Shown: in pieces, positions 1 through 64,000 of the stretch
How the letters are laid out: every line of letters begins with the position of its first letter
Position numbering within the stretch: position 1 is the first letter of the stretch
From: Arcobacter sp. CECT 8983
GTDB taxonomy: Bacteria; Campylobacterota; Campylobacteria; Campylobacterales; Arcobacteraceae
Reading direction: 5' to 3'
DNA length: 64,000 nucleotides
NCBI RefSeq assembly: GCF_004118855.1
Contig: NZ_PDKF01000004.1
Coordinates: forward strand, 583,604-647,603
Notes under the pieces: generated by a model
Told to the model about the DNA's origin: nothing
Seen by the model: the letters and a program-made list of their open reading frames with translations, nothing else
Database searches by the model: none
Made by a program: the position numbers and the translations under genes

Positions 1-21
1 ATACTGATAAAGGAGTTTATT

Positions 22-378
22 ATGAAACTTCAAGGAATTACAATTGATTTTTATGATAAAAGAACATGTGGTCTTTTACCAGACCTTTGTGCCCAATGGG
101 ATATTCGTTATGATGAGCTAGAAGACAATGATGAGCTTATATCATATTGGGAAAATAGTTTAGAAAATGTTTTATCTAAAACTGATAAAGTAGTTAGTGG
201 AACTATAGATGGAAAATCTATTTTATATTCTGCTGATAAAGAAGCAATAAAAATAATACAAGATGAGTTTAAAGAGTTAGAATTATTAACTATTGATTAT
301 GATGATATTACAAAATGTGATCACTGTTTAAAACATGATTATATTGCTGATGAAAATAAACTTGTAGAAGCTAATTAA
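22..378 (+). CDS. Hypothetical protein, 118 aa
   Basis: Acidic soluble protein of unknown function. I do not recognise the family. It has no signal peptide or membrane segment, and its few cysteines lie near residues 15, 22, 98 and 101 (the last pair a C-x2-C). An AAAGGAG ribosome binding site at 9-15 lies six bases before the ATG and supports the start. It converges on the diguanylate cyclase, and the two genes share a hairpin at their ends. Its own promoter lies outside the window. Confidence 0.75.
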   Translation: MKLQGITIDFYDKRTCGLLPDLCAQWDIRYDELEDNDELISYWENSLENVLSKTDKVVSGTIDGKSILYSADKEAIKIIQDEFKELELLTIDYDDITKCDHCLKHDYIADENKLVEAN

Positions 379-393
379 ATTTTAATTAGCTTC
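367..393. terminator. Convergent hairpin between the first two genes
   Basis: A near-perfect inverted repeat of GAAGCTAATTAA and its complement spans the end of the upstream gene and ends just short of the diguanylate cyclase stop. Being symmetric, it could stop transcription from both sides. It lacks a long T-run, so terminator function is inferred. Confidence 0.55.
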
Positions 394-397
394 AGTA

Positions 398-2242
398 TTA
401 AAACAAGTCAACACTTGAAACTTGTTCTTCTTTAAATCTAACAACTCTATCTCTACCACTATTTTTAGCTTCATATAAAGCAATATCAGCATTTTTAATA
501 ATATTTTCAAATGATGTTGAATCTTCAGGATACATTGAAAGACCTATACTAACAGTTTTCTTCAATTTATTACCTGCGTAAACATCTATTTCATTTTCTC
601 TTACTTTGTCACCAATCTTTTTAGCAACACTCATTGCAGCTTCATCTGAGTTTACACCCATTAATAAAATCATAAACTCTTCACCACCATATCTGATGAT
701 AATATCAGATTCTCTAACTGTTTCATTTAAAATTCGTGCAAGTTCTTTAAGTACTTTATCTCCAATATCATGACCATACTCATCATTAACAGCTTTAAAG
801 TGATCCATATCAAGCATAAGTAATGCAACATTTGTTCCATCTCTTTTAATTTGTGGTAACATTTTTTTAGTATATTCTTCTAAGAATTTTCTATTATATA
901 GTCCAGTTAATCCATCTGTAAATGCAGATTCTTGTAAAGCATTCATTAAAAGTTTAACTTCAATAGAAGGAACTGATTCTTTTAAATAACTTTTTATGAA
1001 TACAGTTTTTTCTTTTAATTCTTCAAGTTCTTCCTGTGTATCACAAACGCAGTTAATAATTAAATATAGATTTTGTGTAATATCTACATTAAAGCAGTAG
1101 TATAATTTGTCACTATCAAAAAGAGGACAAGTATTATGAAACTGTACTGACATAACATCACTTTTTGTTCTAGCTGCTCTACAAGCTTCTGGATTAGTTT
1201 TTAAAGTTTCTTCACAATATAATGATTTTCCACACTGTTTCATTGTAGTCATCTTATATTTTTTCATATCAATTTCCACAAAACTAAAGTTTTTCAATTT
1301 AAACTTGTTTTGTAGTACTTCTGCTAATCTATCATAAATCTCTTCTTTAGTGTTATCTAATTCAATCTGCTTTTTAAACTGATAAAGGTTTGATAAATTA
1401 TCAATAATCTCTTTTGAGTCTTTAAGTGGGTTTCTATTTTTGTTTGAAGCTTTAAATCCAACAAAGCCTTGAAGTTTTTTATCAATATCAACAGCGGTAT
1501 CTTTAAAAGATTGGATTAAATTATTATAATCTTCTGTAATGTTAATCATTTCAGCAGATAATCCAACAGGAGGAACTATCCCTTTAAATCTTCCATGTGT
1601 AGCTTGATTAATATTAATTTTGAACTTATCAAATAGTCTTAAATATGGACTAATTAATCTTCTACTAACTAAAATAAATAGAATAATTGTTGTTAAGATT
1701 AAAACAGTAATAACATATATAGATTCTATACCTATTTCTTTTATAGTACTAATATCTAGTACAATTGAAACTGCACCTAAAGTTGTACCTTGATCTACTT
1801 GATGACACTTTAAACAATCTATTCCTTTTTCTGCAACTGCATTATATGGAATAGTAACCCTAACAGTAGTACTTGTTATCTCTTCATCAATTTGATATTG
1901 CATTCTTCCTGTTGAAAGTGCTTTTTTATCAAAATCATCCCTTGGAGGATTTTTTAAGTGAGAAGAAGGAAACTGCTCATTAACAAATTTACTTCTTACA
2001 AGCCATAGCTGTTCTACATTTTTAATATTTGACGCAGAATTTATAAATGTATTAACATCTTTCATATTACCATTAATCATATGTGCAGTTAATCCACTTT
2101 TTACAACTTCTGAAATAGATTGGGCATTATGAATAGCTGATTTGATTCCAGTTTTTCTTAGATTATAAAGACTAAATATAGAAATAGTAACTGAAAGCAT
2201 AATAATCATAACTATTGTATAAAGTGTAATATTTTTTCTCAT
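398..2242 (-). CDS. Membrane diguanylate cyclase with a periplasmic heme-c motif
   Basis: Predicted to make cyclic di-GMP from GTP in response to a periplasmic signal. An N-terminal membrane helix (about 7-27) is followed by a periplasmic domain of about 150 residues carrying CLKCH, a CxxCH c-type heme attachment motif. A second helix lies near 175-195, then a linker, a cysteine-containing middle region (about 330-400) and a C-terminal GGDEF domain from about residue 440. The active-site loop is GGEEF and is intact. No EAL or HD-GYP domain is present. The layout resembles heme-PAS/DUF3365-type redox or gas sensors, and the ligand is unknown. It is separated from the envC-like gene by about 120 bases and probably has its own promoter. 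Confidence 0.88.
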   Translation of the reverse strand: MRKNITLYTIVMIIMLSVTISIFSLYNLRKTGIKSAIHNAQSISEVVKSGLTAHMINGNMKDVNTFINSASNIKNVEQLWLVRSKFVNEQFPSSHLKNPPRDDFDKKALSTGRMQYQIDEEITSTTVRVTIPYNAVAEKGIDCLKCHQVDQGTTLGAVSIVLDISTIKEIGIESIYVITVLILTTIILFILVSRRLISPYLRLFDKFKININQATHGRFKGIVPPVGLSAEMINITEDYNNLIQSFKDTAVDIDKKLQGFVGFKASNKNRNPLKDSKEIIDNLSNLYQFKKQIELDNTKEEIYDRLAEVLQNKFKLKNFSFVEIDMKKYKMTTMKQCGKSLYCEETLKTNPEACRAARTKSDVMSVQFHNTCPLFDSDKLYYCFNVDITQNLYLIINCVCDTQEELEELKEKTVFIKSYLKESVPSIEVKLLMNALQESAFTDGLTGLYNRKFLEEYTKKMLPQIKRDGTNVALLMLDMDHFKAVNDEYGHDIGDKVLKELARILNETVRESDIIIRYGGEEFMILLMGVNSDEAAMSVAKKIGDKVRENEIDVYAGNKLKKTVSIGLSMYPEDSTSFENIIKNADIALYEAKNSGRDRVVRFKEEQVSSVDLF

Positions 2243-2363
2243 TGCGTACCTTTTATTAAGGTAGCTATTCTATAAAAAATAGGCTTAATGTATTAAAAAA
2301 ATATAAGAAAAAAGACATAAATGTTAAAGTTTATTTTTGGTTAATAATTTATAATGATTTTTA

Positions 2364-3665
2364 TTATATTCTAAAAAGATCTTTAGGATTTACATGCATT
2401 TCATTTTTTGTAGCTTGGAAAGTTAAAGTATTATTAACTCTTCCTACAACATACCCCTTTTTTATCCATCTACCTACTTTTAAAGATGGTGAAATCTGAT
2501 CTAAATGAGAGTAAATAGTATGTAAACCATTTCTATGCTGAACAATTACAACATTTTCAAGCATACCTGCATTTTTTTTAGCATATACAATTTTACCATT
2601 GAAGATTGATTTAACTTTTGCTTGAGGTTTTTTAGTTTTTAAAACAATAGATTCATTAAATAGTTGTATCTTATATACTGGGTCAAAATATGTTCCAAAA
2701 TTTTTAACAACTTGGAAAGAGTCAAGTGGAGCAATTGTTTTTCTTCCTCTATATTTTGAAATCTTAATTCCTGAAGTTGAAGAACCAATCATTCTAACAT
2801 CAATATCAAGGTTTTTTGCATAGCTATTGTTTCTATCTTCATCACTAACTTCATATTTACTAGAACTCTTTTTTGCTTGTCTTCTCTTCTTTTGTGCAGC
2901 AAGTCTTTTTGCTTTTGCAATTGCTGCTCTTCTTTGTTTTTCTATCTCTTCTTTTTTAAGAATATTTAGTTTTCCAAGAAGTTGTTTTAAAGAGTCTTGT
3001 TTTTGAACAGTTTTTTTAAGTTCCTCTTGATATTCTGTATGTTTTTTTTCTAATGATACCAAAGATTTTGAATGAGTTCTTTTTAAAATACTTAACTCTT
3101 TTTTCTTCTTGATTCTATCTGCAATATAAGTACTAATCTTATCTATTTTTCTTTTATTTTCTTTTCTATTTTGAGTCAAAAGTTCATAATTATTGTTTAT
3201 TTTTATAATTTCATCTTTAGAGTTTTGTGAAAGTAAAGTATAAACTTCTGAGTCAATTAGTTCCTCAAGGCTACTTTCTCCTGCAAGCTTTAAAGCTATT
3301 GAAGAAGAAAACTCATTTATTATAGTATTAACAATTTTTTCTTCACTATCTTTTTTTTCTTTTATTAAATCACTTGAGTCTTTTTGTAAAGTTTTTAAAG
3401 CTTCTTTTGCAGCAACAAGTTGACTTTGGTGTTTTTTTATATCATCATTAATAATAGTAATAGCTTTTTCTAATCTACTTAATTCTTTGTTTTGATTATT
3501 AATTTGTTTTGCAAGAATCTTTATTTGTAAATCTTTTTGTTCTTGGACTTTTTTATTTTTTTGTAAAATTAATTTATTGTTTTGGATTTTTTTATCAATA
3601 CTATTAGTGGATGCTCCAAATAAAGTGATTGATACTAAAAATAGTAAAGCTAATCTTTTAATCAT
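2364..3665 (-). CDS. envC: EnvC-like murein hydrolase activator (degenerate M23/LytM)
   Basis: Periplasmic coiled-coil protein expected to connect the FtsEX complex to cell-wall amidases at division. It begins with a signal peptide ending near residue 18-20, followed by long Lys/Glu-rich coiled coils (about 25-250) and a C-terminal LytM/M23-like domain (about 310-433). The domain has the family fold pattern, but the usual last HxH zinc motif is replaced by a TFQA stretch, so it is probably not itself a peptidase. This matches the role of EnvC as an amidase activator. Its start overlaps the ftsX stop by eight bases, giving translational coupling. Confidence 0.85.
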   Translation of the reverse strand: MIKRLALLFLVSITLFGASTNSIDKKIQNNKLILQKNKKVQEQKDLQIKILAKQINNQNKELSRLEKAITIINDDIKKHQSQLVAAKEALKTLQKDSSDLIKEKKDSEEKIVNTIINEFSSSIALKLAGESSLEELIDSEVYTLLSQNSKDEIIKINNNYELLTQNRKENKRKIDKISTYIADRIKKKKELSILKRTHSKSLVSLEKKHTEYQEELKKTVQKQDSLKQLLGKLNILKKEEIEKQRRAAIAKAKRLAAQKKRRQAKKSSSKYEVSDEDRNNSYAKNLDIDVRMIGSSTSGIKISKYRGRKTIAPLDSFQVVKNFGTYFDPVYKIQLFNESIVLKTKKPQAKVKSIFNGKIVYAKKNAGMLENVVIVQHRNGLHTIYSHLDQISPSLKVGRWIKKGYVVGRVNNTLTFQATKNEMHVNPKDLFRI

Positions 3666-4476
3666 ATTTTATTTTATACTTTAATAATACACCAATAATT
3701 GTTAGTATTGAAATACCAAATGATAATAGAAAAATTTTAGATAATGACTCATTTAACGGAAGAGTAACTTGTACAATATTTTCTAAATCATTAGGTAATA
3801 ATACACCAATATTATCAACTAAATAAATAAACATTCCAGATACTATAAAAAATGAAATGAAGGAACTAATAATTGCATACTTTAAAATTGTTGATGAACT
3901 ATATAAAATAGATGCCCCATGAAGTTTTAAAATAGTAATTTTTTCATGATGTTCATAAAACCAAATTCTAATTTGCTTTGATATCATAATAATTGCAAAG
4001 ATAGTTATTATAGTAAAGAGTATAAAAGATATTTGACTAAGTAAAAGCATTAGTAAATATATACTATTGTGATTTTTCGAGAAAATTTCTACTTTCCTAA
4101 CATTTTTATTTGCATACAACTTATCTTTTATTGTTTGAAGCTGAGTTGTTGTAGGAAATGTTTCTAAATTTATTTTATAAAAGTGTGGTAATTTCTTTCT
4201 TAATAAATCTATTGAAGAATTTGATAAATCAGATTTAATATTATCAATTATTGATTTTTTCTCTAAAGTTATAATCTTTTCTACATTTATTCCTGCTAAT
4301 TCGGTAATATCTTCTTTTATTAAAGGCGTATTTGTAATTACTACAATAGAATAATCATTTGCAATTTTTATTTTATAATTATCTAAAATATTAGATGCAA
4401 ATAAATATATAATAAAAGATATTAGCATAGCAGTTAATGGAACAACAAAAGCAAATGTATTTTTAAGAAACTTCAT
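3658..4476 (-). CDS. ftsX: Cell division protein FtsX
   Basis: Integral membrane partner of the FtsE ATPase, transmitting ATP-driven changes to periplasmic peptidoglycan hydrolase activators. There are four predicted helices, near residues 9-29, 140-165, 195-220 and 245-265, with a periplasmic loop after the first, the FtsX arrangement. It has 272 aa, slightly short for the family. It overlaps ftsE by 14 bases and the envC-like gene by 8, so the three are likely made together. Confidence 0.9.
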   Translation of the reverse strand: MKFLKNTFAFVVPLTAMLISFIIYLFASNILDNYKIKIANDYSIVVITNTPLIKEDITELAGINVEKIITLEKKSIIDNIKSDLSNSSIDLLRKKLPHFYKINLETFPTTTQLQTIKDKLYANKNVRKVEIFSKNHNSIYLLMLLLSQISFILFTIITIFAIIMISKQIRIWFYEHHEKITILKLHGASILYSSSTILKYAIISSFISFFIVSGMFIYLVDNIGVLLPNDLENIVQVTLPLNESLSKIFLLSFGISILTIIGVLLKYKIKYD

Positions 4477-5125
4477 AAATTATCCCATCTTCAATAGATA
4501 ACTGTCTAAATCTAATACCAAAGTTTTTTGGAACTCTATGTGTTACAACAACTACTGTGATACCTAATTGTTCATTTGCACCTTTTAAAAGATTCCATAC
4601 AACTTCTGCTGAGTAATCATCAAGGTTACCTGTTGGTTCATCAGCTATGATTATTTTAGGGTTGTGTGCAAGAGCCCTAGCAACTGCAACTCTTTGTTGT
4701 TCACCACCACTTAGTTCATTTGGATAATATCCTGCTCTGTGTGATAGTTTTACATGGTTTAAAAGTTTTGTTGCTTGTTCCCTTGAAATATCATTTGAAT
4801 AACCATTGATTTTAAGAGGAATCATAATATTCTCTTCAATAGTCCACTCTTCTATTAATTTATAATCTTGGAAAATAATACCAATATCTTTTCTAAGACT
4901 TCTTAGGGATTTTCCCTTTATTCCAAAAACATTTTGTCCTGCAATTCTTAGTTCTCCATGTTTTAGTGGAATTTCTCCATAAAATGATTTTAGTAAAGTA
5001 GATTTTCCACTACCACTTGTTCCACCAATAAATATAAACTCTTTTTCTCTTATTGAAAAGTTACCTTTTTTAATAACATACTTGTTTTCATCATAAGAAA
5101 GATATATATTTTTGGCTTGTATCAT
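4463..5125 (-). CDS. ftsE: Cell division ATP-binding protein FtsE
   Basis: ABC-type ATPase that powers FtsX at the septum. The Walker A motif [10 protein letters not shown] is near residue 34, the signature [15 protein letters not shown] near 138 and the Walker [13 protein letters not shown] near 158. The switch histidine is in VVTHR. Length (220 aa) is normal for FtsE. Its start codon overlaps the trmB stop by one base and its end overlaps ftsX. Confidence 0.95.
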
Positions 5126-6318
5126 TATTTTAATATCTCTTTTATTTTATTGTGTGCTTTTATATTAGAACTTGTTGGAAGAGGAAGATCTTGAAAATAT
5201 GAAGCTTTTCCCTCTCTTACAATAATATATTTGCTTAAAGGTCTATCAAAATTACCAAAGGTAACTTGAATAAGTCCAGAATTAGTTTCATCTTCTATAA
5301 CGAATATATCTTCAACATGAACAAAGTAGTCTTTTTCAACTAAAGTTTTAGTAGGAATACTTTTTATAGTCTCTTCAAAGTTTACTTCTTCTTCAAAGTT
5401 AAAATCAAAGTCGTGATTTATTTCTTTATCTTCTTGTTCACATAATAAAACTACATCATAAATATGTTTACCTTGTTTCTTCCATCTATCTTCATATTTA
5501 CTCGATACAGGTAAGTCTTTATTTATATCTATAGTAATTTTACCCTTTGGCAGATTCGTAAGTAACTCCGTACAGTAGTCAAAATACTTTCTACTATCTG
5601 TTCTTAATTCTAAAGTACCATTTACTTTTAATACTCTTAATGCTTCATTGATAAAATCACTTGAATAAACTCTTCTATGTGGTTTTTTATCCCAAGGAAC
5701 AGGAAAGTGAACAAAAATTCTGCCAACTTTATTTGATTTGATAAATTCCATAAAAAGTCTTGCATCATAGTTTACAACTAAAATATTAGTTAACTCTTGA
5801 ATTTTTACTTGTTTTAAAAGTTGTTCAATAGAAGGTGTATGAATCTCTAAACCTATAAACTGAACATCAGGATTCTCTTTTGCTTGGTGTAAAAGATGTC
5901 TTCCACTACCAAAACCAATCTCAATTTGAATCTCTTTTTCTGTATCAAAATCATTTAAAAAATAGTTAATATCTTTTAAATAATCTTGTGTAGGTTCAAT
6001 TTTTTGATTTATATTTTGAGTATTTGCAAATAAAATTTCTGATTCAGTAATCTTTGCATAAGAGTTTAAAGAATCTTTGATTAGTTGTACAGGACTTACT
6101 CTTGTAACTTTATCTGGTTTTAAAAGTAAGTTGTCATCTTTTTGTCTTAGAGTTAATAAAAACTCTTTATTATCTCTTGTTGTTGAAATTTTATACTCTG
6201 TTTTTCTTGGGCTTTGTGTAAAATTATATGACTTTGCAATAAAATTAAAGCTAGTATCATCTATTGAAGATGGTACCTTTAATTTTTTGTTTGTTTTATT
6301 AAATACTATATGAGGCAT
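5125..6318 (-). CDS. trmB: tRNA (guanine-N7-)-methyltransferase TrmB, long form
   Basis: Methylates G46 of tRNA using S-adenosylmethionine. The catalytic core spans about residues 125-285, with the SAM motif IEIGFGSGRHLL, an acidic LEIH and the VHFPVPWDKKPHRR segment typical of TrmB. At 397 aa it is much longer than the roughly 240-residue E. coli enzyme, with an N-terminal extension of about 110 residues and a C-terminal one of about 110. Long TrmB proteins are known in the epsilon group. It lies between the FN3 lipoprotein gene (4-base gap) and ftsE (overlap). Confidence 0.92.
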   Translation of the reverse strand: MPHIVFNKTNKKLKVPSSIDDTSFNFIAKSYNFTQSPRKTEYKISTTRDNKEFLLTLRQKDDNLLLKPDKVTRVSPVQLIKDSLNSYAKITESEILFANTQNINQKIEPTQDYLKDINYFLNDFDTEKEIQIEIGFGSGRHLLHQAKENPDVQFIGLEIHTPSIEQLLKQVKIQELTNILVVNYDARLFMEFIKSNKVGRIFVHFPVPWDKKPHRRVYSSDFINEALRVLKVNGTLELRTDSRKYFDYCTELLTNLPKGKITIDINKDLPVSSKYEDRWKKQGKHIYDVVLLCEQEDKEINHDFDFNFEEEVNFEETIKSIPTKTLVEKDYFVHVEDIFVIEDETNSGLIQVTFGNFDRPLSKYIIVREGKASYFQDLPLPTSSNIKAHNKIKEILK

Positions 6319-6322
6319 TTAT

Positions 6323-7597
6323 TTAGTTCATCTCCACTAACTTAGGTAAAATAAGCTCTGTTTCTTTTGTTATTTCAGAGTGAATCCCATTTTTGTCAAC
6401 TGCTTGAATAGCATAGCTATACTGCACACCTCTTACAATATCTTTATCTTCAAATCTAAGTGCGGTAATATCTTGATATTTAATAGTCTTATCTTTGAAA
6501 AAACCTTCTTTTATAGTTTTATAAACAGTATATGAAACTGCTCTATCATCACCTGGTTGCCAATTTAAAATAGCTTTTGCCCCTTGAATTTGTGCAAGAG
6601 TCATTACAGGTTTTCTTAGTTTATTTAAAGTAACACCCATTACAGAGTTAACATTTAAATTACTTTCTAGACCATCTTTATCTACTGAACTTACTTTATA
6701 AAAATATACTTTTCCATCTTCATTAACGAAATCTTCATAATTTAAAGTTTCGGCATTAACTGTTTTTATAACATCAAAACCACTTTGATCATCTGTACTT
6801 CTATAGATATTATATTTAACTACATCAGCAGATTTTGAAGGTTCCCATTTTAAACTGATTTTTCTAGGTAAGTCAGTTGTAGCTTTTAAACTTAAAATTC
6901 CTTCGGGTAAAGGTTTTGTTTGAGCTTTTACTAAATCACTTGGCATAGTTTCTAAACCATCAAATGTTTTACCAATAACTCTATAGTGATAAACAACATT
7001 GTCTTCTAAGTCTAAATCAATATACTCAGCTTGTAATCTTCCATCTAAAGTTTCAATCTCTTCCCACTTGCTAGTTGCAGGAGTTTTTCTTTGAATTTCA
7101 TAACTTTCGATTCTTTCACTACTATGTGGTCTCCAAACAATTTTAATTTGTCTTGGAAGATTTGAAATAGCTTGAATAAAACTTACTCCTTCCATTAGTG
7201 GAAGTGTTGAAACTACATAGTCATTAGTAGTTTTTGATTCAAATTCTGTAGCAGTAGCAGAAGAAATTTTATAAACATATTTTGTACTAGGTTCCACATC
7301 TTCATCTACATAATGTGTTGTGTATCTATTTTCAACTGTATCAATTAGTTTTAATTTTGCACCATCTTTTTGTAAATTTGCTCTATAAAAATGATATCCT
7401 GTAACTCTAGGGTCATCAACTTTTCTCCACTCAAAAGCAATTGCATTGATATCTGGAAGAGTTCTAATAGAAGCAGAATCAACTACTTCAAGAGTTTCAT
7501 TAATTTTTGGTTTTGTAGTATCGAAGTTTTTTAAACTACATCCACTAAGTAGTAAAATTAAAGCACTTAACGATGTTAGTTTCATCAATTTTGTCAT
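6323..7597 (-). CDS. Lipoprotein with repeated fibronectin type III domains
   Basis: Predicted envelope lipoprotein. A short signal sequence ends in the lipobox LLSGC, with the lipidated cysteine at residue 20. Four FN3-like repeats of about 95 residues follow, recognisable by recurring phrases such as (I/L)xWxP and Y(K/R)(I/V)xxVD. Such domains usually mediate binding; the partner is unknown. The start has GGAG seven bases upstream and lies inside the 3' end of the rluD-like gene, in another reading frame, by 53 bases. It is co-directional with the trmB-ftsEX block. Confidence 0.85.
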   Translation of the reverse strand: MTKLMKLTSLSALILLLSGCSLKNFDTTKPKINETLEVVDSASIRTLPDINAIAFEWRKVDDPRVTGYHFYRANLQKDGAKLKLIDTVENRYTTHYVDEDVEPSTKYVYKISSATATEFESKTTNDYVVSTLPLMEGVSFIQAISNLPRQIKIVWRPHSSERIESYEIQRKTPATSKWEEIETLDGRLQAEYIDLDLEDNVVYHYRVIGKTFDGLETMPSDLVKAQTKPLPEGILSLKATTDLPRKISLKWEPSKSADVVKYNIYRSTDDQSGFDVIKTVNAETLNYEDFVNEDGKVYFYKVSSVDKDGLESNLNVNSVMGVTLNKLRKPVMTLAQIQGAKAILNWQPGDDRAVSYTVYKTIKEGFFKDKTIKYQDITALRFEDKDIVRGVQYSYAIQAVDKNGIHSEITKETELILPKLVEMN

Positions 7598-8531
7598 TTA
7601 CAATCTCCATATTAAAATTGTTTGTTAAAAAGTCATGCATGTCATTTGAAAGTTTTGCAGTAAAACTCATTTTTTCTTTTGTAATTGGATGAATTAAGTA
7701 AAGATTGTATGCATGCAAATAAAATCTATTTATTTTATTTAATTCGCCCTTAAATCCATATAAATTATCACCTAGGATATGCCTATTCATAGTACTTAAG
7801 TGTACTCTTATTTGATGAGTTCTACCTGTGAAAAGTTTACATGCTATTAAATCATATTTATCATTATTTGAAGTGCATAGTTTACAAAAAGCAGATTTTG
7901 CATTTTTACCATTTTGTTCAATTGACATTTTAAGTCTATTATTTGGGTTTCTAGCAATTGGTTTTTCAATTATAATATTATCTTTTAAGGGTAAATCAAT
8001 TATTGCTAAATAGTATCTTCCCATACTTTTATCTTCAAGTTGTTTTGAAAGCCCAGTATGAGCTTCATTTGTTTTAGCAATAACCATTACACCGCTAGTT
8101 CCTTTATCTAGTCTATGAACAATACCATGTCTTTCTTCACCACTTATTGTAGAAAGAGAAAAGTTATTTAGTTTTAACCAGTCAACTAAAGTTGCATCTT
8201 TTACACTTGGTGCATCATGAACTGTAAGGTTATAAGGTTTGTTTACAACTAAAATATAATCATCTTCATAAATTATTTCAATATTTTTATCTTTTAAAGA
8301 CTCTTTTATGAAACCTTCATCTTTTACTGGATTTATTTGGGCATCTGGAAAGTGAACTTCTACTTTTTGTTCTAACTTTAATTTTAAACCTCTTTTTGTA
8401 CAAGTTTTACCATCAACTTTTACATATTCTTTATTTATTAGTTGTTCTATCTGATTTCTTGATGCATCAATTTTAGAACTTAAAAATTTATCTAATCTAT
8501 TTGTCTCTTGAACAATAAAATTTTTATCCAT
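7545..8531 (-). CDS. rluD: RluD-type 23S rRNA pseudouridine synthase
   Basis: Converts uridine to pseudouridine in large-subunit rRNA. An N-terminal S4 RNA-binding domain (about residues 10-60) is followed by the RluA/RluD catalytic domain with the motif HGIVHRLDKGTSG containing the catalytic aspartate. I place the start at the ATG at 8531, which has AAAGAG about nine bases upstream. An in-frame GTG at 8549 is possible but would sit one base from the divergent rodA start. Which RluA-family member it is cannot be settled from sequence alone. Confidence 0.88.
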   Translation of the reverse strand: MDKNFIVQETNRLDKFLSSKIDASRNQIEQLINKEYVKVDGKTCTKRGLKLKLEQKVEVHFPDAQINPVKDEGFIKESLKDKNIEIIYEDDYILVVNKPYNLTVHDAPSVKDATLVDWLKLNNFSLSTISGEERHGIVHRLDKGTSGVMVIAKTNEAHTGLSKQLEDKSMGRYYLAIIDLPLKDNIIIEKPIARNPNNRLKMSIEQNGKNAKSAFCKLCTSNNDKYDLIACKLFTGRTHQIRVHLSTMNRHILGDNLYGFKGELNKINRFYLHAYNLYLIHPITKEKMSFTAKLSNDMHDFLTNNFNMEIVNDKIDETNIVKCFNFTT

Positions 8532-8550
8532 ATTTGGGTACTCTTTCACT

Positions 8551-9657
8551 ATGCGTTTATTTGATAAAAGAATTATTTCACATTTTGATTATTTAATAGT
8601 TATATTTGTATTGCCTTTAATATTGTTATCATACAATCTTATAAGTGAAACAAACCGTATATTAGCGAATAAACAATTAATTTATTTTACAATCTCATTA
8701 ATTGTTTTTTTTATAGTATTTATCTTACCAATTAGAAGAAATATTAGACTTATTCCTATTTTGTATTGGCTTGGTATATTTTTGCTACTTGCAGTTGAGT
8801 TTTTTGGTGTTACTAAATTAGGTGCTAAAAGATGGCTTAGTTTACCTTTAATAAATATGACAATTCAACCAAGTGAACTATTTAAGCCTGTATTTATTCT
8901 TATGCTTGGACACTTAATTCACAATAAGCCACCAGAAGATAGAGGATACAATTTAAAAGATTTTATATATTTCTCTTTTTATATTTTTCTTCCTTTTATT
9001 TTAATTGCAAAAGAGCCTGATTTAGGTACGGCATTAGTTTTACTTCTTGTTGGTTATGGGATTTTATTTATAGTAGGAGTTAATTGGAAAATTTGGGCTA
9101 CTATTTTTGTAACAATAGCTTTAGCTTCTCCTTTTATCTATACAAATTTGATTAAAGATTATCAGAAAAAAAGAATTAAAGATTTTCTTTCTGAAAAACC
9201 TAGTTATCAAGTTCAACAATCTATTATTGCAATTGGAAATGGTGGTTTAGTTGGGAAAGAAGCCCAAGAAGCTACACAAACACAATTAAAGTTTTTACCT
9301 ATTGCAACAAGTGATTTTATTTTTGCATATTTTGTAGAAAGATATGGCTTTCTAGGTGCTATAGGACTTATATTTATTTATGGTTTACTAATTTATCATT
9401 TATTGTCTTTTAATTACTACTTTCATGATGATTATGTAATTCGTTCCTTTGCCTCCGGACTTGGACTTCTTATATTTTTAAATATGAGTATTAATATTTT
9501 GATGGTTATTGGTTATGCCCCTGTAGTTGGACTTCCTTTACCTCTGTTTTCATATGGAGGAAGTTCTTTTATTAACTTTATTGTACTTTTTGCAATATTA
9601 GAAAATTTATTAGCATTTAGGTATATGGATATGTATAATTTTGAAAGGCGATTATAA
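8551..9657 (+). CDS. rodA: Rod-shape peptidoglycan glycosyltransferase RodA
   Basis: SEDS-family integral membrane glycosyltransferase for cell elongation. About ten hydrophobic helices, the KRWLSLP and QPSEL motifs, the catalytic-loop sequence KEPDLGTAL and the C-terminal GLPLPLFSYGGSS all fit RodA/FtsW, and 368 aa is RodA length. No good ribosome binding site precedes the ATG, and its promoter must lie within the divergent rluD-like gene, because the two starts are only about 20 bases apart. Confidence 0.92.
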   Translation: MRLFDKRIISHFDYLIVIFVLPLILLSYNLISETNRILANKQLIYFTISLIVFFIVFILPIRRNIRLIPILYWLGIFLLLAVEFFGVTKLGAKRWLSLPLINMTIQPSELFKPVFILMLGHLIHNKPPEDRGYNLKDFIYFSFYIFLPFILIAKEPDLGTALVLLLVGYGILFIVGVNWKIWATIFVTIALASPFIYTNLIKDYQKKRIKDFLSEKPSYQVQQSIIAIGNGGLVGKEAQEATQTQLKFLPIATSDFIFAYFVERYGFLGAIGLIFIYGLLIYHLLSFNYYFHDDYVIRSFASGLGLLIFLNMSINILMVIGYAPVVGLPLPLFSYGGSSFINFIVLFAILENLLAFRYMDMYNFERRL

Positions 9658-9658
9658 A

Positions 9659-10510
9659 ATGGAAGCACAAAGTTCTACTTTTATTGGATTTGAAGACTCT
9701 TTTGAAGAATCAAAAGCAGTTTTATTTGGAGTTCCTTTTGATGGAACAACTTCTTTTAAACCAGGAACAAGATTTGCACCAAGTGCAATGAGAGAAGACT
9801 CTTGGGGATTAGAGAGTTTTAGTCCGTATCAAAATAAAGATTTAGAAGATTTAAAACTTTTTGATTATGGAAATTTAGAAGTTCCCTTTGGGGATAAAAA
9901 AACTGCTTTAAGAATGATTCAAGAAATGACACAAGAAATCATTGATGCAGGGAAAATCCCAATTATGATTGGTGGAGAACATTTAGTATCACTTGGACCT
10001 GTAAAAGCACTATCAAAAAAGTATGAAGATTTACATATTATTCATTTTGATGCACACACTGATTTAAGAAATGACTATTTAGGTGAAGCTTTAAGTCATG
10101 CAACAGTTTTAAGAAGAATTTATGATCAAGTTGGTGATGGAAGATTAAATCAGTTTTGTATTAGAAGTGGTCTAAAAGAAGAGTTTGAATGGGCAAAAGA
10201 ACACTCTCATTTAGAAAAATTTACATATAACACACTAGAAGAAAGAGTTGAACTTTTAGTTGATAAACCTGTGTATATCACTATTGATTTAGATGTTTTA
10301 GACCCTTCAGTATTTCCAGGAACAGGAACACCAGAACCAGGTGGAATTGATTTTCATGACATGATGAAGATTATTTCTATTTTATCAAGACTTGAAAATG
10401 TAGTAGGGCTTGATGTAGTTGAACTTAGTCCTAAGTTTGATGCAAGTGGTGTTTCAACTGCTGTGGCATGTAAGACTTTAAGAGAGTTAGTCCTTGCAAC
10501 TATAAAATAA
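9659..10510 (+). CDS. speB: Agmatinase-family ureohydrolase
   Basis: Predicted to hydrolyse agmatine to putrescine and urea. The two-manganese site is visible as GGEH, HFDAHTD and the DLDVLDPSVFPGTGTPEPGG block. I use the ATG at 9659 because AAAGGCG lies ten bases before it. An upstream in-frame TTG at 9641 would overlap rodA. The gene follows rodA by one base and is probably co-transcribed. Agmatinase is favoured over arginase by overall similarity, but substrate is inferred. Confidence 0.88.
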   Translation: MEAQSSTFIGFEDSFEESKAVLFGVPFDGTTSFKPGTRFAPSAMREDSWGLESFSPYQNKDLEDLKLFDYGNLEVPFGDKKTALRMIQEMTQEIIDAGKIPIMIGGEHLVSLGPVKALSKKYEDLHIIHFDAHTDLRNDYLGEALSHATVLRRIYDQVGDGRLNQFCIRSGLKEEFEWAKEHSHLEKFTYNTLEERVELLVDKPVYITIDLDVLDPSVFPGTGTPEPGGIDFHDMMKIISILSRLENVVGLDVVELSPKFDASGVSTAVACKTLRELVLATIK

Positions 10511-10511
10511 T

Positions 10512-11198
10512 TTAGAATAAAGAGAGTTGACCAAGGTTACTTTGTTCAACTTTTTTTATACAAGAGCTTTCATCAAATAAAACTTTGTTTACATTTGATG
10601 TTACTTCATAAATCTCAAGCTTTTCGTTTGGATAAATATTAAATAAAGAGTTTACCTCTTTTAAGTTTTCACTGTAAAGCCAAGTTTGAAACTCTTTTTT
10701 CTCTAATACTACAGGCATACGGTGATGAATTTCTCCTAACTTTTCATTGGCATCACAAGTTATTAATGCAACAGTTACTATTTTCATGTTTAACTCAATA
10801 TCAAAATATTCATCCCAAATACCTGCTAGGGCTAAATAGTCATTTTTTATATCTTTTACAAAGTAGGGTGTTTTTTCTTTATCTTCTATTTTCCATTCAT
10901 AAAAACCATTTATAGGGATAATACATCTTCTAAATCTAAATGAATCTCTAAATGTTTGCTTTTCAAAGATAGATTCGCTTCTTGCATTTATATTCATTGC
11001 TTTTTTATCTTTTGCCCAAGAAGGTAAATATCCAAAATGAGAATATAAATAGTTTCCATTATTTAAAAGCGCAGGTATAGGCAGTGTTGGAGGGAGGTTA
11101 TATCTTGGATTCAAAGTTTGAATCATATCGTTTTTTATTAGATGAGAAGCATCTTTTTTAAAAGATTTGTCGTTGAAAATAGCTAAACGACCAGGCAT
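10512..11198 (-). CDS. SRAP (YedK/HMCES) family protein lacking the catalytic Cys2
   Basis: SRAP proteins bind and crosslink to abasic sites in single-stranded DNA through the N-terminal cysteine in MCGR. Here the protein starts MPGRLAIFN, so the Cys2 position is proline. The other active-site landmarks are present: asparagine in NARSES, glutamate in GFYEW and histidine in HHRMPVV. No alternative in-frame start upstream supplies a cysteine. It may bind DNA without the usual thiazolidine crosslink or use another chemistry. The fold assignment is solid; the activity is not. Confidence 0.85.
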   Translation of the reverse strand: MPGRLAIFNDKSFKKDASHLIKNDMIQTLNPRYNLPPTLPIPALLNNGNYLYSHFGYLPSWAKDKKAMNINARSESIFEKQTFRDSFRFRRCIIPINGFYEWKIEDKEKTPYFVKDIKNDYLALAGIWDEYFDIELNMKIVTVALITCDANEKLGEIHHRMPVVLEKKEFQTWLYSENLKEVNSLFNIYPNEKLEIYEVTSNVNKVLFDESSCIKKVEQSNLGQLSLF

Positions 11199-11229
11199 AG
11201 GTAGTATTAAAGTAAAAGAAAAATTTCTT

Positions 11230-12153
11230 TTACTTATTGTCTTTAATTATTTGTCTTATCTCTTCTAATAACTCAACAGAAGCATCAATCTCAGCTTTTC
11301 TAATAGCTACACTTTCTATGTTGCAGCCAACTGGAATACCTCTTTTTTTACCATATATAAATAAATCTTCAAAGATATCTCTTGAAAGTTTTACTGAATC
11401 ATGTAAAATATCACCAGACTCTTTTAAATCCTCTTCTAAATAGTTTGGAATATTGATTCCTAACCACTTCATAAAATCAAGGGTTTTAGCACTACCACAA
11501 GGAGTTAGGGTAAAAATAATTGGCACAGGTTCAATATTGTTTTCTTTTGCGTATTTTGCATAGTCTGTTAAAAATGTTTTTGCAGCATGTAGATCATAAA
11601 CACACTGAGTAATAAAATACTCACAAGAACTATTTTGCTTAGAAAATACTCTTAAATGTTCATCATGTTTTTTCATATGTCTTTCTGGAATTGCAATTCC
11701 ACCAAGACAAAGATTATTATTAACTTCTTTTTTTATATTGTATGCTTCTTTTAAAGTGATATTTGTTTGTTGCTCATGACTTGCTGCTCCAACAAATACA
11801 GAGTGTACTTGAGTTGCTTTTGTACTTTCAAGCCAAGTTGCAAACTGCTTTGCAGTATAATTACCAACTGCTCTATAAACAATTCTTGGAGTTTTAAGTT
11901 CTTGTAAATAGTTTTTAGAGTATTCACAAGGATTAATTGTTTTGATAAAAGGAAAAGGTCTTTTTTCATCAGTTCTATCTGACTCATCTTGAATATCATA
12001 TAAAACTAAACCATCTACATTTAGTTTTGAAATTCTTTCAACATGCTTTTTAGCAATCTCTTTTATCTCTTCTTGGGTATGTTTTACTTTTGGAGGTGTA
12101 ATTCCGTATAATAATATTCCATTTTCTTTATTTCTAATCTTATCTGTAAGCAT
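11230..12153 (-). CDS. MetF-like methylenetetrahydrofolate reductase family protein
   Basis: 307-residue TIM-barrel protein resembling the methylenetetrahydrofolate reductase superfamily, which transfers electrons through FAD to a folate C1 unit. The N-terminal ITPPK and the following DGLVLYDIQDE segment match MetF-like proteins, but the classical SFEFFPP motif is not clean. It could be a paralog with another folate or C1 role. It lies 30 bases upstream of the SRAP gene, on the same strand. Confidence 0.6.
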   Translation of the reverse strand: MLTDKIRNKENGILLYGITPPKVKHTQEEIKEIAKKHVERISKLNVDGLVLYDIQDESDRTDEKRPFPFIKTINPCEYSKNYLQELKTPRIVYRAVGNYTAKQFATWLESTKATQVHSVFVGAASHEQQTNITLKEAYNIKKEVNNNLCLGGIAIPERHMKKHDEHLRVFSKQNSSCEYFITQCVYDLHAAKTFLTDYAKYAKENNIEPVPIIFTLTPCGSAKTLDFMKWLGINIPNYLEEDLKESGDILHDSVKLSRDIFEDLFIYGKKRGIPVGCNIESVAIRKAEIDASVELLEEIRQIIKDNK

Positions 12154-12203
12154 TGAAAACCTTAATTTTTATAATAATAATTGTAAATTTTTCGTATTAT
12201 ACA

Positions 12204-12995
12204 TTAATACAACTTGTAATAAACGTATATCTTTATTTTTGTAGGTGTTTTTGGTCTTGGATAATCTTTATATGCATACTCAATTGTTTCTTTGGTATTT
12301 TCATCTAAACTTGAATACCCTGAAGAGTTAGTAATTCTTAGATTAGATATATCCCCATTTGGGTGAAGAGTAAATTCAACTATATTCATCCCTTGTTGCC
12401 TTGTTCTGACTGCAATATGTGGGTATCTTAAATACTTTTGTGTAATTCTTCCTATATCTTTTAGATTTTTTTGTAAAAATACTTTTTGCACCTTTGTAAA
12501 AGAGTTATACTCTTCTCCATAAAGATTGATATAGCTTTTTGTAATATCATCAAGTAATTCTTTATCTAATGGAACAGGTTCTGCTAATAGAAAGTTTTCT
12601 AGTGATCTTTTCTCAATATCTTTTTCCCTTTGTGTTTTTTTAGGAATATCTTTTGTAAATGTAGGTTTTGCTTCAACTTTTGGAGTTGGTCTTTTCTGAA
12701 TCTTTTTAGGTTTTTTTATTACATCTCTTTTAGGAATATTTTGTTTAGGTATTTTTACTTCTTTGTACTTTTTAGGTCTATCTTGTTTTTTAGGTTTTAC
12801 TTTTTCTTGTTTTGGTTCAGTCTTCTTTTGAGGCTTCACTTTTGGTTGTAACTTTACAAAGTGTACAGAAGATTTATCAATTTTTTTTGAGCTCGATGGT
12901 TTGTCATACATCTGCTCTTTAGGTGATTCAATTTTAGTTAAAAATAAAAAGTGAAAAGTTATTGATAAAATAAACGCTAGTATAATAAGTTTCAT
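12204..12995 (-). CDS. tonB: TonB-family energy transducer
   Basis: Couples the inner-membrane proton gradient to outer-membrane receptors. One N-terminal membrane helix (residues 2-18) is followed by a long Lys/Pro-rich periplasmic spacer (about 50-125) and a C-terminal TonB domain (about 185-263) with GMNIVEFTLHPNGDISN and the final YVYYKLY strand. No exbB or exbD gene is nearby. A promoter is expected in the short gap before the divergent hemL. Confidence 0.85.
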   Translation of the reverse strand: MKLIILAFILSITFHFLFLTKIESPKEQMYDKPSSSKKIDKSSVHFVKLQPKVKPQKKTEPKQEKVKPKKQDRPKKYKEVKIPKQNIPKRDVIKKPKKIQKRPTPKVEAKPTFTKDIPKKTQREKDIEKRSLENFLLAEPVPLDKELLDDITKSYINLYGEEYNSFTKVQKVFLQKNLKDIGRITQKYLRYPHIAVRTRQQGMNIVEFTLHPNGDISNLRITNSSGYSSLDENTKETIEYAYKDYPRPKTPTKIKIYVYYKLY

Positions 12996-13056
12996 AACGC
13001 AATTATAGTAGAATGTTGCTTTTAATTATAAAAAATAATGATAAATAGGATACATA

Positions 13057-14340
13057 ATGTTTGAAAAATCAATTGAAGCTTATGAACAAGCTTGCCAAGT
13101 AATTCCAGGTGGTGTTGATTCACCAGTTAGAGCTTTTAAAAGTGTAGGAGGAACACCACCTTTTATTGAAAGAGGTGAGGGTGCTTATTTAGTAGATGTA
13201 GATGGTAATAAATACTTAGATTTTATTCAAAGTTGGGGACCACTAATATTCGGACATTGTGATGAAGATATTGAAGAATCAGTAATACAAACAGTTAAAA
13301 AAGGTCTTTCTTTTGGTGCGCCAACAGTTTTAGAAACTGAATTAGCAAGTGAAATTGTTGAAATGTACGATCATATTGATAAAGTAAGATTTGTAAACTC
13401 TGGAACAGAAGCTACTATGTCTGCTATTAGACTTGCTAGAGGTGTTACTGGTAAAAATGCAATTGTTAAGTTTGAAGGATGCTATCATGGGCATTCTGAT
13501 TCTTTACTTGTTCAAGCAGGTTCTGGTTTAGCTTCTTTAGGAACTCCAAGTTCTCCAGGTGTACCAGCTGATTTTACTAAACATACTTTAGTTTGCGAAT
13601 ATAATAATATTGAAGATTTAAGAAAATGTTTTGAGGAATCAAATGATATCTCTTGTATTATAATGGAGCCAATTGCTGGAAATATGGGATTAGTTCCTGC
13701 TTCAGCAGAGTTTTTAAAAGAGTGTAGAGAATTATGTGATAAAAATGGGGCATTACTTATTTTAGATGAAGTAATGACAGGGTTTAGAACTTCTTTAACA
13801 GGTGCACATGGTCTAATTGATGTTAAAGGTGACATTATTACTTTTGGTAAAGTAATTGGTGCAGGTATGCCAGTTGGTGCTTTTGCTGCAAATAAAGAAA
13901 TTATGGGACATTTAAGTCCAGATGGTGCAGTTTATCAAGCAGGAACTTTAAGTGGTAACCCAGTTGCAATGGCAGCAGGACTTACAAGTTTAAGAAAATT
14001 AAAATCAATTCCAAATCTACATACTGAATTAAATAGAAAAGCAGTTAAATTAGTAACTGGTTTTAAAGAAGTAGCTACAAAAAACAATATTCCTCTTCAA
14101 GTTGACACAAGAGGAAGTATGTTTGGATTCTTTTTTGCAGAAAAAATGCCTACAAACTTTAAAGAAGTAAGTGCACTTTGTGATTTTGAAAGATTCGGTA
14201 AGTTTCACCATGAGATGATCAAAAAAGGTTTCTATTTTGCTTGCTCTCAATATGAAGCTGGATTTATTTCAACAGTTATGTCTGACTCTATGATTGATGA
14301 GTGTATTGCAGCAGCTGATGAAGTTATGCAGAACCTATAA
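13057..14340 (+). CDS. hemL: Glutamate-1-semialdehyde 2,1-aminomutase
   Basis: PLP enzyme making 5-aminolevulinate for heme synthesis. The family start ([10 protein letters not shown]), the substrate loop [14 protein letters not shown], the [10 protein letters not shown] segment and the PLP lysine in [13 protein letters not shown] (near residue 267) are all present. Length 427 aa is standard. It heads a run with ppnP and the AtpZ-like gene. Confidence 0.96.
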
Positions 14341-14357
14341 AAAAGGAAAATATAAAT

Positions 14358-14672
14358 ATGTCAACTTTTAAAAATGTTGAATTAACAAAAAAAGCAAATA
14401 TCTACTTTGACGGAAATGTTACAAGTAGATCTTTTGTTGATGAAAATGGTGAAGAAAAATCTTTAGGAATTATGATGCCTGGAGAATATACATTTGGTAC
14501 TAATCAAGCAGAACTAATGGAAATTACTGAAGGTGAAGTAGAAGTAAAATTAAAGGACTCTGATACTTGGAATACTTATACAGCGAATACTTCTTTTGAT
14601 GTACCAGCAAATTCAAGTTTTGATATCAAAGTTAAAACAATAACTGATTATTGTTGTTCTTATATAAAATAG
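14358..14672 (+). CDS. ppnP: Pyrimidine/purine nucleoside phosphorylase PpnP (DUF1255)
   Basis: Small single-domain cupin that phosphorolyses nucleosides to base and ribose-1-phosphate. The sequence runs from VELTKKANIYFDGNVTSR to GEVEVKL and DVPANSSFDIKV, typical of the family, and has the usual 104 aa. It has an AAAGGAAA ribosome binding site and follows hemL by 17 bases. Confidence 0.9.
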   Translation: MSTFKNVELTKKANIYFDGNVTSRSFVDENGEEKSLGIMMPGEYTFGTNQAELMEITEGEVEVKLKDSDTWNTYTANTSFDVPANSSFDIKVKTITDYCCSYIK

Positions 14673-14681
14673 GGAATATAA

Positions 14682-14993
14682 ATGGAAAATAAAAAAACAG
14701 AAGAAACACCTAAACACCAAGATAAACTAAGAGCTTTAGATAACTTATCTTTAGGTATTTCAATTGTAGCAGCTGTTGCAATTGGTTTTGGTATAGGATA
14801 TGGCTTAAAAGCTTGGACTGGTTATGCTTGGACTTTATGGTTAGGTCTTTTCTGGGGTATTGCTGCTGCTGGATTAAATATCTATAAAGCCTATAGAAGA
14901 GCTCAAAAAGAGTTTGAAGGGCTTGAAAATGACCCAAGATATGCTCATAGAGCAAAGTATGGCGACAAATCTGACTTTGATGACGACGAATAA
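14682..14993 (+). CDS. atpZ: AtpZ/AtpI-family membrane protein
   Basis: Small protein with two hydrophobic helices (about 28-47 and 52-70), with GFGIGYGLKAW and WGIAAAGLNIYKAYR, resembling the AtpZ/AtpI accessory proteins of the F0F1 ATP synthase. The other ATP synthase genes are not in this window, so the role is by family only. It follows ppnP by nine bases and overlaps the next gene. Confidence 0.72.
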   Translation: MENKKTEETPKHQDKLRALDNLSLGISIVAAVAIGFGIGYGLKAWTGYAWTLWLGLFWGIAAAGLNIYKAYRRAQKEFEGLENDPRYAHRAKYGDKSDFDDDE

Positions 14994-15543
14994 ATATATA
15001 TTTGATTTTGCAAAAGTATTTTTAATACTTGATGCAAGTTTAGTACTATACTCTTTCATTTTTCAAAATGCAATTTGGGCTTTAAATACTCAAGTTGCAT
15101 TTTTAGGTTCTTTATTTGTCACACTTGCTTCTTTTTTAGCATATAGAAGAAATGTTAATAATAGATTATCAACACTTGAAAAAAAAAGTGAGCATAAATC
15201 TTTAGAAGATAGAGATAAAATAGATGAAATAGATGATCCTTATGATTTATATTCTGAATATGAAGAGATTCCCGAAGAGGAATTAACAACTGAAAAAATC
15301 AAAGAGATAATCAAAGATGAAAAATCAAAAGTTAAAAGACACTCTATAAAAAACACTTTTACTTCAGCAAGTAGTTTTGTATCTATTTATAGAATACTTG
15401 GATATGGTTCTTTAGTTTTTGGTTTTTTTGCATTAAATAATAATGGTATTTTTCTAGCAGTTCCATTTTTAATTGGTTTAAGTGTTGTTCCTTTTGGAAC
15501 ATTACTTTCAAAACTTGTTTTTAAAAAGAAGTTAGAAGAGTAA
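14980..15543 (+). CDS. Hypothetical membrane protein
   Basis: About 187 residues with four hydrophobic segments in two pairs (about 10-25, 33-50, 135-150 and 155-170) separated by a charged, acidic middle region. Family not recognised. The start is uncertain: ATGs at 14959 and 14980 are both in frame, neither with a clear ribosome binding site, and both overlap the AtpZ-like gene. I chose the second because it gives the shorter overlap. Likely coupled to the hemL run. Confidence 0.65.
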   Translation: MTTNKYIFDFAKVFLILDASLVLYSFIFQNAIWALNTQVAFLGSLFVTLASFLAYRRNVNNRLSTLEKKSEHKSLEDRDKIDEIDDPYDLYSEYEEIPEEELTTEKIKEIIKDEKSKVKRHSIKNTFTSASSFVSIYRILGYGSLVFGFFALNNNGIFLAVPFLIGLSVVPFGTLLSKLVFKKKLEE

Positions 15544-15556
15544 AAGTTTCTAGACC

Positions 15557-16243
15557 TTACTTTGTTATTAAAGGAAGGTCAATAGAAACTTTGTCTTGTA
15601 GTTTTGTTACTATAAATGAAGCATTTTCATCTTCATAATTAAATGAATCTAAGTCTATACTATTACTAGAACTTAGTTCCACACTTATAATCGAGTATTT
15701 CTTTCCATCAATTTTAATATATTCACCAATTTTTAAAATTACAGATGTAGTTACTATTTCACTTTTATCAAATGCATCATATATAAGATTAAGGGTTTTT
15801 ATAAACTCTTTTGCATTGATTTTAAATTCAGGAATAGAAGGGTCATAATTTTTTATAAACTTACTAGCTGATTTTATTTTTTTACTTGAAATAGCTAAAT
15901 CTACAAGTGTAAAGATATTTGTAATGTTAGTATTTTTAGTAGTTAATTGTGAATCTTTTTTTACCATAGCACTTTTATAAAGTTTCATATGGATTTCATC
16001 TTCATTATCATACTTAACAGTAATAGCATAAAAAGTGTAGTTTTCTATACTTAAATCAATATATGTAGTTTCTACACCAAAAGTTTTAGGTGCATATTTT
16101 AAAGTTAAATCAAAAAGCTCTTTTTGTTTAATTCTATTAAACAAAAATTGAGCTTCATGATTAGAAAACAGAAGTTTTCCACTTGAGGAAAAGGAAATAA
16201 CTGGATTTAAATCTAGTTCAACCCATTCTTCAAAAAAATTCAT
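15557..16243 (-). CDS. Hypothetical protein with a PAS-like N-terminus
   Basis: 228 residues. The first 90 or so look PAS-like (NPVISFSSSGKLLFSNHEAQ), a pattern also seen at the front of sensor proteins. The rest is helical, with no histidine kinase ATPase, GGDEF or DNA-binding domain. It lies four bases downstream of rpoD on the same strand and is probably co-transcribed. It could be a partner or modulator of transcription, but this is only inferred from position. Confidence 0.6.
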   Translation of the reverse strand: MNFFEEWVELDLNPVISFSSSGKLLFSNHEAQFLFNRIKQKELFDLTLKYAPKTFGVETTYIDLSIENYTFYAITVKYDNEDEIHMKLYKSAMVKKDSQLTTKNTNITNIFTLVDLAISSKKIKSASKFIKNYDPSIPEFKINAKEFIKTLNLIYDAFDKSEIVTTSVILKIGEYIKIDGKKYSIISVELSSSNSIDLDSFNYEDENASFIVTKLQDKVSIDLPLITK

Positions 16244-16247
16244 TATA

Positions 16248-18107
16248 TTAGCTTTCTACGTAGTTTTTAAGGTTTTTACCAACTTTTGGATGCTTAAGCT
16301 TTTTAATAGCACTTGATTCAATCTGTCTAACTCTTTCTCTTGTTACAGAAAGCTCTTTTCCAATCTCTTCTAGTGTTCTATCACTTGCATCTTCCATAAG
16401 TCCAAATCTCATTCTAACAACTGCTTGTTCTCTTTCATTCAGTTGAGCTAATATTTGATCAATTTGACCTTGTAAGTCATCTTTCATAATATTATCAATT
16501 GGAGTTGGAGCTTTTTCATCAGGCACGAAGTCCCCAAATTTACCATCATCATCAGATCCAATAGGAGCTTCAAGTGATACAGGTTCTTTAGTGATTTTAA
16601 TTACTTGTTTAACTTTATCAACAGGTAATCCTACTTCTTTTGAGATTTCTTCTACATCCGGCTCTTTACCATTTTCTTGAATACCTTTTCTAATGATTTT
16701 ATTAATTCTATTAATAGTTTCAATCATATGAATTGGAATTCTAATAGTTCTAGCTTGGTCTGCAATTGCTCTTGAAATTGCTTGTCTAATCCACCAAGTT
16801 GCATAAGTAGAGAATTTATAACCTTTTTTATACTCAAACTTATCAACGGCTTTCATAAGACCAATATTTCCTTCTTGGATTAAGTCTAAGAAAGGTAAAC
16901 CTCTATTTGTATATCTTTTTGCAATAGATACAACAAGTCTAAGGTTTGATTTTGCCATTCTAGTTTTAGCTTGGTCAGTAATCTTTTTACCTCTTTTGAT
17001 TTGTTCTAATACATCCACAAGTTCTTCTGGCTCTAAATCAAATCCACCTTTAGATGCTTCTGCTGTTTGGAACAGTTTTTTGATTTCCATATACGTAGAA
17101 ACCATAGTTGCTTCAGGAACCATAGAAGTAATTTGAACTTTAGATAAGTTGATAATATTATCTAAAATCTTTTGGTGATTTTTTAATAAAATATCATTAA
17201 ATAAAGGTAATTTATATTCTAATTTTTTTAGTTCAGTTTCAAAACCAGTATCTGATTTAAGTGCTGTTTCCATTGCTTTAACAATTTCAGAAATAAGTTT
17301 AGAAGTAGGTCCTAAATCAGTAAGAGCATCTTTTACAACTCTCTTTTTAAATGCTGCAGCAAGATTAAATTGCATTTGATCTTGTTCATCATCAGATTTT
17401 GCTTCTTCTTTAGTTTGGAATTTAAGCCAATCTTTTTTTGCTTTTTCTAAAATTTTAAAGGCTGCAATAATAGTTTCAGCTCTTTTATCAAGTTTTTTAT
17501 TTTTCTTTGATGATTTCTCATCTTCACTTATTTCTTCTTCTACATCATCAGAATCTTCATTTTCAGAAGAGTCATCAGAATCTTCATCATCAAAGTTTCT
17601 AAATAGCTCTTTTACTTTTCTTTCTCTATTTACTAAAGGCTCTTTATACTCTAAAATAAAATCAATTAAGTATGGTACATAACAGATTGCATCAAGAATG
17701 ATATCTTCACCCATTTCAATTTTTTTAGAAATTTCAATCTCTTCTTCTTTTGTAAGAAGTGGAATTTGACCCATTTCTCTTAAATACATTCTAACCGGTG
17801 AATCTGATCTTGACCACTCTAAAAGCTCTTTGTTTTTAAGTAAGTCGAAAACATCTTCATCGTTTTCTCTCATTTTATTTCTTAGGTCTTCTTTCTTTTT
17901 TGCCTCTTCAGCGTTCATTCTTTTTGCTTGTTCTTGTGAACTAATAAGTGTTACGTTATATAGTTGTATAAAAGCTAAAAGTTTTTTTACGTTTGCAGCT
18001 GAAGGAGCTTTTGGAAAGATTTTAATAAGTTTTTCGTATGTAAGAACAGAATCTTTGTATTCTTTTACTGTCTGTTCAATCTCTTTATTTAAATCTTTTG
18101 CGCTCAT
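16248..18107 (-). CDS. rpoD: RNA polymerase primary sigma factor RpoD
   Basis: Housekeeping sigma-70. Region 1.2 is near residue 100 ([16 protein letters not shown]), followed by an acidic non-conserved insertion (about 170-210). Region 2 contains [15 protein letters not shown] for -10 recognition, and region 4 contains the helix-turn-helix [19 protein letters not shown]. Length 619 aa is typical. The promoter lies in the 180-base gap before leuD. Confidence 0.97.
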
Positions 18108-18289
18108 AAATGGAAATTCCTCATTTGTTTTTAAAGATAAGGCATATATTATACCGAAAATATTTGAAATTACCTTTAATTTTATTTATTTAATCTATTA
18201 TTTTTTAATTTTTGGATAAAATGATTGACTTTATAAAAATATCCAAGAAGTTTTGAAATAAAAATTTAAGGTAAATAAGGAAGTTTAAG

Positions 18290-18790
18290 ATGAGTAAAAT
18301 AACGGGAAAAGTTTGGAATTTTGGGGCAAATATTGATACAGATGTTATCATTGCTGCTAGATATTTAAATAGCTCTGATCCAGAACATTTAGCTAAATAT
18401 GTAATGGAAGATGCAGATCCTGATTTTCCAAAAAAATTACAAAAAGGCGATATCATTGTTGCTGGAGAAAACTTTGGTTGTGGTTCTTCAAGAGAACATG
18501 CACCAATCGCTTTAAAAGCAGCTGGAGTTGCAGCAGTTGTTGCTCCATCATTTGCAAGAATTTTTTACAGAAATGCATTTAATATGGGATTACCAATTTT
18601 TGAACTACCTGAATCATTAGAGATTAAAGAGGGTGAAGAGATTTCAATTGACCTAGATGCAGGTGAAATTACAAATAACACTACAAATAAAACATATAAA
18701 TTTATACCAATTCCAGAGTTTATGCAAAAGCTAATCTCTACTGGTGGTTTAATCAATTTCGCAAAAGCTGAAATGGGAGTTGAAAAATAA
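18290..18790 (+). CDS. leuD: 3-isopropylmalate dehydratase small subunit
   Basis: Small subunit of the isomerase converting 2- to 3-isopropylmalate in leucine synthesis. [15 protein letters not shown] and the CGSSREHAP motif identify the aconitase swivel domain. The partner LeuC is not in the window. The stop and the leuB start overlap by one base (TAATG). Confidence 0.95.
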
Positions 18791-19854
18791 TGAAAAAGTA
18801 TAATATTTCAATTATTAAAGGTGATGGTATTGGTCCAGAGATTGTAGATGAAGCTATTAAAGTTTTAGATGCAGTTTCATATTCTTGTGGTTTCTCTTTA
18901 GAATATAAAGAGTATTTAATGGGTGGTATTGCTATTGATGTTACAGGTGATCCATTACCAGAAGAGACTGTTACAGGAGTACTAAACTCAGATGCTTGTT
19001 TATTTGGAGCAATTGGTGGAGAAAAATGGGACAACTTACCAAGAGATAAAAGACCAGAAACTGGACTTTTAAAGTTTAGAGAAGCTATGGAAGTTTATGC
19101 AAACTTAAGACCAGCAATTATCTATGATGAGTTAGTAAATGCTTCAACACTTAAACCTGAGGTTATTGAAGGTGTTGATATTATGATTGTAAGAGAACTT
19201 ATTGGTGGAATTTATTTTGGTCAACCAAGAGAAAATGATGGTTTTAAAGCATTTAATACTATGGTTTATACTAAACCAGAAATTGAAAGAATTGGTAAAA
19301 CTGCCTTTGAGCTTGCAATGAAAAGGGATAAAAGAGTTTGTTCTGTTGATAAAGCAAATGTTCTTGAAGTTTCTCAATTATGGAGAGATACTATGGAAGA
19401 AATAGCAAAAGATTATCCAGAAGTGGAACTTAGTCATATGTATGTTGACAATGCTGCAATGCAACTTGTAAGAAATCCAAAACAGTTTGATGTAATTGTA
19501 ACTGGAAATATTTTTGGAGATATTTTATCTGATACAGCTTCTATGGTTGTTGGTTCTATTGGATTATTACCATCAGCTTCAACTGGAGATAAAACAGCAA
19601 TTTATGAGCCGATTCATGGTTCTGCTCCTGATATTGCAGGACAAGGAATTGCAAACCCAATCGCAACAATTGAATCTGCTGGAATGATGTTAAGATACTC
19701 TTTAGGAGAAATCGAAGCAGCAGACAAAATTGATGCAGCAATTAAAAAAGCATTAAAAGATGGATATAGAACAGGTGATTTAGCTGCATATGATGCAAAA
19801 GAAGTTGTTTCTACTGCTGAAATGGGTGATGTTATTGCAAACAACATAAAATAA
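18790..19854 (+). CDS. leuB: 3-isopropylmalate dehydrogenase
   Basis: NAD-dependent oxidative decarboxylation step of leucine synthesis. The N-terminal [12 protein letters not shown], the substrate-binding [11 protein letters not shown] and the C-terminal [22 protein letters not shown] and [14 protein letters not shown] segments are all present. Length 354 aa is standard. Translationally coupled to leuD. Confidence 0.96.
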
Positions 19855-19872
19855 CTTTAGGAGTTTATGGTT

Positions 19873-20799
19873 ATGTCTAAAAAGTATAGATTAGTTACAA
19901 GAAGTGATATGGATGGTTTAGTGTGTGGAACACTAATGAAATACCTAGGTATTATAGATGAAATAACTTTTGTTCACCCAAAAGATATGCAAGATGGAAA
20001 AATTGAAATAACGCAAAACGATATTACAACAAACTTACCATATGTAGATGGTGTTTACCTAGCATTTGATCACCATTTTTCAGAAACACTAAGAAATGAA
20101 AAAAGAGATAACCATATAATTGAAGCTGATGCACCAAGTGCTGCTGAAGTTGTATATCAATATTATGGAGGAGATGAAAAGTTTCCTTCAACTTTTAGAC
20201 CTATGATGGATGCAGCAAACAAAGCAGACAGTGCTAGCTTTACAAAAGAAGATATTCTTAATCCACAAGGTTGGGAGCTATTAAGTTTCTTAATGGATTC
20301 AAGAACTGGTCTTGGAAGATTTAGAGAATTTACTGTTTCAAACTATCAACTGATGATGGATTTAATTGACTATTGTAAAGACCATACAATTGAAGATATA
20401 TTAAAACTATCAGATGTAAAAGAGAGAGTTGATTTATACTTCAAATATGAAAAAGAGTTTGAAGAACAACTAAAAAGATGTACTACAATAAAAGCTAATC
20501 TTGCAATTATTGATTATAGAAGTGAAGAGATTATTTATCCTGGAAATAGATTTTTAGTATATGCTTTACATCCAGAAATTAATATATCTATGCATGTTGT
20601 ATGGGGAAGAGAAAAACAAAATGTAGTATTTTCTCCTGGTAAATCAATTATTAATAAAACTTCAAAAACAAATGTTGGTGAGTTAATGCTTAAATATGGT
20701 GGCGGAGGTCACAAAGCTGCTGGTGGTTGTCAAATTGACCACGATAAGGCAGAACAAGTATTAGAAGAGTTAATTACTCAAATCAACGCTGACGGTTAA
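19873..20799 (+). CDS. DHH-family phosphoesterase
   Basis: Metal-dependent phosphoesterase of the DHH/DHHA1 superfamily, often annotated as exopolyphosphatase-like or oligoribonuclease-like. Visible motifs are TRSDMDGLVCG (aspartates binding Mn), AFDHHFSE (the DHH motif) and the C-terminal GGGGHKAAGGC of DHHA1. I prefer the second ATG (19873) because TAGGAG at 19858-19863 is nine bases upstream of it but only three from the first. It follows leuB by 18 bases. The substrate (cyclic dinucleotide, nanoRNA or polyphosphate) is unresolved. Confidence 0.82.
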   Translation: MSKKYRLVTRSDMDGLVCGTLMKYLGIIDEITFVHPKDMQDGKIEITQNDITTNLPYVDGVYLAFDHHFSETLRNEKRDNHIIEADAPSAAEVVYQYYGGDEKFPSTFRPMMDAANKADSASFTKEDILNPQGWELLSFLMDSRTGLGRFREFTVSNYQLMMDLIDYCKDHTIEDILKLSDVKERVDLYFKYEKEFEEQLKRCTTIKANLAIIDYRSEEIIYPGNRFLVYALHPEINISMHVVWGREKQNVVFSPGKSIINKTSKTNVGELMLKYGGGGHKAAGGCQIDHDKAEQVLEELITQINADG

Positions 20800-20813
20800 T
20801 CTTTTAACTGTTT

Positions 20814-20842
20814 AAATAAATAGGATAAAATCCTATTTATTT
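20814..20842. terminator. Bidirectional terminator between the DHH gene and the BCCT transporter
   Basis: A perfect inverted repeat of AAATAAATAGGAT and its complement around a tiny loop, followed by T-rich sequence on both sides. It overlaps the transporter stop codon and serves both convergent genes. Confidence 0.75.
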
Positions 20843-22888
20843 GTTTGTTTCACTTTCATTATCTAATAAATCATCATGTTCATCCATATCCCAAGGAAGT
20901 GTAGCTGGTGTAGTATGAATAAATCTTAAATATCTTTCAAACTGAGTAATAATATCATTGATAATTGTATGCTCCTCATAACCATATAAATCATAATGTA
21001 ATGCTCCTCTTTTTAAGAAGGCTTCGGCATTATAATAGTATTTTTGCTTTTTATTTGCATCTTCTAAGTGAGCAAACTCTGGTATTTCGTATTCTCTTAA
21101 TCTTACTTCATATGTAAACCTAATATTGTCATCTTTATAAATAGTAATAATAGATCTTACATACTCCTCATCATATTCAATGTCACAATCCCATTCTGAT
21201 TGGCTAAGCTCTTTCTTTAACTTCTTCATGCTGTTTAGAACATCTTTTTTTATAAAGTTCACAACAACACCTTTTTTAGGGAAATTAATTAGCTCTTTAA
21301 GTCTTCCTTTCCAAAAATCCTCATTATCAATACTTGGATGTTGGAAATTCATATTTACATTATGTTGTAAACTATCTTCTCTGTGGTCTTCAATAATTAA
21401 AGCTCTCCACATTCCAATAGCTGCAATTATCATAATAATAGCAAATGGCAAGGCACTTACAATAGAAGCTGTTTGCAAGGCTCCTAATCCACCTGCAACA
21501 AGAAGAATAGATGCAACTAAACCTTCTAAAATTACCCAAAATGATCTTTGCCAAATAGGAGTATGAATTACTCCACCTGAAGCTAAAGAATCAATTACAA
21601 GTGAACCTGAGTCAGAAGAAGTTACAAAGAACGTAATAATTAAAAATACAGCAATAAAAGATAAAACATCAGTTAAAGGCAGTCTTTCAAAAAGTTTGAA
21701 TAGTGCAATGGCTTTATCATTTTGTACTTCTGTTATTAGTGAATCATACCCTTGAACCATAACCATATGTAAAGCTGTATCACCAAAAACTGAGAACCAA
21801 AGGAATGTAAAAATTGTAGGTACTAACATAACTCCAACAACAAATTGTCTTATTGTTCTACCTTTACTGATTTTTGCAATAAACAGACCTACAAAAGGAG
21901 CCCATGCAATTGTCCAACCAAAAATAAATAGAGTCCAGTTTCCAATCCAATCATTTGAAATATATGCTTGTAAGCTAAAAGTTCTTTCTACAATATTACT
22001 TAAGTAACTACCTGTATTTTCTAAAAAAGTATTTAAAATAAATATTGTAGGACCAACAATAAATACAAAAGTCATTAAAGCAATAGCTAGATATATATTT
22101 AATAAAGATAATCTTTTTACCCCTTTATCCATACCTGCAAGTACTGAAAAAAGTGCCATGGCAGTAATAACAACAATTGCAATAATTTGATTAAATATAC
22201 TTACTTCAATGCTAGGCCACAAATAGTTTAATCCTGCATTTATTTGTGAAACAGATAAACCTAAAGTTGTAGCAATACCAAATAGTGTACCTAAAATAGC
22301 AAAGGTATCAACAGTATGTCCTGCTGGACCATGTATTTTTTCTCCAATAAGTGGATAAAGTGTTGATCTCATAGATAATGGTAAACCATGTCTAAATGCA
22401 AAATATGCAAGTGATAGACCAACTAAACCATAAATAGCCCAAATATGGAATCCCCAGTGAAAATATGCAATTTGCATTGCTTGTTTAGCAGCTGCAATTG
22501 TTTGTGCTGCACCTTCTGGTGGTTCTGCATAGTGTAAAATGGGTTCTGCAACACCAAAGAAAAGTAAGGCTATACCATAACCTGCTGAAAATAACATTGC
22601 AAACCAAGAGGAAAAACTATATTCAGGTTCTGAGTGATCAGGACCTAATTTTATATTACCCCAAGGAGACAAGGCAATACATACAATAAATATTAAAAAT
22701 AAAGCAACAGCTAACATATAGAACCAACCAAAATCATTAGTTATATATTTTAACGTTACAGAAAATACTTCTCCCATAAGTTTAGGGTCACTAATTGTTC
22801 CAACAACTAATAGAAATATAACTATAACTGCTGGAACAAAAACTGGAAGAAGAACTGTCGAATTAGATTTTTTTAATTTTTCTAACAC
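20837..22888 (-). CDS. BCCT-family betaine/choline/carnitine transporter
   Basis: Secondary transporter for a quaternary ammonium osmolyte. Twelve hydrophobic helices span residues 10-510, with the BCCT signature HWGFHIWAIYGLVGLSLAYFAF and the aromatic region GWTIAWAPFVGLFIAKISKGRT. A hydrophilic C-terminal tail of about 170 acidic residues is unusually long and may be regulatory, as in BetP- or BetT-type carriers. No biosynthetic partner genes are adjacent, so uptake for osmoprotection is the simplest reading. Confidence 0.9.
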   Translation of the reverse strand: MLEKLKKSNSTVLLPVFVPAVIVIFLLVVGTISDPKLMGEVFSVTLKYITNDFGWFYMLAVALFLIFIVCIALSPWGNIKLGPDHSEPEYSFSSWFAMLFSAGYGIALLFFGVAEPILHYAEPPEGAAQTIAAAKQAMQIAYFHWGFHIWAIYGLVGLSLAYFAFRHGLPLSMRSTLYPLIGEKIHGPAGHTVDTFAILGTLFGIATTLGLSVSQINAGLNYLWPSIEVSIFNQIIAIVVITAMALFSVLAGMDKGVKRLSLLNIYLAIALMTFVFIVGPTIFILNTFLENTGSYLSNIVERTFSLQAYISNDWIGNWTLFIFGWTIAWAPFVGLFIAKISKGRTIRQFVVGVMLVPTIFTFLWFSVFGDTALHMVMVQGYDSLITEVQNDKAIALFKLFERLPLTDVLSFIAVFLIITFFVTSSDSGSLVIDSLASGGVIHTPIWQRSFWVILEGLVASILLVAGGLGALQTASIVSALPFAIIMIIAAIGMWRALIIEDHREDSLQHNVNMNFQHPSIDNEDFWKGRLKELINFPKKGVVVNFIKKDVLNSMKKLKKELSQSEWDCDIEYDEEYVRSIITIYKDDNIRFTYEVRLREYEIPEFAHLEDANKKQKYYYNAEAFLKRGALHYDLYGYEEHTIINDIITQFERYLRFIHTTPATLPWDMDEHDDLLDNESETNK

Positions 22889-22931
22889 ATATAATCCTTT
22901 CTTAAAAAAGAATTATATTAGCAAAATGTGA

Positions 22932-23294
22932 CTAAGAATTTAATTTGTTTAGTAATCTCTTTGTAAATTCATCAAAAGATGGAAGAGATAAATTTGCTTC
23001 TCTTTGTTTCTTCCCCCACATTGGTTCAGGGAAATAAGAGTCTTCTTTAAATCTAGCCATTATATGAAAATGTACATGTGGTACATAATTTCCAAAAGAA
23101 GCTATATTTATTTTTTCTGGAGTGTAATATTCAAGCATATGTTTTTCTATAATATCTAGACATCTAAATATTTCAGTTTTTGTTTTATTATCACATTGTG
23201 AAAACTCTTTTATATTTTCATTTGTAAAAATAATAAGCCATGGAATTTCACTTTTTTCTACTTTTATATTTATTAAGTCATTTTTATATATCAT
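22932..23294 (-). CDS. HIT-family nucleotide-binding protein
   Basis: Nucleotide hydrolase or transferase of the histidine triad superfamily, with the motif HVHFHIMAR. The open frame extends upstream to 23459, but I place the start at the ATG at 23294, which has GTGAGAA just upstream and gives a normal 120-residue HIT protein starting MIYKND. The extra 55 residues have no similarity to HIT domains and cover the intergenic leader. Substrate unknown. Confidence 0.8.
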   Translation of the reverse strand: MIYKNDLINIKVEKSEIPWLIIFTNENIKEFSQCDNKTKTEIFRCLDIIEKHMLEYYTPEKINIASFGNYVPHVHFHIMARFKEDSYFPEPMWGKKQREANLSLPSFDEFTKRLLNKLNS

Positions 23295-23426
23295 TGTTTT
23301 CTCACTAGTTAAATTGTAAATTAATACTAACATAGCCCTAATTAAACTATATTTAAGCAATAAATAACTATAATCCAAATCCATTTTTCCAACCATAGAG
23401 GAATTTTTTATAAAATTTTTGTGTTT

Positions 23427-23635
23427 TATAAAGAGTTGGGCAGAACCAGAAAAAAGCAAATAGCCCTTGTCTCAAACGAGATACAATGGTTGTTTAAGCT
23501 TGGCTCCGCCGATTTTTATTGCAATGCAATATATAAAAATCGGGGCGAACTACAAAAAAGCAAAGCAGTTTGCTTTTTTCAAGTGTAGTTCTTCCCTGTT
23601 GGAATGTGGTAATAAACACAAAAGAGGAATGACTG
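23427..23635 (+). promoter_or_regulatory. Promoter and folded leader of the rpmJ-rplQ operon
   Basis: The gene-free stretch 23295-23635 holds a TATAAA box at 23427-23432 and then three consecutive hairpins. One is near 23467-23486. The second (23509-23543) pairs CCGATTTTTAT with its complement. The third (23547-23591) pairs GAACTAC and AAAAAAGCAAA with their complements. The sequence AAAAAAGCAAA also occurs at 23450-23460, so the same right arm could pair with either copy. An AGAGGA ribosome binding site precedes rpmJ. A regulatory leader is inferred. Confidence 0.55.
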
Positions 23636-23749
23636 ATGAAAGTTAGAGCTTCAGTAAAAAAAATGTGTGATAAATGTAAAGTTATCAAAAGAAAAGGTAT
23701 CGTTAGAGTAATCTGCGAAAACAAAAAACATAAACAGAGACAAGGATAA
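23636..23749 (+). CDS. rpmJ: Ribosomal protein bL36
   Basis: 37-residue ribosomal protein starting [15 protein letters not shown], with the zinc-ribbon cysteines and the final KHKQRQG. This is the zinc-binding type (C-x2-C ... C ... H). It opens the operon and ends three bases before rpsM. The usual infA neighbour is missing just upstream. Confidence 0.95.
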
Positions 23750-23752
23750 TCG

Positions 23753-24115
23753 ATGGCAAGAATTGCAGGTGTTGATTTACCAAATAAAAAAAGAATGGAA
23801 TATGCGTTAACGTATATTTATGGAATTGGTTTACATAACTCTAGATTAATCTTAGACGCTACTGGTATCTCTTATGATAAAAGAGCACACGAATTAACAG
23901 AAGACGAAGCAGCAGCAATTAGACAAGAAATCCAAAAGAACTATATGGTTGAGGGTGATCTTAGAAAAAAAGTTGCAATGGATATCAAATCTTTAATGGA
24001 TTTAGGTTCATACAGAGGTTTAAGACATAGAAAAGGTTTACCTTGTAGAGGGCAAAAGACTAAAACTAATGCCAGAACAAGAAAAGGTAAAAAGAAAACT
24101 GTTGGTGCAGCATAA
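23753..24115 (+). CDS. rpsM: Ribosomal protein uS13
   Basis: Small-subunit head protein contacting 16S rRNA and the tRNAs. Starts [22 protein letters not shown] and ends in the basic tail with [18 protein letters not shown]. Full 120 aa. Follows rpmJ by three bases. Confidence 0.97.
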
Positions 24116-24127
24116 GAAGGATAACGA

Positions 24128-24520
24128 ATGGCAAAAAGAAAAGTAACTAGAAAAAAAGTTGTAAAAAAGAATATTGCTGACGGTATCGTTCATATTGCAG
24201 CAACGTTCAATAACACTATGGTAACAGTAACTGACTCTGCTGGTAATGCAATCGCATGGTCAAGTGCAGGAAACTTAGGATTCAAAGGTTCTAAAAAATC
24301 TACTCCATTTGCAGCTCAACAAGCTGTTGAAGATGCAATGACTAAAGCTATGGAACATGGTATCAAAAATGTAGGTATTAAAATCCAAGGGCCAGGTTCA
24401 GGTAGAGATACAGCAGTTAAATCTGTTGGAGCTATAGAAGGTATTTCTGTTAAGTGGTTTAAAGATGTAACACCTTTACCACACAACGGTTGTAGACCTC
24501 CTAAAAGAAGAAGAGTGTAA
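24128..24520 (+). CDS. rpsK: Ribosomal protein uS11
   Basis: Platform protein of the 30S subunit. [26 protein letters not shown] and the C-terminal [13 protein letters not shown] are hallmarks. 130 aa, in order after rpsM. Confidence 0.97.
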
Positions 24521-24531
24521 GGAGTATAGGT

Positions 24532-25158
24532 ATGGCAAGATATAGAGGACCAAGAGAAAAGATTGAAAGAAGATTGGATGCAGACCTTGGATTAAAAGGT
24601 GAAAGAAGACTTAACGGAAAATCTGCATTAGAGAAAAGACCATATGCTCCAGGACAACATGGACAAAGAAGAACTAAGATTTCTGAGTATGGTTTACAAC
24701 TAAGAGAAAAACAAAAAGCTAAATACTTCTATGGTGTATCTGAAAAACAATTCAGAAAATATTTCAAAGAAGCTGCAAGAAGAGATGGTAATACAGGGGC
24801 AAACCTTATTACATTAATCGAGCAAAGATTAGATAACGTTGTATTTAGAATGGGATTCGCTTCAACTAGAGCGAGTGCAAGACAATTTACAACTCATGGA
24901 CATATCCTAGTTGATGGTAAGAAAGTTGATATTCCTTCTTACGTTGTTAAACCAGGACAAAAAATTGAGATTAAAGAAAAATCTAAATCTAACCCACAAA
25001 TCGTTAGAGCATTAGAATTAACTAACCAAACTGGTATGGTTGAATGGGTTGATGTAGATAAAGATAAAGTATTCGGAATTTTTACAAGAATCCCAACAAG
25101 AGAAGAAGTTGTTATTCCTGTTGAAGAAAGATTAATCGTAGAGTTATATTCTAAATAA
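24532..25158 (+). CDS. rpsD: Ribosomal protein uS4
   Basis: Primary 16S rRNA-binding assembly protein, with an S4 domain near residues 98-160 ([19 protein letters not shown]). The N-terminus has no zinc cysteines, so it is the zinc-independent form. In other bacteria S4 represses this operon, so it is a candidate ligand for the folded leader. 208 aa. Confidence 0.97.
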
Positions 25159-25173
25159 TAAATAAGGTTAGCT

Positions 25174-26172
25174 ATGAAAAAATTTGCAGACACACCGTTT
25201 TTACCAACAGAAGTTGAGATAGAAGCTATCAGTGATAATGAGGCTAAAATATCAGCATATCCATTTGAAAGTGGTTTTGCAATTACTTTAGCACACCCTT
25301 TAAGAAGACTTCTTCTTTCTAGCTCGGTTGGATACGCTCCAATCGCAGTTAAAATCGAAGGAGCTTCACATGAGTTTGACTCATTAAGAGGAATGCTTGA
25401 AGATATAGCTATTTTTATAATTAATCTAAAAAATATTAAGTTTAAAATCAATGGTGATGAAGATCAAGTTGTAGTTGAATACTCTTTTGATGGACCAAAA
25501 GAAATCAAAGGTGAAGACTTAGTAAACTCTGATGTAGAAGTAGTTTCTCCAGATGTTCACTTAGCAACTATCAACTCTGATTGTAACTTAACTTTCTCTG
25601 TTATTATTCAAAGAGGTATTGGTTATATGCCTTCTGAAGATATTAGAGAAATCGTAGGATCAGATTATATTCCAATTGACGCTTTCTTTACACCAGTAAA
25701 AAAAGTTGTTTACGATATTGAAAAAATGTTAGTTGAAGATAATCCTAACTTTGAAAAAGCTGTATTTAATGTACAAACAAATGGACAAATTACTCCAATT
25801 GCTGCTTTTAAAGAAGCAGTATCTGTTATGTACTCTCAAATGTCAGTATTTAACAAAGTATTTGATTTATCTGAAGTAACAGTTAGCGATGCTGGTGAAG
25901 AACCAGTTGAGTTAAAAGATTTAATTGTAAAAATTGATGATTTAAATTTAAGTGCTAGATCTTTCAACTCTTTAGATAGAGCTGGATTAAAATTCTTAGG
26001 TGAACTAGTACTTATGAGTGAAGTAGAAGTAAAAAATATTAAAAATCTTGGAAAAAAATCTTTTGATGAAATCTCAGAGAAATTAGAGTCTTTAGGTTTC
26101 CCAATTGAGAATACACTTCCAGAAAATGTTGCATCGGCTTTAAGAAGAAAGCTTGAGCAACTTAAAGCATAA
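25174..26172 (+). CDS. rpoA: RNA polymerase alpha subunit
   Basis: N-terminal dimerisation domain with FAITLAHPLRRLLLSS, and C-terminal domain (about 255-325) with LNLSARSFNSLDRAGLKFLGEL and the helix KNLGKKSFDEI that binds UP elements and regulators. 332 aa. Position after rpsD is the standard bacterial order. Confidence 0.97.
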   Translation: MKKFADTPFLPTEVEIEAISDNEAKISAYPFESGFAITLAHPLRRLLLSSSVGYAPIAVKIEGASHEFDSLRGMLEDIAIFIINLKNIKFKINGDEDQVVVEYSFDGPKEIKGEDLVNSDVEVVSPDVHLATINSDCNLTFSVIIQRGIGYMPSEDIREIVGSDYIPIDAFFTPVKKVVYDIEKMLVEDNPNFEKAVFNVQTNGQITPIAAFKEAVSVMYSQMSVFNKVFDLSEVTVSDAGEEPVELKDLIVKIDDLNLSARSFNSLDRAGLKFLGELVLMSEVEVKNIKNLGKKSFDEISEKLESLGFPIENTLPENVASALRRKLEQLKA

Positions 26173-26186
26173 TTTAAGGGTTTGAT

Positions 26187-26537
26187 ATGAGACATAAGCA
26201 CGGATATAGAAGATTAAACAGAACATCTTCTCATAGAAAAGCATTACTAAAAAACTTAGCAATCGCTTTAATCGAAAGAGAGAAGATTGAAACAACTGTA
26301 CCAAAAGCAAAAGAGTTAAGAAGATATATTGAGAGATTAGTTACAACTTCTAGAAATGCTGATTTTAACACTCACAGAGCTGTTTTCAAAGCATTACAAC
26401 ATAAAGAAGCTACTAAAAAACTAATTAATGAAATTGCACCAAAATACGAAGGTAGAAATGGTGGATATACTTCAATAATTAAAACAAGAATTAGAAGAGG
26501 TGATGCTACTCAAATGGCATTCATTTCTTTTGTTTAA
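26187..26537 (+). CDS. rplQ: Ribosomal protein bL17
   Basis: 50S protein at the exit tunnel. [21 protein letters not shown] and [12 protein letters not shown] at the end are diagnostic. 116 aa. Last gene of the operon, followed by a strong terminator. Confidence 0.97.
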
Positions 26538-26562
26538 TCTTTAAATAGATTAACTACTCTTC

Positions 26563-26596
26563 AAAAGGCAGAAGTCATTGACTTTTGCCTTTTTTT
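26563..26596 (+). terminator. Terminator of the ribosomal protein operon
   Basis: A stem of about 13 base pairs (AAAGGCAGAAGTC with its complement, one G-U pair) is followed by a run of seven T. Classic Rho-independent form. Confidence 0.9.
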
Positions 26597-26662
26597 ATTT
26601 CTAAAAAATTATACTTTTTAAATATCAAAATTTCATTTACCAGATTTTAATCATTTTTTTTA

Positions 26663-26668
26663 TATAAT
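26663..26668 (+). promoter_or_regulatory. -10 box of the gatA promoter
   Basis: TATAAT preceded by a T-rich stretch, about 43 bases before the gatA start and after the rplQ terminator. No clear -35 hexamer, as is common in this phylum. Confidence 0.6.
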
Positions 26669-26710
26669 GGCGCGTTATACTATATATTTGTAAAACTCTA
26701 GGAGAAACAT

Positions 26711-29535
<2,825 letters not shown>

Positions 29536-29537
<2 letters not shown>

Positions 29538-29563
29538 AAGTGATGTTATAAACATCATCTTTT
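29536..29563 (+). terminator. guaB terminator hairpin
   Basis: Stem TGATGTT with AACATCA around a three-base loop, flanked by AAAAG and CTTTT that extend the pairing, immediately at the guaB stop codon. Confidence 0.75.
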
Positions 29564-29569
29564 AAACTT

Positions 29570-29740
29570 ATTCTGCGTTGAAGATTGATTTTTTATTCTC
29601 ATGTACTTTGTGTACACTCCGAGAAAAAATCAATCTTCGCCTTGACTAAATCTAAAATCTACTATTTCTAACATCACTTTTAGATTCCATTGAGTTTTTT
29701 ATCTGATATCAGTACACTTTGATAAGATATCAGATGATTT
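29570..29740. repeat. Cluster of nested inverted repeats
   Basis: Part of the gene-free stretch 29538-30038. A long hairpin at 29580-29638 pairs GAAGATTGATTTTTT..CTC with its complement. AATCTAAAA (29649-29657) pairs with TTTTAGATT (29678-29686). ATCTGATATC (29701-29710) pairs with GATATCAGAT (29726-29735). A copy of AACATCACTTTT near 29670-29681 mirrors the start of the guaB terminator. This marks the left edge of the accessory island. No open reading frame of note was seen here. Confidence 0.65.
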
Positions 29741-29990
29741 CTCAATATCTTAACAATCAGATCATTTAAAAAATTATATCCAATATAAATGACAGTAAAA
29801 AATATTACATATTGAAATATATTATTTTATATTTTATTAAAATATGCCTATTTATAGGATTTTATCTAACTTAATATTATAACATTGAAATGTATTCCTA
29901 TTAAGTGATTTTATGGGCAATTAATATATAATGTATTACTAATAAATAGTTAGACAAATACAATAAAGTAAACTTCTTAAGTATATTTGA

Positions 29991-29996
29991 TATAAT
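29991..29996 (+). promoter_or_regulatory. -10 box for the Wadjet-like operon
   Basis: TATAAT in an extremely AT-rich stretch about 43 bases before the first codon of the SMC-like gene. No convincing -35. Confidence 0.5.
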
Positions 29997-30038
29997 ATAT
30001 ATTAATATAAAACTTATAAGACTGCAAAAGGATAGAAA

Positions 30039-32651
30039 ATATTAAATAAAATAATTTTATTAAATAGTGCAAAATATCATAAAGCAGTTATATCATTTGA
30101 TGATGTAGATTCTATTCAGATTGTTGGTAAAAATAATATTGGTAAAACATCGCTAATTAGTGTATTGAATTTTTTATATATGCCAAATCAAAATGATTGG
30201 AACTTTGATCATAATCCACTGATGACATTAAAGTATTATTTTAAAAAGTTAGATAAAAACTATATCATTTTTGAAATATTTAAAAATAGTTACTTTTGTA
30301 TTTTAATAAAAAGAAATGATAACAATAAACTTGAATATTATAAGATTAACTCTTCTTATGATGATATTGAAAATAGCTTTTTTGAAAAACGAGAAGATGG
30401 TAATCTTCTTTTAGATTTTGAAACGATACAATCTAATTTGATAGAAAATATAGAAGAGCTAGATTTAAATAAATTTAAAGCACTATTATACGGTAAATCA
30501 AAAAGAGAAAAAACTATTATTTGGTTAAACGATAATAGTACACAAAAAACATTTAGCAAAATTTATAAATATCTATTGAATACAAAGTTGATTTCTAATG
30601 AAAAAGTGAAAGAATCACTTTTAATAGCTGATAAAAAGCATGAAGAGATAAGAGAATTTACCACTAGTGACAATCAAAAGATAGAAGATATTAAAAGGCA
30701 CCAAAATTATATTGGTAAGTTAAAAAGTATTAAAAAAGATTTTTTTGAATTTAAAGATAAGGTTGAAGAATATTATATTAAAAACGAGAACCTCAATAGT
30801 TTTTATCTAAGCTTCAATACTCTTTATAATGAAGAGTTTAATAGAGTTATTCAAGAAAAAAATACTTTAATACTAGCCGTGGAAAATACTCAATCAGAAC
30901 AAATTAAACCACTTGAAAAAGAAAAATCTGATCTTGATATAAAATTTGGTACTTGCTTAGCAAATATACAAAGTGTAATAAAAAACCATACTAATAAAGA
31001 ACAAGAAATATTAAAAATAGAAAAATATGATTCAATTGAATTATTACAAGCTTCATTACAAAATATCGAAACAGAAAAAAAGAACTTAGAATATGATTTA
31101 TCCCAAATAGAAAGAGAGAACTATACTCAAGAAAAGATACAAGGACTTATATCTAAACAAAAAACAGATATAGATCAACTAGAAGCTCAAATAAATAACT
31201 TTGAAAACCTATTAATACACCATATCGCAGAAGATGAGAAAATAAAAAAAGTCATCAACAATGTAGTCTCTGATAAGATTTTAAATTTGGATAAAGAAAA
31301 AATTATCTCTATCATTAGAAGTGTAGATGAAAATATTTTAAATATTTTTGATGGAAAAATTGATATATCTAATATAAAAGAAAGAGATTTTATAACTATA
31401 GATAGTTTAAATACCCAATTACAAAAGACTAAAAAAGAGTTAGAAAAATATACATCTATACACACAAATATTCAAAATTTTAATGATAAACAAAATATAT
31501 TAAAACAATTAGAAAAAGATATAAAAACTATAAACTCACAAATTGAAGAGATTGAAAAGTTACCAAAACTTAAAGAAGAGTTATTAAAGTTTGAAAACGA
31601 AAAGAAAAAATTAGAAGATGAAAAACAGGATATAGAAAAAGAGAAAGAAAAATTAAAAAAGCAAATTGAAGAAATTAAAGCTTCTATTGAAGAGAAAAAT
31701 AAAACTATTAAAAACTATGAAGAGCGATTAAAAACTTTAGAGATTTACTATAAAGGTTTTGAGGATGAATTACAGAACTTGCAATTAAATTTTAAGGATG
31801 AAAAACCTGATAAATCAATTGATGATTTAGTCACTAATATAAAGACTTTGAAAACAACTTTATATACTTTAAAAAGTAAAAAAGATAGTGAATTTTTTAA
31901 ATTAAAAAATATTTTACAAAAAGAACACTCTTACGAAAAGGAATTTATAAAAGAGATTGAAGAGGAGTTGTCTTCTATCAAAGATAGGCAAAACTCAATC
32001 GATACACTTATTGATTCTATAACCAATGATATTAGTAAACCTACTAGTGATTTTTTAAAACATTTGGAACAATTTGAAGGCTATATCTCATCCATAAATA
32101 CCAAATTTAAAAAATATAAAATATCTGATTTAGAGTCAATCGAGATTAAACTTCATCCAAATAAAATTTTAATCAATGAATTAAAACTAATATCAAATAT
32201 AGACAAAAACACTCTTTTTCAAGATGATTATAATCAAAAAATAGAGATTTTAAAAGAGTATATTGGTAAATCTAAGAAGTTTCATTTATCTGATCTATTT
32301 GATATAAATTTTATAATCAATGGGAATGTGGCAAACCTAAATAAACAAACTGAATCAAATGGAACGGATAGAATACTTAAAGTTACACTTTTTATTTTAA
32401 TAATGAGAGATTTAATCGTTCAGGATAGTGATAATAAATTAGTAATTTATATAGATGAACTAGGTGAAGTTGATGATGATAATATTTATGAGCTAATTAA
32501 AAGATGTAAAGAAAATAACTTTATTCCAATATTTGCAGCCCCTGACAAAAAGCCACATATTGATAAATATTATGACTTGATCGAAGATAGCAGTACAAAA
32601 AAAATTACAGTTGATGATAGTAGGGCAATTTATGTCAAAGATAGAGTTTGA
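30039..32651 (+). CDS. Compact SMC-like ATPase (JetC/MksB-like)
   Basis: About 870 residues. The Walker A motif IVGKNNIGKTSL lies near residue 30, long Glu/Lys-rich coiled coils span roughly 160-700, a signature-like NGTDRILK is near 775 and Walker B LVIYIDELGEV near 800. This is the head-coil-head layout of SMC/Rad50 proteins, but shorter than most JetC or MukB. The Walker A part is in frame, yet no ATG, GTG or TTG precedes it after the stop at 30033-30035. AAAGGA at 30027-30032 points to an ATA at 30039 as start; starting at the first TTG (30165) would lose Walker A. It overlaps the next gene by 20 bases. Role in plasmid or foreign DNA defence is inferred from its partners. Confidence 0.8.
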   Translation: MLNKIILLNSAKYHKAVISFDDVDSIQIVGKNNIGKTSLISVLNFLYMPNQNDWNFDHNPLMTLKYYFKKLDKNYIIFEIFKNSYFCILIKRNDNNKLEYYKINSSYDDIENSFFEKREDGNLLLDFETIQSNLIENIEELDLNKFKALLYGKSKREKTIIWLNDNSTQKTFSKIYKYLLNTKLISNEKVKESLLIADKKHEEIREFTTSDNQKIEDIKRHQNYIGKLKSIKKDFFEFKDKVEEYYIKNENLNSFYLSFNTLYNEEFNRVIQEKNTLILAVENTQSEQIKPLEKEKSDLDIKFGTCLANIQSVIKNHTNKEQEILKIEKYDSIELLQASLQNIETEKKNLEYDLSQIERENYTQEKIQGLISKQKTDIDQLEAQINNFENLLIHHIAEDEKIKKVINNVVSDKILNLDKEKIISIIRSVDENILNIFDGKIDISNIKERDFITIDSLNTQLQKTKKELEKYTSIHTNIQNFNDKQNILKQLEKDIKTINSQIEEIEKLPKLKEELLKFENEKKKLEDEKQDIEKEKEKLKKQIEEIKASIEEKNKTIKNYEERLKTLEIYYKGFEDELQNLQLNFKDEKPDKSIDDLVTNIKTLKTTLYTLKSKKDSEFFKLKNILQKEHSYEKEFIKEIEEELSSIKDRQNSIDTLIDSITNDISKPTSDFLKHLEQFEGYISSINTKFKKYKISDLESIEIKLHPNKILINELKLISNIDKNTLFQDDYNQKIEILKEYIGKSKKFHLSDLFDINFIINGNVANLNKQTESNGTDRILKVTLFILIMRDLIVQDSDNKLVIYIDELGEVDDDNIYELIKRCKENNFIPIFAAPDKKPHIDKYYDLIEDSSTKKITVDDSRAIYVKDRV

Positions 32652-33426
32652 ATTTTATACTAAATTAAAAAATAATCGAATGGCAAAAAAGCCAATTCCT
32701 ACAACAATAAAGAACTCTTCTATTTTCAAAAGTTTAGTTAATTCAAAAATTATTGAGCCTATACAAAGGGGAAAAGGTTATATTAAAATATTAAATGAAA
32801 AAAAATTTAATGTATTTTATTTGAAAAAATTTCCAAACCCAGGTTGTGAAATAAAAACAGAAATTGATAATCAAAAAAAATTTAAAAATACAAAATCAAC
32901 CCATATTGAAAAAGATAGAGTTATTTTTATTCGTGGATTTAAAGATATTGTAATTAATGATAAAAAGACAGATTTAAACCAAATTACATCTGAGCATAAG
33001 CTTTTTAGCACAATCTTACAAAACCTTACGACTCAAAAACTATGCTTTGTAGAAAACTTAGAGCCTTTTTTAAACATTGAAAAACTATTGGGGAAAGATT
33101 ATATTTATGTTCACTTTTACGGTAGATTTCCAAAAAAAGAGATACTTGAAAAAATAGCGTGTGAAGAGTATTTGCATTTTGGGGATTATGATTTTGTAGG
33201 ACTTAGTGAATATTTAAAAGCAAATACAGTTTATAAAAATGCCAAACTATATATCCCTGATAACTTTGAGCATTTATTTGATGAGTATTCAACCCCAAGA
33301 AAAAAGAAAGACACTATTTACAAAAATATAAAAGAAACACATAATCAAGAAGTGATTTATATAGTAAACAAAATTAAAAATAGCAATAAAATCTTAGAGC
33401 AGCAAATTATAATGGATAAGTTATGA
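32632..33426 (+). CDS. Toprim-domain protein, JetD-like (DUF2220-type)
   Basis: About 264 residues. The C-terminal half has the topoisomerase VI-like Toprim pattern: a glutamate in FVENLEPF (near residue 140), then HFYGR, and the metal-binding DxD in HFGDYDFVGL (near 185), then LYIPDNFEHL. This matches the JetD/MksG DNA-cleaving subunit. The N-terminus looks like a basic winged helix. I use the ATG at 32632 because AGGG lies six bases upstream and the protein begins MSKIEFEF. It overlaps the ATPase gene upstream and the next gene by ATGA. Confidence 0.72.
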   Translation: MSKIEFEFYTKLKNNRMAKKPIPTTIKNSSIFKSLVNSKIIEPIQRGKGYIKILNEKKFNVFYLKKFPNPGCEIKTEIDNQKKFKNTKSTHIEKDRVIFIRGFKDIVINDKKTDLNQITSEHKLFSTILQNLTTQKLCFVENLEPFLNIEKLLGKDYIYVHFYGRFPKKEILEKIACEEYLHFGDYDFVGLSEYLKANTVYKNAKLYIPDNFEHLFDEYSTPRKKKDTIYKNIKETHNQEVIYIVNKIKNSNKILEQQIIMDKL

Positions 33427-34595
33427 TTGATCCAAAAAAAATATTAAGATTTTTAGAAGAGTATTTTGATGAAATCAAAACTATATATAAAATTAATAAA
33501 CAAAATGGGGTGATACTTAAAGAAGAGTGCGAAACTATTTTTAATAGTAGTAATGTATTGATTGATAACTTAATAGAATATGAGATAATCGAGCAAAGAG
33601 TTGATGATACTTTTACACTTAATGAAACTTATGGTGGTTTTATCTCTTTTTTACTAGATGATTTTTCTCTTGATATGCCAGAACAGATTGAAAAATATTA
33701 TAAGTCATTGGATTCTTTATATAGAAAATTGAAAGTCTCAAACAATAAAAATGAAACTATAAAAACAATAGAAGCATTAAATGATGAAATAAATAAATTT
33801 GAAAATCAATTACGAAAAAACATTACTAAGCTAATAAAAGAAACCAAATATATAAAAGCAAATAATCAAAAACTTGATTATCCCAAAAAACTTCAAAAGG
33901 CTTCACAGCTTACAACAACTTATATTGAGCCATTAAATATTATTTTGCAGAACCATAGTGAATCCATTTTATATATTATTGATAATATTATTGACGAATC
34001 TAGTAAACAAAGATTTAGCAATAATGATGAAAATTTAAAAAAGATTTATACAAAACTTTATAATACATATTATCAAACTAAAAAAGAGATACTGAATCAA
34101 AATAGACTTTTAATAAATGAAGTTATACCACTGCTTGATAGAATAAAATCAGGTAGCGATATTCTAACAGGTTTTATTAACTTCTTAAATAACAATACTG
34201 CATATAATGTACCTGTCCTTTTGGATAAACAAAGGGATAAAACATATTCAACAAATGCAGAATATGAAGCACAAAATGTTTGGGAGGGATATATCGGTAT
34301 AAACGAAGATGTCATTATTTCCAAGACACCACCTTTAGAAAATATTTGGATTTATGATAAACAAAAATATAAAAATAAAATGCTTAAGTCCTTGCCGATA
34401 GAAAACTTTTATATTTGGATATATGAAGAGTTGAGAGATGAATTGGATATAATTCAAAGTAAAAACTTCTTAGATTTATCAAAATTAATTTTTGATAAAG
34501 ATATAGAAATTGAATACACAAATCAAAGAATAGATATAGATTTAGCAGATAAAATTATAAATGTACCAACTATTAAAATTAGGAGTTTAAATTGA
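33423..34595 (+). CDS. Probable kleisin-like subunit (JetA/MksF-like)
   Basis: 390 residues, mostly helical, with an N-terminal winged-helix-like segment (about 1-75), a long middle helical region (about 90-260) and a small C-terminal domain. No catalytic motif. Size, helical character and place beside SMC-like and MukE-like genes suggest the kleisin that bridges the SMC heads. Direct sequence similarity is not obvious to me, so this is mainly from context. ATGA and TTGA overlaps couple it to both neighbours. Confidence 0.5.
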   Translation: MIDPKKILRFLEEYFDEIKTIYKINKQNGVILKEECETIFNSSNVLIDNLIEYEIIEQRVDDTFTLNETYGGFISFLLDDFSLDMPEQIEKYYKSLDSLYRKLKVSNNKNETIKTIEALNDEINKFENQLRKNITKLIKETKYIKANNQKLDYPKKLQKASQLTTTYIEPLNIILQNHSESILYIIDNIIDESSKQRFSNNDENLKKIYTKLYNTYYQTKKEILNQNRLLINEVIPLLDRIKSGSDILTGFINFLNNNTAYNVPVLLDKQRDKTYSTNAEYEAQNVWEGYIGINEDVIISKTPPLENIWIYDKQKYKNKMLKSLPIENFYIWIYEELRDELDIIQSKNFLDLSKLIFDKDIEIEYTNQRIDIDLADKIINVPTIKIRSLN

Positions 34596-35119
34596 ATTAT
34601 CCAACTAAACATTATGAAATTGTACAAAACCTACTAAACGGTAAATTTATTTTACATAAAGATGAAATCTTTGATATAGTGTCAGGTAATTATGATTTTT
34701 ATAAAATGTTTTTTAAAAAAAGTTTTAAATATGACCTAATTAAAACATCGGAAGTAATATATTTAGCTTCAGATAATACAAGTGAAAAGTTTTCAAGAAA
34801 TTTAATGTTAGTTTTGGCTATTTTAGTGGATTACATTAATCTGCAAGGGAAAGATATATACGAAGAGCTTTATAAAAGTTATAAAATCAGTGAAATCGAA
34901 AGTATAATTAAAAATTCAAGTTATAAAAGTGTATGTCGAAATATCGTAATAGAACAATTATTCAAAAATGATTGTCAAAAACGCAATATTATTAACTATA
35001 ATAGTGAATATGATACATTTCAATTTACTAGTGCAATAAATGTTTTTTTAGAACAAGCAAAAGATATATCAAAAATGAATTACATTGAAGAGGAAGAAGG
35101 ACAAAAAGAGTTAATATGA
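34592..35119 (+). CDS. Probable MukE/JetB-like subunit
   Basis: 175 residues, winged-helix-like and acidic at the C-terminus. Length and pattern (FYKMFFKKSFKYDLIKTSEVIYL, then LVLAILVDYI) fit the small MukE/DUF4194-type partner of kleisins. The start is TTG at 34592, supported by AGGAG at 34581-34585 and overlap with the previous stop. Assignment depends on context. Confidence 0.5.
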   Translation: MNYPTKHYEIVQNLLNGKFILHKDEIFDIVSGNYDFYKMFFKKSFKYDLIKTSEVIYLASDNTSEKFSRNLMLVLAILVDYINLQGKDIYEELYKSYKISEIESIIKNSSYKSVCRNIVIEQLFKNDCQKRNIINYNSEYDTFQFTSAINVFLEQAKDISKMNYIEEEEGQKELI

Positions 35120-35802
35120 AAAAACTAAACGAACTAACACTAAAACAAAGAGAAGAACTTTTTAGACAATTAAGAATATCAATCACACACCACTCAAACG
35201 CAATGGAAGGAACAACATTATCGTACGGTGAAACGAAAGAGTTATTAGAGCTTGGTCACACTGCAGGACATAAACCATTAGGTGAACAGCTTGTAATCTT
35301 AGGTTTTGCAAAAGCTTATGATGTCATAGTTCGTGAAGCTACAAATAAAGAAAATGTTATTGACAGTAGCTTTATAAAAGATATACATGCCATTATGTTT
35401 GAGGATGCTTTAAAAGTAGCACCTCAATATGTATCTAAACCAATAGGAGCATATAGATTAGATGAGCGATACATCAAAGGTGTAGATATAAAATTATCTT
35501 TACCACATATGATTTCAAACGATATTGAAAATTTATTATATAGATTTCAAAGTAATCAAATGAGTTTGCTAAATATATCAGAGTTCCATATATTATTTGA
35601 AAGAATCCATCCATTTGCAGATGGAAATGGAAGAGTAGGACGATTGATAATGGCATATCAAGCTATACAAAATAATATAGTTCCGCCACTTATTGAAAAT
35701 GAACATAGAGATGGTTATCTACAAGCGATAAATGATAAAGATGATTTGTGTGAGTTTTTAGATAGAAGCATCTCTAAAAGCTTAAAATTGATAGATTTAT
35801 AA
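35116..35802 (+). CDS. Fic-domain protein (probable AMP transferase) in the Wadjet-like operon
   Basis: Fic enzymes transfer AMP or related groups from nucleotides to target proteins. The full catalytic motif HPFADGNGRVGR is present near residue 155, and an N-terminal SNAMEGT matches the inhibitory S/TxxxE(G/N) helix, so the enzyme is probably auto-inhibited. Its ATG overlaps the previous stop (ATGA), making it the fifth coupled gene. A role as regulator or as a suicide module of the system is inferred; a stand-alone Fic caught in the operon is possible. Confidence 0.85.
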   Translation: MKKLNELTLKQREELFRQLRISITHHSNAMEGTTLSYGETKELLELGHTAGHKPLGEQLVILGFAKAYDVIVREATNKENVIDSSFIKDIHAIMFEDALKVAPQYVSKPIGAYRLDERYIKGVDIKLSLPHMISNDIENLLYRFQSNQMSLLNISEFHILFERIHPFADGNGRVGRLIMAYQAIQNNIVPPLIENEHRDGYLQAINDKDDLCEFLDRSISKSLKLIDL

Positions 35803-35825
35803 GTAAATTGTATAACAAAACCTAG

Positions 35826-35850
35826 CACCGAATAGTATACTCTGTCGGTG
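35826..35850. repeat. Small GC-rich inverted repeat after the Fic gene
   Basis: CACCGA and TCGGTG separated by 13 bases. It is more GC-rich than its surroundings and lies between the Fic and GNAT genes. No T-run follows, so it may be a weak stop signal or a recombination scar. Confidence 0.35.
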
Positions 35851-35880
35851 AAGTCAACTATTATATTTAAAGAATGAATC

Positions 35881-36321
35881 ATGAATATTCAAAAAGTTAC
35901 AAAAGAAAATTATCAGGAATTAATCAATGTCTGGGAAGCTTCTGTTAGAGCAACACATAATTTTTTACCAGAGGGAAAAATTGCAGAGTTAAAACTTCTG
36001 ATTTTGGAACAGTATTTTGATGCTGTTAATTTGCGTTGTTTTAAAGATAGTAACGATAAAATATTAGCATTTATTGGTGTTGCTGATTCGAAAATTGAAA
36101 TGTTATTTGTAGATCCAGATTATATCGGTCAAAAAATCGGTCGAAAGTTAACTAAATACGCCATTGAGAATTTTGGCGCATCAAAAGTTGACGTAAACGA
36201 ACAAAATCCCGATGCAATTGGTTTTTATCAGCGAATGGGATTTATTCAATCCGGTCGCTCTGTACTTGATGGACAAGGTAACCCATTTCCTTTAATAAAC
36301 ATGAAATTAAAGAAAATATAA
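35881..36321 (+). CDS. GNAT-family N-acetyltransferase
   Basis: Acetyl-CoA-dependent acetyltransferase of 146 residues. The acetyl-CoA loop is in VDPDYIGQKIGRKLTKYAIE, and EQNPDAIGFYQRMGF is the usual C-terminal motif. The substrate is unknown. Its codons (CGC, CCC, CCG) are richer in C and G than neighbours, suggesting recent transfer. It sits between short TATAACAAA direct repeats at 35811-35819 and 36317-36325. Confidence 0.85.
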   Translation: MNIQKVTKENYQELINVWEASVRATHNFLPEGKIAELKLLILEQYFDAVNLRCFKDSNDKILAFIGVADSKIEMLFVDPDYIGQKIGRKLTKYAIENFGASKVDVNEQNPDAIGFYQRMGFIQSGRSVLDGQGNPFPLINMKLKKI

Positions 36322-36326
36322 CAAAT

Positions 36327-36495
36327 CAGAGGAGCCAATAAATTACTCTATGGGGAATTATCGACTCATATTAAATATTATACAAAAAACGATTCAAATG
36401 ACATGGATGAAGCAGTACTAAAAGTAAAAATGCTGAACCCACCATTAGATGATGAAAATAATGATAAATATCATCATAAATTAAAAAGTGTATAG
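36327..36495 (+). pseudogene. Gene remnant after the GNAT gene
   Basis: An open frame without a start codon runs through IRGANKLLYGELST and LKVKMLNPPLDDEN to a TAG. It looks coding-like, but I could not place it in a family. It may be the tail of a lost gene. Low certainty. Confidence 0.3.
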
Positions 36496-36574
36496 AAAAA
36501 TATAAATTACCATTACCAAGCAAGGTATAATAAAACAATAAAATTAATATAATTTCAATTCACTACATTTATGT

Positions 36575-36580
36575 TATAAT
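36575..36580 (+). promoter_or_regulatory. Extended -10 promoter of the toxin-antitoxin pair
   Basis: TGTTATAAT fits the extended TGnTATAAT form and is 27 bases before the antitoxin start. No clear -35. Confidence 0.6.
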
Positions 36581-36607
36581 CAAAAATAAAATTCAATGGA
36601 GTTTATT

Positions 36608-36787
36608 ATGACTGCACCAAAACAAGAAGCTAAAAAAGTTATTGATTCTTTGCCAGATGATTCATCTTATGATGAAATATTAAAAGAATTAGCTTTTGAT
36701 AGAATGATTCAAAAGGGTTTAAAAGATTCAAAGGATAATAAAACCATTTCAAACGATGAAATGAAAAATAGAATCAAACAATGGTAA
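36608..36787 (+). CDS. Antitoxin of a ParE/RelE-type module
   Basis: 59-residue acidic protein starting MTAPKQEAKKVIDSLPDDSSYDE. I use the second ATG because GGAG lies six bases before it. Antitoxins of this kind bind their toxin through the C-terminal helix and often repress their own promoter. Its end overlaps the toxin start by seven bases. Confidence 0.75.
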   Translation: MTAPKQEAKKVIDSLPDDSSYDEILKELAFDRMIQKGLKDSKDNKTISNDEMKNRIKQW

Positions 36788-37074
36788 ATATAAATTGGAC
36801 AAATGAAGCAGAATTTTGGTTAAAAGATATTCATGATTATATAGCACTAGATAAAAAATCTATTGCTAAAAAAGTTGTCAATGAAATTTTTAATAAAGTT
36901 CAAATCTTACAATCTTTTCCAAAAATTGGATATGAATATCTAAATGATGAAAATAAAGAAATTAGAATACTCCTTTATGGGCATTATCGTATTGCTTATT
37001 TAATTAAAAATGAAAATACAATAGATATTTTAGGTGTATTTCATGGAGCATTAGATATTGAAAGGTATTTATAA
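36781..37074 (+). CDS. ParE/RelE-superfamily toxin
   Basis: 97 residues beginning VNINWTNEAEFWLKDIHDYI, then a FPKIGYEY turn and RILLYGHYRIAYLI strand, which is the ParE-like pattern. ParE toxins poison DNA gyrase and RelE toxins cut mRNA; which applies here cannot be told. Coupled to the antitoxin upstream. Confidence 0.82.
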   Translation: MVNINWTNEAEFWLKDIHDYIALDKKSIAKKVVNEIFNKVQILQSFPKIGYEYLNDENKEIRILLYGHYRIAYLIKNENTIDILGVFHGALDIERYL

Positions 37075-37182
37075 TCCATATCAAAACCTTAGAAAAAAAA
37101 CAAAGATGTGCTTGTAATAGTTTAAAGTTTATCTTATAAACTAAGAAAAAAATAGATTTGAATTAGCAAGTATAAAATAGCT

Positions 37183-37818
37183 TTAATTTTGAGTATTTTT
37201 TATTTGCAATAAAGAAAAACCTAAACCTACAAATATTCCACCAGTAATCCTATGAAACCAAGTCATAAAGTTTTGTTTTTTAAACAATCCTTTTGTTGAT
37301 TTTGCCGCAAAACCATAAATACAAAGAATAAAAAAAGAAAAAAACATAAATATTCCAGTCATAATAAAAAACTGAGGCGTAATGCTACTTTTTAGATTTA
37401 AAAACTGTGGAAAAAGTGCTATAAAAAATATTATTGGCTTGGGGTTTGTAACAGCCAAAAAGAAAGATTCTAAAAAAGTTTTTTTCAAACTTTTGTCTAT
37501 CTTTATATTTTCATCTTTTTTTAGTTTTAAAGAAGATGCATTTTTAAACTGTTTTATTCCTAGATAAATCAAATATCCAGCTCCAACTATTTTTACAATC
37601 ATAAATAAAGTTGAAGAAGTAAGTAAAATAATACCTAACCCAGAAATAGAAACAGAAGATAAAATAAATAAACCTAATATATTTGCAAAAGAAGATGTAG
37701 TAACTGTACGCATATCGTGCACTAATCCATTTGTAATAGCTAAAAAAACAGCAGGACCAGGACTAATTACATAAAAAAAAGCAACAATAGAATATAAAAA
37801 AAGTGTATGTAAATCCAT
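37183..37818 (-). CDS. LysE/RhtB-family amino acid exporter
   Basis: Inner-membrane exporter of about six helices and 211 residues. SPGPAVFLAITNGLVHD at the N-terminus and the GxxYLIYLGIKQF segment are family marks. The exported amino acid is unknown. Confidence 0.88.
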   Translation of the reverse strand: MDLHTLFLYSIVAFFYVISPGPAVFLAITNGLVHDMRTVTTSSFANILGLFILSSVSISGLGIILLTSSTLFMIVKIVGAGYLIYLGIKQFKNASSLKLKKDENIKIDKSLKKTFLESFFLAVTNPKPIIFFIALFPQFLNLKSSITPQFFIMTGIFMFFSFFILCIYGFAAKSTKGLFKKQNFMTWFHRITGGIFVGLGFSLLQIKNTQN

Positions 37819-37885
37819 AAGTATATCCTTGTATGGAATTTATTAAATTATAGCTAAATAATGTGATACTCAATATATTAATTGA

Positions 37886-38014
37886 TTATTTTTTATATAT
37901 AGTACCAATTGATTGAGCAAATTGTTTTTCTATTCCTTTTGGGTCTTTTTCTAATCCCTTTTTTATAGACTTTGAAAAATCATCTGGATAAACCTCTTCT
38001 TTATTTGCTTCTAT
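37886..38014 (-). pseudogene. Small truncated gene remnant
   Basis: Reading on the minus strand gives about 42 codons with EEVYPDDFSKSIKKG and LEKDPKGIEKQF up to a TAA stop, but a TAA lies directly upstream and there is no start codon. It looks like the C-terminal end of a lost gene at the right border of the accessory island. Confidence 0.45.
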
Positions 38015-38026
38015 TTAGAAAATCAA

Positions 38027-38051
38027 AAAGAGGAAAAAACTTCCCCTCTTT
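38027..38051 (-). terminator. Terminator after the DUF3144 gene
   Basis: On the minus strand AAAGAGG pairs with CCTCTTT and is followed by further T residues, just past the stop of the gene at 38058. Confidence 0.75.
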
Positions 38052-38057
38052 AACTAA

Positions 38058-38345
38058 TTACTGAGGATTTTGTGAAAAATCATGTGTAACAGCAAAGTTA
38101 TTTAAATGCTCTTCTAAAGCTAATTTATACTCATTTACAAAGTATTCCATTATCTTCTCTTTTTCTGCTAGCATATCTTCAGCACTATCAAATGATGTAC
38201 ATGTCATATACGTAGTAAATCTAGCTGAACCATACATAAGTGAAGCACTTACTTCACCTAATGTTAATCCTCTTTCTAATTGTTTATTTGCAACTTCAAT
38301 ATGTTCATCCGCTCTTTGTAAAAATTCATTTGTTTTTTCGCTCAT
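38058..38345 (-). CDS. DUF3144 family protein
   Basis: 95-residue helical protein of unknown function. ADEHIEVANKQL, then SASLMYGSARF near the middle are the family features. No signal or membrane segment. Conserved hypothetical in many proteobacteria. Confidence 0.85.
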   Translation of the reverse strand: MSEKTNEFLQRADEHIEVANKQLERGLTLGEVSASLMYGSARFTTYMTCTSFDSAEDMLAEKEKIMEYFVNEYKLALEEHLNNFAVTHDFSQNPQ

Positions 38346-38495
38346 AAAATTTCCTATTTTTTATTTGAATTATAGTGAAAGAATAGTTATAAAATGCATT
38401 TTTAGAAAAATTTATTTATTTTTTAAATGTTAAAATAAGTCTATTCTTTTATTAACTTTTTACTACAATACCAAACTTTAAATACAAGGCTACAA

Positions 38496-38702
38496 ATGGC
38501 AAAAAGTCAAAACTCTAATAGTGTAAAAAGTTCAAAAGTAGATCTAATCAAATTAGGTAGTAATTCTACTCCAAAAGCTTTTTCAAAAGATACAACAGTA
38601 AAAGAACAAGTGGTAAATGCAAGAAAAGCTGCAAGTTTAAACAAAGCCAAAGCAAAGAAAAAAGCCAAAATGGCAAAGGCATCTAGAAAAAAAGCTAGAT
38701 AG
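38496..38702 (+). CDS. Small lysine-rich protein
   Basis: 68 residues with a very basic C-terminal half (KAKAKKKAKMAKASRKKAR), Ser/Asn-rich N-terminus and no cysteine. It could bind nucleic acid, like other small basic proteins, but nothing in the sequence proves this. Start is plausible, with ACAAGG some distance upstream. Confidence 0.6.
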   Translation: MAKSQNSNSVKSSKVDLIKLGSNSTPKAFSKDTTVKEQVVNARKAASLNKAKAKKKAKMAKASRKKAR

Positions 38703-38715
38703 ATTAGAAGTCTTT

Positions 38716-39027
38716 TTATCCTAAATCAAGGGGCATAAAATTTTTTTGAAGTTCTATGCTTGTATAAAGTTCATTCTCTTCTTCTAAAACTCTTTTTACC
38801 TTTACTTCAATAGCATTAAGAAACTCTTCTTTTGTATTGCAGTTTAAAGTATCTGCTGCAATAGTAGTTGCTTTATCTTTTATAGTTTCAAAACTTTCAT
38901 CTTTTAAATTACTCTTTACTTTTAAGGCTATAGCATCTTTTATGCAGTCTTTATCGTATCCACACTCTTTAATATCAGCTCCAATTTTCTTGGCTTTTTC
39001 TTGTAGTATTTCAAAATATTCATCCAT
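38716..39027 (-). CDS. Hypothetical protein with two similar halves
   Basis: 103 residues. Two segments match each other loosely: KAKKIGADIKECGYDKDCIKD and KATTIAADTLNCNTKEEFLN, each followed by A(I/L)xxKVK. This suggests an internal duplication, with cysteines at 22 and 28 in the first copy and 73 in the second. Function unknown. Confidence 0.6.
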   Translation of the reverse strand: MDEYFEILQEKAKKIGADIKECGYDKDCIKDAIALKVKSNLKDESFETIKDKATTIAADTLNCNTKEEFLNAIEVKVKRVLEEENELYTSIELQKNFMPLDLG

Positions 39028-39170
39028 AATAATCCTTTAGAAAAAAGTAATTATAAAACAATAGTATAAAGAGTTTGTAAATATCAATATAAGTGAATTT
39101 TTTAATAAAATTGATAAAGCTTTTATTAAATTAGAAAACTCGCTATAATGCCTAAAATACAAGGACATAT

Positions 39171-39596
39171 ATGCCAAAAGGTAAAAAAACAGTTATTAAA
39201 GAAATTAAACTATTAGGAGAAAATGAAATCCTAATAAATGGAAAAGAATACATCATTCTTGAAACTACAGAAGACATTGAAACTGCAAAGACTATGAAAG
39301 TATCTTCAAATGGAAATAGAATCCTAAGATTTGAGGATGAAAACAAAAAAGCTAGAATTGATTTAAAAAGATCGATTGATATTATCAAAATAACTTTCAA
39401 AGATGAACAAAGAGCAAGAAAGTTTTTCAAAACAAAAGACAAAAAGTTAATCTTACCAGCAGATACAAAAGAGATTGTTGCAACTGCAAATTCTTTTATT
39501 CAAGCACGTTCTATAGTTTCTGATTATCAAGATAAAAAGAGTAAAAATTATGATAGCCAAATAGGTATTCATACTTTTTATTTATTTGAAGAGTAG
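39171..39596 (+). CDS. Hypothetical protein, 141 aa
   Basis: Basic soluble protein of unknown family, mixed strand and helix, with no cysteine, signal or membrane segment. The start at 39171 has CAAGGACATAT upstream. It is alone on its strand, with its own short leader. Confidence 0.6.
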   Translation: MPKGKKTVIKEIKLLGENEILINGKEYIILETTEDIETAKTMKVSSNGNRILRFEDENKKARIDLKRSIDIIKITFKDEQRARKFFKTKDKKLILPADTKEIVATANSFIQARSIVSDYQDKKSKNYDSQIGIHTFYLFEE

Positions 39597-39690
39597 GTTT
39601 AATATCAATTCAAATTGCAGTTTGCAATCTTTTTTAGACTTCACTTTTTTTTCTTATATAATTTATAAAATAAAATAGAGGTTTTACCTT

Positions 39691-40035
39691 ATGAAGGAAA
39701 AAATAGTGAATGGAAATATAGAAGTTACATATAAAATAGTAAATGACAAAGATTTAAATCTAACTCTTAGTTTGCAAGAGCTTTTAAAAAATGAGAAGAT
39801 AGTAAAGATTATCAAATCAGAGTTTGCTAAAGGTTTTAGAAATATTGATATTAAAACTGACCAAGAGTTAAATGATAAGTTCAAATTAGAGACTATAAAA
39901 GAGCATCATAGTTTTACTGTATCAAAAGATGATTTTGCAGATATTGTAAGTCTTGCAGAAGAAGATGCAACTACAAAAAAACTTCTTAAAAAAGACTCTT
40001 TTGTAGAACTTGTAGATATAAAGACTATAGAGTAA
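39691..40035 (+). CDS. Hypothetical protein, 114 aa
   Basis: Soluble, charged protein. Family not recognised. It precedes the GIY-YIG gene by about 29 bases on the same strand and may be co-transcribed with it. Confidence 0.6.
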   Translation: MKEKIVNGNIEVTYKIVNDKDLNLTLSLQELLKNEKIVKIIKSEFAKGFRNIDIKTDQELNDKFKLETIKEHHSFTVSKDDFADIVSLAEEDATTKKLLKKDSFVELVDIKTIE

Positions 40036-40064
40036 AATTTAAAAAAATACTTAGGAGTATATTG

Positions 40065-40325
40065 ATGTCTTATTTTGTGTATATCTTAGAGTGTAGTGAT
40101 AAGAGTTTATACACAGGCATTACAACTGATGTAAAAAAGCGTTTAGATGAACATAACACTTCAGAAAAAGGTGCAAAATATACAAAAGCTAGGCGTCCAG
40201 TAACACTTATATATTTTGAGAAATCTGAAAATAGAAGTAGTGCTTCAAAAAGAGAATATGAAATAAAAAAACTATCACGAACAAAAAAGCTACAACTAGT
40301 AGAGAAATTTAAAGTAAACAATTAG
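40065..40325 (+). CDS. GIY-YIG nuclease superfamily protein (UPF0213/YhbQ-like)
   Basis: 86-residue stand-alone GIY-YIG domain: YFVYILECSDKSLYTGIT at the front, KRLDEHN, and the SENRSSASKREYEIKKL helix with the conserved R and E. Small members of this kind are linked to DNA repair. The ATG at 40065 is seven bases after TAGGAG. Confidence 0.87.
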   Translation: MSYFVYILECSDKSLYTGITTDVKKRLDEHNTSEKGAKYTKARRPVTLIYFEKSENRSSASKREYEIKKLSRTKKLQLVEKFKVNN

Positions 40326-40335
40326 GAAATCATTA

Positions 40336-40917
40336 GTGAATAATACAGATAATACCTCTACTAAACTATTAGCTTTAAATAAGCCAAAGGGTTACGTAGT
40401 AACAAGGTCAGATGAACGTGGAAGAAAAACTGTTTATGATTTACTTCCTACTTGGGTATTTGAAAACGAGTGGATGCCAATAGGTCGTCTTGATTTAGAG
40501 TCTAAAGGCTTACTTCTTTTTACTCAAGATGGAAAAGTGGGAAATGCTCTAACTAAACCTGGAAATTGCAATAAGATATATGAAATCTGGGTAAGAGGTC
40601 ATGTAACAGATGAGCATATTTTAACTGCAAAAAAGGGAGTTGAGAGTAAATATGGTTTACTAAAAGCCTTAAAAGTAGACAAAATAGGCTCAGGTGGAGC
40701 AAAAACAAAATTAAGAGTACAGATAGATGAGGGTAAAAATCGTCACATAAGACGTCTTTTTGGAAGTTTAAAAGACCCAAAATTTGGAACACCTCTTAAA
40801 GTATTAAATCTAACTAGAGTATCAATTGGAAGTTTTAATCTAGATTTAGAGAGTGGCAAGTGGCGTTATCTAAGCCTTGACGAAGAAAAACAGCTATTAG
40901 GTAAACTCTTGTATTAG
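40336..40917 (+). CDS. RluE/RsuA-type rRNA pseudouridine synthase
   Basis: Single-domain pseudouridine synthase of 193 residues, with the catalytic motif GRLDLESKGLLLF. The N-terminal S4 domain of RsuA and RluB is absent, which fits RluE (23S rRNA). A GTG start at 40336 is supported by TAGGAAAT seven bases upstream. Next to the GIY-YIG gene. Confidence 0.85.
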   Translation: MNNTDNTSTKLLALNKPKGYVVTRSDERGRKTVYDLLPTWVFENEWMPIGRLDLESKGLLLFTQDGKVGNALTKPGNCNKIYEIWVRGHVTDEHILTAKKGVESKYGLLKALKVDKIGSGGAKTKLRVQIDEGKNRHIRRLFGSLKDPKFGTPLKVLNLTRVSIGSFNLDLESGKWRYLSLDEEKQLLGKLLY

Positions 40918-40977
40918 CTGTTCTTAACGACTTTTTTTATACAATCACAACAACGAAACACACTAAGGAAATTGACT

Positions 40978-41622
40978 ATGAATTTAATGGTATTTGGTGC
41001 ACCTGGTGCAGGAAAAGGTACACAAGCTAAATTTTTAATTGAGAAGTATGATATCCCACAAATCTCTACAGGTGATATTTTAAGAGCAGCAATCGCTGAT
41101 AAAACTGAAATGGGTATGGAAGCTAAGAAGTTTATGGATGAGGGGAAATTAGTTCCTGATTCAACAATCATTGGTATTATCAAAGATAGACTTGCAGAAG
41201 AAGACTGTAAAAAAGGTTTCATTCTTGATGGTTTCCCAAGAACTTTAGCTCAAGCAGAAGCTTTAAAAGAGTTAATGGCAAACATGAATATCTCTTTAGA
41301 TAAAGTTATTTCATTAAACGTTCCAGATGAACTAATTGTAGGAAGAATCACTGGTAGAAGAGTTTGTCCAGATTGTGGAGCTTCATTCCACGTTGACTTT
41401 AACCCATCAAAAGAAGAGGGTAAATGTGACTACTGTGGTGGAGAATTAGTTATCAGAAAAGATGACAATGCTGAAACTGTAAAAAGTAGACTTGGTGCAT
41501 ACCATGAGCAAACTGCACCACTAATCAAATTCTATACTGACATGGGTGTTATGGTAGAACTTGATGGTACAAAAGATGTTAAAGACGTAACTGCTGATAT
41601 GTTCGCATCTATCGAAGGATAA
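40978..41622 (+). CDS. adk: Adenylate kinase with zinc-binding lid
   Basis: Interconverts ATP + AMP with two ADP. The P-loop is FGAPGAGKGTQ, followed by RTLAQAEAL. The LID domain carries two C-x2-C pairs (CPDCG and CDYCGG), so it probably binds zinc, unlike E. coli Adk. I use ATG 40978 (AAGGAA seven bases upstream) over the in-frame TTG at 40972. 214 aa. Confidence 0.95.
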   Translation: MNLMVFGAPGAGKGTQAKFLIEKYDIPQISTGDILRAAIADKTEMGMEAKKFMDEGKLVPDSTIIGIIKDRLAEEDCKKGFILDGFPRTLAQAEALKELMANMNISLDKVISLNVPDELIVGRITGRRVCPDCGASFHVDFNPSKEEGKCDYCGGELVIRKDDNAETVKSRLGAYHEQTAPLIKFYTDMGVMVELDGTKDVKDVTADMFASIEG

Positions 41623-41632
41623 CTCTTCATAT

Positions 41633-41660
41633 AAAAGAGGTTGAATTTTCAACTTCTTTT
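41633..41660. terminator. Bidirectional terminator after adk
   Basis: AAAAGAGGTTGA pairs with TCAACTTCTTTT around ATTT. It lies between adk and the convergent gene, overlapping that gene's last codons. Confidence 0.75.
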
Positions 41661-42023
41661 ATAAATCTCACTTAACTCAAAGTTAGATTTTTTCTCTAAC
41701 TCTTCTATTCTTTTGATAAGCTCTTCTTGAGTTTGAAATTCACATTTTTGACAAATAGCTTCTATAAGTTTATATTTTGTTTGTGCAGTCCCATCAAGTT
41801 TTGATTTTTCTTGTTCTTTTTGTATCTCATTTCTTTTAGTAATAACTTTTTTAAGATATAAATCAACTGCTTTTAAATCAAGTACTCCATCAACCATAAA
41901 CATATCTACATCGTTTAATATCAATGCAACTTTTTGTTTTAAAGTATCAAAGTTATAAAGAGTCTTATCTTTTATCAGCTCATCTATTTTTTGATCTATT
42001 TCTACAATATCATCAGTGTACAT
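41649..42023 (-). CDS. Hypothetical protein, 124 aa
   Basis: Charged, mainly helical soluble protein with a cysteine pair late in the chain (CQKC near 100). Family not recognised. It lies directly after the membrane protein upstream (no gap), so the two are likely a unit. Confidence 0.55.
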   Translation of the reverse strand: MYTDDIVEIDQKIDELIKDKTLYNFDTLKQKVALILNDVDMFMVDGVLDLKAVDLYLKKVITKRNEIQKEQEKSKLDGTAQTKYKLIEAICQKCEFQTQEELIKRIEELEKKSNFELSEIYKRS

Positions 42024-42470
42024 TTATTTACAAGCTTTATAGTTTTGAATTGCATAATAGATATTAGCAATAAGTGTAATAATCCATCCAATAATTGGAA
42101 TAAAAAATAAAATACTACATACAAAGTGAATTAAAGTCGGTGTTGATTTTCCATATTCTTCTTCTCTTTTTTCATCCATTAAAGCAAATCTTGTTATTGC
42201 AGTTCCTATAAAACTAAAAAATAATGTTAGTAAAAGTGCTATGATAGCTTTAAATGTATTATCTTGTATTTGTTCAATCACAGGTTGGGTTATATTAAAT
42301 ACTGCAATAGCTTTATTATCTTGTGAAATATTAAAATCAACTGATTGTCCTACATATGGAGTTCCTTCACTTTGCCATTCATTTTTAATAAATGTATATC
42401 TCTCTCCATCTTGTGCTTTTATTGTATATAGATTGCCGTTTTTGTCAACACCTAAAATTTTACCTTCCAT
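42024..42470 (-). CDS. Hypothetical membrane protein
   Basis: 148 residues. The first 60 look like a small beta domain (GERYTFIKNEW, then GQSVDFNIS), followed by two membrane helices (about 70-90 and 112-135). Ends with YYAIQNYKACK. Similar to small domain plus TM2-like proteins; function unknown. Confidence 0.6.
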   Translation of the reverse strand: MEGKILGVDKNGNLYTIKAQDGERYTFIKNEWQSEGTPYVGQSVDFNISQDNKAIAVFNITQPVIEQIQDNTFKAIIALLLTLFFSFIGTAITRFALMDEKREEEYGKSTPTLIHFVCSILFFIPIIGWIITLIANIYYAIQNYKACK

Positions 42471-42553
42471 TTAAGACCTTTATAATAAAATAGGACATTA
42501 TATAAAAAATAATATTATTTAGATATAAAATAAACTTATAATAAGGCATTAAA

Positions 42554-42871
42554 GTGTTAAATAATATCTTCGATGATATAAAAATAGATAAAGAAAATGA
42601 ACAATTTATAGATTTACTAAATCACAAAAATGTAAGAATTGAAAGAATAGTTTCAAATGGACAGGCTTCTCCTGTAAATTTTTGGTATGAACAAGATGAA
42701 AGTGAGTTTGTTCTTTTACTAAAAGGAGAAGCTGTTTTAGAGTTTGAAAATAAAGAAATTGTTTTAAAAGAAGGTGCTTTTATAAATATTCCTTCAAAGC
42801 AAAAGCATAGAGTAAAGTACACATCAAAAGAATCTACTACTATTTGGCTAGCAGTTTTTTATAAAGATTAA
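42554..42871 (+). CDS. Cupin-domain protein
   Basis: 105-residue single cupin: EFVLLLKGEAVLEFENKEI and INIPSKQKHRV are the usual metal-site motifs. GTG start at 42554, with AAGG seven bases upstream. Ligand or substrate unknown. Confidence 0.75.
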   Translation: MLNNIFDDIKIDKENEQFIDLLNHKNVRIERIVSNGQASPVNFWYEQDESEFVLLLKGEAVLEFENKEIVLKEGAFINIPSKQKHRVKYTSKESTTIWLAVFYKD

Positions 42872-42883
42872 AAAGTCTTGAGT

Positions 42884-42908
42884 AAATATTCCCCAAAGGG
42901 AATATTTT
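42884..42908. terminator. Convergent terminator between the cupin and MBL genes
   Basis: AAATATTCCC pairs with GGGAATATTT and is followed by T residues on both strands. Confidence 0.8.
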
Positions 42909-43806
42909 ATTGATTTGCTTTTACTACACCATAAAAGATTTTTAAAAACTTTTCTGGTGGTAAAAAACCACCACCTAGTTTTTTATCATAATCAGCAAAA
43001 GGTTTTAATGCCACAATCTCTTCTAAGGTTTTGCCTTCAGAGATTAGTTTTTTCATTCTTTTATTAAGTTCTACAAGTGTATCTTTATAGTAAATTAACT
43101 CTTTTTTATTTGAAAGTTTACCATGACCTGGAATAACTTTTGTTTTGTCATCAATTCTACTTAAGATATAATCTACAGCTTTAATAATACCATCTACATC
43201 ACCTTTACTTGATTCATCAATAAAAGGATAAAAACCATTGAAATAGATATCCCCTGTATGCACAACATTGGCATTTTCAAAGAATATAACACTATCTCCA
43301 TCTGTATGTGCATTTTTTTGATATATTACTTCTATATTTTCATTATTCATTGAAAAGTTGATTTTGTCATTAAAAGTTATAGTTGGCAATCCTACCTTTG
43401 ATAATGCAGGAACTGTTTTATTAAAAGCTTTTATAAAAGTATCTTCACTAAGTCTTTTTTTAACATTTTCATGGGCAACTATAGTCACTCCATCTTTACC
43501 TATATTTTCATTTCCATTTGTATGATCATAGTGCCAATGAGTATTTACTAAATATTTTATATTTTTTTGAGATAGCTTAGAAATTGCACCTTTTATTTTT
43601 TTGGTTAAAGGAGCAAATTGACTATCAATCATCAAAATACCATCTTTTCCAATTTGTACACCTATATTCCCACCTTGACCTTGAAGCATATAAATATTAT
43701 TTGCTACTTTTGTTGTAGTAATTACAACTTCTTTTTTGTCATGATTATTGGCAAATAAGAGTGTTATAAAAAAGCTTAGTGCAAAAAATAGTTTTGTAAG
43801 TTTCAT
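42907..43806 (-). CDS. Exported metallo-beta-lactamase-fold hydrolase
   Basis: Zinc hydrolase with an N-terminal signal peptide (about residues 1-19). HWHYDHTNG is the first metal motif, then HTDGDSVIFF and GHGK. The layout resembles exported beta-lactamase-fold proteins of unknown substrate, and these are also found near sulfur and quinohemoprotein genes, but nothing nearby confirms a role. Confidence 0.82.
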   Translation of the reverse strand: MKLTKLFFALSFFITLLFANNHDKKEVVITTTKVANNIYMLQGQGGNIGVQIGKDGILMIDSQFAPLTKKIKGAISKLSQKNIKYLVNTHWHYDHTNGNENIGKDGVTIVAHENVKKRLSEDTFIKAFNKTVPALSKVGLPTITFNDKINFSMNNENIEVIYQKNAHTDGDSVIFFENANVVHTGDIYFNGFYPFIDESSKGDVDGIIKAVDYILSRIDDKTKVIPGHGKLSNKKELIYYKDTLVELNKRMKKLISEGKTLEEIVALKPFADYDKKLGGGFLPPEKFLKIFYGVVKANQ

Positions 43807-43898
43807 CTTAATCCTTTTAGAAAAATATAATTATAAATAATATTAACCAAAATAGAAAAGAGAAACTTTAAAATATAAAATTAGTATTTAAAGTAGAT

Positions 43899-43925
43899 AA
43901 AACCTCCAAAAGGAGGTTTTATTTT
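43899..43925 (-). terminator. Terminator after the first slyD-like gene
   Basis: On the minus strand AAAACCTCC pairs with GGAGGTTTT around TTTT, overlapping the stop codon, then T-rich. Confidence 0.8.
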
Positions 43926-44343
43926 ATAATACAGAGTGAATAGTTACTTTAAAGTCTAAATCACAACCTGCAAGAGGGTGGTTATAATCAACTGTAACTT
44001 CATCTTTTGTTACTTCTGTAACAGTTGCTTTGATAATCTCACCATCTTCTCCATCTGCTTCAAGAACTAATCCTATTTCTAAATCAATTCCTTCAAAATC
44101 TGAAATTGGCAGTGTTTCTTTTAGTTTTGGATCATGTTCACCATAAGCATCTTTTGCCGCTACTTTGATATTTTTTGTTTCACCAGCTTCCATTCCTACA
44201 ATACCTTTTTCAAGTCCTGCAATAATTTCACCTGTACCTTGAACAAATTTTATTGGTTCTTTGTCTATGTTGCTATCTATTACTTCATCATTTAATCTTA
44301 CTTCATAAGACATAGATACAACACTATTTTTACCTATTCCCAT
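43924..44343 (-). CDS. SlyD-type FKBP peptidyl-prolyl isomerase (copy 1)
   Basis: 139 residues in the FKBP plus insert-in-flap arrangement: VSMSYEVRLNDEVIDSN, then IIAGLEKGIVGM, AYGEHDPKL and the DYNHPLAGCDLDF end. It lacks the His/Cys-rich metal tail of E. coli SlyD. A second copy lies at 46677. Cytoplasmic chaperone/isomerase by family. Confidence 0.9.
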   Translation of the reverse strand: MGIGKNSVVSMSYEVRLNDEVIDSNIDKEPIKFVQGTGEIIAGLEKGIVGMEAGETKNIKVAAKDAYGEHDPKLKETLPISDFEGIDLEIGLVLEADGEDGEIIKATVTEVTKDEVTVDYNHPLAGCDLDFKVTIHSVL

Positions 44344-44489
44344 AATAATCCTTATACGAGTTTCTAAGAACTAACTATACCTTAATAGAATAATTCTAAG
44401 GTAAAATAGAAATTGAGAACTTAGCGTTTATTACATTTTAAACTACTTTGTATATAATCTTTTTTTATATTTTGAAAAGGATAAATTAT

Positions 44490-45050
44490 ATGAAAGTAGC
44501 AGTATATTGTGGTTCAAGTAATGGAAACGAAGCTAAATATATAGAACAAACAAAAGCTTTAGGAAAATTTTTAGCACAAAATAATATTGATGTTGTTTAT
44601 GGTGGTGGAAAAGTAGGGCTTATGGGAACTATTGCTGATTCTGTTATGGAACATGGTGGAAAGGTTTATGGAGTTATTCCAGAAAAACTAAAAAATAAAG
44701 AGTTAGCTCATACAGGAATTACTGATTTAAGAATAGTAAAAGATATGCATGAGAGAAAAGCAATGATGGCTGATTTAGCTGATGCTTTTATAACTCTACC
44801 AGGTGGAGCAGGAACTTTAGAAGAGATTTTTGAAGCATGGACTTGGGCTCAACTTGGTTATCACAATAAACCTTGTGCTTTTTATAATATAGATGGTTTT
44901 TATGATGATTTATTTAAAATGTTTGAAAAGATGACACAAAGTGGATTCTTAAAAGAAGAATATTTATCTATGCTTATAAATACTTCAAATTCACAGGAGT
45001 TAGTAGCTTCAATTAAAAACTACAAAGCTCCAAACGAAAAATGGCATTAA
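44490..45050 (+). CDS. LOG-family protein (TIGR00730 type)
   Basis: 186-residue Rossmann-like protein related to cytokinin-nucleotide phosphoribohydrolases, which in bacteria hydrolyse AMP-like nucleotides. AVYCGSSNG, the substrate motif PGGAGTLEE and the AWTWAQLGYHNKP segment are present. The upstream reading frame extends to 44448, but AAAAGG lies nine bases before the ATG at 44490 and the usual protein begins MKVAVYCGS. Confidence 0.9.
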   Translation: MKVAVYCGSSNGNEAKYIEQTKALGKFLAQNNIDVVYGGGKVGLMGTIADSVMEHGGKVYGVIPEKLKNKELAHTGITDLRIVKDMHERKAMMADLADAFITLPGGAGTLEEIFEAWTWAQLGYHNKPCAFYNIDGFYDDLFKMFEKMTQSGFLKEEYLSMLINTSNSQELVASIKNYKAPNEKWH

Positions 45051-45054
45051 AAAA

Positions 45055-45079
45055 GAAGGTTCAATTAAAATGAACCTTC
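45055..45079. terminator. Bidirectional terminator between the LOG and flavodoxin genes
   Basis: GAAGGTTCA pairs with TGAACCTTC around ATTAAAA. The flavodoxin stop codon lies in its loop. Confidence 0.75.
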
Positions 45080-45559
45080 AATTTGTTTTACCCAAGCTTC
45101 AATTCTCTCATCTGTTAGTTCATCTTGATTAACATCATCAATAGCTAAACCAACAAACTCTCCATTTTCAACTGAATCACTTTCATCAAAATAATATCCA
45201 TCAGCAGAGGTTCTTCCTACAACATTTCCTGCTTTTACGTATGCATAAAGATTTGCTAAAGCATTACAAAATGTATCTGAATAAGTTTCTTGATCTCCTA
45301 ATCCAACTAAAGCAATAGTTTTAGAAGAAAAATCTATTTCTTGAAGGTTATTCTCAAAGTCTTCCCAATCAGCTTGTAAATCACCACTACCCCAAGTTGC
45401 AGAAGCAAGAATAAGTTTGTCATATTTTTCAAGATCTTCTTTTGAAGAGTCTGCGATATTATGAAGTTCTACCTCTTTTGAGAAAGCACTTTTTATTTTT
45501 TCGGCTACTTCTTCCGTAGTTCCTGTATCACTACCATAAAATAATCCAATTGTTTCCAT
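45065..45559 (-). CDS. fldA: Flavodoxin
   Basis: FMN electron carrier of 164 residues. GLFYGSDTGTTEEVA binds the phosphate, and SATWGSGDLQADWEDF and GLGDQETYSDTFCNA are flavin-contact loops. A long-chain flavodoxin, like those used in this phylum for pyruvate oxidoreductase and reductive pathways. Confidence 0.95.
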   Translation of the reverse strand: METIGLFYGSDTGTTEEVAEKIKSAFSKEVELHNIADSSKEDLEKYDKLILASATWGSGDLQADWEDFENNLQEIDFSSKTIALVGLGDQETYSDTFCNALANLYAYVKAGNVVGRTSADGYYFDESDSVENGEFVGLAIDDVNQDELTDERIEAWVKQIEGSF

Positions 45560-45633
45560 GACAATATCCTTCTTAATTTATTTGTACTAAATAATATAAC
45601 ATGATTATATTAAATAATTATAAAATAGTTTTA

Positions 45634-46245
45634 TTATTTCCAATGAGTTAGAAACTCTTTATTTGTATTTCTTTCTACTTCCTTGCAAAGCTGTGGGAAA
45701 AACTCTAAAAAGTCTTCTTCTATTTTGTCTATATTTGAACAAACTCTTTCATAATAGTTTGAAGCCTTGTCTCTAGAAGCTAATCTATCAGATAATCTTT
45801 TATCAACTCTTAGAAAACCTTCGTTTAGTTGTTCTAGGCTTTGATATTTATTTAATAAATCAAAATCAATCATTCTTTTTAAAGGTATTGCTGCGCAAGC
45901 AGGAAGAGTAGGAAGTATTTGGTATGAGTTTTCATAAAACTCATTTAAAAATTCATCTAAAGGAATTTTGGAAAATTTATCCCAATTTTTAGTAAGTAAA
46001 TAATCATAGCTTAGATCAATAACTACAGCTTTTAAAAGTCCTTTATTTCCAAGTCTATTTTTACTTATTTTAAAAAGTTTATGTGAATCAGTATATGAGT
46101 CAATAAGTTTATGGATTTTCATTCCATTTTGTATATGAATACTTGCATTATCCCAAACTTTTCCTTTTAGTGGGTCTGCAAGGTAGTTTGCAATTTGAAA
46201 CTCTATATTGTATTCTGATAAAAAAATATGTGCTAACCAATTCAT
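45634..46245 (-). CDS. ACP phosphodiesterase-like protein (DUF479)
   Basis: 203 residues, MNWLAHIFLSE then YLADPLKG and HKLIDSYTDSH, matching the AcpH/DUF479 family, which removes the phosphopantetheine group from acyl carrier protein. Specificity is by family only. Confidence 0.85.
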   Translation of the reverse strand: MNWLAHIFLSEYNIEFQIANYLADPLKGKVWDNASIHIQNGMKIHKLIDSYTDSHKLFKISKNRLGNKGLLKAVVIDLSYDYLLTKNWDKFSKIPLDEFLNEFYENSYQILPTLPACAAIPLKRMIDFDLLNKYQSLEQLNEGFLRVDKRLSDRLASRDKASNYYERVCSNIDKIEEDFLEFFPQLCKEVERNTNKEFLTHWK

Positions 46246-46293
46246 TGTTTATTTTATCATATTTGATATAATAACAGTAACAAAGGAATTGTT

Positions 46294-46650
46294 ATGAAAA
46301 TAGATATCTACTATGATAAAGAGTGTCCTTTTTGTAATAAATATGCACAGATACTAAATCTTCGCAAAGAACACGATGTAAGTATAAATAATGCTAGGGA
46401 TGATTTAGAAAAACTTAGATATTTTTATTCTTATGGCTATGATATAAATTATGGAATAATAGTACAAATAGATGATAAAATATATCAAGGCAGTGATGCT
46501 ATACTAGCTATTGATAATCTAAGTGAAAATACTTCGTTTTTCTATAAAACAAAGATATTTCAAAACTTTTTATATCCAGCTTTAAAGATTATAAGAAAAA
46601 TTGTTTTATTTATTTTAGGGAAAAATTCTACTATAAAGTTTGAAGAGTAA
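46294..46650 (+). CDS. DCC-family thiol-disulfide protein (DUF393)
   Basis: 118 residues. The DCC motif appears as YYDKECPFCNKY with a C-x2-C pair near residue 11, a thioredoxin-like site. A hydrophobic C-terminal stretch (about 95-110) may touch membrane. GTTATG start; a good ribosome binding site (AAAGGAA) is present. Confidence 0.75.
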   Translation: MKIDIYYDKECPFCNKYAQILNLRKEHDVSINNARDDLEKLRYFYSYGYDINYGIIVQIDDKIYQGSDAILAIDNLSENTSFFYKTKIFQNFLYPALKIIRKIVLFILGKNSTIKFEE

Positions 46651-46651
46651 A

Positions 46652-46675
46652 CCCAAGCAAAAGCTTGGGCTTTTT
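46652..46675. terminator. Bidirectional terminator between the DCC and second slyD-like genes
   Basis: CCCAAGC pairs with GCTTGGG around AAAA, followed by C and five T. Serves both convergent genes. Confidence 0.85.
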
Positions 46676-46676
46676 A

Positions 46677-47099
46677 TTAGTTAATACTACTAATAGTAAC
46701 TGAGAAGTTTAATTCTTTTCCTGCTAATGGATGGTTGAAATCTACTTCAACAGAACCATCTTCTTTGATATCAGATACAATTACTTGGATAGGTTGACCA
46801 TTTTCACCTTGACCTTGTAAAGGCATTCCAACTTGTAGTTCTAAATCTCCAAATTGTTCTTTTGGTAAAACTTGTTTTGCTTCTTCATTGTACTCACCAT
46901 AAGCTTCTGCTGCTGGTACAGTGATATCTTTTGAGTCACCTTCATTTAATTCTACAATTCTTGATTCTAAACCAGGAATAATTTGTCCTGTTCCATAAGT
47001 GAATTCTAAAGGATCTTTGCCAATATTACTATCAACTACCTCTCCATCTACTTTTAATTCATACATCATTGCTACAACTTGATTGTTTTCTATAGCCAT
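46677..47099 (-). CDS. SlyD-type FKBP peptidyl-prolyl isomerase (copy 2)
   Basis: 140 residues, clearly paralogous to the gene at 43924 (MYELKVDGEVVDSN, IIPGLESRIVEL, AYGEYNEEAK, DFNHPLAGKELNF). It also lacks a metal-binding tail. Differences in the flap insert suggest separate clients. Confidence 0.9.
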   Translation of the reverse strand: MAIENNQVVAMMYELKVDGEVVDSNIGKDPLEFTYGTGQIIPGLESRIVELNEGDSKDITVPAAEAYGEYNEEAKQVLPKEQFGDLELQVGMPLQGQGENGQPIQVIVSDIKEDGSVEVDFNHPLAGKELNFSVTISSIN

Positions 47100-47195
47100 A
47101 TTGACGCTCCTTTATTTTATTATTAATGTAAAACTTTATCGAAATAAAATAACACAGAGGTAAAATATGACTATATAAAAAATAAATCTTAAAAT

Positions 47196-48287
47196 TTAGA
47201 TTTGATAGTCGAAATTTCCACTTTTTGAATTTTTATCATTCCACTCAAAAATAAAACACATTGGCAATGCATTTCTTTTGTTTAAGTAAATTGCAGATAC
47301 AAGTCCACCTATAAAAATAGAAACAATAGCTACTGCTGAACCAAAAGCTAAAGTAGAAAGTCCAGTTAGACCTTGACCTACTGTACAACCAATTGATAAA
47401 ACACCACCTGTTCCCATAAGTGCTCCACCTATCATGTTATTTCTAATTCTATTTTCACCTTTTGCAGCAGTACAACCAAAGCTATATCTTTTATTGAATT
47501 TAGACATTGTAAATGCCCCAATAACAACACCAAGTACAAGTGATACTGAAAAACTTAATTCATTTACTTGATAAAGCATAAAAAGTTCAATTGTTTTTCC
47601 TGTAGGATATACAAAACTAATAGCTTCATAATTTATTAATCTTTCAATGCTTTCTGCTCCTAAAACTCCAGTAACAGTCCATGCAGCAGCTACTAAAAGA
47701 CCAATTAATACACCATCCCAAAGTGAAAATACTCTTTGTATTTTTTTAGTTAATACAAATAAAAGTACAAGCAAAATACCTACTACAACATAGATATTCA
47801 TAGTTTTTTCTTCAATAAAAGAAGACCATTGTATTAAAGTAGGGTTATTAATAATAGGATTTAAATATCCACTTAAAAAACCTCTTGCAGTTGCAAAAGC
47901 AAAGATACCAATAAATAAAATACTAATTAAAGAGTTTTTATCCCCTTGTGCAAATTTTATAAGGTGTCTATTACTACATCCGTCTGCTAACATCATTCCT
48001 GTACCGAACATTAAACCACCAAGAATAATTACAAAATAGTTAATATTTTCTTTATAATATGGTGTTTCTGAAAAATCTAGCTCATAATATGAAGAGATAA
48101 TTGCTGTTGAAACAATAGCAACAATCATTGCCATTACAACAGATGCTCCTCTCATTGTGGATTTTGTTAACATATAATCTTTAATTGACCCACTAAAACA
48201 AAACTGTCTTTTTTGAGCAATCATCCCAAAAATAGCACCTATTGCAAAGCCTAGAATATTTACTATTTGAAAGATTTCTAAATCCAT
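47196..48287 (-). CDS. YeeE/YedE-family sulfur-compound transporter
   Basis: Membrane protein of 363 residues with two homologous halves and about nine or ten helices. The conserved motifs DGCSNRHLIKFAQG and GCTVGQGLTGLS (cysteines for sulfur transfer) are typical. Thought to move thiosulfate or another sulfur species. No TusA-like gene is directly adjacent. Confidence 0.88.
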   Translation of the reverse strand: MDLEIFQIVNILGFAIGAIFGMIAQKRQFCFSGSIKDYMLTKSTMRGASVVMAMIVAIVSTAIISSYYELDFSETPYYKENINYFVIILGGLMFGTGMMLADGCSNRHLIKFAQGDKNSLISILFIGIFAFATARGFLSGYLNPIINNPTLIQWSSFIEEKTMNIYVVVGILLVLLFVLTKKIQRVFSLWDGVLIGLLVAAAWTVTGVLGAESIERLINYEAISFVYPTGKTIELFMLYQVNELSFSVSLVLGVVIGAFTMSKFNKRYSFGCTAAKGENRIRNNMIGGALMGTGGVLSIGCTVGQGLTGLSTLAFGSAVAIVSIFIGGLVSAIYLNKRNALPMCFIFEWNDKNSKSGNFDYQI

Positions 48288-48416
48288 TTAAATCCTTAGT
48301 TGATTAATATAGTTTAATTTTATCAAATATTATCTATAAATATTTGAATAGTATATTAATGAGACTTCTTAATAAAATAATTAAGTAAAAATAAATCTTT
48401 ACTAAAAAAGTAAAGA

Positions 48417-48677
48417 TTATACTTCTTGATTTTCAGCTCTCATATCTTCAAGACCTTCAATGATATCTAAAGCCTCTTCTTGAGAGATTGTATTGTTTTC
48501 TATGTCAGCTAATACTTCATCAAAATATTGTTTTATTTGTTTCATGTACTCTAATTCTTCTTTTAAGTCATTAGTACTTTTTTTAGCTAATTCTTCTCTT
48601 ATTTCTCTAATATTTTCATTTACTTCAACTAAAACATCTTCTTTTACTAACTCTTCTAATTGTTTAATATAATCCAT
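48417..48677 (-). CDS. Hypothetical acidic coiled-coil protein
   Basis: 86 residues, very acidic and helical throughout, with heptad-like leucines and isoleucines. Family not recognised. Perhaps a small adapter. Start supported by AAAAAGGTAAATT just upstream. Confidence 0.55.
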   Translation of the reverse strand: MDYIKQLEELVKEDVLVEVNENIREIREELAKKSTNDLKEELEYMKQIKQYFDEVLADIENNTISQEEALDIIEGLEDMRAENQEV

Positions 48678-48773
48678 AATTTACCTTTTTTGTCTTGATT
48701 AATTCTAATATTATAGCTAGTTGATTTAAAGAATTAGATATAATTGCAAAAAATCCAAATATTTAGGTTTATG

Positions 48774-49790
48774 ATGAAAGATATTAAAGAGTTTATAAAA
48801 AAGCTTCCAAAAGCAGAATTACACTTACATATAGAAGGTTCACTAGAACCAGAACTGATGTTCAAATTAGCAAATAAAAATAATATAAAAATTCCGTATA
48901 AAACGGCAGATGAAGTAAAAAAAGCATATGATTTCACAAATTTACAAAGTTTTTTAGATATTTATTATGCAGGTGCAAAAGTACTTATTACAAAACAAGA
49001 TTTTTATGATATGACTTGGGATTATATTTTAAAATGTAAAGAAAACAATATTATACATACAGAAATATTTTTTGATCCACAAACTCATACAAAAAGAGGA
49101 ATCTCTTTTGAAACAGTTATCTTAGGAATAAAAGAAGCTTTAGATGATGCACAAAAGAAATTTTCAATAAGTTCAAAGATAATAATGTGTTTTTTAAGAC
49201 ACCTAAGCCAAGAAGAGGCTTTTGAAACTTTAGAAGAGTCTTTAGCTTTCAAAGATTATATTATAGGTGTAGGACTTGATTCTTCAGAGTTAGGAAATCC
49301 TCCTAAAAAATTTGAAAAAGTATTTAACAAAGCAAAAGAGTATGGATATAAATTAGTAGCTCATGCAGGAGAAGAGGGTGATATTTCTTATATTGAAGAT
49401 GCCTTAGAGTTACTTCATATAGAAAGAATAGACCATGGTGTTCAAGCAATAAATTCAGACTCTTTGATGAAAAGGTTAAAAGAAGAACAAATACCACTTA
49501 CCGTATGTCCAAATTCAAATATAGAGTTAAAAGTATTTGAAAACTATAAAGAACACAATATAAAACAACTTTTAGATTATGGTTTAAATGTCACAGTAAA
49601 CTCTGATGACCCTGCATATTTTAAAGGCTATATAAATCAAAATTTTTTCAATCTAGTAGATAATACAACTTTAACCAAAGAAGATATTGTAAAATTAGTA
49701 AAAAACTCTTTTAATTCATCTTTTATTGATGAGAAGTTAAAAGAAGAGTATATTAAAAAAGTTGATGAGGTTATAGAAAGACATGAATAA
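48774..49790 (+). CDS. add: Adenosine/adenine deaminase family protein
   Basis: Zinc amidohydrolase of about 338 residues deaminating an aminopurine. Metal and catalytic motifs are HLHIEGSL, HAGEEG, DHG and NSDDPAYF. The SDDPAYFKGY form resembles adenine deaminases of the Aah1/PA0148 kind more than classical adenosine deaminase, so the substrate is open. The start is the second of two adjacent ATGs (48771 and 48774), with AGG six bases upstream. Overlaps the next gene by eight bases. Confidence 0.82.
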   Translation: MKDIKEFIKKLPKAELHLHIEGSLEPELMFKLANKNNIKIPYKTADEVKKAYDFTNLQSFLDIYYAGAKVLITKQDFYDMTWDYILKCKENNIIHTEIFFDPQTHTKRGISFETVILGIKEALDDAQKKFSISSKIIMCFLRHLSQEEAFETLEESLAFKDYIIGVGLDSSELGNPPKKFEKVFNKAKEYGYKLVAHAGEEGDISYIEDALELLHIERIDHGVQAINSDSLMKRLKEEQIPLTVCPNSNIELKVFENYKEHNIKQLLDYGLNVTVNSDDPAYFKGYINQNFFNLVDNTTLTKEDIVKLVKNSFNSSFIDEKLKEEYIKKVDEVIERHE

Positions 49791-50232
49791 TATTTTAAAC
49801 TACATAAAAATAAACGAACAAATTTCAACTGCTGGACAACCTAGTGTTGAGCAGTTTCAAAAAATCAAAGAAGAAAACTTTGAGATTGTTATAAACTTAG
49901 CTTTAAGTACTGCAACAAATGCTTTAGAAAATGAAGACAAAGTTGTAACTGAATTAGGAATGACTTATATTCATATTCCAGTTGATTTTGAAGAACCAAA
50001 AGTAGAAGACTTGAATAAATTTCTAAAAGTTATGCAAGCTTTTAAAGGTAAAAGAGTATTTGTACATTGTGCCAAAAACTATAGAGTAACTGCTTTTATG
50101 TATATTTATCATAAACATGTATTAAATACTGCTTTTGATGATATCGATATTTCTATGTTTGAACAATGGTCACCATCAAAAAAGTGGCAAAATCTTATGA
50201 AAATAGATTTTAAGAAGTTAGAATTATCTTAG
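49783..50232 (+). CDS. Tyrosine-phosphatase-like protein with shortened P-loop
   Basis: 149 residues beginning with INEQISTAGQPSVEQF, as in the DUF442/phosphatase-like family. The would-be active site is VHCAKNYRVTAF, so Cys to Arg spacing is CX4R, one short of the CX5R loop of true cysteine phosphatases. Probably a relative that lost or altered the activity. It overlaps the deaminase gene by eight bases, which suggests a linked role. Confidence 0.72.
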   Translation: MNNILNYIKINEQISTAGQPSVEQFQKIKEENFEIVINLALSTATNALENEDKVVTELGMTYIHIPVDFEEPKVEDLNKFLKVMQAFKGKRVFVHCAKNYRVTAFMYIYHKHVLNTAFDDIDISMFEQWSPSKKWQNLMKIDFKKLELS

Positions 50233-50306
50233 GAAAATACCCTTTAAATCATCTTCTTAGATATTTTTTGTTAGTATAAAGCGATATTATAATAAATGGA
50301 TTAAGT

Positions 50307-51413
50307 TTGAAAATAGAAACAAAAGTTGCGAAATTTAATGAACCATTATATTTAGAAAGTGGTAGGATTTTAGAATCCTATGAGCTTATATATGAAACTT
50401 ATGGTGAACTAAATGAAGATAAATCAAATGTCATAGTGGTTTGCCATGCACTTGCAGGAAGTCACCATGCTGCTGGAAGATATGCCGATGAAGCAAAGCC
50501 TGGTTGGTGGGATAAACTTATTGGTGATGGGAAAGCAATAGATACTACAAAATATTTTGTAATTTGTTCTAACAATATAGGTAGTACCTTTGGTTCAACA
50601 AATGCTTTAAGTATAGATCCAAGTACAAATAAAGAGTATAGATTAAAATTTCCAATTCTTACTATTTCTGATATTGTTAAAGCACAAATAAATCTTTATA
50701 AAAGTCTAGGAATACAAAAAGCAAAAGCAGTAGTCGGTGGAAGTATGGGTGGTATGCAAGCCCTTTGTTACTCAATAGAGTTTCCAGACTTTGCAGAACA
50801 TGTATTTGCACTAGCAACAACAGCATATACTAGACCATGGGCAATAGCAGTAAACAAAATTGCAATTGAGTCAATAAGACATGACCCAGCTTTCAAAGAT
50901 GGTTTTTATGACAAAGATAATTTAGAAGCAAAAGGTTTACCAGGACTTGCAATTGGAAGAATGGCAGGATTAATTGCATACTTAAGTCCAAATTTGTTTA
51001 ATAAAAAGTTTGGAAGAGATTATGCTAGAACAGATGGTTTATATGAACTTTTTGGTAGATTTGAAGTTGAAAGATATTTAGAATACAATGCTTACTCTTT
51101 TCCAAAGATATTTGACCCACTTTCATATCTTTATATTTGTAAAACAATGAATATTTTTGATGCAGGAAGAAATGAAGATACTTTAGAAAACTCTTTTCAA
51201 AAGATTAAGTGTAAACTTCATTTAATCTCTTTTTCTGATGATATGCTATTTTTCCCTGAAGAGATGGAAGAAATAAGAGACATCATGGAAAAGATTGGAA
51301 AAGGTGACCAAGTAACTTATAAAATGATTGAGAGTCAATCAGGACATGACTCATTTTTGGTAGAAGTAGAAAAGTTTGATGATTATATTATAGATTTATT
51401 GGAGAATAAGTAA
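50307..51413 (+). CDS. metX: Homoserine O-acetyltransferase
   Basis: Acyl transfer to homoserine in methionine synthesis, alpha/beta-hydrolase fold, 368 aa. CHALAGSHHAAG, the nucleophile GGSMGGMQAL and the final QSGHDSFL histidine complete the triad. Start TTG at 50307 with TGGA upstream. Acetyl versus succinyl specificity is by family. It overlaps xseB by one base. Confidence 0.92.
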   Translation: MKIETKVAKFNEPLYLESGRILESYELIYETYGELNEDKSNVIVVCHALAGSHHAAGRYADEAKPGWWDKLIGDGKAIDTTKYFVICSNNIGSTFGSTNALSIDPSTNKEYRLKFPILTISDIVKAQINLYKSLGIQKAKAVVGGSMGGMQALCYSIEFPDFAEHVFALATTAYTRPWAIAVNKIAIESIRHDPAFKDGFYDKDNLEAKGLPGLAIGRMAGLIAYLSPNLFNKKFGRDYARTDGLYELFGRFEVERYLEYNAYSFPKIFDPLSYLYICKTMNIFDAGRNEDTLENSFQKIKCKLHLISFSDDMLFFPEEMEEIRDIMEKIGKGDQVTYKMIESQSGHDSFLVEVEKFDDYIIDLLENK

Positions 51414-51634
51414 TGAGTGAAACAGAGATAAAAGAAGAGATAGTATTTGAAAAAAAGATTGAAAAAGCAAAAGAGCTTTTAGAAAAACTTTCAAATCCAG
51501 ATATAACACTAAGTGATTCACTTGATGTTTATAAAAATGGAATAAAAGAACTAGAAGAAGCTCAAAAGCTTTTAGATGAAGCAAAACTTGTATTTACACA
51601 AGAAGAAAAAACTAACAAAGAAGAACCTTTTTAG
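51413..51634 (+). CDS. xseB: Exodeoxyribonuclease VII small subunit
   Basis: 73-residue subunit with the KIEKAKELLEKLSNPDITLSD pattern, forming the coil that binds XseA. GGAG at 51401-51404 and TAATG overlap with metX support the start. xseA is not in the window. Confidence 0.88.
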   Translation: MSETEIKEEIVFEKKIEKAKELLEKLSNPDITLSDSLDVYKNGIKELEEAQKLLDEAKLVFTQEEKTNKEEPF

Positions 51635-51664
51635 AACTGAAAATTTGCCATAAAATATTGCAAA

Positions 51665-51692
51665 TTGACATGTAAATAACAAAAAATAAAAT
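51665..51692 (+). promoter_or_regulatory. Promoter of the first MazF-like gene
   Basis: TTGACA at 51665-51670 and TAAAAT at 51687-51692, with 16 bases between. A strong -35 is unusual in this window and resembles the antisense promoters downstream. Confidence 0.65.
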
Positions 51693-51700
51693 TTATTGAT

Positions 51701-51729
51701 AAACTTCTTCTACTATTTAGGAGAAGTTT
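51701..51729 (+). promoter_or_regulatory. Leader hairpin overlapping the first MazF-like RBS
   Basis: AAACTTCT (51701-51708) pairs with AGAAGTTT (51722-51729). The ribosome binding site AGGAG (51719-51723) lies in the loop and right arm, so the fold could limit translation of the toxin. Confidence 0.55.
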
Positions 51730-52146
51730 ATGGAAACTACTAATGAAACTTTTGATCAGTGGAATAGAATCAAGAGAACTACTAACCAAAATAATAGAAA
51801 ACTAGGAATAAAACCAAGAGAAATATATTGGGCTAAAATAGGACAAAATATTGGCTATGAACAAAATGGCAAAGGTTCGAATTTTGCAAGACCTGTACTT
51901 ATTATAAGAAAACTTACCTCTGAACTTTTTATAGCAGTTCCTTTAACTAGCACATTAAAAAACAATGACTATTTTCATAGATTTAAGTATATTAATAAAC
52001 AAAATGGCGAAGTAGAAAATTCAGCATTGATTTTGCAACTAAGAGTTTTTAGTATTAAAAGATTGATGAATAAAGCAGGAGTTATAAATAAAAAAGACTT
52101 TCATTTTGTTATAAAAAAATGTACTAATCTAATTAGCCCCACTTGA
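51730..52146 (+). CDS. PemK/MazF-like toxin (copy 1)
   Basis: 138 residues. The core KPREIYWAKIGQNIGYEQNG, then RPVLIIRK, VPLTST and LQLRVFSIKRL follow the PemK/MazF barrel of mRNA-cleaving toxins. No protein antitoxin gene precedes it. Its stop falls in a hairpin shared with a predicted antisense RNA. It is about half identical to the gene at 52885. Confidence 0.85.
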   Translation: METTNETFDQWNRIKRTTNQNNRKLGIKPREIYWAKIGQNIGYEQNGKGSNFARPVLIIRKLTSELFIAVPLTSTLKNNDYFHRFKYINKQNGEVENSALILQLRVFSIKRLMNKAGVINKKDFHFVIKKCTNLISPT

Positions 52147-52176
52147 AAAAGTGGGTGTGCCCGTAGGCGAATTATA
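52138..52176 (-). ncRNA. Predicted antisense RNA at the 3' end of MazF-like copy 1
   Basis: Reading the minus strand from about 52176: GCC-TACG-GGC (52168-52159), a UNCG-type tetraloop, then CCCACTT pairing with AAGTGGG (52155-52138). A strong promoter sits just upstream. The RNA would run into the toxin gene. The end is unknown, since no clean T-run follows the hairpin. Counterpart at 53286. Confidence 0.5.
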
Positions 52177-52181
52177 GATAA

Positions 52182-52210
52182 ATTATATCAAAAGAAATTT
52201 TCTAAGTCAA
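52182..52210 (-). promoter_or_regulatory. Consensus sigma-70 promoter antisense to MazF-like copy 1
   Basis: On the minus strand TTGACT (52210-52205), 17 bases, TATAAT (52187-52182). Nearly ideal sigma-70 spacing and sequence, pointing toward the toxin gene. Confidence 0.7.
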
Positions 52211-52225
52211 CACAAGGATTAAAAA

Positions 52226-52888
52226 ATGAATACTATTAAAAAGTTAGAAAGCATTGATAAGCCAAGAGAAAAGTTAGAAAAACAAGGTTTAAGTGCTTTA
52301 AAAAACTATGAACTTATGGCTATATTATTAGGAAGTGGAGTAAAAGGAAAAGATGTTATTTCTTTAGCTAAGGAGTTAGTAAAACTCCTTGAAAAAGAGT
52401 TTGATAATATAGATTTAGAAAAATTACTTAAAATCCATGGATTGGGCAAAGCAAAAGCTTGCCAAATAATAAGTGCTATAGAAATAAGCCGTCGATATTT
52501 AATCCAAAATCAAAATATAAAAATAACTTCAAGCCAAGATGTCTATCAAGAGTTAAAACAATACAAAAACAAACAACAAGAATACTTTTTATGCCTATAC
52601 TTAGATGGAGCAAACAATCTACTTGAAACAAAAGTAATCACAATAGGAACTCTAAATCAAAGCTTAGTTCACCCAAGAGAAGTATTCTCTTATGCCATAG
52701 AAAAAAGATGCGCCAGCATAATAGTAGCACACAATCACCCAAGTGGAATTCTAAAGCCAAGTAGTGAAGATATAGAAGTAACTCAAAGGTTAAAAGAATC
52801 AGGAAAAATCTTAGGCATAGAACTACTTGACCATGTGATATTTACAAAAGATGATTTTGTTAGTTTAAAAGAAGAGGGTGTTTTATGA
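52226..52888 (+). CDS. radC: RadC-family JAB/MPN protein
   Basis: 220 residues: an N-terminal helix-hairpin-helix (HGLGKAKACQI) and a C-terminal JAB metal site HNHPSGILKPSSED. RadC is not a proven repair enzyme; it is often near mobile or TA genes. Overlaps the second toxin gene by ATGA. Its -35/-10 region is crossed by the antisense promoter at 52182-52210. Confidence 0.93.
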   Translation: MNTIKKLESIDKPREKLEKQGLSALKNYELMAILLGSGVKGKDVISLAKELVKLLEKEFDNIDLEKLLKIHGLGKAKACQIISAIEISRRYLIQNQNIKITSSQDVYQELKQYKNKQQEYFLCLYLDGANNLLETKVITIGTLNQSLVHPREVFSYAIEKRCASIIVAHNHPSGILKPSSEDIEVTQRLKESGKILGIELLDHVIFTKDDFVSLKEEGVL

Positions 52889-53280
52889 TAGAAAATGATT
52901 TTGATAAATGGAATGAAATAAAAAAGAGAACACAAGATAAAAAAATTACTGCTTATTTTAGAGAAAGAGAAATTTATTGGGCTAATATTGGCAAGAATAT
53001 TGGTTATGAGCAAAATGGTAAAGGTAAAGATTTTATGAGACCACTTTTGATTTTTAGAAAATATAATAATAAACTTTTTTGTGGAATACCTTTATCAACA
53101 ACAATAAGAGAAGGTAGCTTTTTTTATAATTTTAATTTCTTAGAAAGTAAAGATAGCTGTGCATTGTTAGTTCAAGCTAAAACTTTTGATGTAAAAAGAC
53201 TTGATAGAAAAATTGGAACAATAAATAAAAATGATTTTGAAAAGTTAGAAACAAAATTTAAAAAATTAATGAAGTTGTAA
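52885..53280 (+). CDS. PemK/MazF-like toxin (copy 2)
   Basis: 131 residues with the same core as copy 1 (REREIYWANIGKNIGYEQNG, RPLLIFRK, IPLSTT, LLVQAKTFDVKRL). Its ATG overlaps the radC stop, so translation is coupled to radC. No protein antitoxin is found next to it. It ends before a hairpin and antisense promoter like those after copy 1. Confidence 0.85.
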   Translation: MIENDFDKWNEIKKRTQDKKITAYFREREIYWANIGKNIGYEQNGKGKDFMRPLLIFRKYNNKLFCGIPLSTTIREGSFFYNFNFLESKDSCALLVQAKTFDVKRLDRKIGTINKNDFEKLETKFKKLMKL

Positions 53281-53285
53281 TTTTC

Positions 53286-53328
53286 CTCTCTTACAAAGGT
53301 AAGAGAGTAGTCCCGAAGGATAATTGTA
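53286..53328 (-). ncRNA. Predicted antisense RNA at the 3' end of MazF-like copy 2
   Basis: From about 53328 on the minus strand: TCC-TTCG-GGA (53320-53311), a UUCG tetraloop, then CTCTCTTAC pairing with GTAAGAGAG (53307-53286) around CTTT. Aligned with copy 1, the box spacing, the AATT before the mini-hairpin and CCTNCGGG are kept, while the second hairpin keeps its fold but not its sequence. Confidence 0.5.
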
Positions 53329-53333
53329 AAAAT

Positions 53334-53362
53334 ATTATATCTAAGAATATTTGTTTTGTCAA
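53334..53362 (-). promoter_or_regulatory. Consensus sigma-70 promoter antisense to MazF-like copy 2
   Basis: TTGACA (53362-53357), 17 bases, TATAAT (53339-53334) on the minus strand: a perfect match to both hexamers with ideal spacing. Confidence 0.75.
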
Positions 53363-53491
53363 TTTTTATTTATGCCCCAAACTTCTACTTAAACCAACTA
53401 CATCTTTAAATCTCTTCTGTTTTATCCAATATAGGGCTAAGTTTTTGTAAAATAATATTTTAAAATACAAACAATTATACAAGGTACAAAT

Positions 53492-55699
53492 TTGAATCAC
53501 AAAGTACAAAATCAAACTATAAATTTTATTTGGGGTATTGCAGATGATGTTTTAAGAAATGTTGTCAAAAGAGGTAAATATAGAGATATCATCTTACCTT
53601 TTACTGTTATTAGAAGACTTGATGTTTTACTTGAAAGTACAAAAGAGAAGGTTTTAGAAACTTATGAGTTTTTAGAAAAGCAAGGTATTGAAGATAAAAC
53701 AACTCTTTATCAAGTTACAAAATACCCTTTTTATAATCATTCCAAATTTACTTTATCAACACTGTTAAATGACCCTGATAATATTGAGTCAAATTTAGAA
53801 AACTATCTTGATGGTTTTAGTGACAATGTTCAAGAGATAATCTCAAAATTTAAATTAAGAAACCAACTTGAAACAATGGCAGAAGGAAATATAACATATT
53901 CACTTATAGAAAAGTTTGTTTCAAAAGATATAAACCTTAGTCCAAATATCTCTTTAAATACAAAAGGGGAAAAACTTCCAGCACTTACAAATCTTGGGAT
54001 GGGATATGTTTTTGAAGAGCTTATAAGAAAGTTCAATGAAGAAAACAACGAAGAAGCGGGAGAACATTTTACTCCAAGAGAGATCATAAGTCTTATGACA
54101 AATATAGTTTTCCTTCCTGTAAAAGATAAACTTAAAAACAATCAACAACTTAGTATCTATGACCCATGTTGTGGAAGTGGTGGAATGCTAACAGAATCAG
54201 AGAAATTTGCACATGAGTTAAATGACACTTTGAACTTTTCTCTTTATGGACAAGAGAGTGAAGGTGAGACTTATGCTATTTGTACAGCAGATATGCTTAT
54301 TAAAAATGAAAACCCTGAAAATATCTTTCATGGCTCAACTCTATCAAGGGATGGCTTTCCTACTAAGAAGTTTGAGTTTATGCTTTCAAACCCACCATAT
54401 GGAAAGAGTTGGAAAAATGACTATGACTATATAGTTGGAGATAAAAAAGAGATACATGACCCAAGATTTTATGTGGGAGTTCCAAGAAGTAGTGATGGTC
54501 AGCTTCTGTTTCTTATGAATATGGTTTCAAAGATGGTGGACTCAACTGAACTTGGAAGTAAAATAGCCTCAGTTCACAATGGAAGTTCTCTTTTTACAGG
54601 AGATGCAGGAAGTGGTGAGAGTGAGATAAGAAAACATATCATTGAAAATGATTTGCTAGAAGCTATTATTGGACTTCCTAAAAATATGTTTTACAATACT
54701 GGTATTAACACATATATTTGGGTACTTACAAATAGAAAAGATAAAAAAAGAAAAGGAAAAGTTCAACTTATAGACGCCACAGAAATCTACTCAAAGATGA
54801 GAAAATCACTTGGAAGTAAATCTTATGAACTAAAAAAAGAGCATATCAAACAAATCACTGATTTATATTTGAATTTTGAACCTACACAACAAAGTAAAAT
54901 CTTTGATAATGAAGACTTTGGATATCACAAAATCACAGTTGAAAGACCCTTACGACTAAAGGTGCAGTTTACAATTGAAGCTATTGAGAGTTTACGATTT
55001 GATAGTACTTTAACTGAACTAATGAAGTTAATATATGAAAGATACCAAGATATGGTTTATATTGGTCTAAAAGATGAGAAAAAAGCTATTGAAAGTTATT
55101 TTGAAGAGAATGAAATCAAAGTAAAACCAGCAGAACTTAAAAAACTATTCGATACAAAACTTTGGGAAAATCAAAGATATTTACAATATATTGCAAATAA
55201 GCTTTTTGAAGTATTTAAAGATGAAATCTTTATGGACTACAATCTTTTTATAAAAGATTTTGATAAAGAGCTTAAAAAGTTAGATATAAAACTAAGTGCA
55301 AATGAAAAGAAAAAAATATTAAATGCAATATCTTCAAAAGATGAAAATGCAAAAAGAGTTATAAAAAAAATACACAAATCAAGTGTAGAAAAAGAGCCAG
55401 AACTTTATGGGCTGTTTGTATATGGTAAAAACTTTGTAGAGTATGAAAGTGATAGTGAGCTAAGAGATTATGAAAACATCCCTTTAAAAGAGGATATTGA
55501 AGAGTATTTTAAAACTGAAGTTCTACCCCATTTAGATGATGCTTGGATAAACAAAGACAAAACTTTAAAAGGCTATGAGATAAGCTTTACAAAGCAGTTT
55601 TATAAGTTTACACCTCTAAGAGATATAGAAAAGATAGAAAAGGATATAAAAAAAGCCTTTGAAAGTTCAGCACAACTACTTAAAGAGTTGGGTTTATGA
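53492..55699 (+). CDS. hsdM: Type I restriction-modification methyltransferase HsdM
   Basis: Adds a methyl group to adenine in the recognition site. HsdM_N helical domain (about 10-150), SAM motif DPCCGSGGML and catalytic NPPYGKSW near 300, then a C-terminal extension of about 230 residues beyond the usual ~500. TTG start at 53492, with AAGG seven bases upstream. It overlaps hsdS (ATGA). The extension may help assembly. Confidence 0.95.
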   Translation: MNHKVQNQTINFIWGIADDVLRNVVKRGKYRDIILPFTVIRRLDVLLESTKEKVLETYEFLEKQGIEDKTTLYQVTKYPFYNHSKFTLSTLLNDPDNIESNLENYLDGFSDNVQEIISKFKLRNQLETMAEGNITYSLIEKFVSKDINLSPNISLNTKGEKLPALTNLGMGYVFEELIRKFNEENNEEAGEHFTPREIISLMTNIVFLPVKDKLKNNQQLSIYDPCCGSGGMLTESEKFAHELNDTLNFSLYGQESEGETYAICTADMLIKNENPENIFHGSTLSRDGFPTKKFEFMLSNPPYGKSWKNDYDYIVGDKKEIHDPRFYVGVPRSSDGQLLFLMNMVSKMVDSTELGSKIASVHNGSSLFTGDAGSGESEIRKHIIENDLLEAIIGLPKNMFYNTGINTYIWVLTNRKDKKRKGKVQLIDATEIYSKMRKSLGSKSYELKKEHIKQITDLYLNFEPTQQSKIFDNEDFGYHKITVERPLRLKVQFTIEAIESLRFDSTLTELMKLIYERYQDMVYIGLKDEKKAIESYFEENEIKVKPAELKKLFDTKLWENQRYLQYIANKLFEVFKDEIFMDYNLFIKDFDKELKKLDIKLSANEKKKILNAISSKDENAKRVIKKIHKSSVEKEPELYGLFVYGKNFVEYESDSELRDYENIPLKEDIEEYFKTEVLPHLDDAWINKDKTLKGYEISFTKQFYKFTPLRDIEKIEKDIKKAFESSAQLLKELGL

Positions 55700-57006
55700 T
55701 AAAGTATGATTCTTATAAATCAAGTGGAATAGAGTGGCTTGGAGAGATACCTAGTCATTGGGAAAATAAGAAAATAAAATATATATTCAAAATAAAAAAA
55801 CAAATTGCTGGAAAGTTAGGTTTTGATATTTTATCTATAACTCAAAAAGGTATTAAAATTAAAGATATAGAAAGTGGTGGCGGACAACTTTCTATGGATT
55901 ATTCTAAATATCAGTTAGTAAAAAAAGGTGATTTTGCAATGAATCATATGGACTTATTAACAGGTTATGTGGATATTTCAAAATATGATGGAGTAACAAG
56001 TCCTGATTATAGAGTTTTTTATTTAACTGAAAAAGAAAGTGATTCAAGATATTTTTTATATTTAATGCAAATGGGATATCAAAACAAAATATTTTATGCT
56101 CAAGGACAAGGAAGTTCTCAACTTGGTAGATGGAGATTTGCTTCTGAAGAATTTAATAACTTTTTTTTACCACTACCTCCAAAAAACGAGCAAGAGGCTA
56201 TTGCTAATTTTTTAGATAAAAAATTAGAGCAAGTGGATAACTATATCTCTAAACAAAAAGAGTTAATAGAGCTTTTAAAAGAGAAAAAAAGTTCACTTAT
56301 AAACCAAGCAGTTACAAAAGGCTTAGATTCAAAAGTAGAGTATAAAGAGAGTGGTATAGAGTGGCTTGGAAAAATACCAAAACATTGGGAAGTAATAAAA
56401 ATAAAAAGATTAATAAAATATACTGTTGGTGGTATTTGGGGAAATGAAAAAAAATTAAACTCATCTGATATTATATGTGTAAGAGTAGCAGATATGGATT
56501 ATAATAATTTTAATTTTTCAGATAAAAATCTAACTATTAGAAATATTTTACATAATGAACGTAATAATAGAATTTTAAAAAAAGGAGACTTGATAATAGA
56601 AAAATCTGGAGGCGGTGAAAAAACTCCAGTTGGTAGAGTAGTCAAATTTAATTTAGACTATGATGCAGTATGTTCAAATTTTATGAATAAAATTAAAATA
56701 ATTGATAAAAAAATAATATCTGATTTTCTAGTTTTAATGTTTCATATTTTATATATTAATAAAATAGTAATTGATAGTATTAAACAAACAACAGGTATAC
56801 AAAATTTAGATATAAATAGTTATTTATCCAATTTGATTCCAATTCCACCAAAAAATGAACAAAAACAGATAGTAGACTACATAGAAAAAGAGAGTTCAAA
56901 AATAGATAAAGTGATAAACACAAAAGAGGATGAGATAAAATTACTAGATGAGTATAAACAAAGTTTGATTAGTAGTACAGTTACTGGGAAAATAAAGGTA
57001 TCTTAA
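55696..57006 (+). CDS. hsdS: Type I specificity subunit HsdS
   Basis: Two target-recognition domains of about 190 residues, each opened by a repeated SGIEWLG(E/K)IPxHWE and ended by a conserved coiled coil (KLEQVDNYISKQKELIELLK and KESSKIDKVINTKEDEIKLL). The pattern gives a bipartite recognition site that cannot be read from sequence. Coupled with hsdM; rhuM follows directly. Confidence 0.95.
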   Translation: MIKYDSYKSSGIEWLGEIPSHWENKKIKYIFKIKKQIAGKLGFDILSITQKGIKIKDIESGGGQLSMDYSKYQLVKKGDFAMNHMDLLTGYVDISKYDGVTSPDYRVFYLTEKESDSRYFLYLMQMGYQNKIFYAQGQGSSQLGRWRFASEEFNNFFLPLPPKNEQEAIANFLDKKLEQVDNYISKQKELIELLKEKKSSLINQAVTKGLDSKVEYKESGIEWLGKIPKHWEVIKIKRLIKYTVGGIWGNEKKLNSSDIICVRVADMDYNNFNFSDKNLTIRNILHNERNNRILKKGDLIIEKSGGGEKTPVGRVVKFNLDYDAVCSNFMNKIKIIDKKIISDFLVLMFHILYINKIVIDSIKQTTGIQNLDINSYLSNLIPIPPKNEQKQIVDYIEKESSKIDKVINTKEDEIKLLDEYKQSLISSTVTGKIKVS

Positions 57007-57990
57007 ATGGAAAATCAAAATATCCTAATCTACGAAAATCAGAATGGAAATATCAAAGTTGATGTAAGATTTGAAGATGAATCTATATGGCTAAATCAAG
57101 CACAAATATGTGAATTGTATGGTAAAGCAAAGTCAACAATAAGTGAGCACATAAAAGCTATATTTGAAGATGGAGAATTAGATAAAGATTCAGTTGTTCG
57201 GAAATTCCGAACAACTGCAAATGATGGAAAAAACTATAGTGTTGAGTATTATAACTTGGATGTTATTATAGCCTTAGGTTTTAAAGTTCGTTCAAATACT
57301 GGTACAAAATTTAGAATCTGGGCAAATCAAAAGCTAAAAGAGTACATCACAAAAGGTTTTGTCCTTGATGATGATAGATTTAAAAACGGCAATCAAATGT
57401 CATATTTTGATGAGCTTCAAAACAGACTTAGAGAAATACGACTTAGTGAGAAGTTTTTTTATCAAAAAATCAAAGACATCTATATGACGAGTATAGATTA
57501 TGACCCCAAAGATGAAAAAACAATTGAGTTTTTCAAAATAGTTCAAAATAAGCTTTTATGGGCAGTATCATCTCAAACAGCAGCCGAGCTTGTACACAAT
57601 CGTGTGGATATAACAAAACCACTTTTAGGTATGAGTTCATATGATAAAGAGAATAAAAATATCACCAAAAAAGATGTAGGTGTTGCAAAAAACTATTTAA
57701 ACGAAGAAGAGATAAAACTTCTTGGACTTTTAGTAGAACAATATTTAGCTTTCGCAGAAACTATGGCAAATCAGCAAACACCTATGTATATGAAAGATTG
57801 GATAGAAAGACTTGATTTGATTTTATCTATGAATGGAAGAGAATTATTAACAAATGCAGGAAAGATATCTCACCAAATGGCAAAAGAAAAAAGTGAATTA
57901 GAATACAAAAAATATAAAGAAAACAAAAAACAAATAGAAAAGATACAAAGTCTAAAAGAGTTAGAAGAGGATATAAAAAAACTAAAATAG
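57007..57990 (+). CDS. RhuM-family protein within the hsd operon
   Basis: 327 residues. N-terminal helix-turn-helix-like region (SIWLNQAQICELYGKAKSTI, then SEHIKAIFEDGELD) and the YYNLDVIIALGFKVRS core match the RhuM/VirulenceRhuM family. Often seen inside type I R-M loci, where it may be a regulator; role unproven. Starts directly after the hsdS stop. Confidence 0.88.
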   Translation: MENQNILIYENQNGNIKVDVRFEDESIWLNQAQICELYGKAKSTISEHIKAIFEDGELDKDSVVRKFRTTANDGKNYSVEYYNLDVIIALGFKVRSNTGTKFRIWANQKLKEYITKGFVLDDDRFKNGNQMSYFDELQNRLREIRLSEKFFYQKIKDIYMTSIDYDPKDEKTIEFFKIVQNKLLWAVSSQTAAELVHNRVDITKPLLGMSSYDKENKNITKKDVGVAKNYLNEEEIKLLGLLVEQYLAFAETMANQQTPMYMKDWIERLDLILSMNGRELLTNAGKISHQMAKEKSELEYKKYKENKKQIEKIQSLKELEEDIKKLK

Positions 57991-58000
57991 AGGATATTTT

Positions 58001-61000
58001 ATGGCAAGTTTAGAAACAGTTGATACAAGTGAAAGAGGATTTCAAAAACTTATTTTAAAAGAGCTTACAAAAAGTCAAGATTATGAACTCTCATTTAGTA
58101 GTGATTTTGATAAAAGTATGTGTATAAATCAAGAGCATCTTTTTAGGTTTTTAAAACAAACCCAAGAAGATATATATGAGATGATACTCTCAAAAGGCAA
58201 ACAAGCTTTTTTAAATAGAGTAGATAAAAAAATCCAAAAAGAAGGTATAGTAAACACTTTAAAAAAAGGTGTAAAATATTTTGATAAAACTGTAAAACTC
58301 TTCTACTCAAAACCTGTTAGTAAACTAAATGAAAAAGACAATAAAAACTATGATGAAAATATTTTTAGTGTATGTGAAGAGTTGATTTATACAAGTGAGC
58401 ATAAAAATAGAATTGACCTTGTAATTTTCCTAAATGGTTTTCCTATCATAACCTTTGAACTTAAAAATGCATTTACAAAACAAGCTGTAAAAGATGCTAT
58501 AAGACAATACCAAAACGATAGAAACCCAAAAGATAAGATTTTTAATTTTAAAAGATGTTTTGTACATCTTGCTATGGATACAGATAGTGTTTATATGTGT
58601 ACAAAACTCTCTGGTAGAAAAACATTTTTCTTACCCTTTAACAAAGGTTTAAATAATGGAAAACCATATGAACCTTTTGGAGCAGGAAATCCTGAAAGTG
58701 AAGATGGGATAAAGACAAGCTATATTTACAATGAAATCTTACAAAAAAACAGTTTATCAAATATTGTAGATAAGTTTGTAAAACTAATAGATGAAGAGGA
58801 TGAAGATACAAAAAAAGTAACTCAAAAACTAATCTTCCCAAGATACCACCAACTAATGGCAGTACGAAATCTTTTAAAAGATGTAAAAGATAATGGAATA
58901 GGAAAAAGATATCTTATACAACACAGTGCAGGAAGTGGAAAAAGTAACTCTATATCTTGGTTAGCTCATCAGTTAGTAGCACTTCATAATAGTGAAGATG
59001 AAAATATTTTTAATAGTATTATCATAGTTACTGATAGAACAGTTTTAGATAAACAGCTAAGAAACAATGTCATAAGCTTTGCGGATAATCCAAAAATAGT
59101 AGGTGCAATTATGGAAAATGGTGGAGATAGTAAAACAAATCAACTCCAAACAGCTTTGGCAAATAAGAAGAAAATAATCATCTCTACTATACAAACTTTT
59201 CCTTATGTATTAAAACAAATGGATAGTATAACTGATGGAAAATTTGCAATTATTATCGATGAAGCACATTCTTCACAAAGTGGAGAGACAAGCAAAAGTT
59301 TAAATGCAGTGTTATCAGATGTAAATTTAGAAGAGATAAAAGATGAGTTTGGAGAGATAGACAATGAAAAGCTAATCTCTGCGCTTATTCAAAATAGAAA
59401 AATGCTTTCAAATGCTTCTTATTTTGCTTTTACTGCAACACCAAAAAATAAAACACTAGAAATATTTGGTGAAAAACATGGCAAAGAATTTTATCCTTTT
59501 CATACATACTCTATGAAACAAGCTATACAAGAAGAGTTTATTTTAGATGTATTGGGAAATTATACCACATACCAAAGTTTTTATAAGCTTGTAAAAGCAG
59601 TACAAAATAATCCAACATTTAATACAAAAGAGGCACAAAAAAAACTAAGAAGTTATGTGGAAGCACATGAATACTCTATCAAACAAAAAGCAAGAATAAT
59701 GATTGACCATTTTTTAAGTGAAGTAAGAACACTAATAAATGGAAAAGCGAAAGCAATGGTAGTAACAAAAAGCATAGAATCTGCTATAAAATACAAACAA
59801 GCTTTTGATGAGTATTTAACTGAGTTAAATATACCTTGTAAAGCAATAGTTGCATTCTCCGGAAAGAAGACATACAAAGGTATAGACTACACAGAAAACT
59901 CAATGAACAGTTTTGAAGATGGTAATAACAATATCCCAAAACAGTTCAAGAAAAATGAGTTTAAGTTTTTGATTGTTGCAAATAAATATCAAACAGGCTT
60001 TGATGAACCACTTTTACATACAATGTATGTGGATAAAAAACTAGATGGTGTACAAGCTATACAAACTTTATCAAGACTAAATAGAGCAAAAAAACCATAT
60101 AAAAAAGATACTTTTGTATTAGACTTTTTTAATAAAACAGAAGATATAAAAGAGGCTTTTAAAAACTATTATTCAATTACAGTATTAAGTGAAGAAACAG
60201 ATGTAAATAAACTTAATGATTTACAAGATGATTTAGAAAATACACATGTTTATGAAGAGGAAGATTTAGATGAATTATTTAGTATCTATTATGGGAAAGA
60301 ACAAGATAGAGGTGCACTAGAAAGGGTAATCAATAAATCAGTTATTTATTTTGATGATGAGTTATCTTTGAAAGAAAAAATAGAATTTAAAAGCAATGCT
60401 AAATCATTTTTAAGAACATATAGTTATCTATCTAAAATAATAGATTTTGAAAACCAAACTTGGGAAAAGATGTGGTTATATCTCAAACTATTAGTTACAA
60501 AGTTAAAAATAGATGATGATAAAGATGAAGATGAGAATATTTTAGAAGCTATTGATATGGATAGTTATAAGCTAATAGATGAAGGAAAAAAGAAAATAGC
60601 ATTAGATGATGATATAGGAATTATAGATCCCGTTCCAGTAACTATTGGCGGTGGATTAAATGAAGAAGAGTTTGATACTCTAGAAAATATCTTGAAAGCC
60701 TTTAATGATAGATTTGGAAATATCCCTTGGGATAATCCTGATAAAGTGCAAGATGTATTGGTAAAAGAGATACCAAATGTATTAAGAAAAAATGCAGCAG
60801 TAATCGAAACAATTGCAAATAGCTCAAGGGATAATGCAAAAGACGCAAGTAACAAAAAAGTAAAAGAGCTTATGCAAACTTTTATACATGCGCATACTGA
60901 AATATTTAAAGTTTATATGAACAATGAAGGTAGTTTTCAAAATAGATATAATGAATATATTTTTGATATTTTGCTAGAAGAAGCTAAAAAATATGCTAAT

Positions 61001-61069
61001 AATCAAAAGTATGAGAATAAAAGTTATGGAGCAGATTTAGCAGCTGATATTAAACCAGAATATAATTAA
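58001..61069 (+). CDS. hsdR: Type I restriction subunit HsdR
   Basis: ATP-driven translocase and nuclease of 1022 residues. N-terminal nuclease motif RIDLVIFLNGFPIITFELKN (D...ExK), helicase Walker A HSAGSGKSNS near 311, DEAH box IIDEAHSS near 425, FAFTATPK motif III and QTLSRLNRA motif VI, then a C-terminal helical region for HsdM binding. Complete, so the system looks functional. Confidence 0.95.
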   Translation: MASLETVDTSERGFQKLILKELTKSQDYELSFSSDFDKSMCINQEHLFRFLKQTQEDIYEMILSKGKQAFLNRVDKKIQKEGIVNTLKKGVKYFDKTVKLFYSKPVSKLNEKDNKNYDENIFSVCEELIYTSEHKNRIDLVIFLNGFPIITFELKNAFTKQAVKDAIRQYQNDRNPKDKIFNFKRCFVHLAMDTDSVYMCTKLSGRKTFFLPFNKGLNNGKPYEPFGAGNPESEDGIKTSYIYNEILQKNSLSNIVDKFVKLIDEEDEDTKKVTQKLIFPRYHQLMAVRNLLKDVKDNGIGKRYLIQHSAGSGKSNSISWLAHQLVALHNSEDENIFNSIIIVTDRTVLDKQLRNNVISFADNPKIVGAIMENGGDSKTNQLQTALANKKKIIISTIQTFPYVLKQMDSITDGKFAIIIDEAHSSQSGETSKSLNAVLSDVNLEEIKDEFGEIDNEKLISALIQNRKMLSNASYFAFTATPKNKTLEIFGEKHGKEFYPFHTYSMKQAIQEEFILDVLGNYTTYQSFYKLVKAVQNNPTFNTKEAQKKLRSYVEAHEYSIKQKARIMIDHFLSEVRTLINGKAKAMVVTKSIESAIKYKQAFDEYLTELNIPCKAIVAFSGKKTYKGIDYTENSMNSFEDGNNNIPKQFKKNEFKFLIVANKYQTGFDEPLLHTMYVDKKLDGVQAIQTLSRLNRAKKPYKKDTFVLDFFNKTEDIKEAFKNYYSITVLSEETDVNKLNDLQDDLENTHVYEEEDLDELFSIYYGKEQDRGALERVINKSVIYFDDELSLKEKIEFKSNAKSFLRTYSYLSKIIDFENQTWEKMWLYLKLLVTKLKIDDDKDEDENILEAIDMDSYKLIDEGKKKIALDDDIGIIDPVPVTIGGGLNEEEFDTLENILKAFNDRFGNIPWDNPDKVQDVLVKEIPNVLRKNAAVIETIANSSRDNAKDASNKKVKELMQTFIHAHTEIFKVYMNNEGSFQNRYNEYIFDILLEEAKKYANNQKYENKSYGADLAADIKPEYN

Positions 61070-61186
61070 TAGTTACTAACTTACTCAACATTAAAATTGA
61101 TAAAAGTCAAACTAATTTAAACTATTTTCGCTATGATTATATTAGATTTAAAAAATAAACTTGACTTTAATACTTAGGAATAAAAA

Positions 61187-61867
61187 ATGAGTGAGATTCA
61201 TGAATATTTTAACAGACAAATAAAACTTTGGGGAGAAGAGACTCAAGATAATCTTCAAAATAAAAAAGTAGCTATCATTGGAAGTGGTGGTTTAGGTTGT
61301 ACTTTAGGTATTGCCCTTGGTGCTTCAGGAATTGGAGAGTTTGCTCTTGTAGATTTTGATGAGGTTGGTGTACATAATATTCACAGACAAATTGGATTTA
61401 AAGTTGGTGATGATGGTAAATACAAAGCTGAAGTTTTAAAAGAGCTTATTGAGTCAAGATGTCCATATACTAAAGCAACTGCTTATGTGGAAAGTTTTGA
61501 TGAGTTTGCAAAAAGAGATTTAGACTTTGATTTAATCATTGATGCAACAGACAACTTACCTAGTCGTGCAGCTATAAATAAATATTGCATAGAGAAAAAA
61601 CAACCATGGATTTATGGTACTGTTGAAGAGTTTCATGGGCAAGTTTGTTTCTTTGAAGAGGCTTCTTATGAAGCAGTATTTAAAATAAATGATAGAAAAC
61701 CAAATGGAATCGCTTGTCCGATTGTAATGCATATTGGTTCACTTCAAGCAAATTTAGCAATCAGATATTTAACTGGATATCCAGTACAAAAAGATGTATT
61801 ATATTACTTATCTTTTGATGAAAATGGTGTTTTACAAAACCAAAAATTCAATCTTCCAAAAAACTAA
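61187..61867 (+). CDS. ThiF/MoeB/HesA-family adenylyltransferase
   Basis: E1-like enzyme of 226 residues that activates a carrier protein C-terminus with ATP. GSGGLGCTLGIALGASGIG is the nucleotide loop, DFDEVGVHNIHRQIGF and DATDNLPSRAAINKYC follow. The zinc CxxC pairs of MoeB are absent. No ThiS or MoaD partner is adjacent, so the target is unknown. Confidence 0.87.
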   Translation: MSEIHEYFNRQIKLWGEETQDNLQNKKVAIIGSGGLGCTLGIALGASGIGEFALVDFDEVGVHNIHRQIGFKVGDDGKYKAEVLKELIESRCPYTKATAYVESFDEFAKRDLDFDLIIDATDNLPSRAAINKYCIEKKQPWIYGTVEEFHGQVCFFEEASYEAVFKINDRKPNGIACPIVMHIGSLQANLAIRYLTGYPVQKDVLYYLSFDENGVLQNQKFNLPKN

Positions 61868-61895
61868 AATCTAGTATCTTTTTAGGTACTAGATT
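61868..61895 (+). terminator. Hairpin after the ThiF-like gene
   Basis: AATCTAGTA pairs with TACTAGATT, nine base pairs, at the stop codon. No T-run follows, so terminator function is weak. Confidence 0.5.
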
Positions 61896-61966
61896 CCCTA
61901 ACAAAAATTTAAGCACTTCTTAGATATACTATCCAAATTTTTAACTACACTACAACGGGGAACTTT

Positions 61967-64000
61967 ATGCCAAAAAGAGAAGATATTAAATCTATTTTAC
62001 TTATAGGTTCTGGACCTATTATTATTGGACAAGCGTGTGAGTTTGACTACTCAGGAACTCAAGCTACAAAGACGCTTAAAGAATTAGGATATAGAGTTGT
62101 TTTGATTAACTCAAACCCAGCTACAATTATGACTGATCCTGAATTTGCTGATAAAACTTATATTGAACCTATTACAGAAGAAGTTGTTGCTAAGATTATA
62201 GAAAAAGAGAATATTGATGCTATTTTACCAACTATGGGTGGTCAAACTGCATTAAACGTAGCAACTACAATGTACGAAAAGGGTATGTTAGAGGGAGTAA
62301 AATTCCTTGGAGCTCATCCAGATGCAATTAAAAAAGGTGAAGATAGACACTTATTTAACGAAGCAATGATTAAAATTGGTATGGATTTACCAAAATCTGC
62401 AAATGCATACTCTGTTGAAGAGGCTATCAAAGTGGCAAAAGAGATTGGATTCCCAGTTATCTCAAGAGCTTCATTTACTCTTGCAGGTGGTGGTTCTGGT
62501 GTTGCTTATAACATGGAAGAATTCAAAGCATTAGCTGAAGCTGGTATTGAGGCATCACCTATCAATGAAATTGAGATTATGGAATCAATGCTTGGTTGGA
62601 AAGAGTACGAAATGGAAGTTATCAGAGACAAAAAAGATAACTGTATTATCGTATGTTCTATTGAAAACTTAGACCCAATGGGTGTACATACAGGTGACTC
62701 AACTACTATTGCACCAGCACTTACTCTTACTGATAAAGAGTATCAAGACATGAGAAATGCATCTTTTGCTATTTTAAGAGAGATTGGTGTAGATACAGGT
62801 GGATCAAATGTTCAGTTCTCAATTTGTCCTAATACAGGAAGAATGATTGTTATTGAAATGAACCCAAGAGTTTCTAGATCTTCTGCACTTGCTTCTAAAG
62901 CTACTGGTTATCCTATTGCAAAAGTTGCAACTCTTCTTGCAGTTGGATTTACTCTTGATGAAATTACAAATGACATTACAGGAACTGCTGCATCGTTTGA
63001 GCCAGTTATTGATTATGTTGTTACAAAGATTCCAAGATTTACTTTTGAAAAATTCCCAAAAGCTAACTCAACACTTACAACTGGTATGAAATCAGTTGGT
63101 GAAGTTATGGCTATTGGTAGAACATTTAATGAATCTATTCAAAAAGCACTTTGTTCTATGGAAACAGGAATTCACGGATTTGACCCAATTTGTGATGATT
63201 TAGAAAAAATCAAAGCAGAAATTAGAAGACCAAATGCGGATAGACTAAGATATCTTATGGATGGTTATAGACAAGGTCTTACAAACGAAGAAATCTTTGA
63301 GTTATGTAATATTGACCCATGGTTCTTATCTAAGTTTAGAGAAATCTATAACATTGAAAAATCAATGAGCAAAGCTATTTTAGCAAATGAAGAAGCTATG
63401 AGAGAAGCTAAAACAAACGGATTCTCTGATAAGATGATTGGTCTTCTTATTGGAAAAACAGAAGAAGAAGTATATATTGCAAGAAAAGCTTTAGATATCG
63501 ATTTTGAATACAATGAAGTAGATACTTGTGCTGCTGAATTCAAGGCTTTAACTCCATATCTTTATTCAACTACAAATATTACAAAACTACCAAAAGTAGA
63601 AAAAACTTCTAATGAGAAAAAAGTTTTAATTATTGGTGGTGGACCAAACAGAATTGGTCAAGGTATTGAGTTTGATTATTGTTGTGTTCACGCTTCATTT
63701 GCTTTAAATGAAATTGGTGTAAAAACAATTATGTATAACTGTAACCCAGAAACTGTATCAACAGATTATGATACTTCTGATATTTTATATTTTGAACCAA
63801 TTGACTTTGAGCATGTAAGATCTGTAATTGAACAAGAAAAGCCAGATGGAATCATAGTGCACTTTGGTGGACAAACACCTCTTAAATTAGCAAATGCTAT
63901 TACAGAAGCTGGTGGAAAAATTATTGGTACTACTGCTGAAGTTATTGATTTAGCTGAAGATAGAAAAAAATTCTCAACTTTTGTTGAAAAAGTAGGATTA
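61967..64000 (+). CDS. carB: Carbamoyl phosphate synthase large subunit (start only)
   Basis: Forms carbamoyl phosphate from ammonia, bicarbonate and ATP for pyrimidine and arginine synthesis. Only the first 678 codons are in the window; the family has about 1070-1080. It begins [22 protein letters not shown], with the first ATP-grasp ([20 protein letters not shown] near 300) and the start of the second half ([20 protein letters not shown]). The start has CGGGG six bases upstream. It runs off the right edge. Confidence 0.95.

Follow-up and report, generated by a model that had tools for sequence, protein, structure and literature searches.

Five overlapping open reading frames on the + strand occupy positions 30039-35802 of the window (the whole stretch of 64,000 nucleotides analysed here) and encode, in order, an SMC ATPase, a JetD/MksG-like Toprim protein, a kleisin, an MksE/KITE protein and a Fic protein. 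They had been read from the sequence as a single overlapping unit, and the junctions bear this out: SMC and JetD share 20 nt, and the JetD/kleisin, kleisin/MksE and MksE/Fic pairs share 4 nt each. Such tight overlap may secure co-production of the four subunits. The features are as follows.

29973..37172, no strand assigned: variable island flanked by guaB and a gene that looks LysE-like by eye; it carries the operon, a GNAT gene and a gene for a ParE-type toxin
30026..30032, + strand: AAAAGGA, likely SMC ribosome-binding site
30039..32651, + strand: SMC ATPase (JetC/MksB-like), 870 aa from a probable ATA start (DUF3584, family alignment, head tree)
30126..30149, + strand: Walker A, GKNNIGKT (NNxGK, like the short A-B-C-D rows; alignment, tree)
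31179..31418, + strand: putative hinge-like block, conserved, spanning roughly residues 381-460 of the SMC (conservation and heptad scan)
32352..32378, + strand: ESNGTDRIL, ABC signature region (alignment)
32439..32483, + strand: Walker B and D-loop region, LVIYIDELGEVDDDN (alignment)
32632..33426, + strand: JetD/MksG-like protein, 264 aa, winged-helix-like part about 1-72 and Toprim about 92-264 (predicted model, hhalign)
33049..33057, + strand: VEN, with Toprim glutamate E141 (alignment), equated by motif with MksG E236
33181..33192, + strand: GDYD, Toprim acidic pair D185 and D187 (alignments)
33394..33405, + strand: LEQQ at the JetD LEQE position, second Glu to Gln (26-row joint alignment, including three non-JetD rows)
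33423..34595, + strand: kleisin (JetA/MksF/MukF-like), 390 aa (predicted model, Foldseek, chain of a Wadjet-II JetABC entry)
34592..35119, + strand: MksE/JetB-like KITE protein, 175 aa, TTG start (PF21980)
35116..35802, + strand: Fic-domain protein, 228 aa, accessory (PF02661, 60.7 bits; PADLOC PDC-S04, 127.4 bits)
35194-35211, + strand: SNAMEG, N-terminal in the Fic protein (sequence motif)
35608-35643, + strand: Fic motif, HPFADGNGRVGR (sequence motif)

The open frame of the SMC gene spans 30036-32651 and holds no ATG, GTG or TTG upstream of the Walker A motif, the earliest being a TTG at 30165, past the motif. Translation likely starts at the ATA at 30039, which aligns with ATT, GTG and ATG in the related loci L025, L022 and L026, respectively. 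The putative ribosome-binding site lies six bases upstream of this ATA, with equal spacing to the ATT in L025. A frame error at this point was rejected in view of the aligned ATT and GTG codons. As a guess, the rare ATA start may hold the SMC protein scarce. JetD is best read from the ATG at 32632 to 33426.

The operon is part of an AT-rich variable island beside guaB. The nearest congener (97% GuaB) has no DNA matching 29973 to 37172, with other genes in place, and the GC content of the four C-D-A-B genes is 23.3% versus 28.9% in the rest of the window.

The SMC protein matches DUF3584 of Pfam at 29.1 bits (E 2.4e-7), just under the cut-off of 31, over the C-terminal head. Walker A, signature and Walker B are kept in three full-length SMC rows; the window SMC combines them with a long coiled coil, and both GKNNIGKT and IDELGEVDDDN are present in the operon. 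The protein had been described as shorter than the usual JetC, and correctly so (870 aa versus 1109-1121 aa for type I L068 and L081). In a heuristic scan of conservation and heptads, the hinge-like block covers about 80 residues versus about 200 in type I, and the arms are only slightly shorter than those of type I; we therefore rejected the idea that the protein is short chiefly through its arms. Searching the SMC profile against PDB sequences (limit E 0.1) returns four coiled-coil-type chains and no JetA-D or Muk protein. Among PADLOC models, JetC1 matches weakly (E 1.7e-4, residues 466-658) and JetC2 at E 0.0025, while the best SMC match by E-value is LmuB (E 6.7e-5). The latter would fit a Lamassu or OLD/Gabija-type SMC-like system that is only superficially Wadjet-like. 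However, the sole LmuB match lies in the coiled coil (residues 459-568), with none over the ATPase heads, and kleisin-like and MksE proteins are encoded alongside. The Toprim model's first structural matches also point elsewhere, and we regard this alternative as highly improbable.

Those first matches are MksG (8b7f, Z 13.1), JetD (7til, Z 11.9) and Topo VI-A (Z 11.5), the latter two being tied, so the protein does not match OLD or other families only, an outcome that had been named as fatal to the Wadjet assignment. The VEN, GR and GDYD motifs reported for it are all present. In hhalign comparisons, the JetD profile of the window group matches type I JetD (E 4.9e-5, probability 67.7), the JetD of short A-B-C-D loci (1.9e-19) and group 2 (1.6e-21), although the group 2 profile included three non-JetD rows (L078, L083 and L070, which carry an ANPPY methylase-like motif and were excluded from the Campylobacterales locus survey); mismatched-subunit controls gave 0.046 to 0.52 (n=5). 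The Pfam JetD_C match reaches 13.5 bits, below the cut-off of 22, the profile finds no PDB sequence (limit 10), and most JetD matches within the family (13 of 15) are weak, with E between 1.6e-6 and 7.6e-4. The Toprim Glu and DxD are conserved in all five C-D-A-B JetDs, as is the first Glu of the C-terminal E-x-E (E349/E351 of MksG, whose numbering, including E236, follows an excerpt of PMC10123090). At the second Glu position of LEQE, the window, L024 and L022 have Gln, and L023 and L026 have Glu.

The predicted kleisin model consists of a winged helix, a helical bundle, a flexible linker and a C-terminal winged helix, and its quality is only fair (pLDDT 68, pTM 0.41). Its best Foldseek match is a MukF-size chain of a MukBEF entry (E 2.2e-5; MukF-size chains range from 2.2e-5 to 6e-3), and a JetA-size chain of a Wadjet-II JetABC entry (9qe0) aligns with residues 1-390 (Z 9.8, 312 residues, rmsd 33.7), the MukF or JetA identity of these chains being taken from their lengths. 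These alignments uphold the kleisin-like assignment of the 390-residue protein, but are to be read with the rmsd of about 12 Å for the MukBEF-entry alignments and with a syntaxin complex chain (2xhe_B, Z 13.5) that scores just as high; families missing from the VIA-align lists were given no weight. By profile, the kleisin is linked to short A-B-C-D loci (1.6e-12) and to group 2 (4.4e-4, probability 33.7), and a search of PDB sequences (limit 10) gives three chance-level chains. The 175-residue protein, proposed to be MukE-like, is MksE by Pfam (PF21980, 44.7 bits versus a cut-off of 27). Its profile matches group 2 (1.7e-5, probability 78.3) and short A-B-C-D loci (3.8e-4, 35.9), with one irrelevant match among PDB sequences (limit 10). 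PADLOC gives zero Jet-model matches for JetD, kleisin and MksE of the window. Profile matches and predicted models show one operon that combines SMC ATPase, kleisin and MksE/KITE subunits with a JetD/MksG-like winged-helix/Toprim protein.

The apparent C-D-A-B order is real: it recurs in L024, L022, L023 and L026, giving five loci in two phyla, with 25-82% identity per subunit between the window and the other four in the alignments made (the L024 SMC is truncated at a contig start). Because the order repeats and MksE scores well above its cut-off, the operon is not a chance arrangement. A related Sulfurimonas locus (OB5) is C-A-B, and the JetD profile finds no JetD anywhere in that genome. In a tree of SMC heads (32 rows), the four full-length C-D-A-B rows form one clade (100/98), whose sister group is made up of the short-SMC A-B-C-D loci from plasmid records; the tree comprises Mks/Wadjet SMCs alone and hence is no test of membership. 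Partial SMCs (L021, L024, L025 and L029) were left out, as were L064, L065, L070, L071, L079, L080, L085, L088-L091 and L100. Among 248 Campylobacterales genomes there are 37 MksE places, of which four have the SMC gene first, all in the C-D-A-B/C-A-B group; SMC follows MksE in 31/37 and none is shown in 2/37. In these other loci, the kleisin gene ('A') was assigned by position and size. Searched against plasmid records, the window SMC has five weak matches and the L026 SMC has ten; no relatives were found in phage records with the SMC query, in plasmid records with the kleisin query, or in the viral contigs scanned. Two candidates were dropped as spurious: G360 (E 3.2e-4, three internal stops) and G823 (by eye, its ORF in L058 begins like a dehydrogenase). 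McrBC adjoins L022. By sequence, the C-D-A-B system is a rare, patchily distributed relative of Wadjet/Mks complexes.

Could this instead be a condensin-like MksBEF serving DNA organisation, with a dispensable or decaying Toprim protein? The JetD-less Sulfurimonas genome and the change of LEQE to LEQQ in three JetDs are in keeping with this. Of the 33 remaining Campylobacterales MksE loci, 14 likewise show no JetD within the sequence retrieved, though contig ends truncate some. Yet JetD retains its Toprim acids in 5/6 loci of the group, presence is patchy and the operon sits inside an island, and we consider this role unlikely.

The Fic gene is not conserved across the group. The sequence-only reading had placed it last in a five-gene order; the four-gene order recurs, but Fic follows MksE in only two of the six loci with a readable downstream side, and we rejected it as a core subunit. 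Class II Fic proteins (AMP transferases) carry HxFx(D/E)GNGRxxR plus an N-terminal (S/T)xxxE(G/N). The window and L024 match this pattern, with both HPFADGNGRVGR and SNAMEG, which presumably is the self-inhibition motif, intact. These motifs, the proximity to MksE (4 nt overlap in the window, 18 nt gap in L024) and a top PADLOC match to a candidate family, PDC-S04, would suit an anti-phage or abortive role, with the SMC core as DNA sensor and Fic as a main effector AMPylating a host target. The lack of Fic next to MksE in 4/6 readable loci and a fic GC content of 30.6%, unlike the 23.3% of the operon, make this quite improbable. Where it does occur, Fic may act as a second, loosely linked effector or simply be carried along.

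We favor, with a probability of about 0.72, a divergent Wadjet/MksBEFG-type system, a loop-extruding, shape-sensing nuclease that would act against small circular DNA. This function is proposed from sequence, predicted models and analogy; the patchy distribution and variable AT-rich island, together with the McrBC neighbor of L022, are part of why we count the system as Wadjet-type. Wadjet/Mks complexes in other bacteria find and cut plasmid DNA, and loop extrusion and cutting by relatives are described in parts of PMC10586767 and PMC10123090. By analogy, two SMC dimers bridged by kleisin would load onto DNA and use ATP to extrude loops. If the DNA is a small circle, the motors would meet once all of it had been extruded, and this state would dock and open the Toprim dimer, leading to a metal-dependent double-strand cut; linear or very large DNA would escape cutting.

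Type I Wadjet/MksBEFG shares with the window the SMC, kleisin, KITE and Toprim subunits, the MksG/JetD fold and the Toprim Glu and DxD. It differs in (i) gene order, C-D-A-B in the window versus JetABCD or the mksFEBG of an excerpt of PMC10123090; (ii) nuclease length, 264 aa versus 386-419 aa (L066, L068 and L081) and (iii) kleisin and MksE, which hhalign does not link to type I JetA (E 0.96) or JetB (E 0.39). Best PADLOC scores for seven type I proteins of Campylobacterales are 364-1325 bits. Type II (Neobacillus vireti, 9qe0) resembles the window in its JetA-size chain, but differs in gene order and subunit sizes, and the JetC2 match is that given above. MukBEF shares the kleisin fold, MukF-size chains topping the Foldseek list, whereas the window adds a Toprim protein; MukB is also much larger than the window SMC. 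Topoisomerase VI-A/Spo11 aligns with the Toprim part of JetD (Z 10.5-11.5), but the window Toprim is encoded in an SMC operon. The short-SMC A-B-C-D loci (plasmid records of Salinibacter, Halioglobus, Polaromonas and Pseudomonas amygdali) have the sister SMC clade, an NNxGK Walker A, SMCs of 926-967 aa from the head and a small JetD. PADLOC matches are weak where tested (L093 best JetD1 28.8 bits, LmuB 30.7). They differ in their A-B-C-D order, by gene position, and in keeping the second JetD Glu in 4/4.

A doubtful extension is that the system forms a separate Wadjet subtype with a minimal SMC, whose small, probably channel-less hinge and short arms would yield a motor blocked by obstacles that reads the bareness of DNA. 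The Toprim protein would be an exchangeable effector: Sulfurimonas has lost it, and three other loci carry an altered second proposed catalytic Glu; in two genomes, a self-inhibited Fic would be freed by the SMC sensor. PMC12647877 proposes that hinge channel and arm length are linked to obstacle bypass, and so small a motor would test this. For nuclease control, natural points of comparison are the JetD-less relative and the JetDs in which Gln replaces a Glu proposed to be catalytic. The group represents an SMC-nuclease branch in two phyla missed by a profile-based defence catalogue; its sister branch, from plasmid records, covers two further phyla.

The sequence-only reading described five overlapping, co-directional genes, and these are found at positions 30039–35802 (+) of the window, encoding an SMC ATPase (C, 870 aa), a JetD/MksG-like Toprim protein (D, 264 aa), a putative kleisin (A, 390 aa), an MksE/KITE protein (B, 175 aa) and a Fic-domain protein (228 aa; 35116–35802). 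The C-D-A-B order that it also noted is not confined to this locus:

Window, 30039–35802 (+): C-D-A-B
L024: C-D-A-B, SMC truncated by the contig start
L022: Sulfurospirillum, C-D-A-B, on the same contig as L027
L023: C-D-A-B, from a Campylobacterales MAG, as is L028
L026: Cyclobacteriaceae (Bacteroidota), C-D-A-B
L021 and L025: Sulfurimonas OB5, C-A-B, SMC divided between two contigs

Four genomes were searched with a JetD profile: JetD was present in three but missing from the Sulfurimonas OB5 genome, which is 99% complete. In the window, no ATG, GTG or TTG precedes Walker A in the SMC reading frame. The aligned start codon is GTG in L022, ATG in L026, ATA in the window and ATT in L025, with AAAGGA six bases 5′ of both the ATA and the ATT; the window SMC probably starts at the ATA. 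GC content is 23.3% for the C-D-A-B genes, 30.6% for the Fic gene and 28.9% for the remainder of the window.

The group is rare. In the order Campylobacterales, 5 of 298 genomes had a kleisin-profile match (one spurious), as did 4 of 397 in the phylum Campylobacterota (including the same spurious genome). In the phylum to which L026 belongs, 2 of 395 did, namely L026's own genome and a spurious one. The MksE search covered 248 genomes of the order and gave 37 places, spread over 34 of them. The SMC gene comes first at four of the 37, all belonging to the C-D-A-B/C-A-B group (genomes G000, G315, G264 and G329, contig 57); at the others it follows MksE (31/33) or was not seen (2/33). JetD is encoded downstream of the SMC in 13 of those 31 loci and ahead of MksE in 4; in the other 14, some of them cut by contig ends, the stretch contains none. 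Exceptions among the MksE loci are L065 and L066 (SMC not adjacent to MksE), L071 (SMC fragmented) and L061 (extra ATPase upstream). Two ORFs (436 and 419 aa) separate MksE from SMC in the type I locus L066 (4751–7284), and in L071, a type I locus of the same Sulfurimonas OB5 genome that carries the JetD-less C-A-B genes, the SMC reads as three ORFs (187, 163 and 795 aa). A second Mks group of Campylobacterales (group 2; L062, L063, L074, L076, L077, L087, L091 and others) has SMCs of 1181–1236 aa and JetDs of 246–303 aa, encoded after the SMC or before MksE; the three loci tested in PADLOC (L063, L076, L077) gave weak matches only.

Family libraries recognize the C-D-A-B proteins unevenly. 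Pfam matches MksE at 44.7 bits (cut-off 27) and Fic at 60.7 bits (cut-off 24), whereas the SMC (DUF3584, 29.1 versus 31) and Toprim protein (JetD_C, 13.5 versus 22) fall below cut-off and the kleisin has no relevant Pfam match. In PADLOC, D, A and B have no Jet match, and the SMC matches LmuB (E = 6.7e-5), JetC1 (1.7e-4) and JetC2 (0.0025), all within the coiled-coil region. The library works on this order, since seven type I proteins of Campylobacterales reach best scores of 364–1325 bits.

The predicted kleisin model, built from four sequences (pLDDT 68, pTM 0.41), comprises a winged helix, a helical bundle, a low-confidence linker (243–307) and a C-terminal winged helix. Its top six Foldseek matches are chains of MukBEF or MukE–MukF entries (E = 2.2e-5 to 6e-3, two of six below 1e-3), probably MukF from their fitting size, a ranking that favors the earlier assignment of the 390-residue protein as kleisin-like. 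VIA-align gave Z = 13.4 against 7nz2_C1 (rmsd 12.3, 231 aligned) and 9.8 against 9qe0_E, a JetA-sized chain of a Wadjet-II JetABC entry (residues 1–390, 312 aligned at rmsd 33.7). The helical bundle by itself is weak proof, as an unrelated chain from a syntaxin complex reached 13.5. For the Toprim model (pLDDT 80, pTM 0.62), the concern that it might match only OLD or other families appears unfounded: MksG (8b7f) is the best match (E = 5.8e-5; Z = 13.1, rmsd 2.8, 151 aligned), followed by JetD (7til, Z = 11.9), level with Topo VI-A (Z = 11.5).

Profile–profile comparisons link the subunits to group 2 and to short-SMC A-B-C-D loci on plasmid records. The values are 1.6e-21 (group 2, whose profile included three non-JetD rows, L078, L083 and L070), 1.9e-19 (short A-B-C-D) and 4.9e-5 (type I) for JetD, 1.6e-12 (short A-B-C-D) and 4.4e-4 (group 2) for the kleisin, and 1.7e-5 (group 2) and 3.8e-4 (short A-B-C-D) for MksE. 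Type I kleisin and MksE were not reached (0.96 and 0.39); five mismatched-subunit controls gave 0.046–0.52. Links near 1e-4 are modest, as their probabilities are just 34–68.

In an SMC head tree of 32 sequences, all from within the Mks/Wadjet family, the four full-length C-D-A-B SMCs form a single clade (support 100/98) whose sister (98/98) is the four plasmid-record A-B-C-D loci with short SMCs; long branches of L023, L026, L093 and L095 make exact placement less certain. All eight SMCs carry an NNxGK Walker A. The simplest reading is a single order change on the branch leading to the C-D-A-B clade. The sister loci (L093, L094, L095, L098) lie on plasmid records of 76–972 kb, relatives of an anti-plasmid system that are themselves plasmid-carried. 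The annotated Salinibacter SMC start (L093:6244) falls 3′ of Walker A, which makes the annotated protein, at 879 aa, too short. On a Parabacteroides plasmid record (L097:4191–9621), genes sized as kleisin, MksE and SMC (1209 aa) have no JetD-sized gene past the SMC on that strand. Among the open-access papers searched, which do not include a broad ABC-ATPase survey of 2020, no title or abstract opening describes the C-D-A-B form, and we put novelty cautiously.

MksG holds its metal by E236 and D279, and its E349/E351 correspond to two conserved JetD glutamates proposed as nucleophiles (PMC10123090). The Toprim Glu and DxD are conserved in all five C-D-A-B JetDs. Type I and the remaining JetD rows of the joint alignment retain the C-terminal E-x-E. 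Among the C-D-A-B proteins it persists as LEQE in L023 and L026, but its second Glu is Gln (LEQQ) in the window, L024 and L022. Purified type I Wadjet complexes are reported to cut plasmids, for which total extrusion has been proposed (PMC10586767); by homology, the C-D-A-B system might do likewise, and any activity ascribed to it is predicted.

A heuristic conservation and heptad scan places a hinge-like block at about residues 381–460 of the window SMC, compared with about 421–620 in type I L081 and 521–600 in group 2 L077. On that placement the arms would be about 175 and 230 residues, close to type I and shorter than in group 2. SMCs with channel-less hinges tend toward longer coiled coils, a few Wadjet-III excepted (PMC12647877); the C-D-A-B clade would be an exception to this trend if its hinge is really channel-less.

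The operon lies in a region of gene turnover (about 29973–37172) between guaB and a LysE-like gene. The nearest congener (GuaB 97%) has different genes between positions equivalent to 29972 and 37173, and operon DNA was matched in none of four congeners compared. Congener L120 shares only a GNAT gene region with the interval; L117 and L118, the two with ORFs listed, carry other genes. Also in this island, at 36590–37074, is a ParE-type toxin gene (50.9 bits against a cut-off of 23), with a 65-aa ORF that matched no family ahead of it. Fic directly follows MksE in two of six loci with a readable downstream side. L022 is flanked by a McrBC-type gene pair and, on the other side, a helicase gene. 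Three loci (L022, L026 and L029) encode DUF2779 proteins close to their SMC gene, and near that of L026 there is also an HTH_11/WCX regulator.
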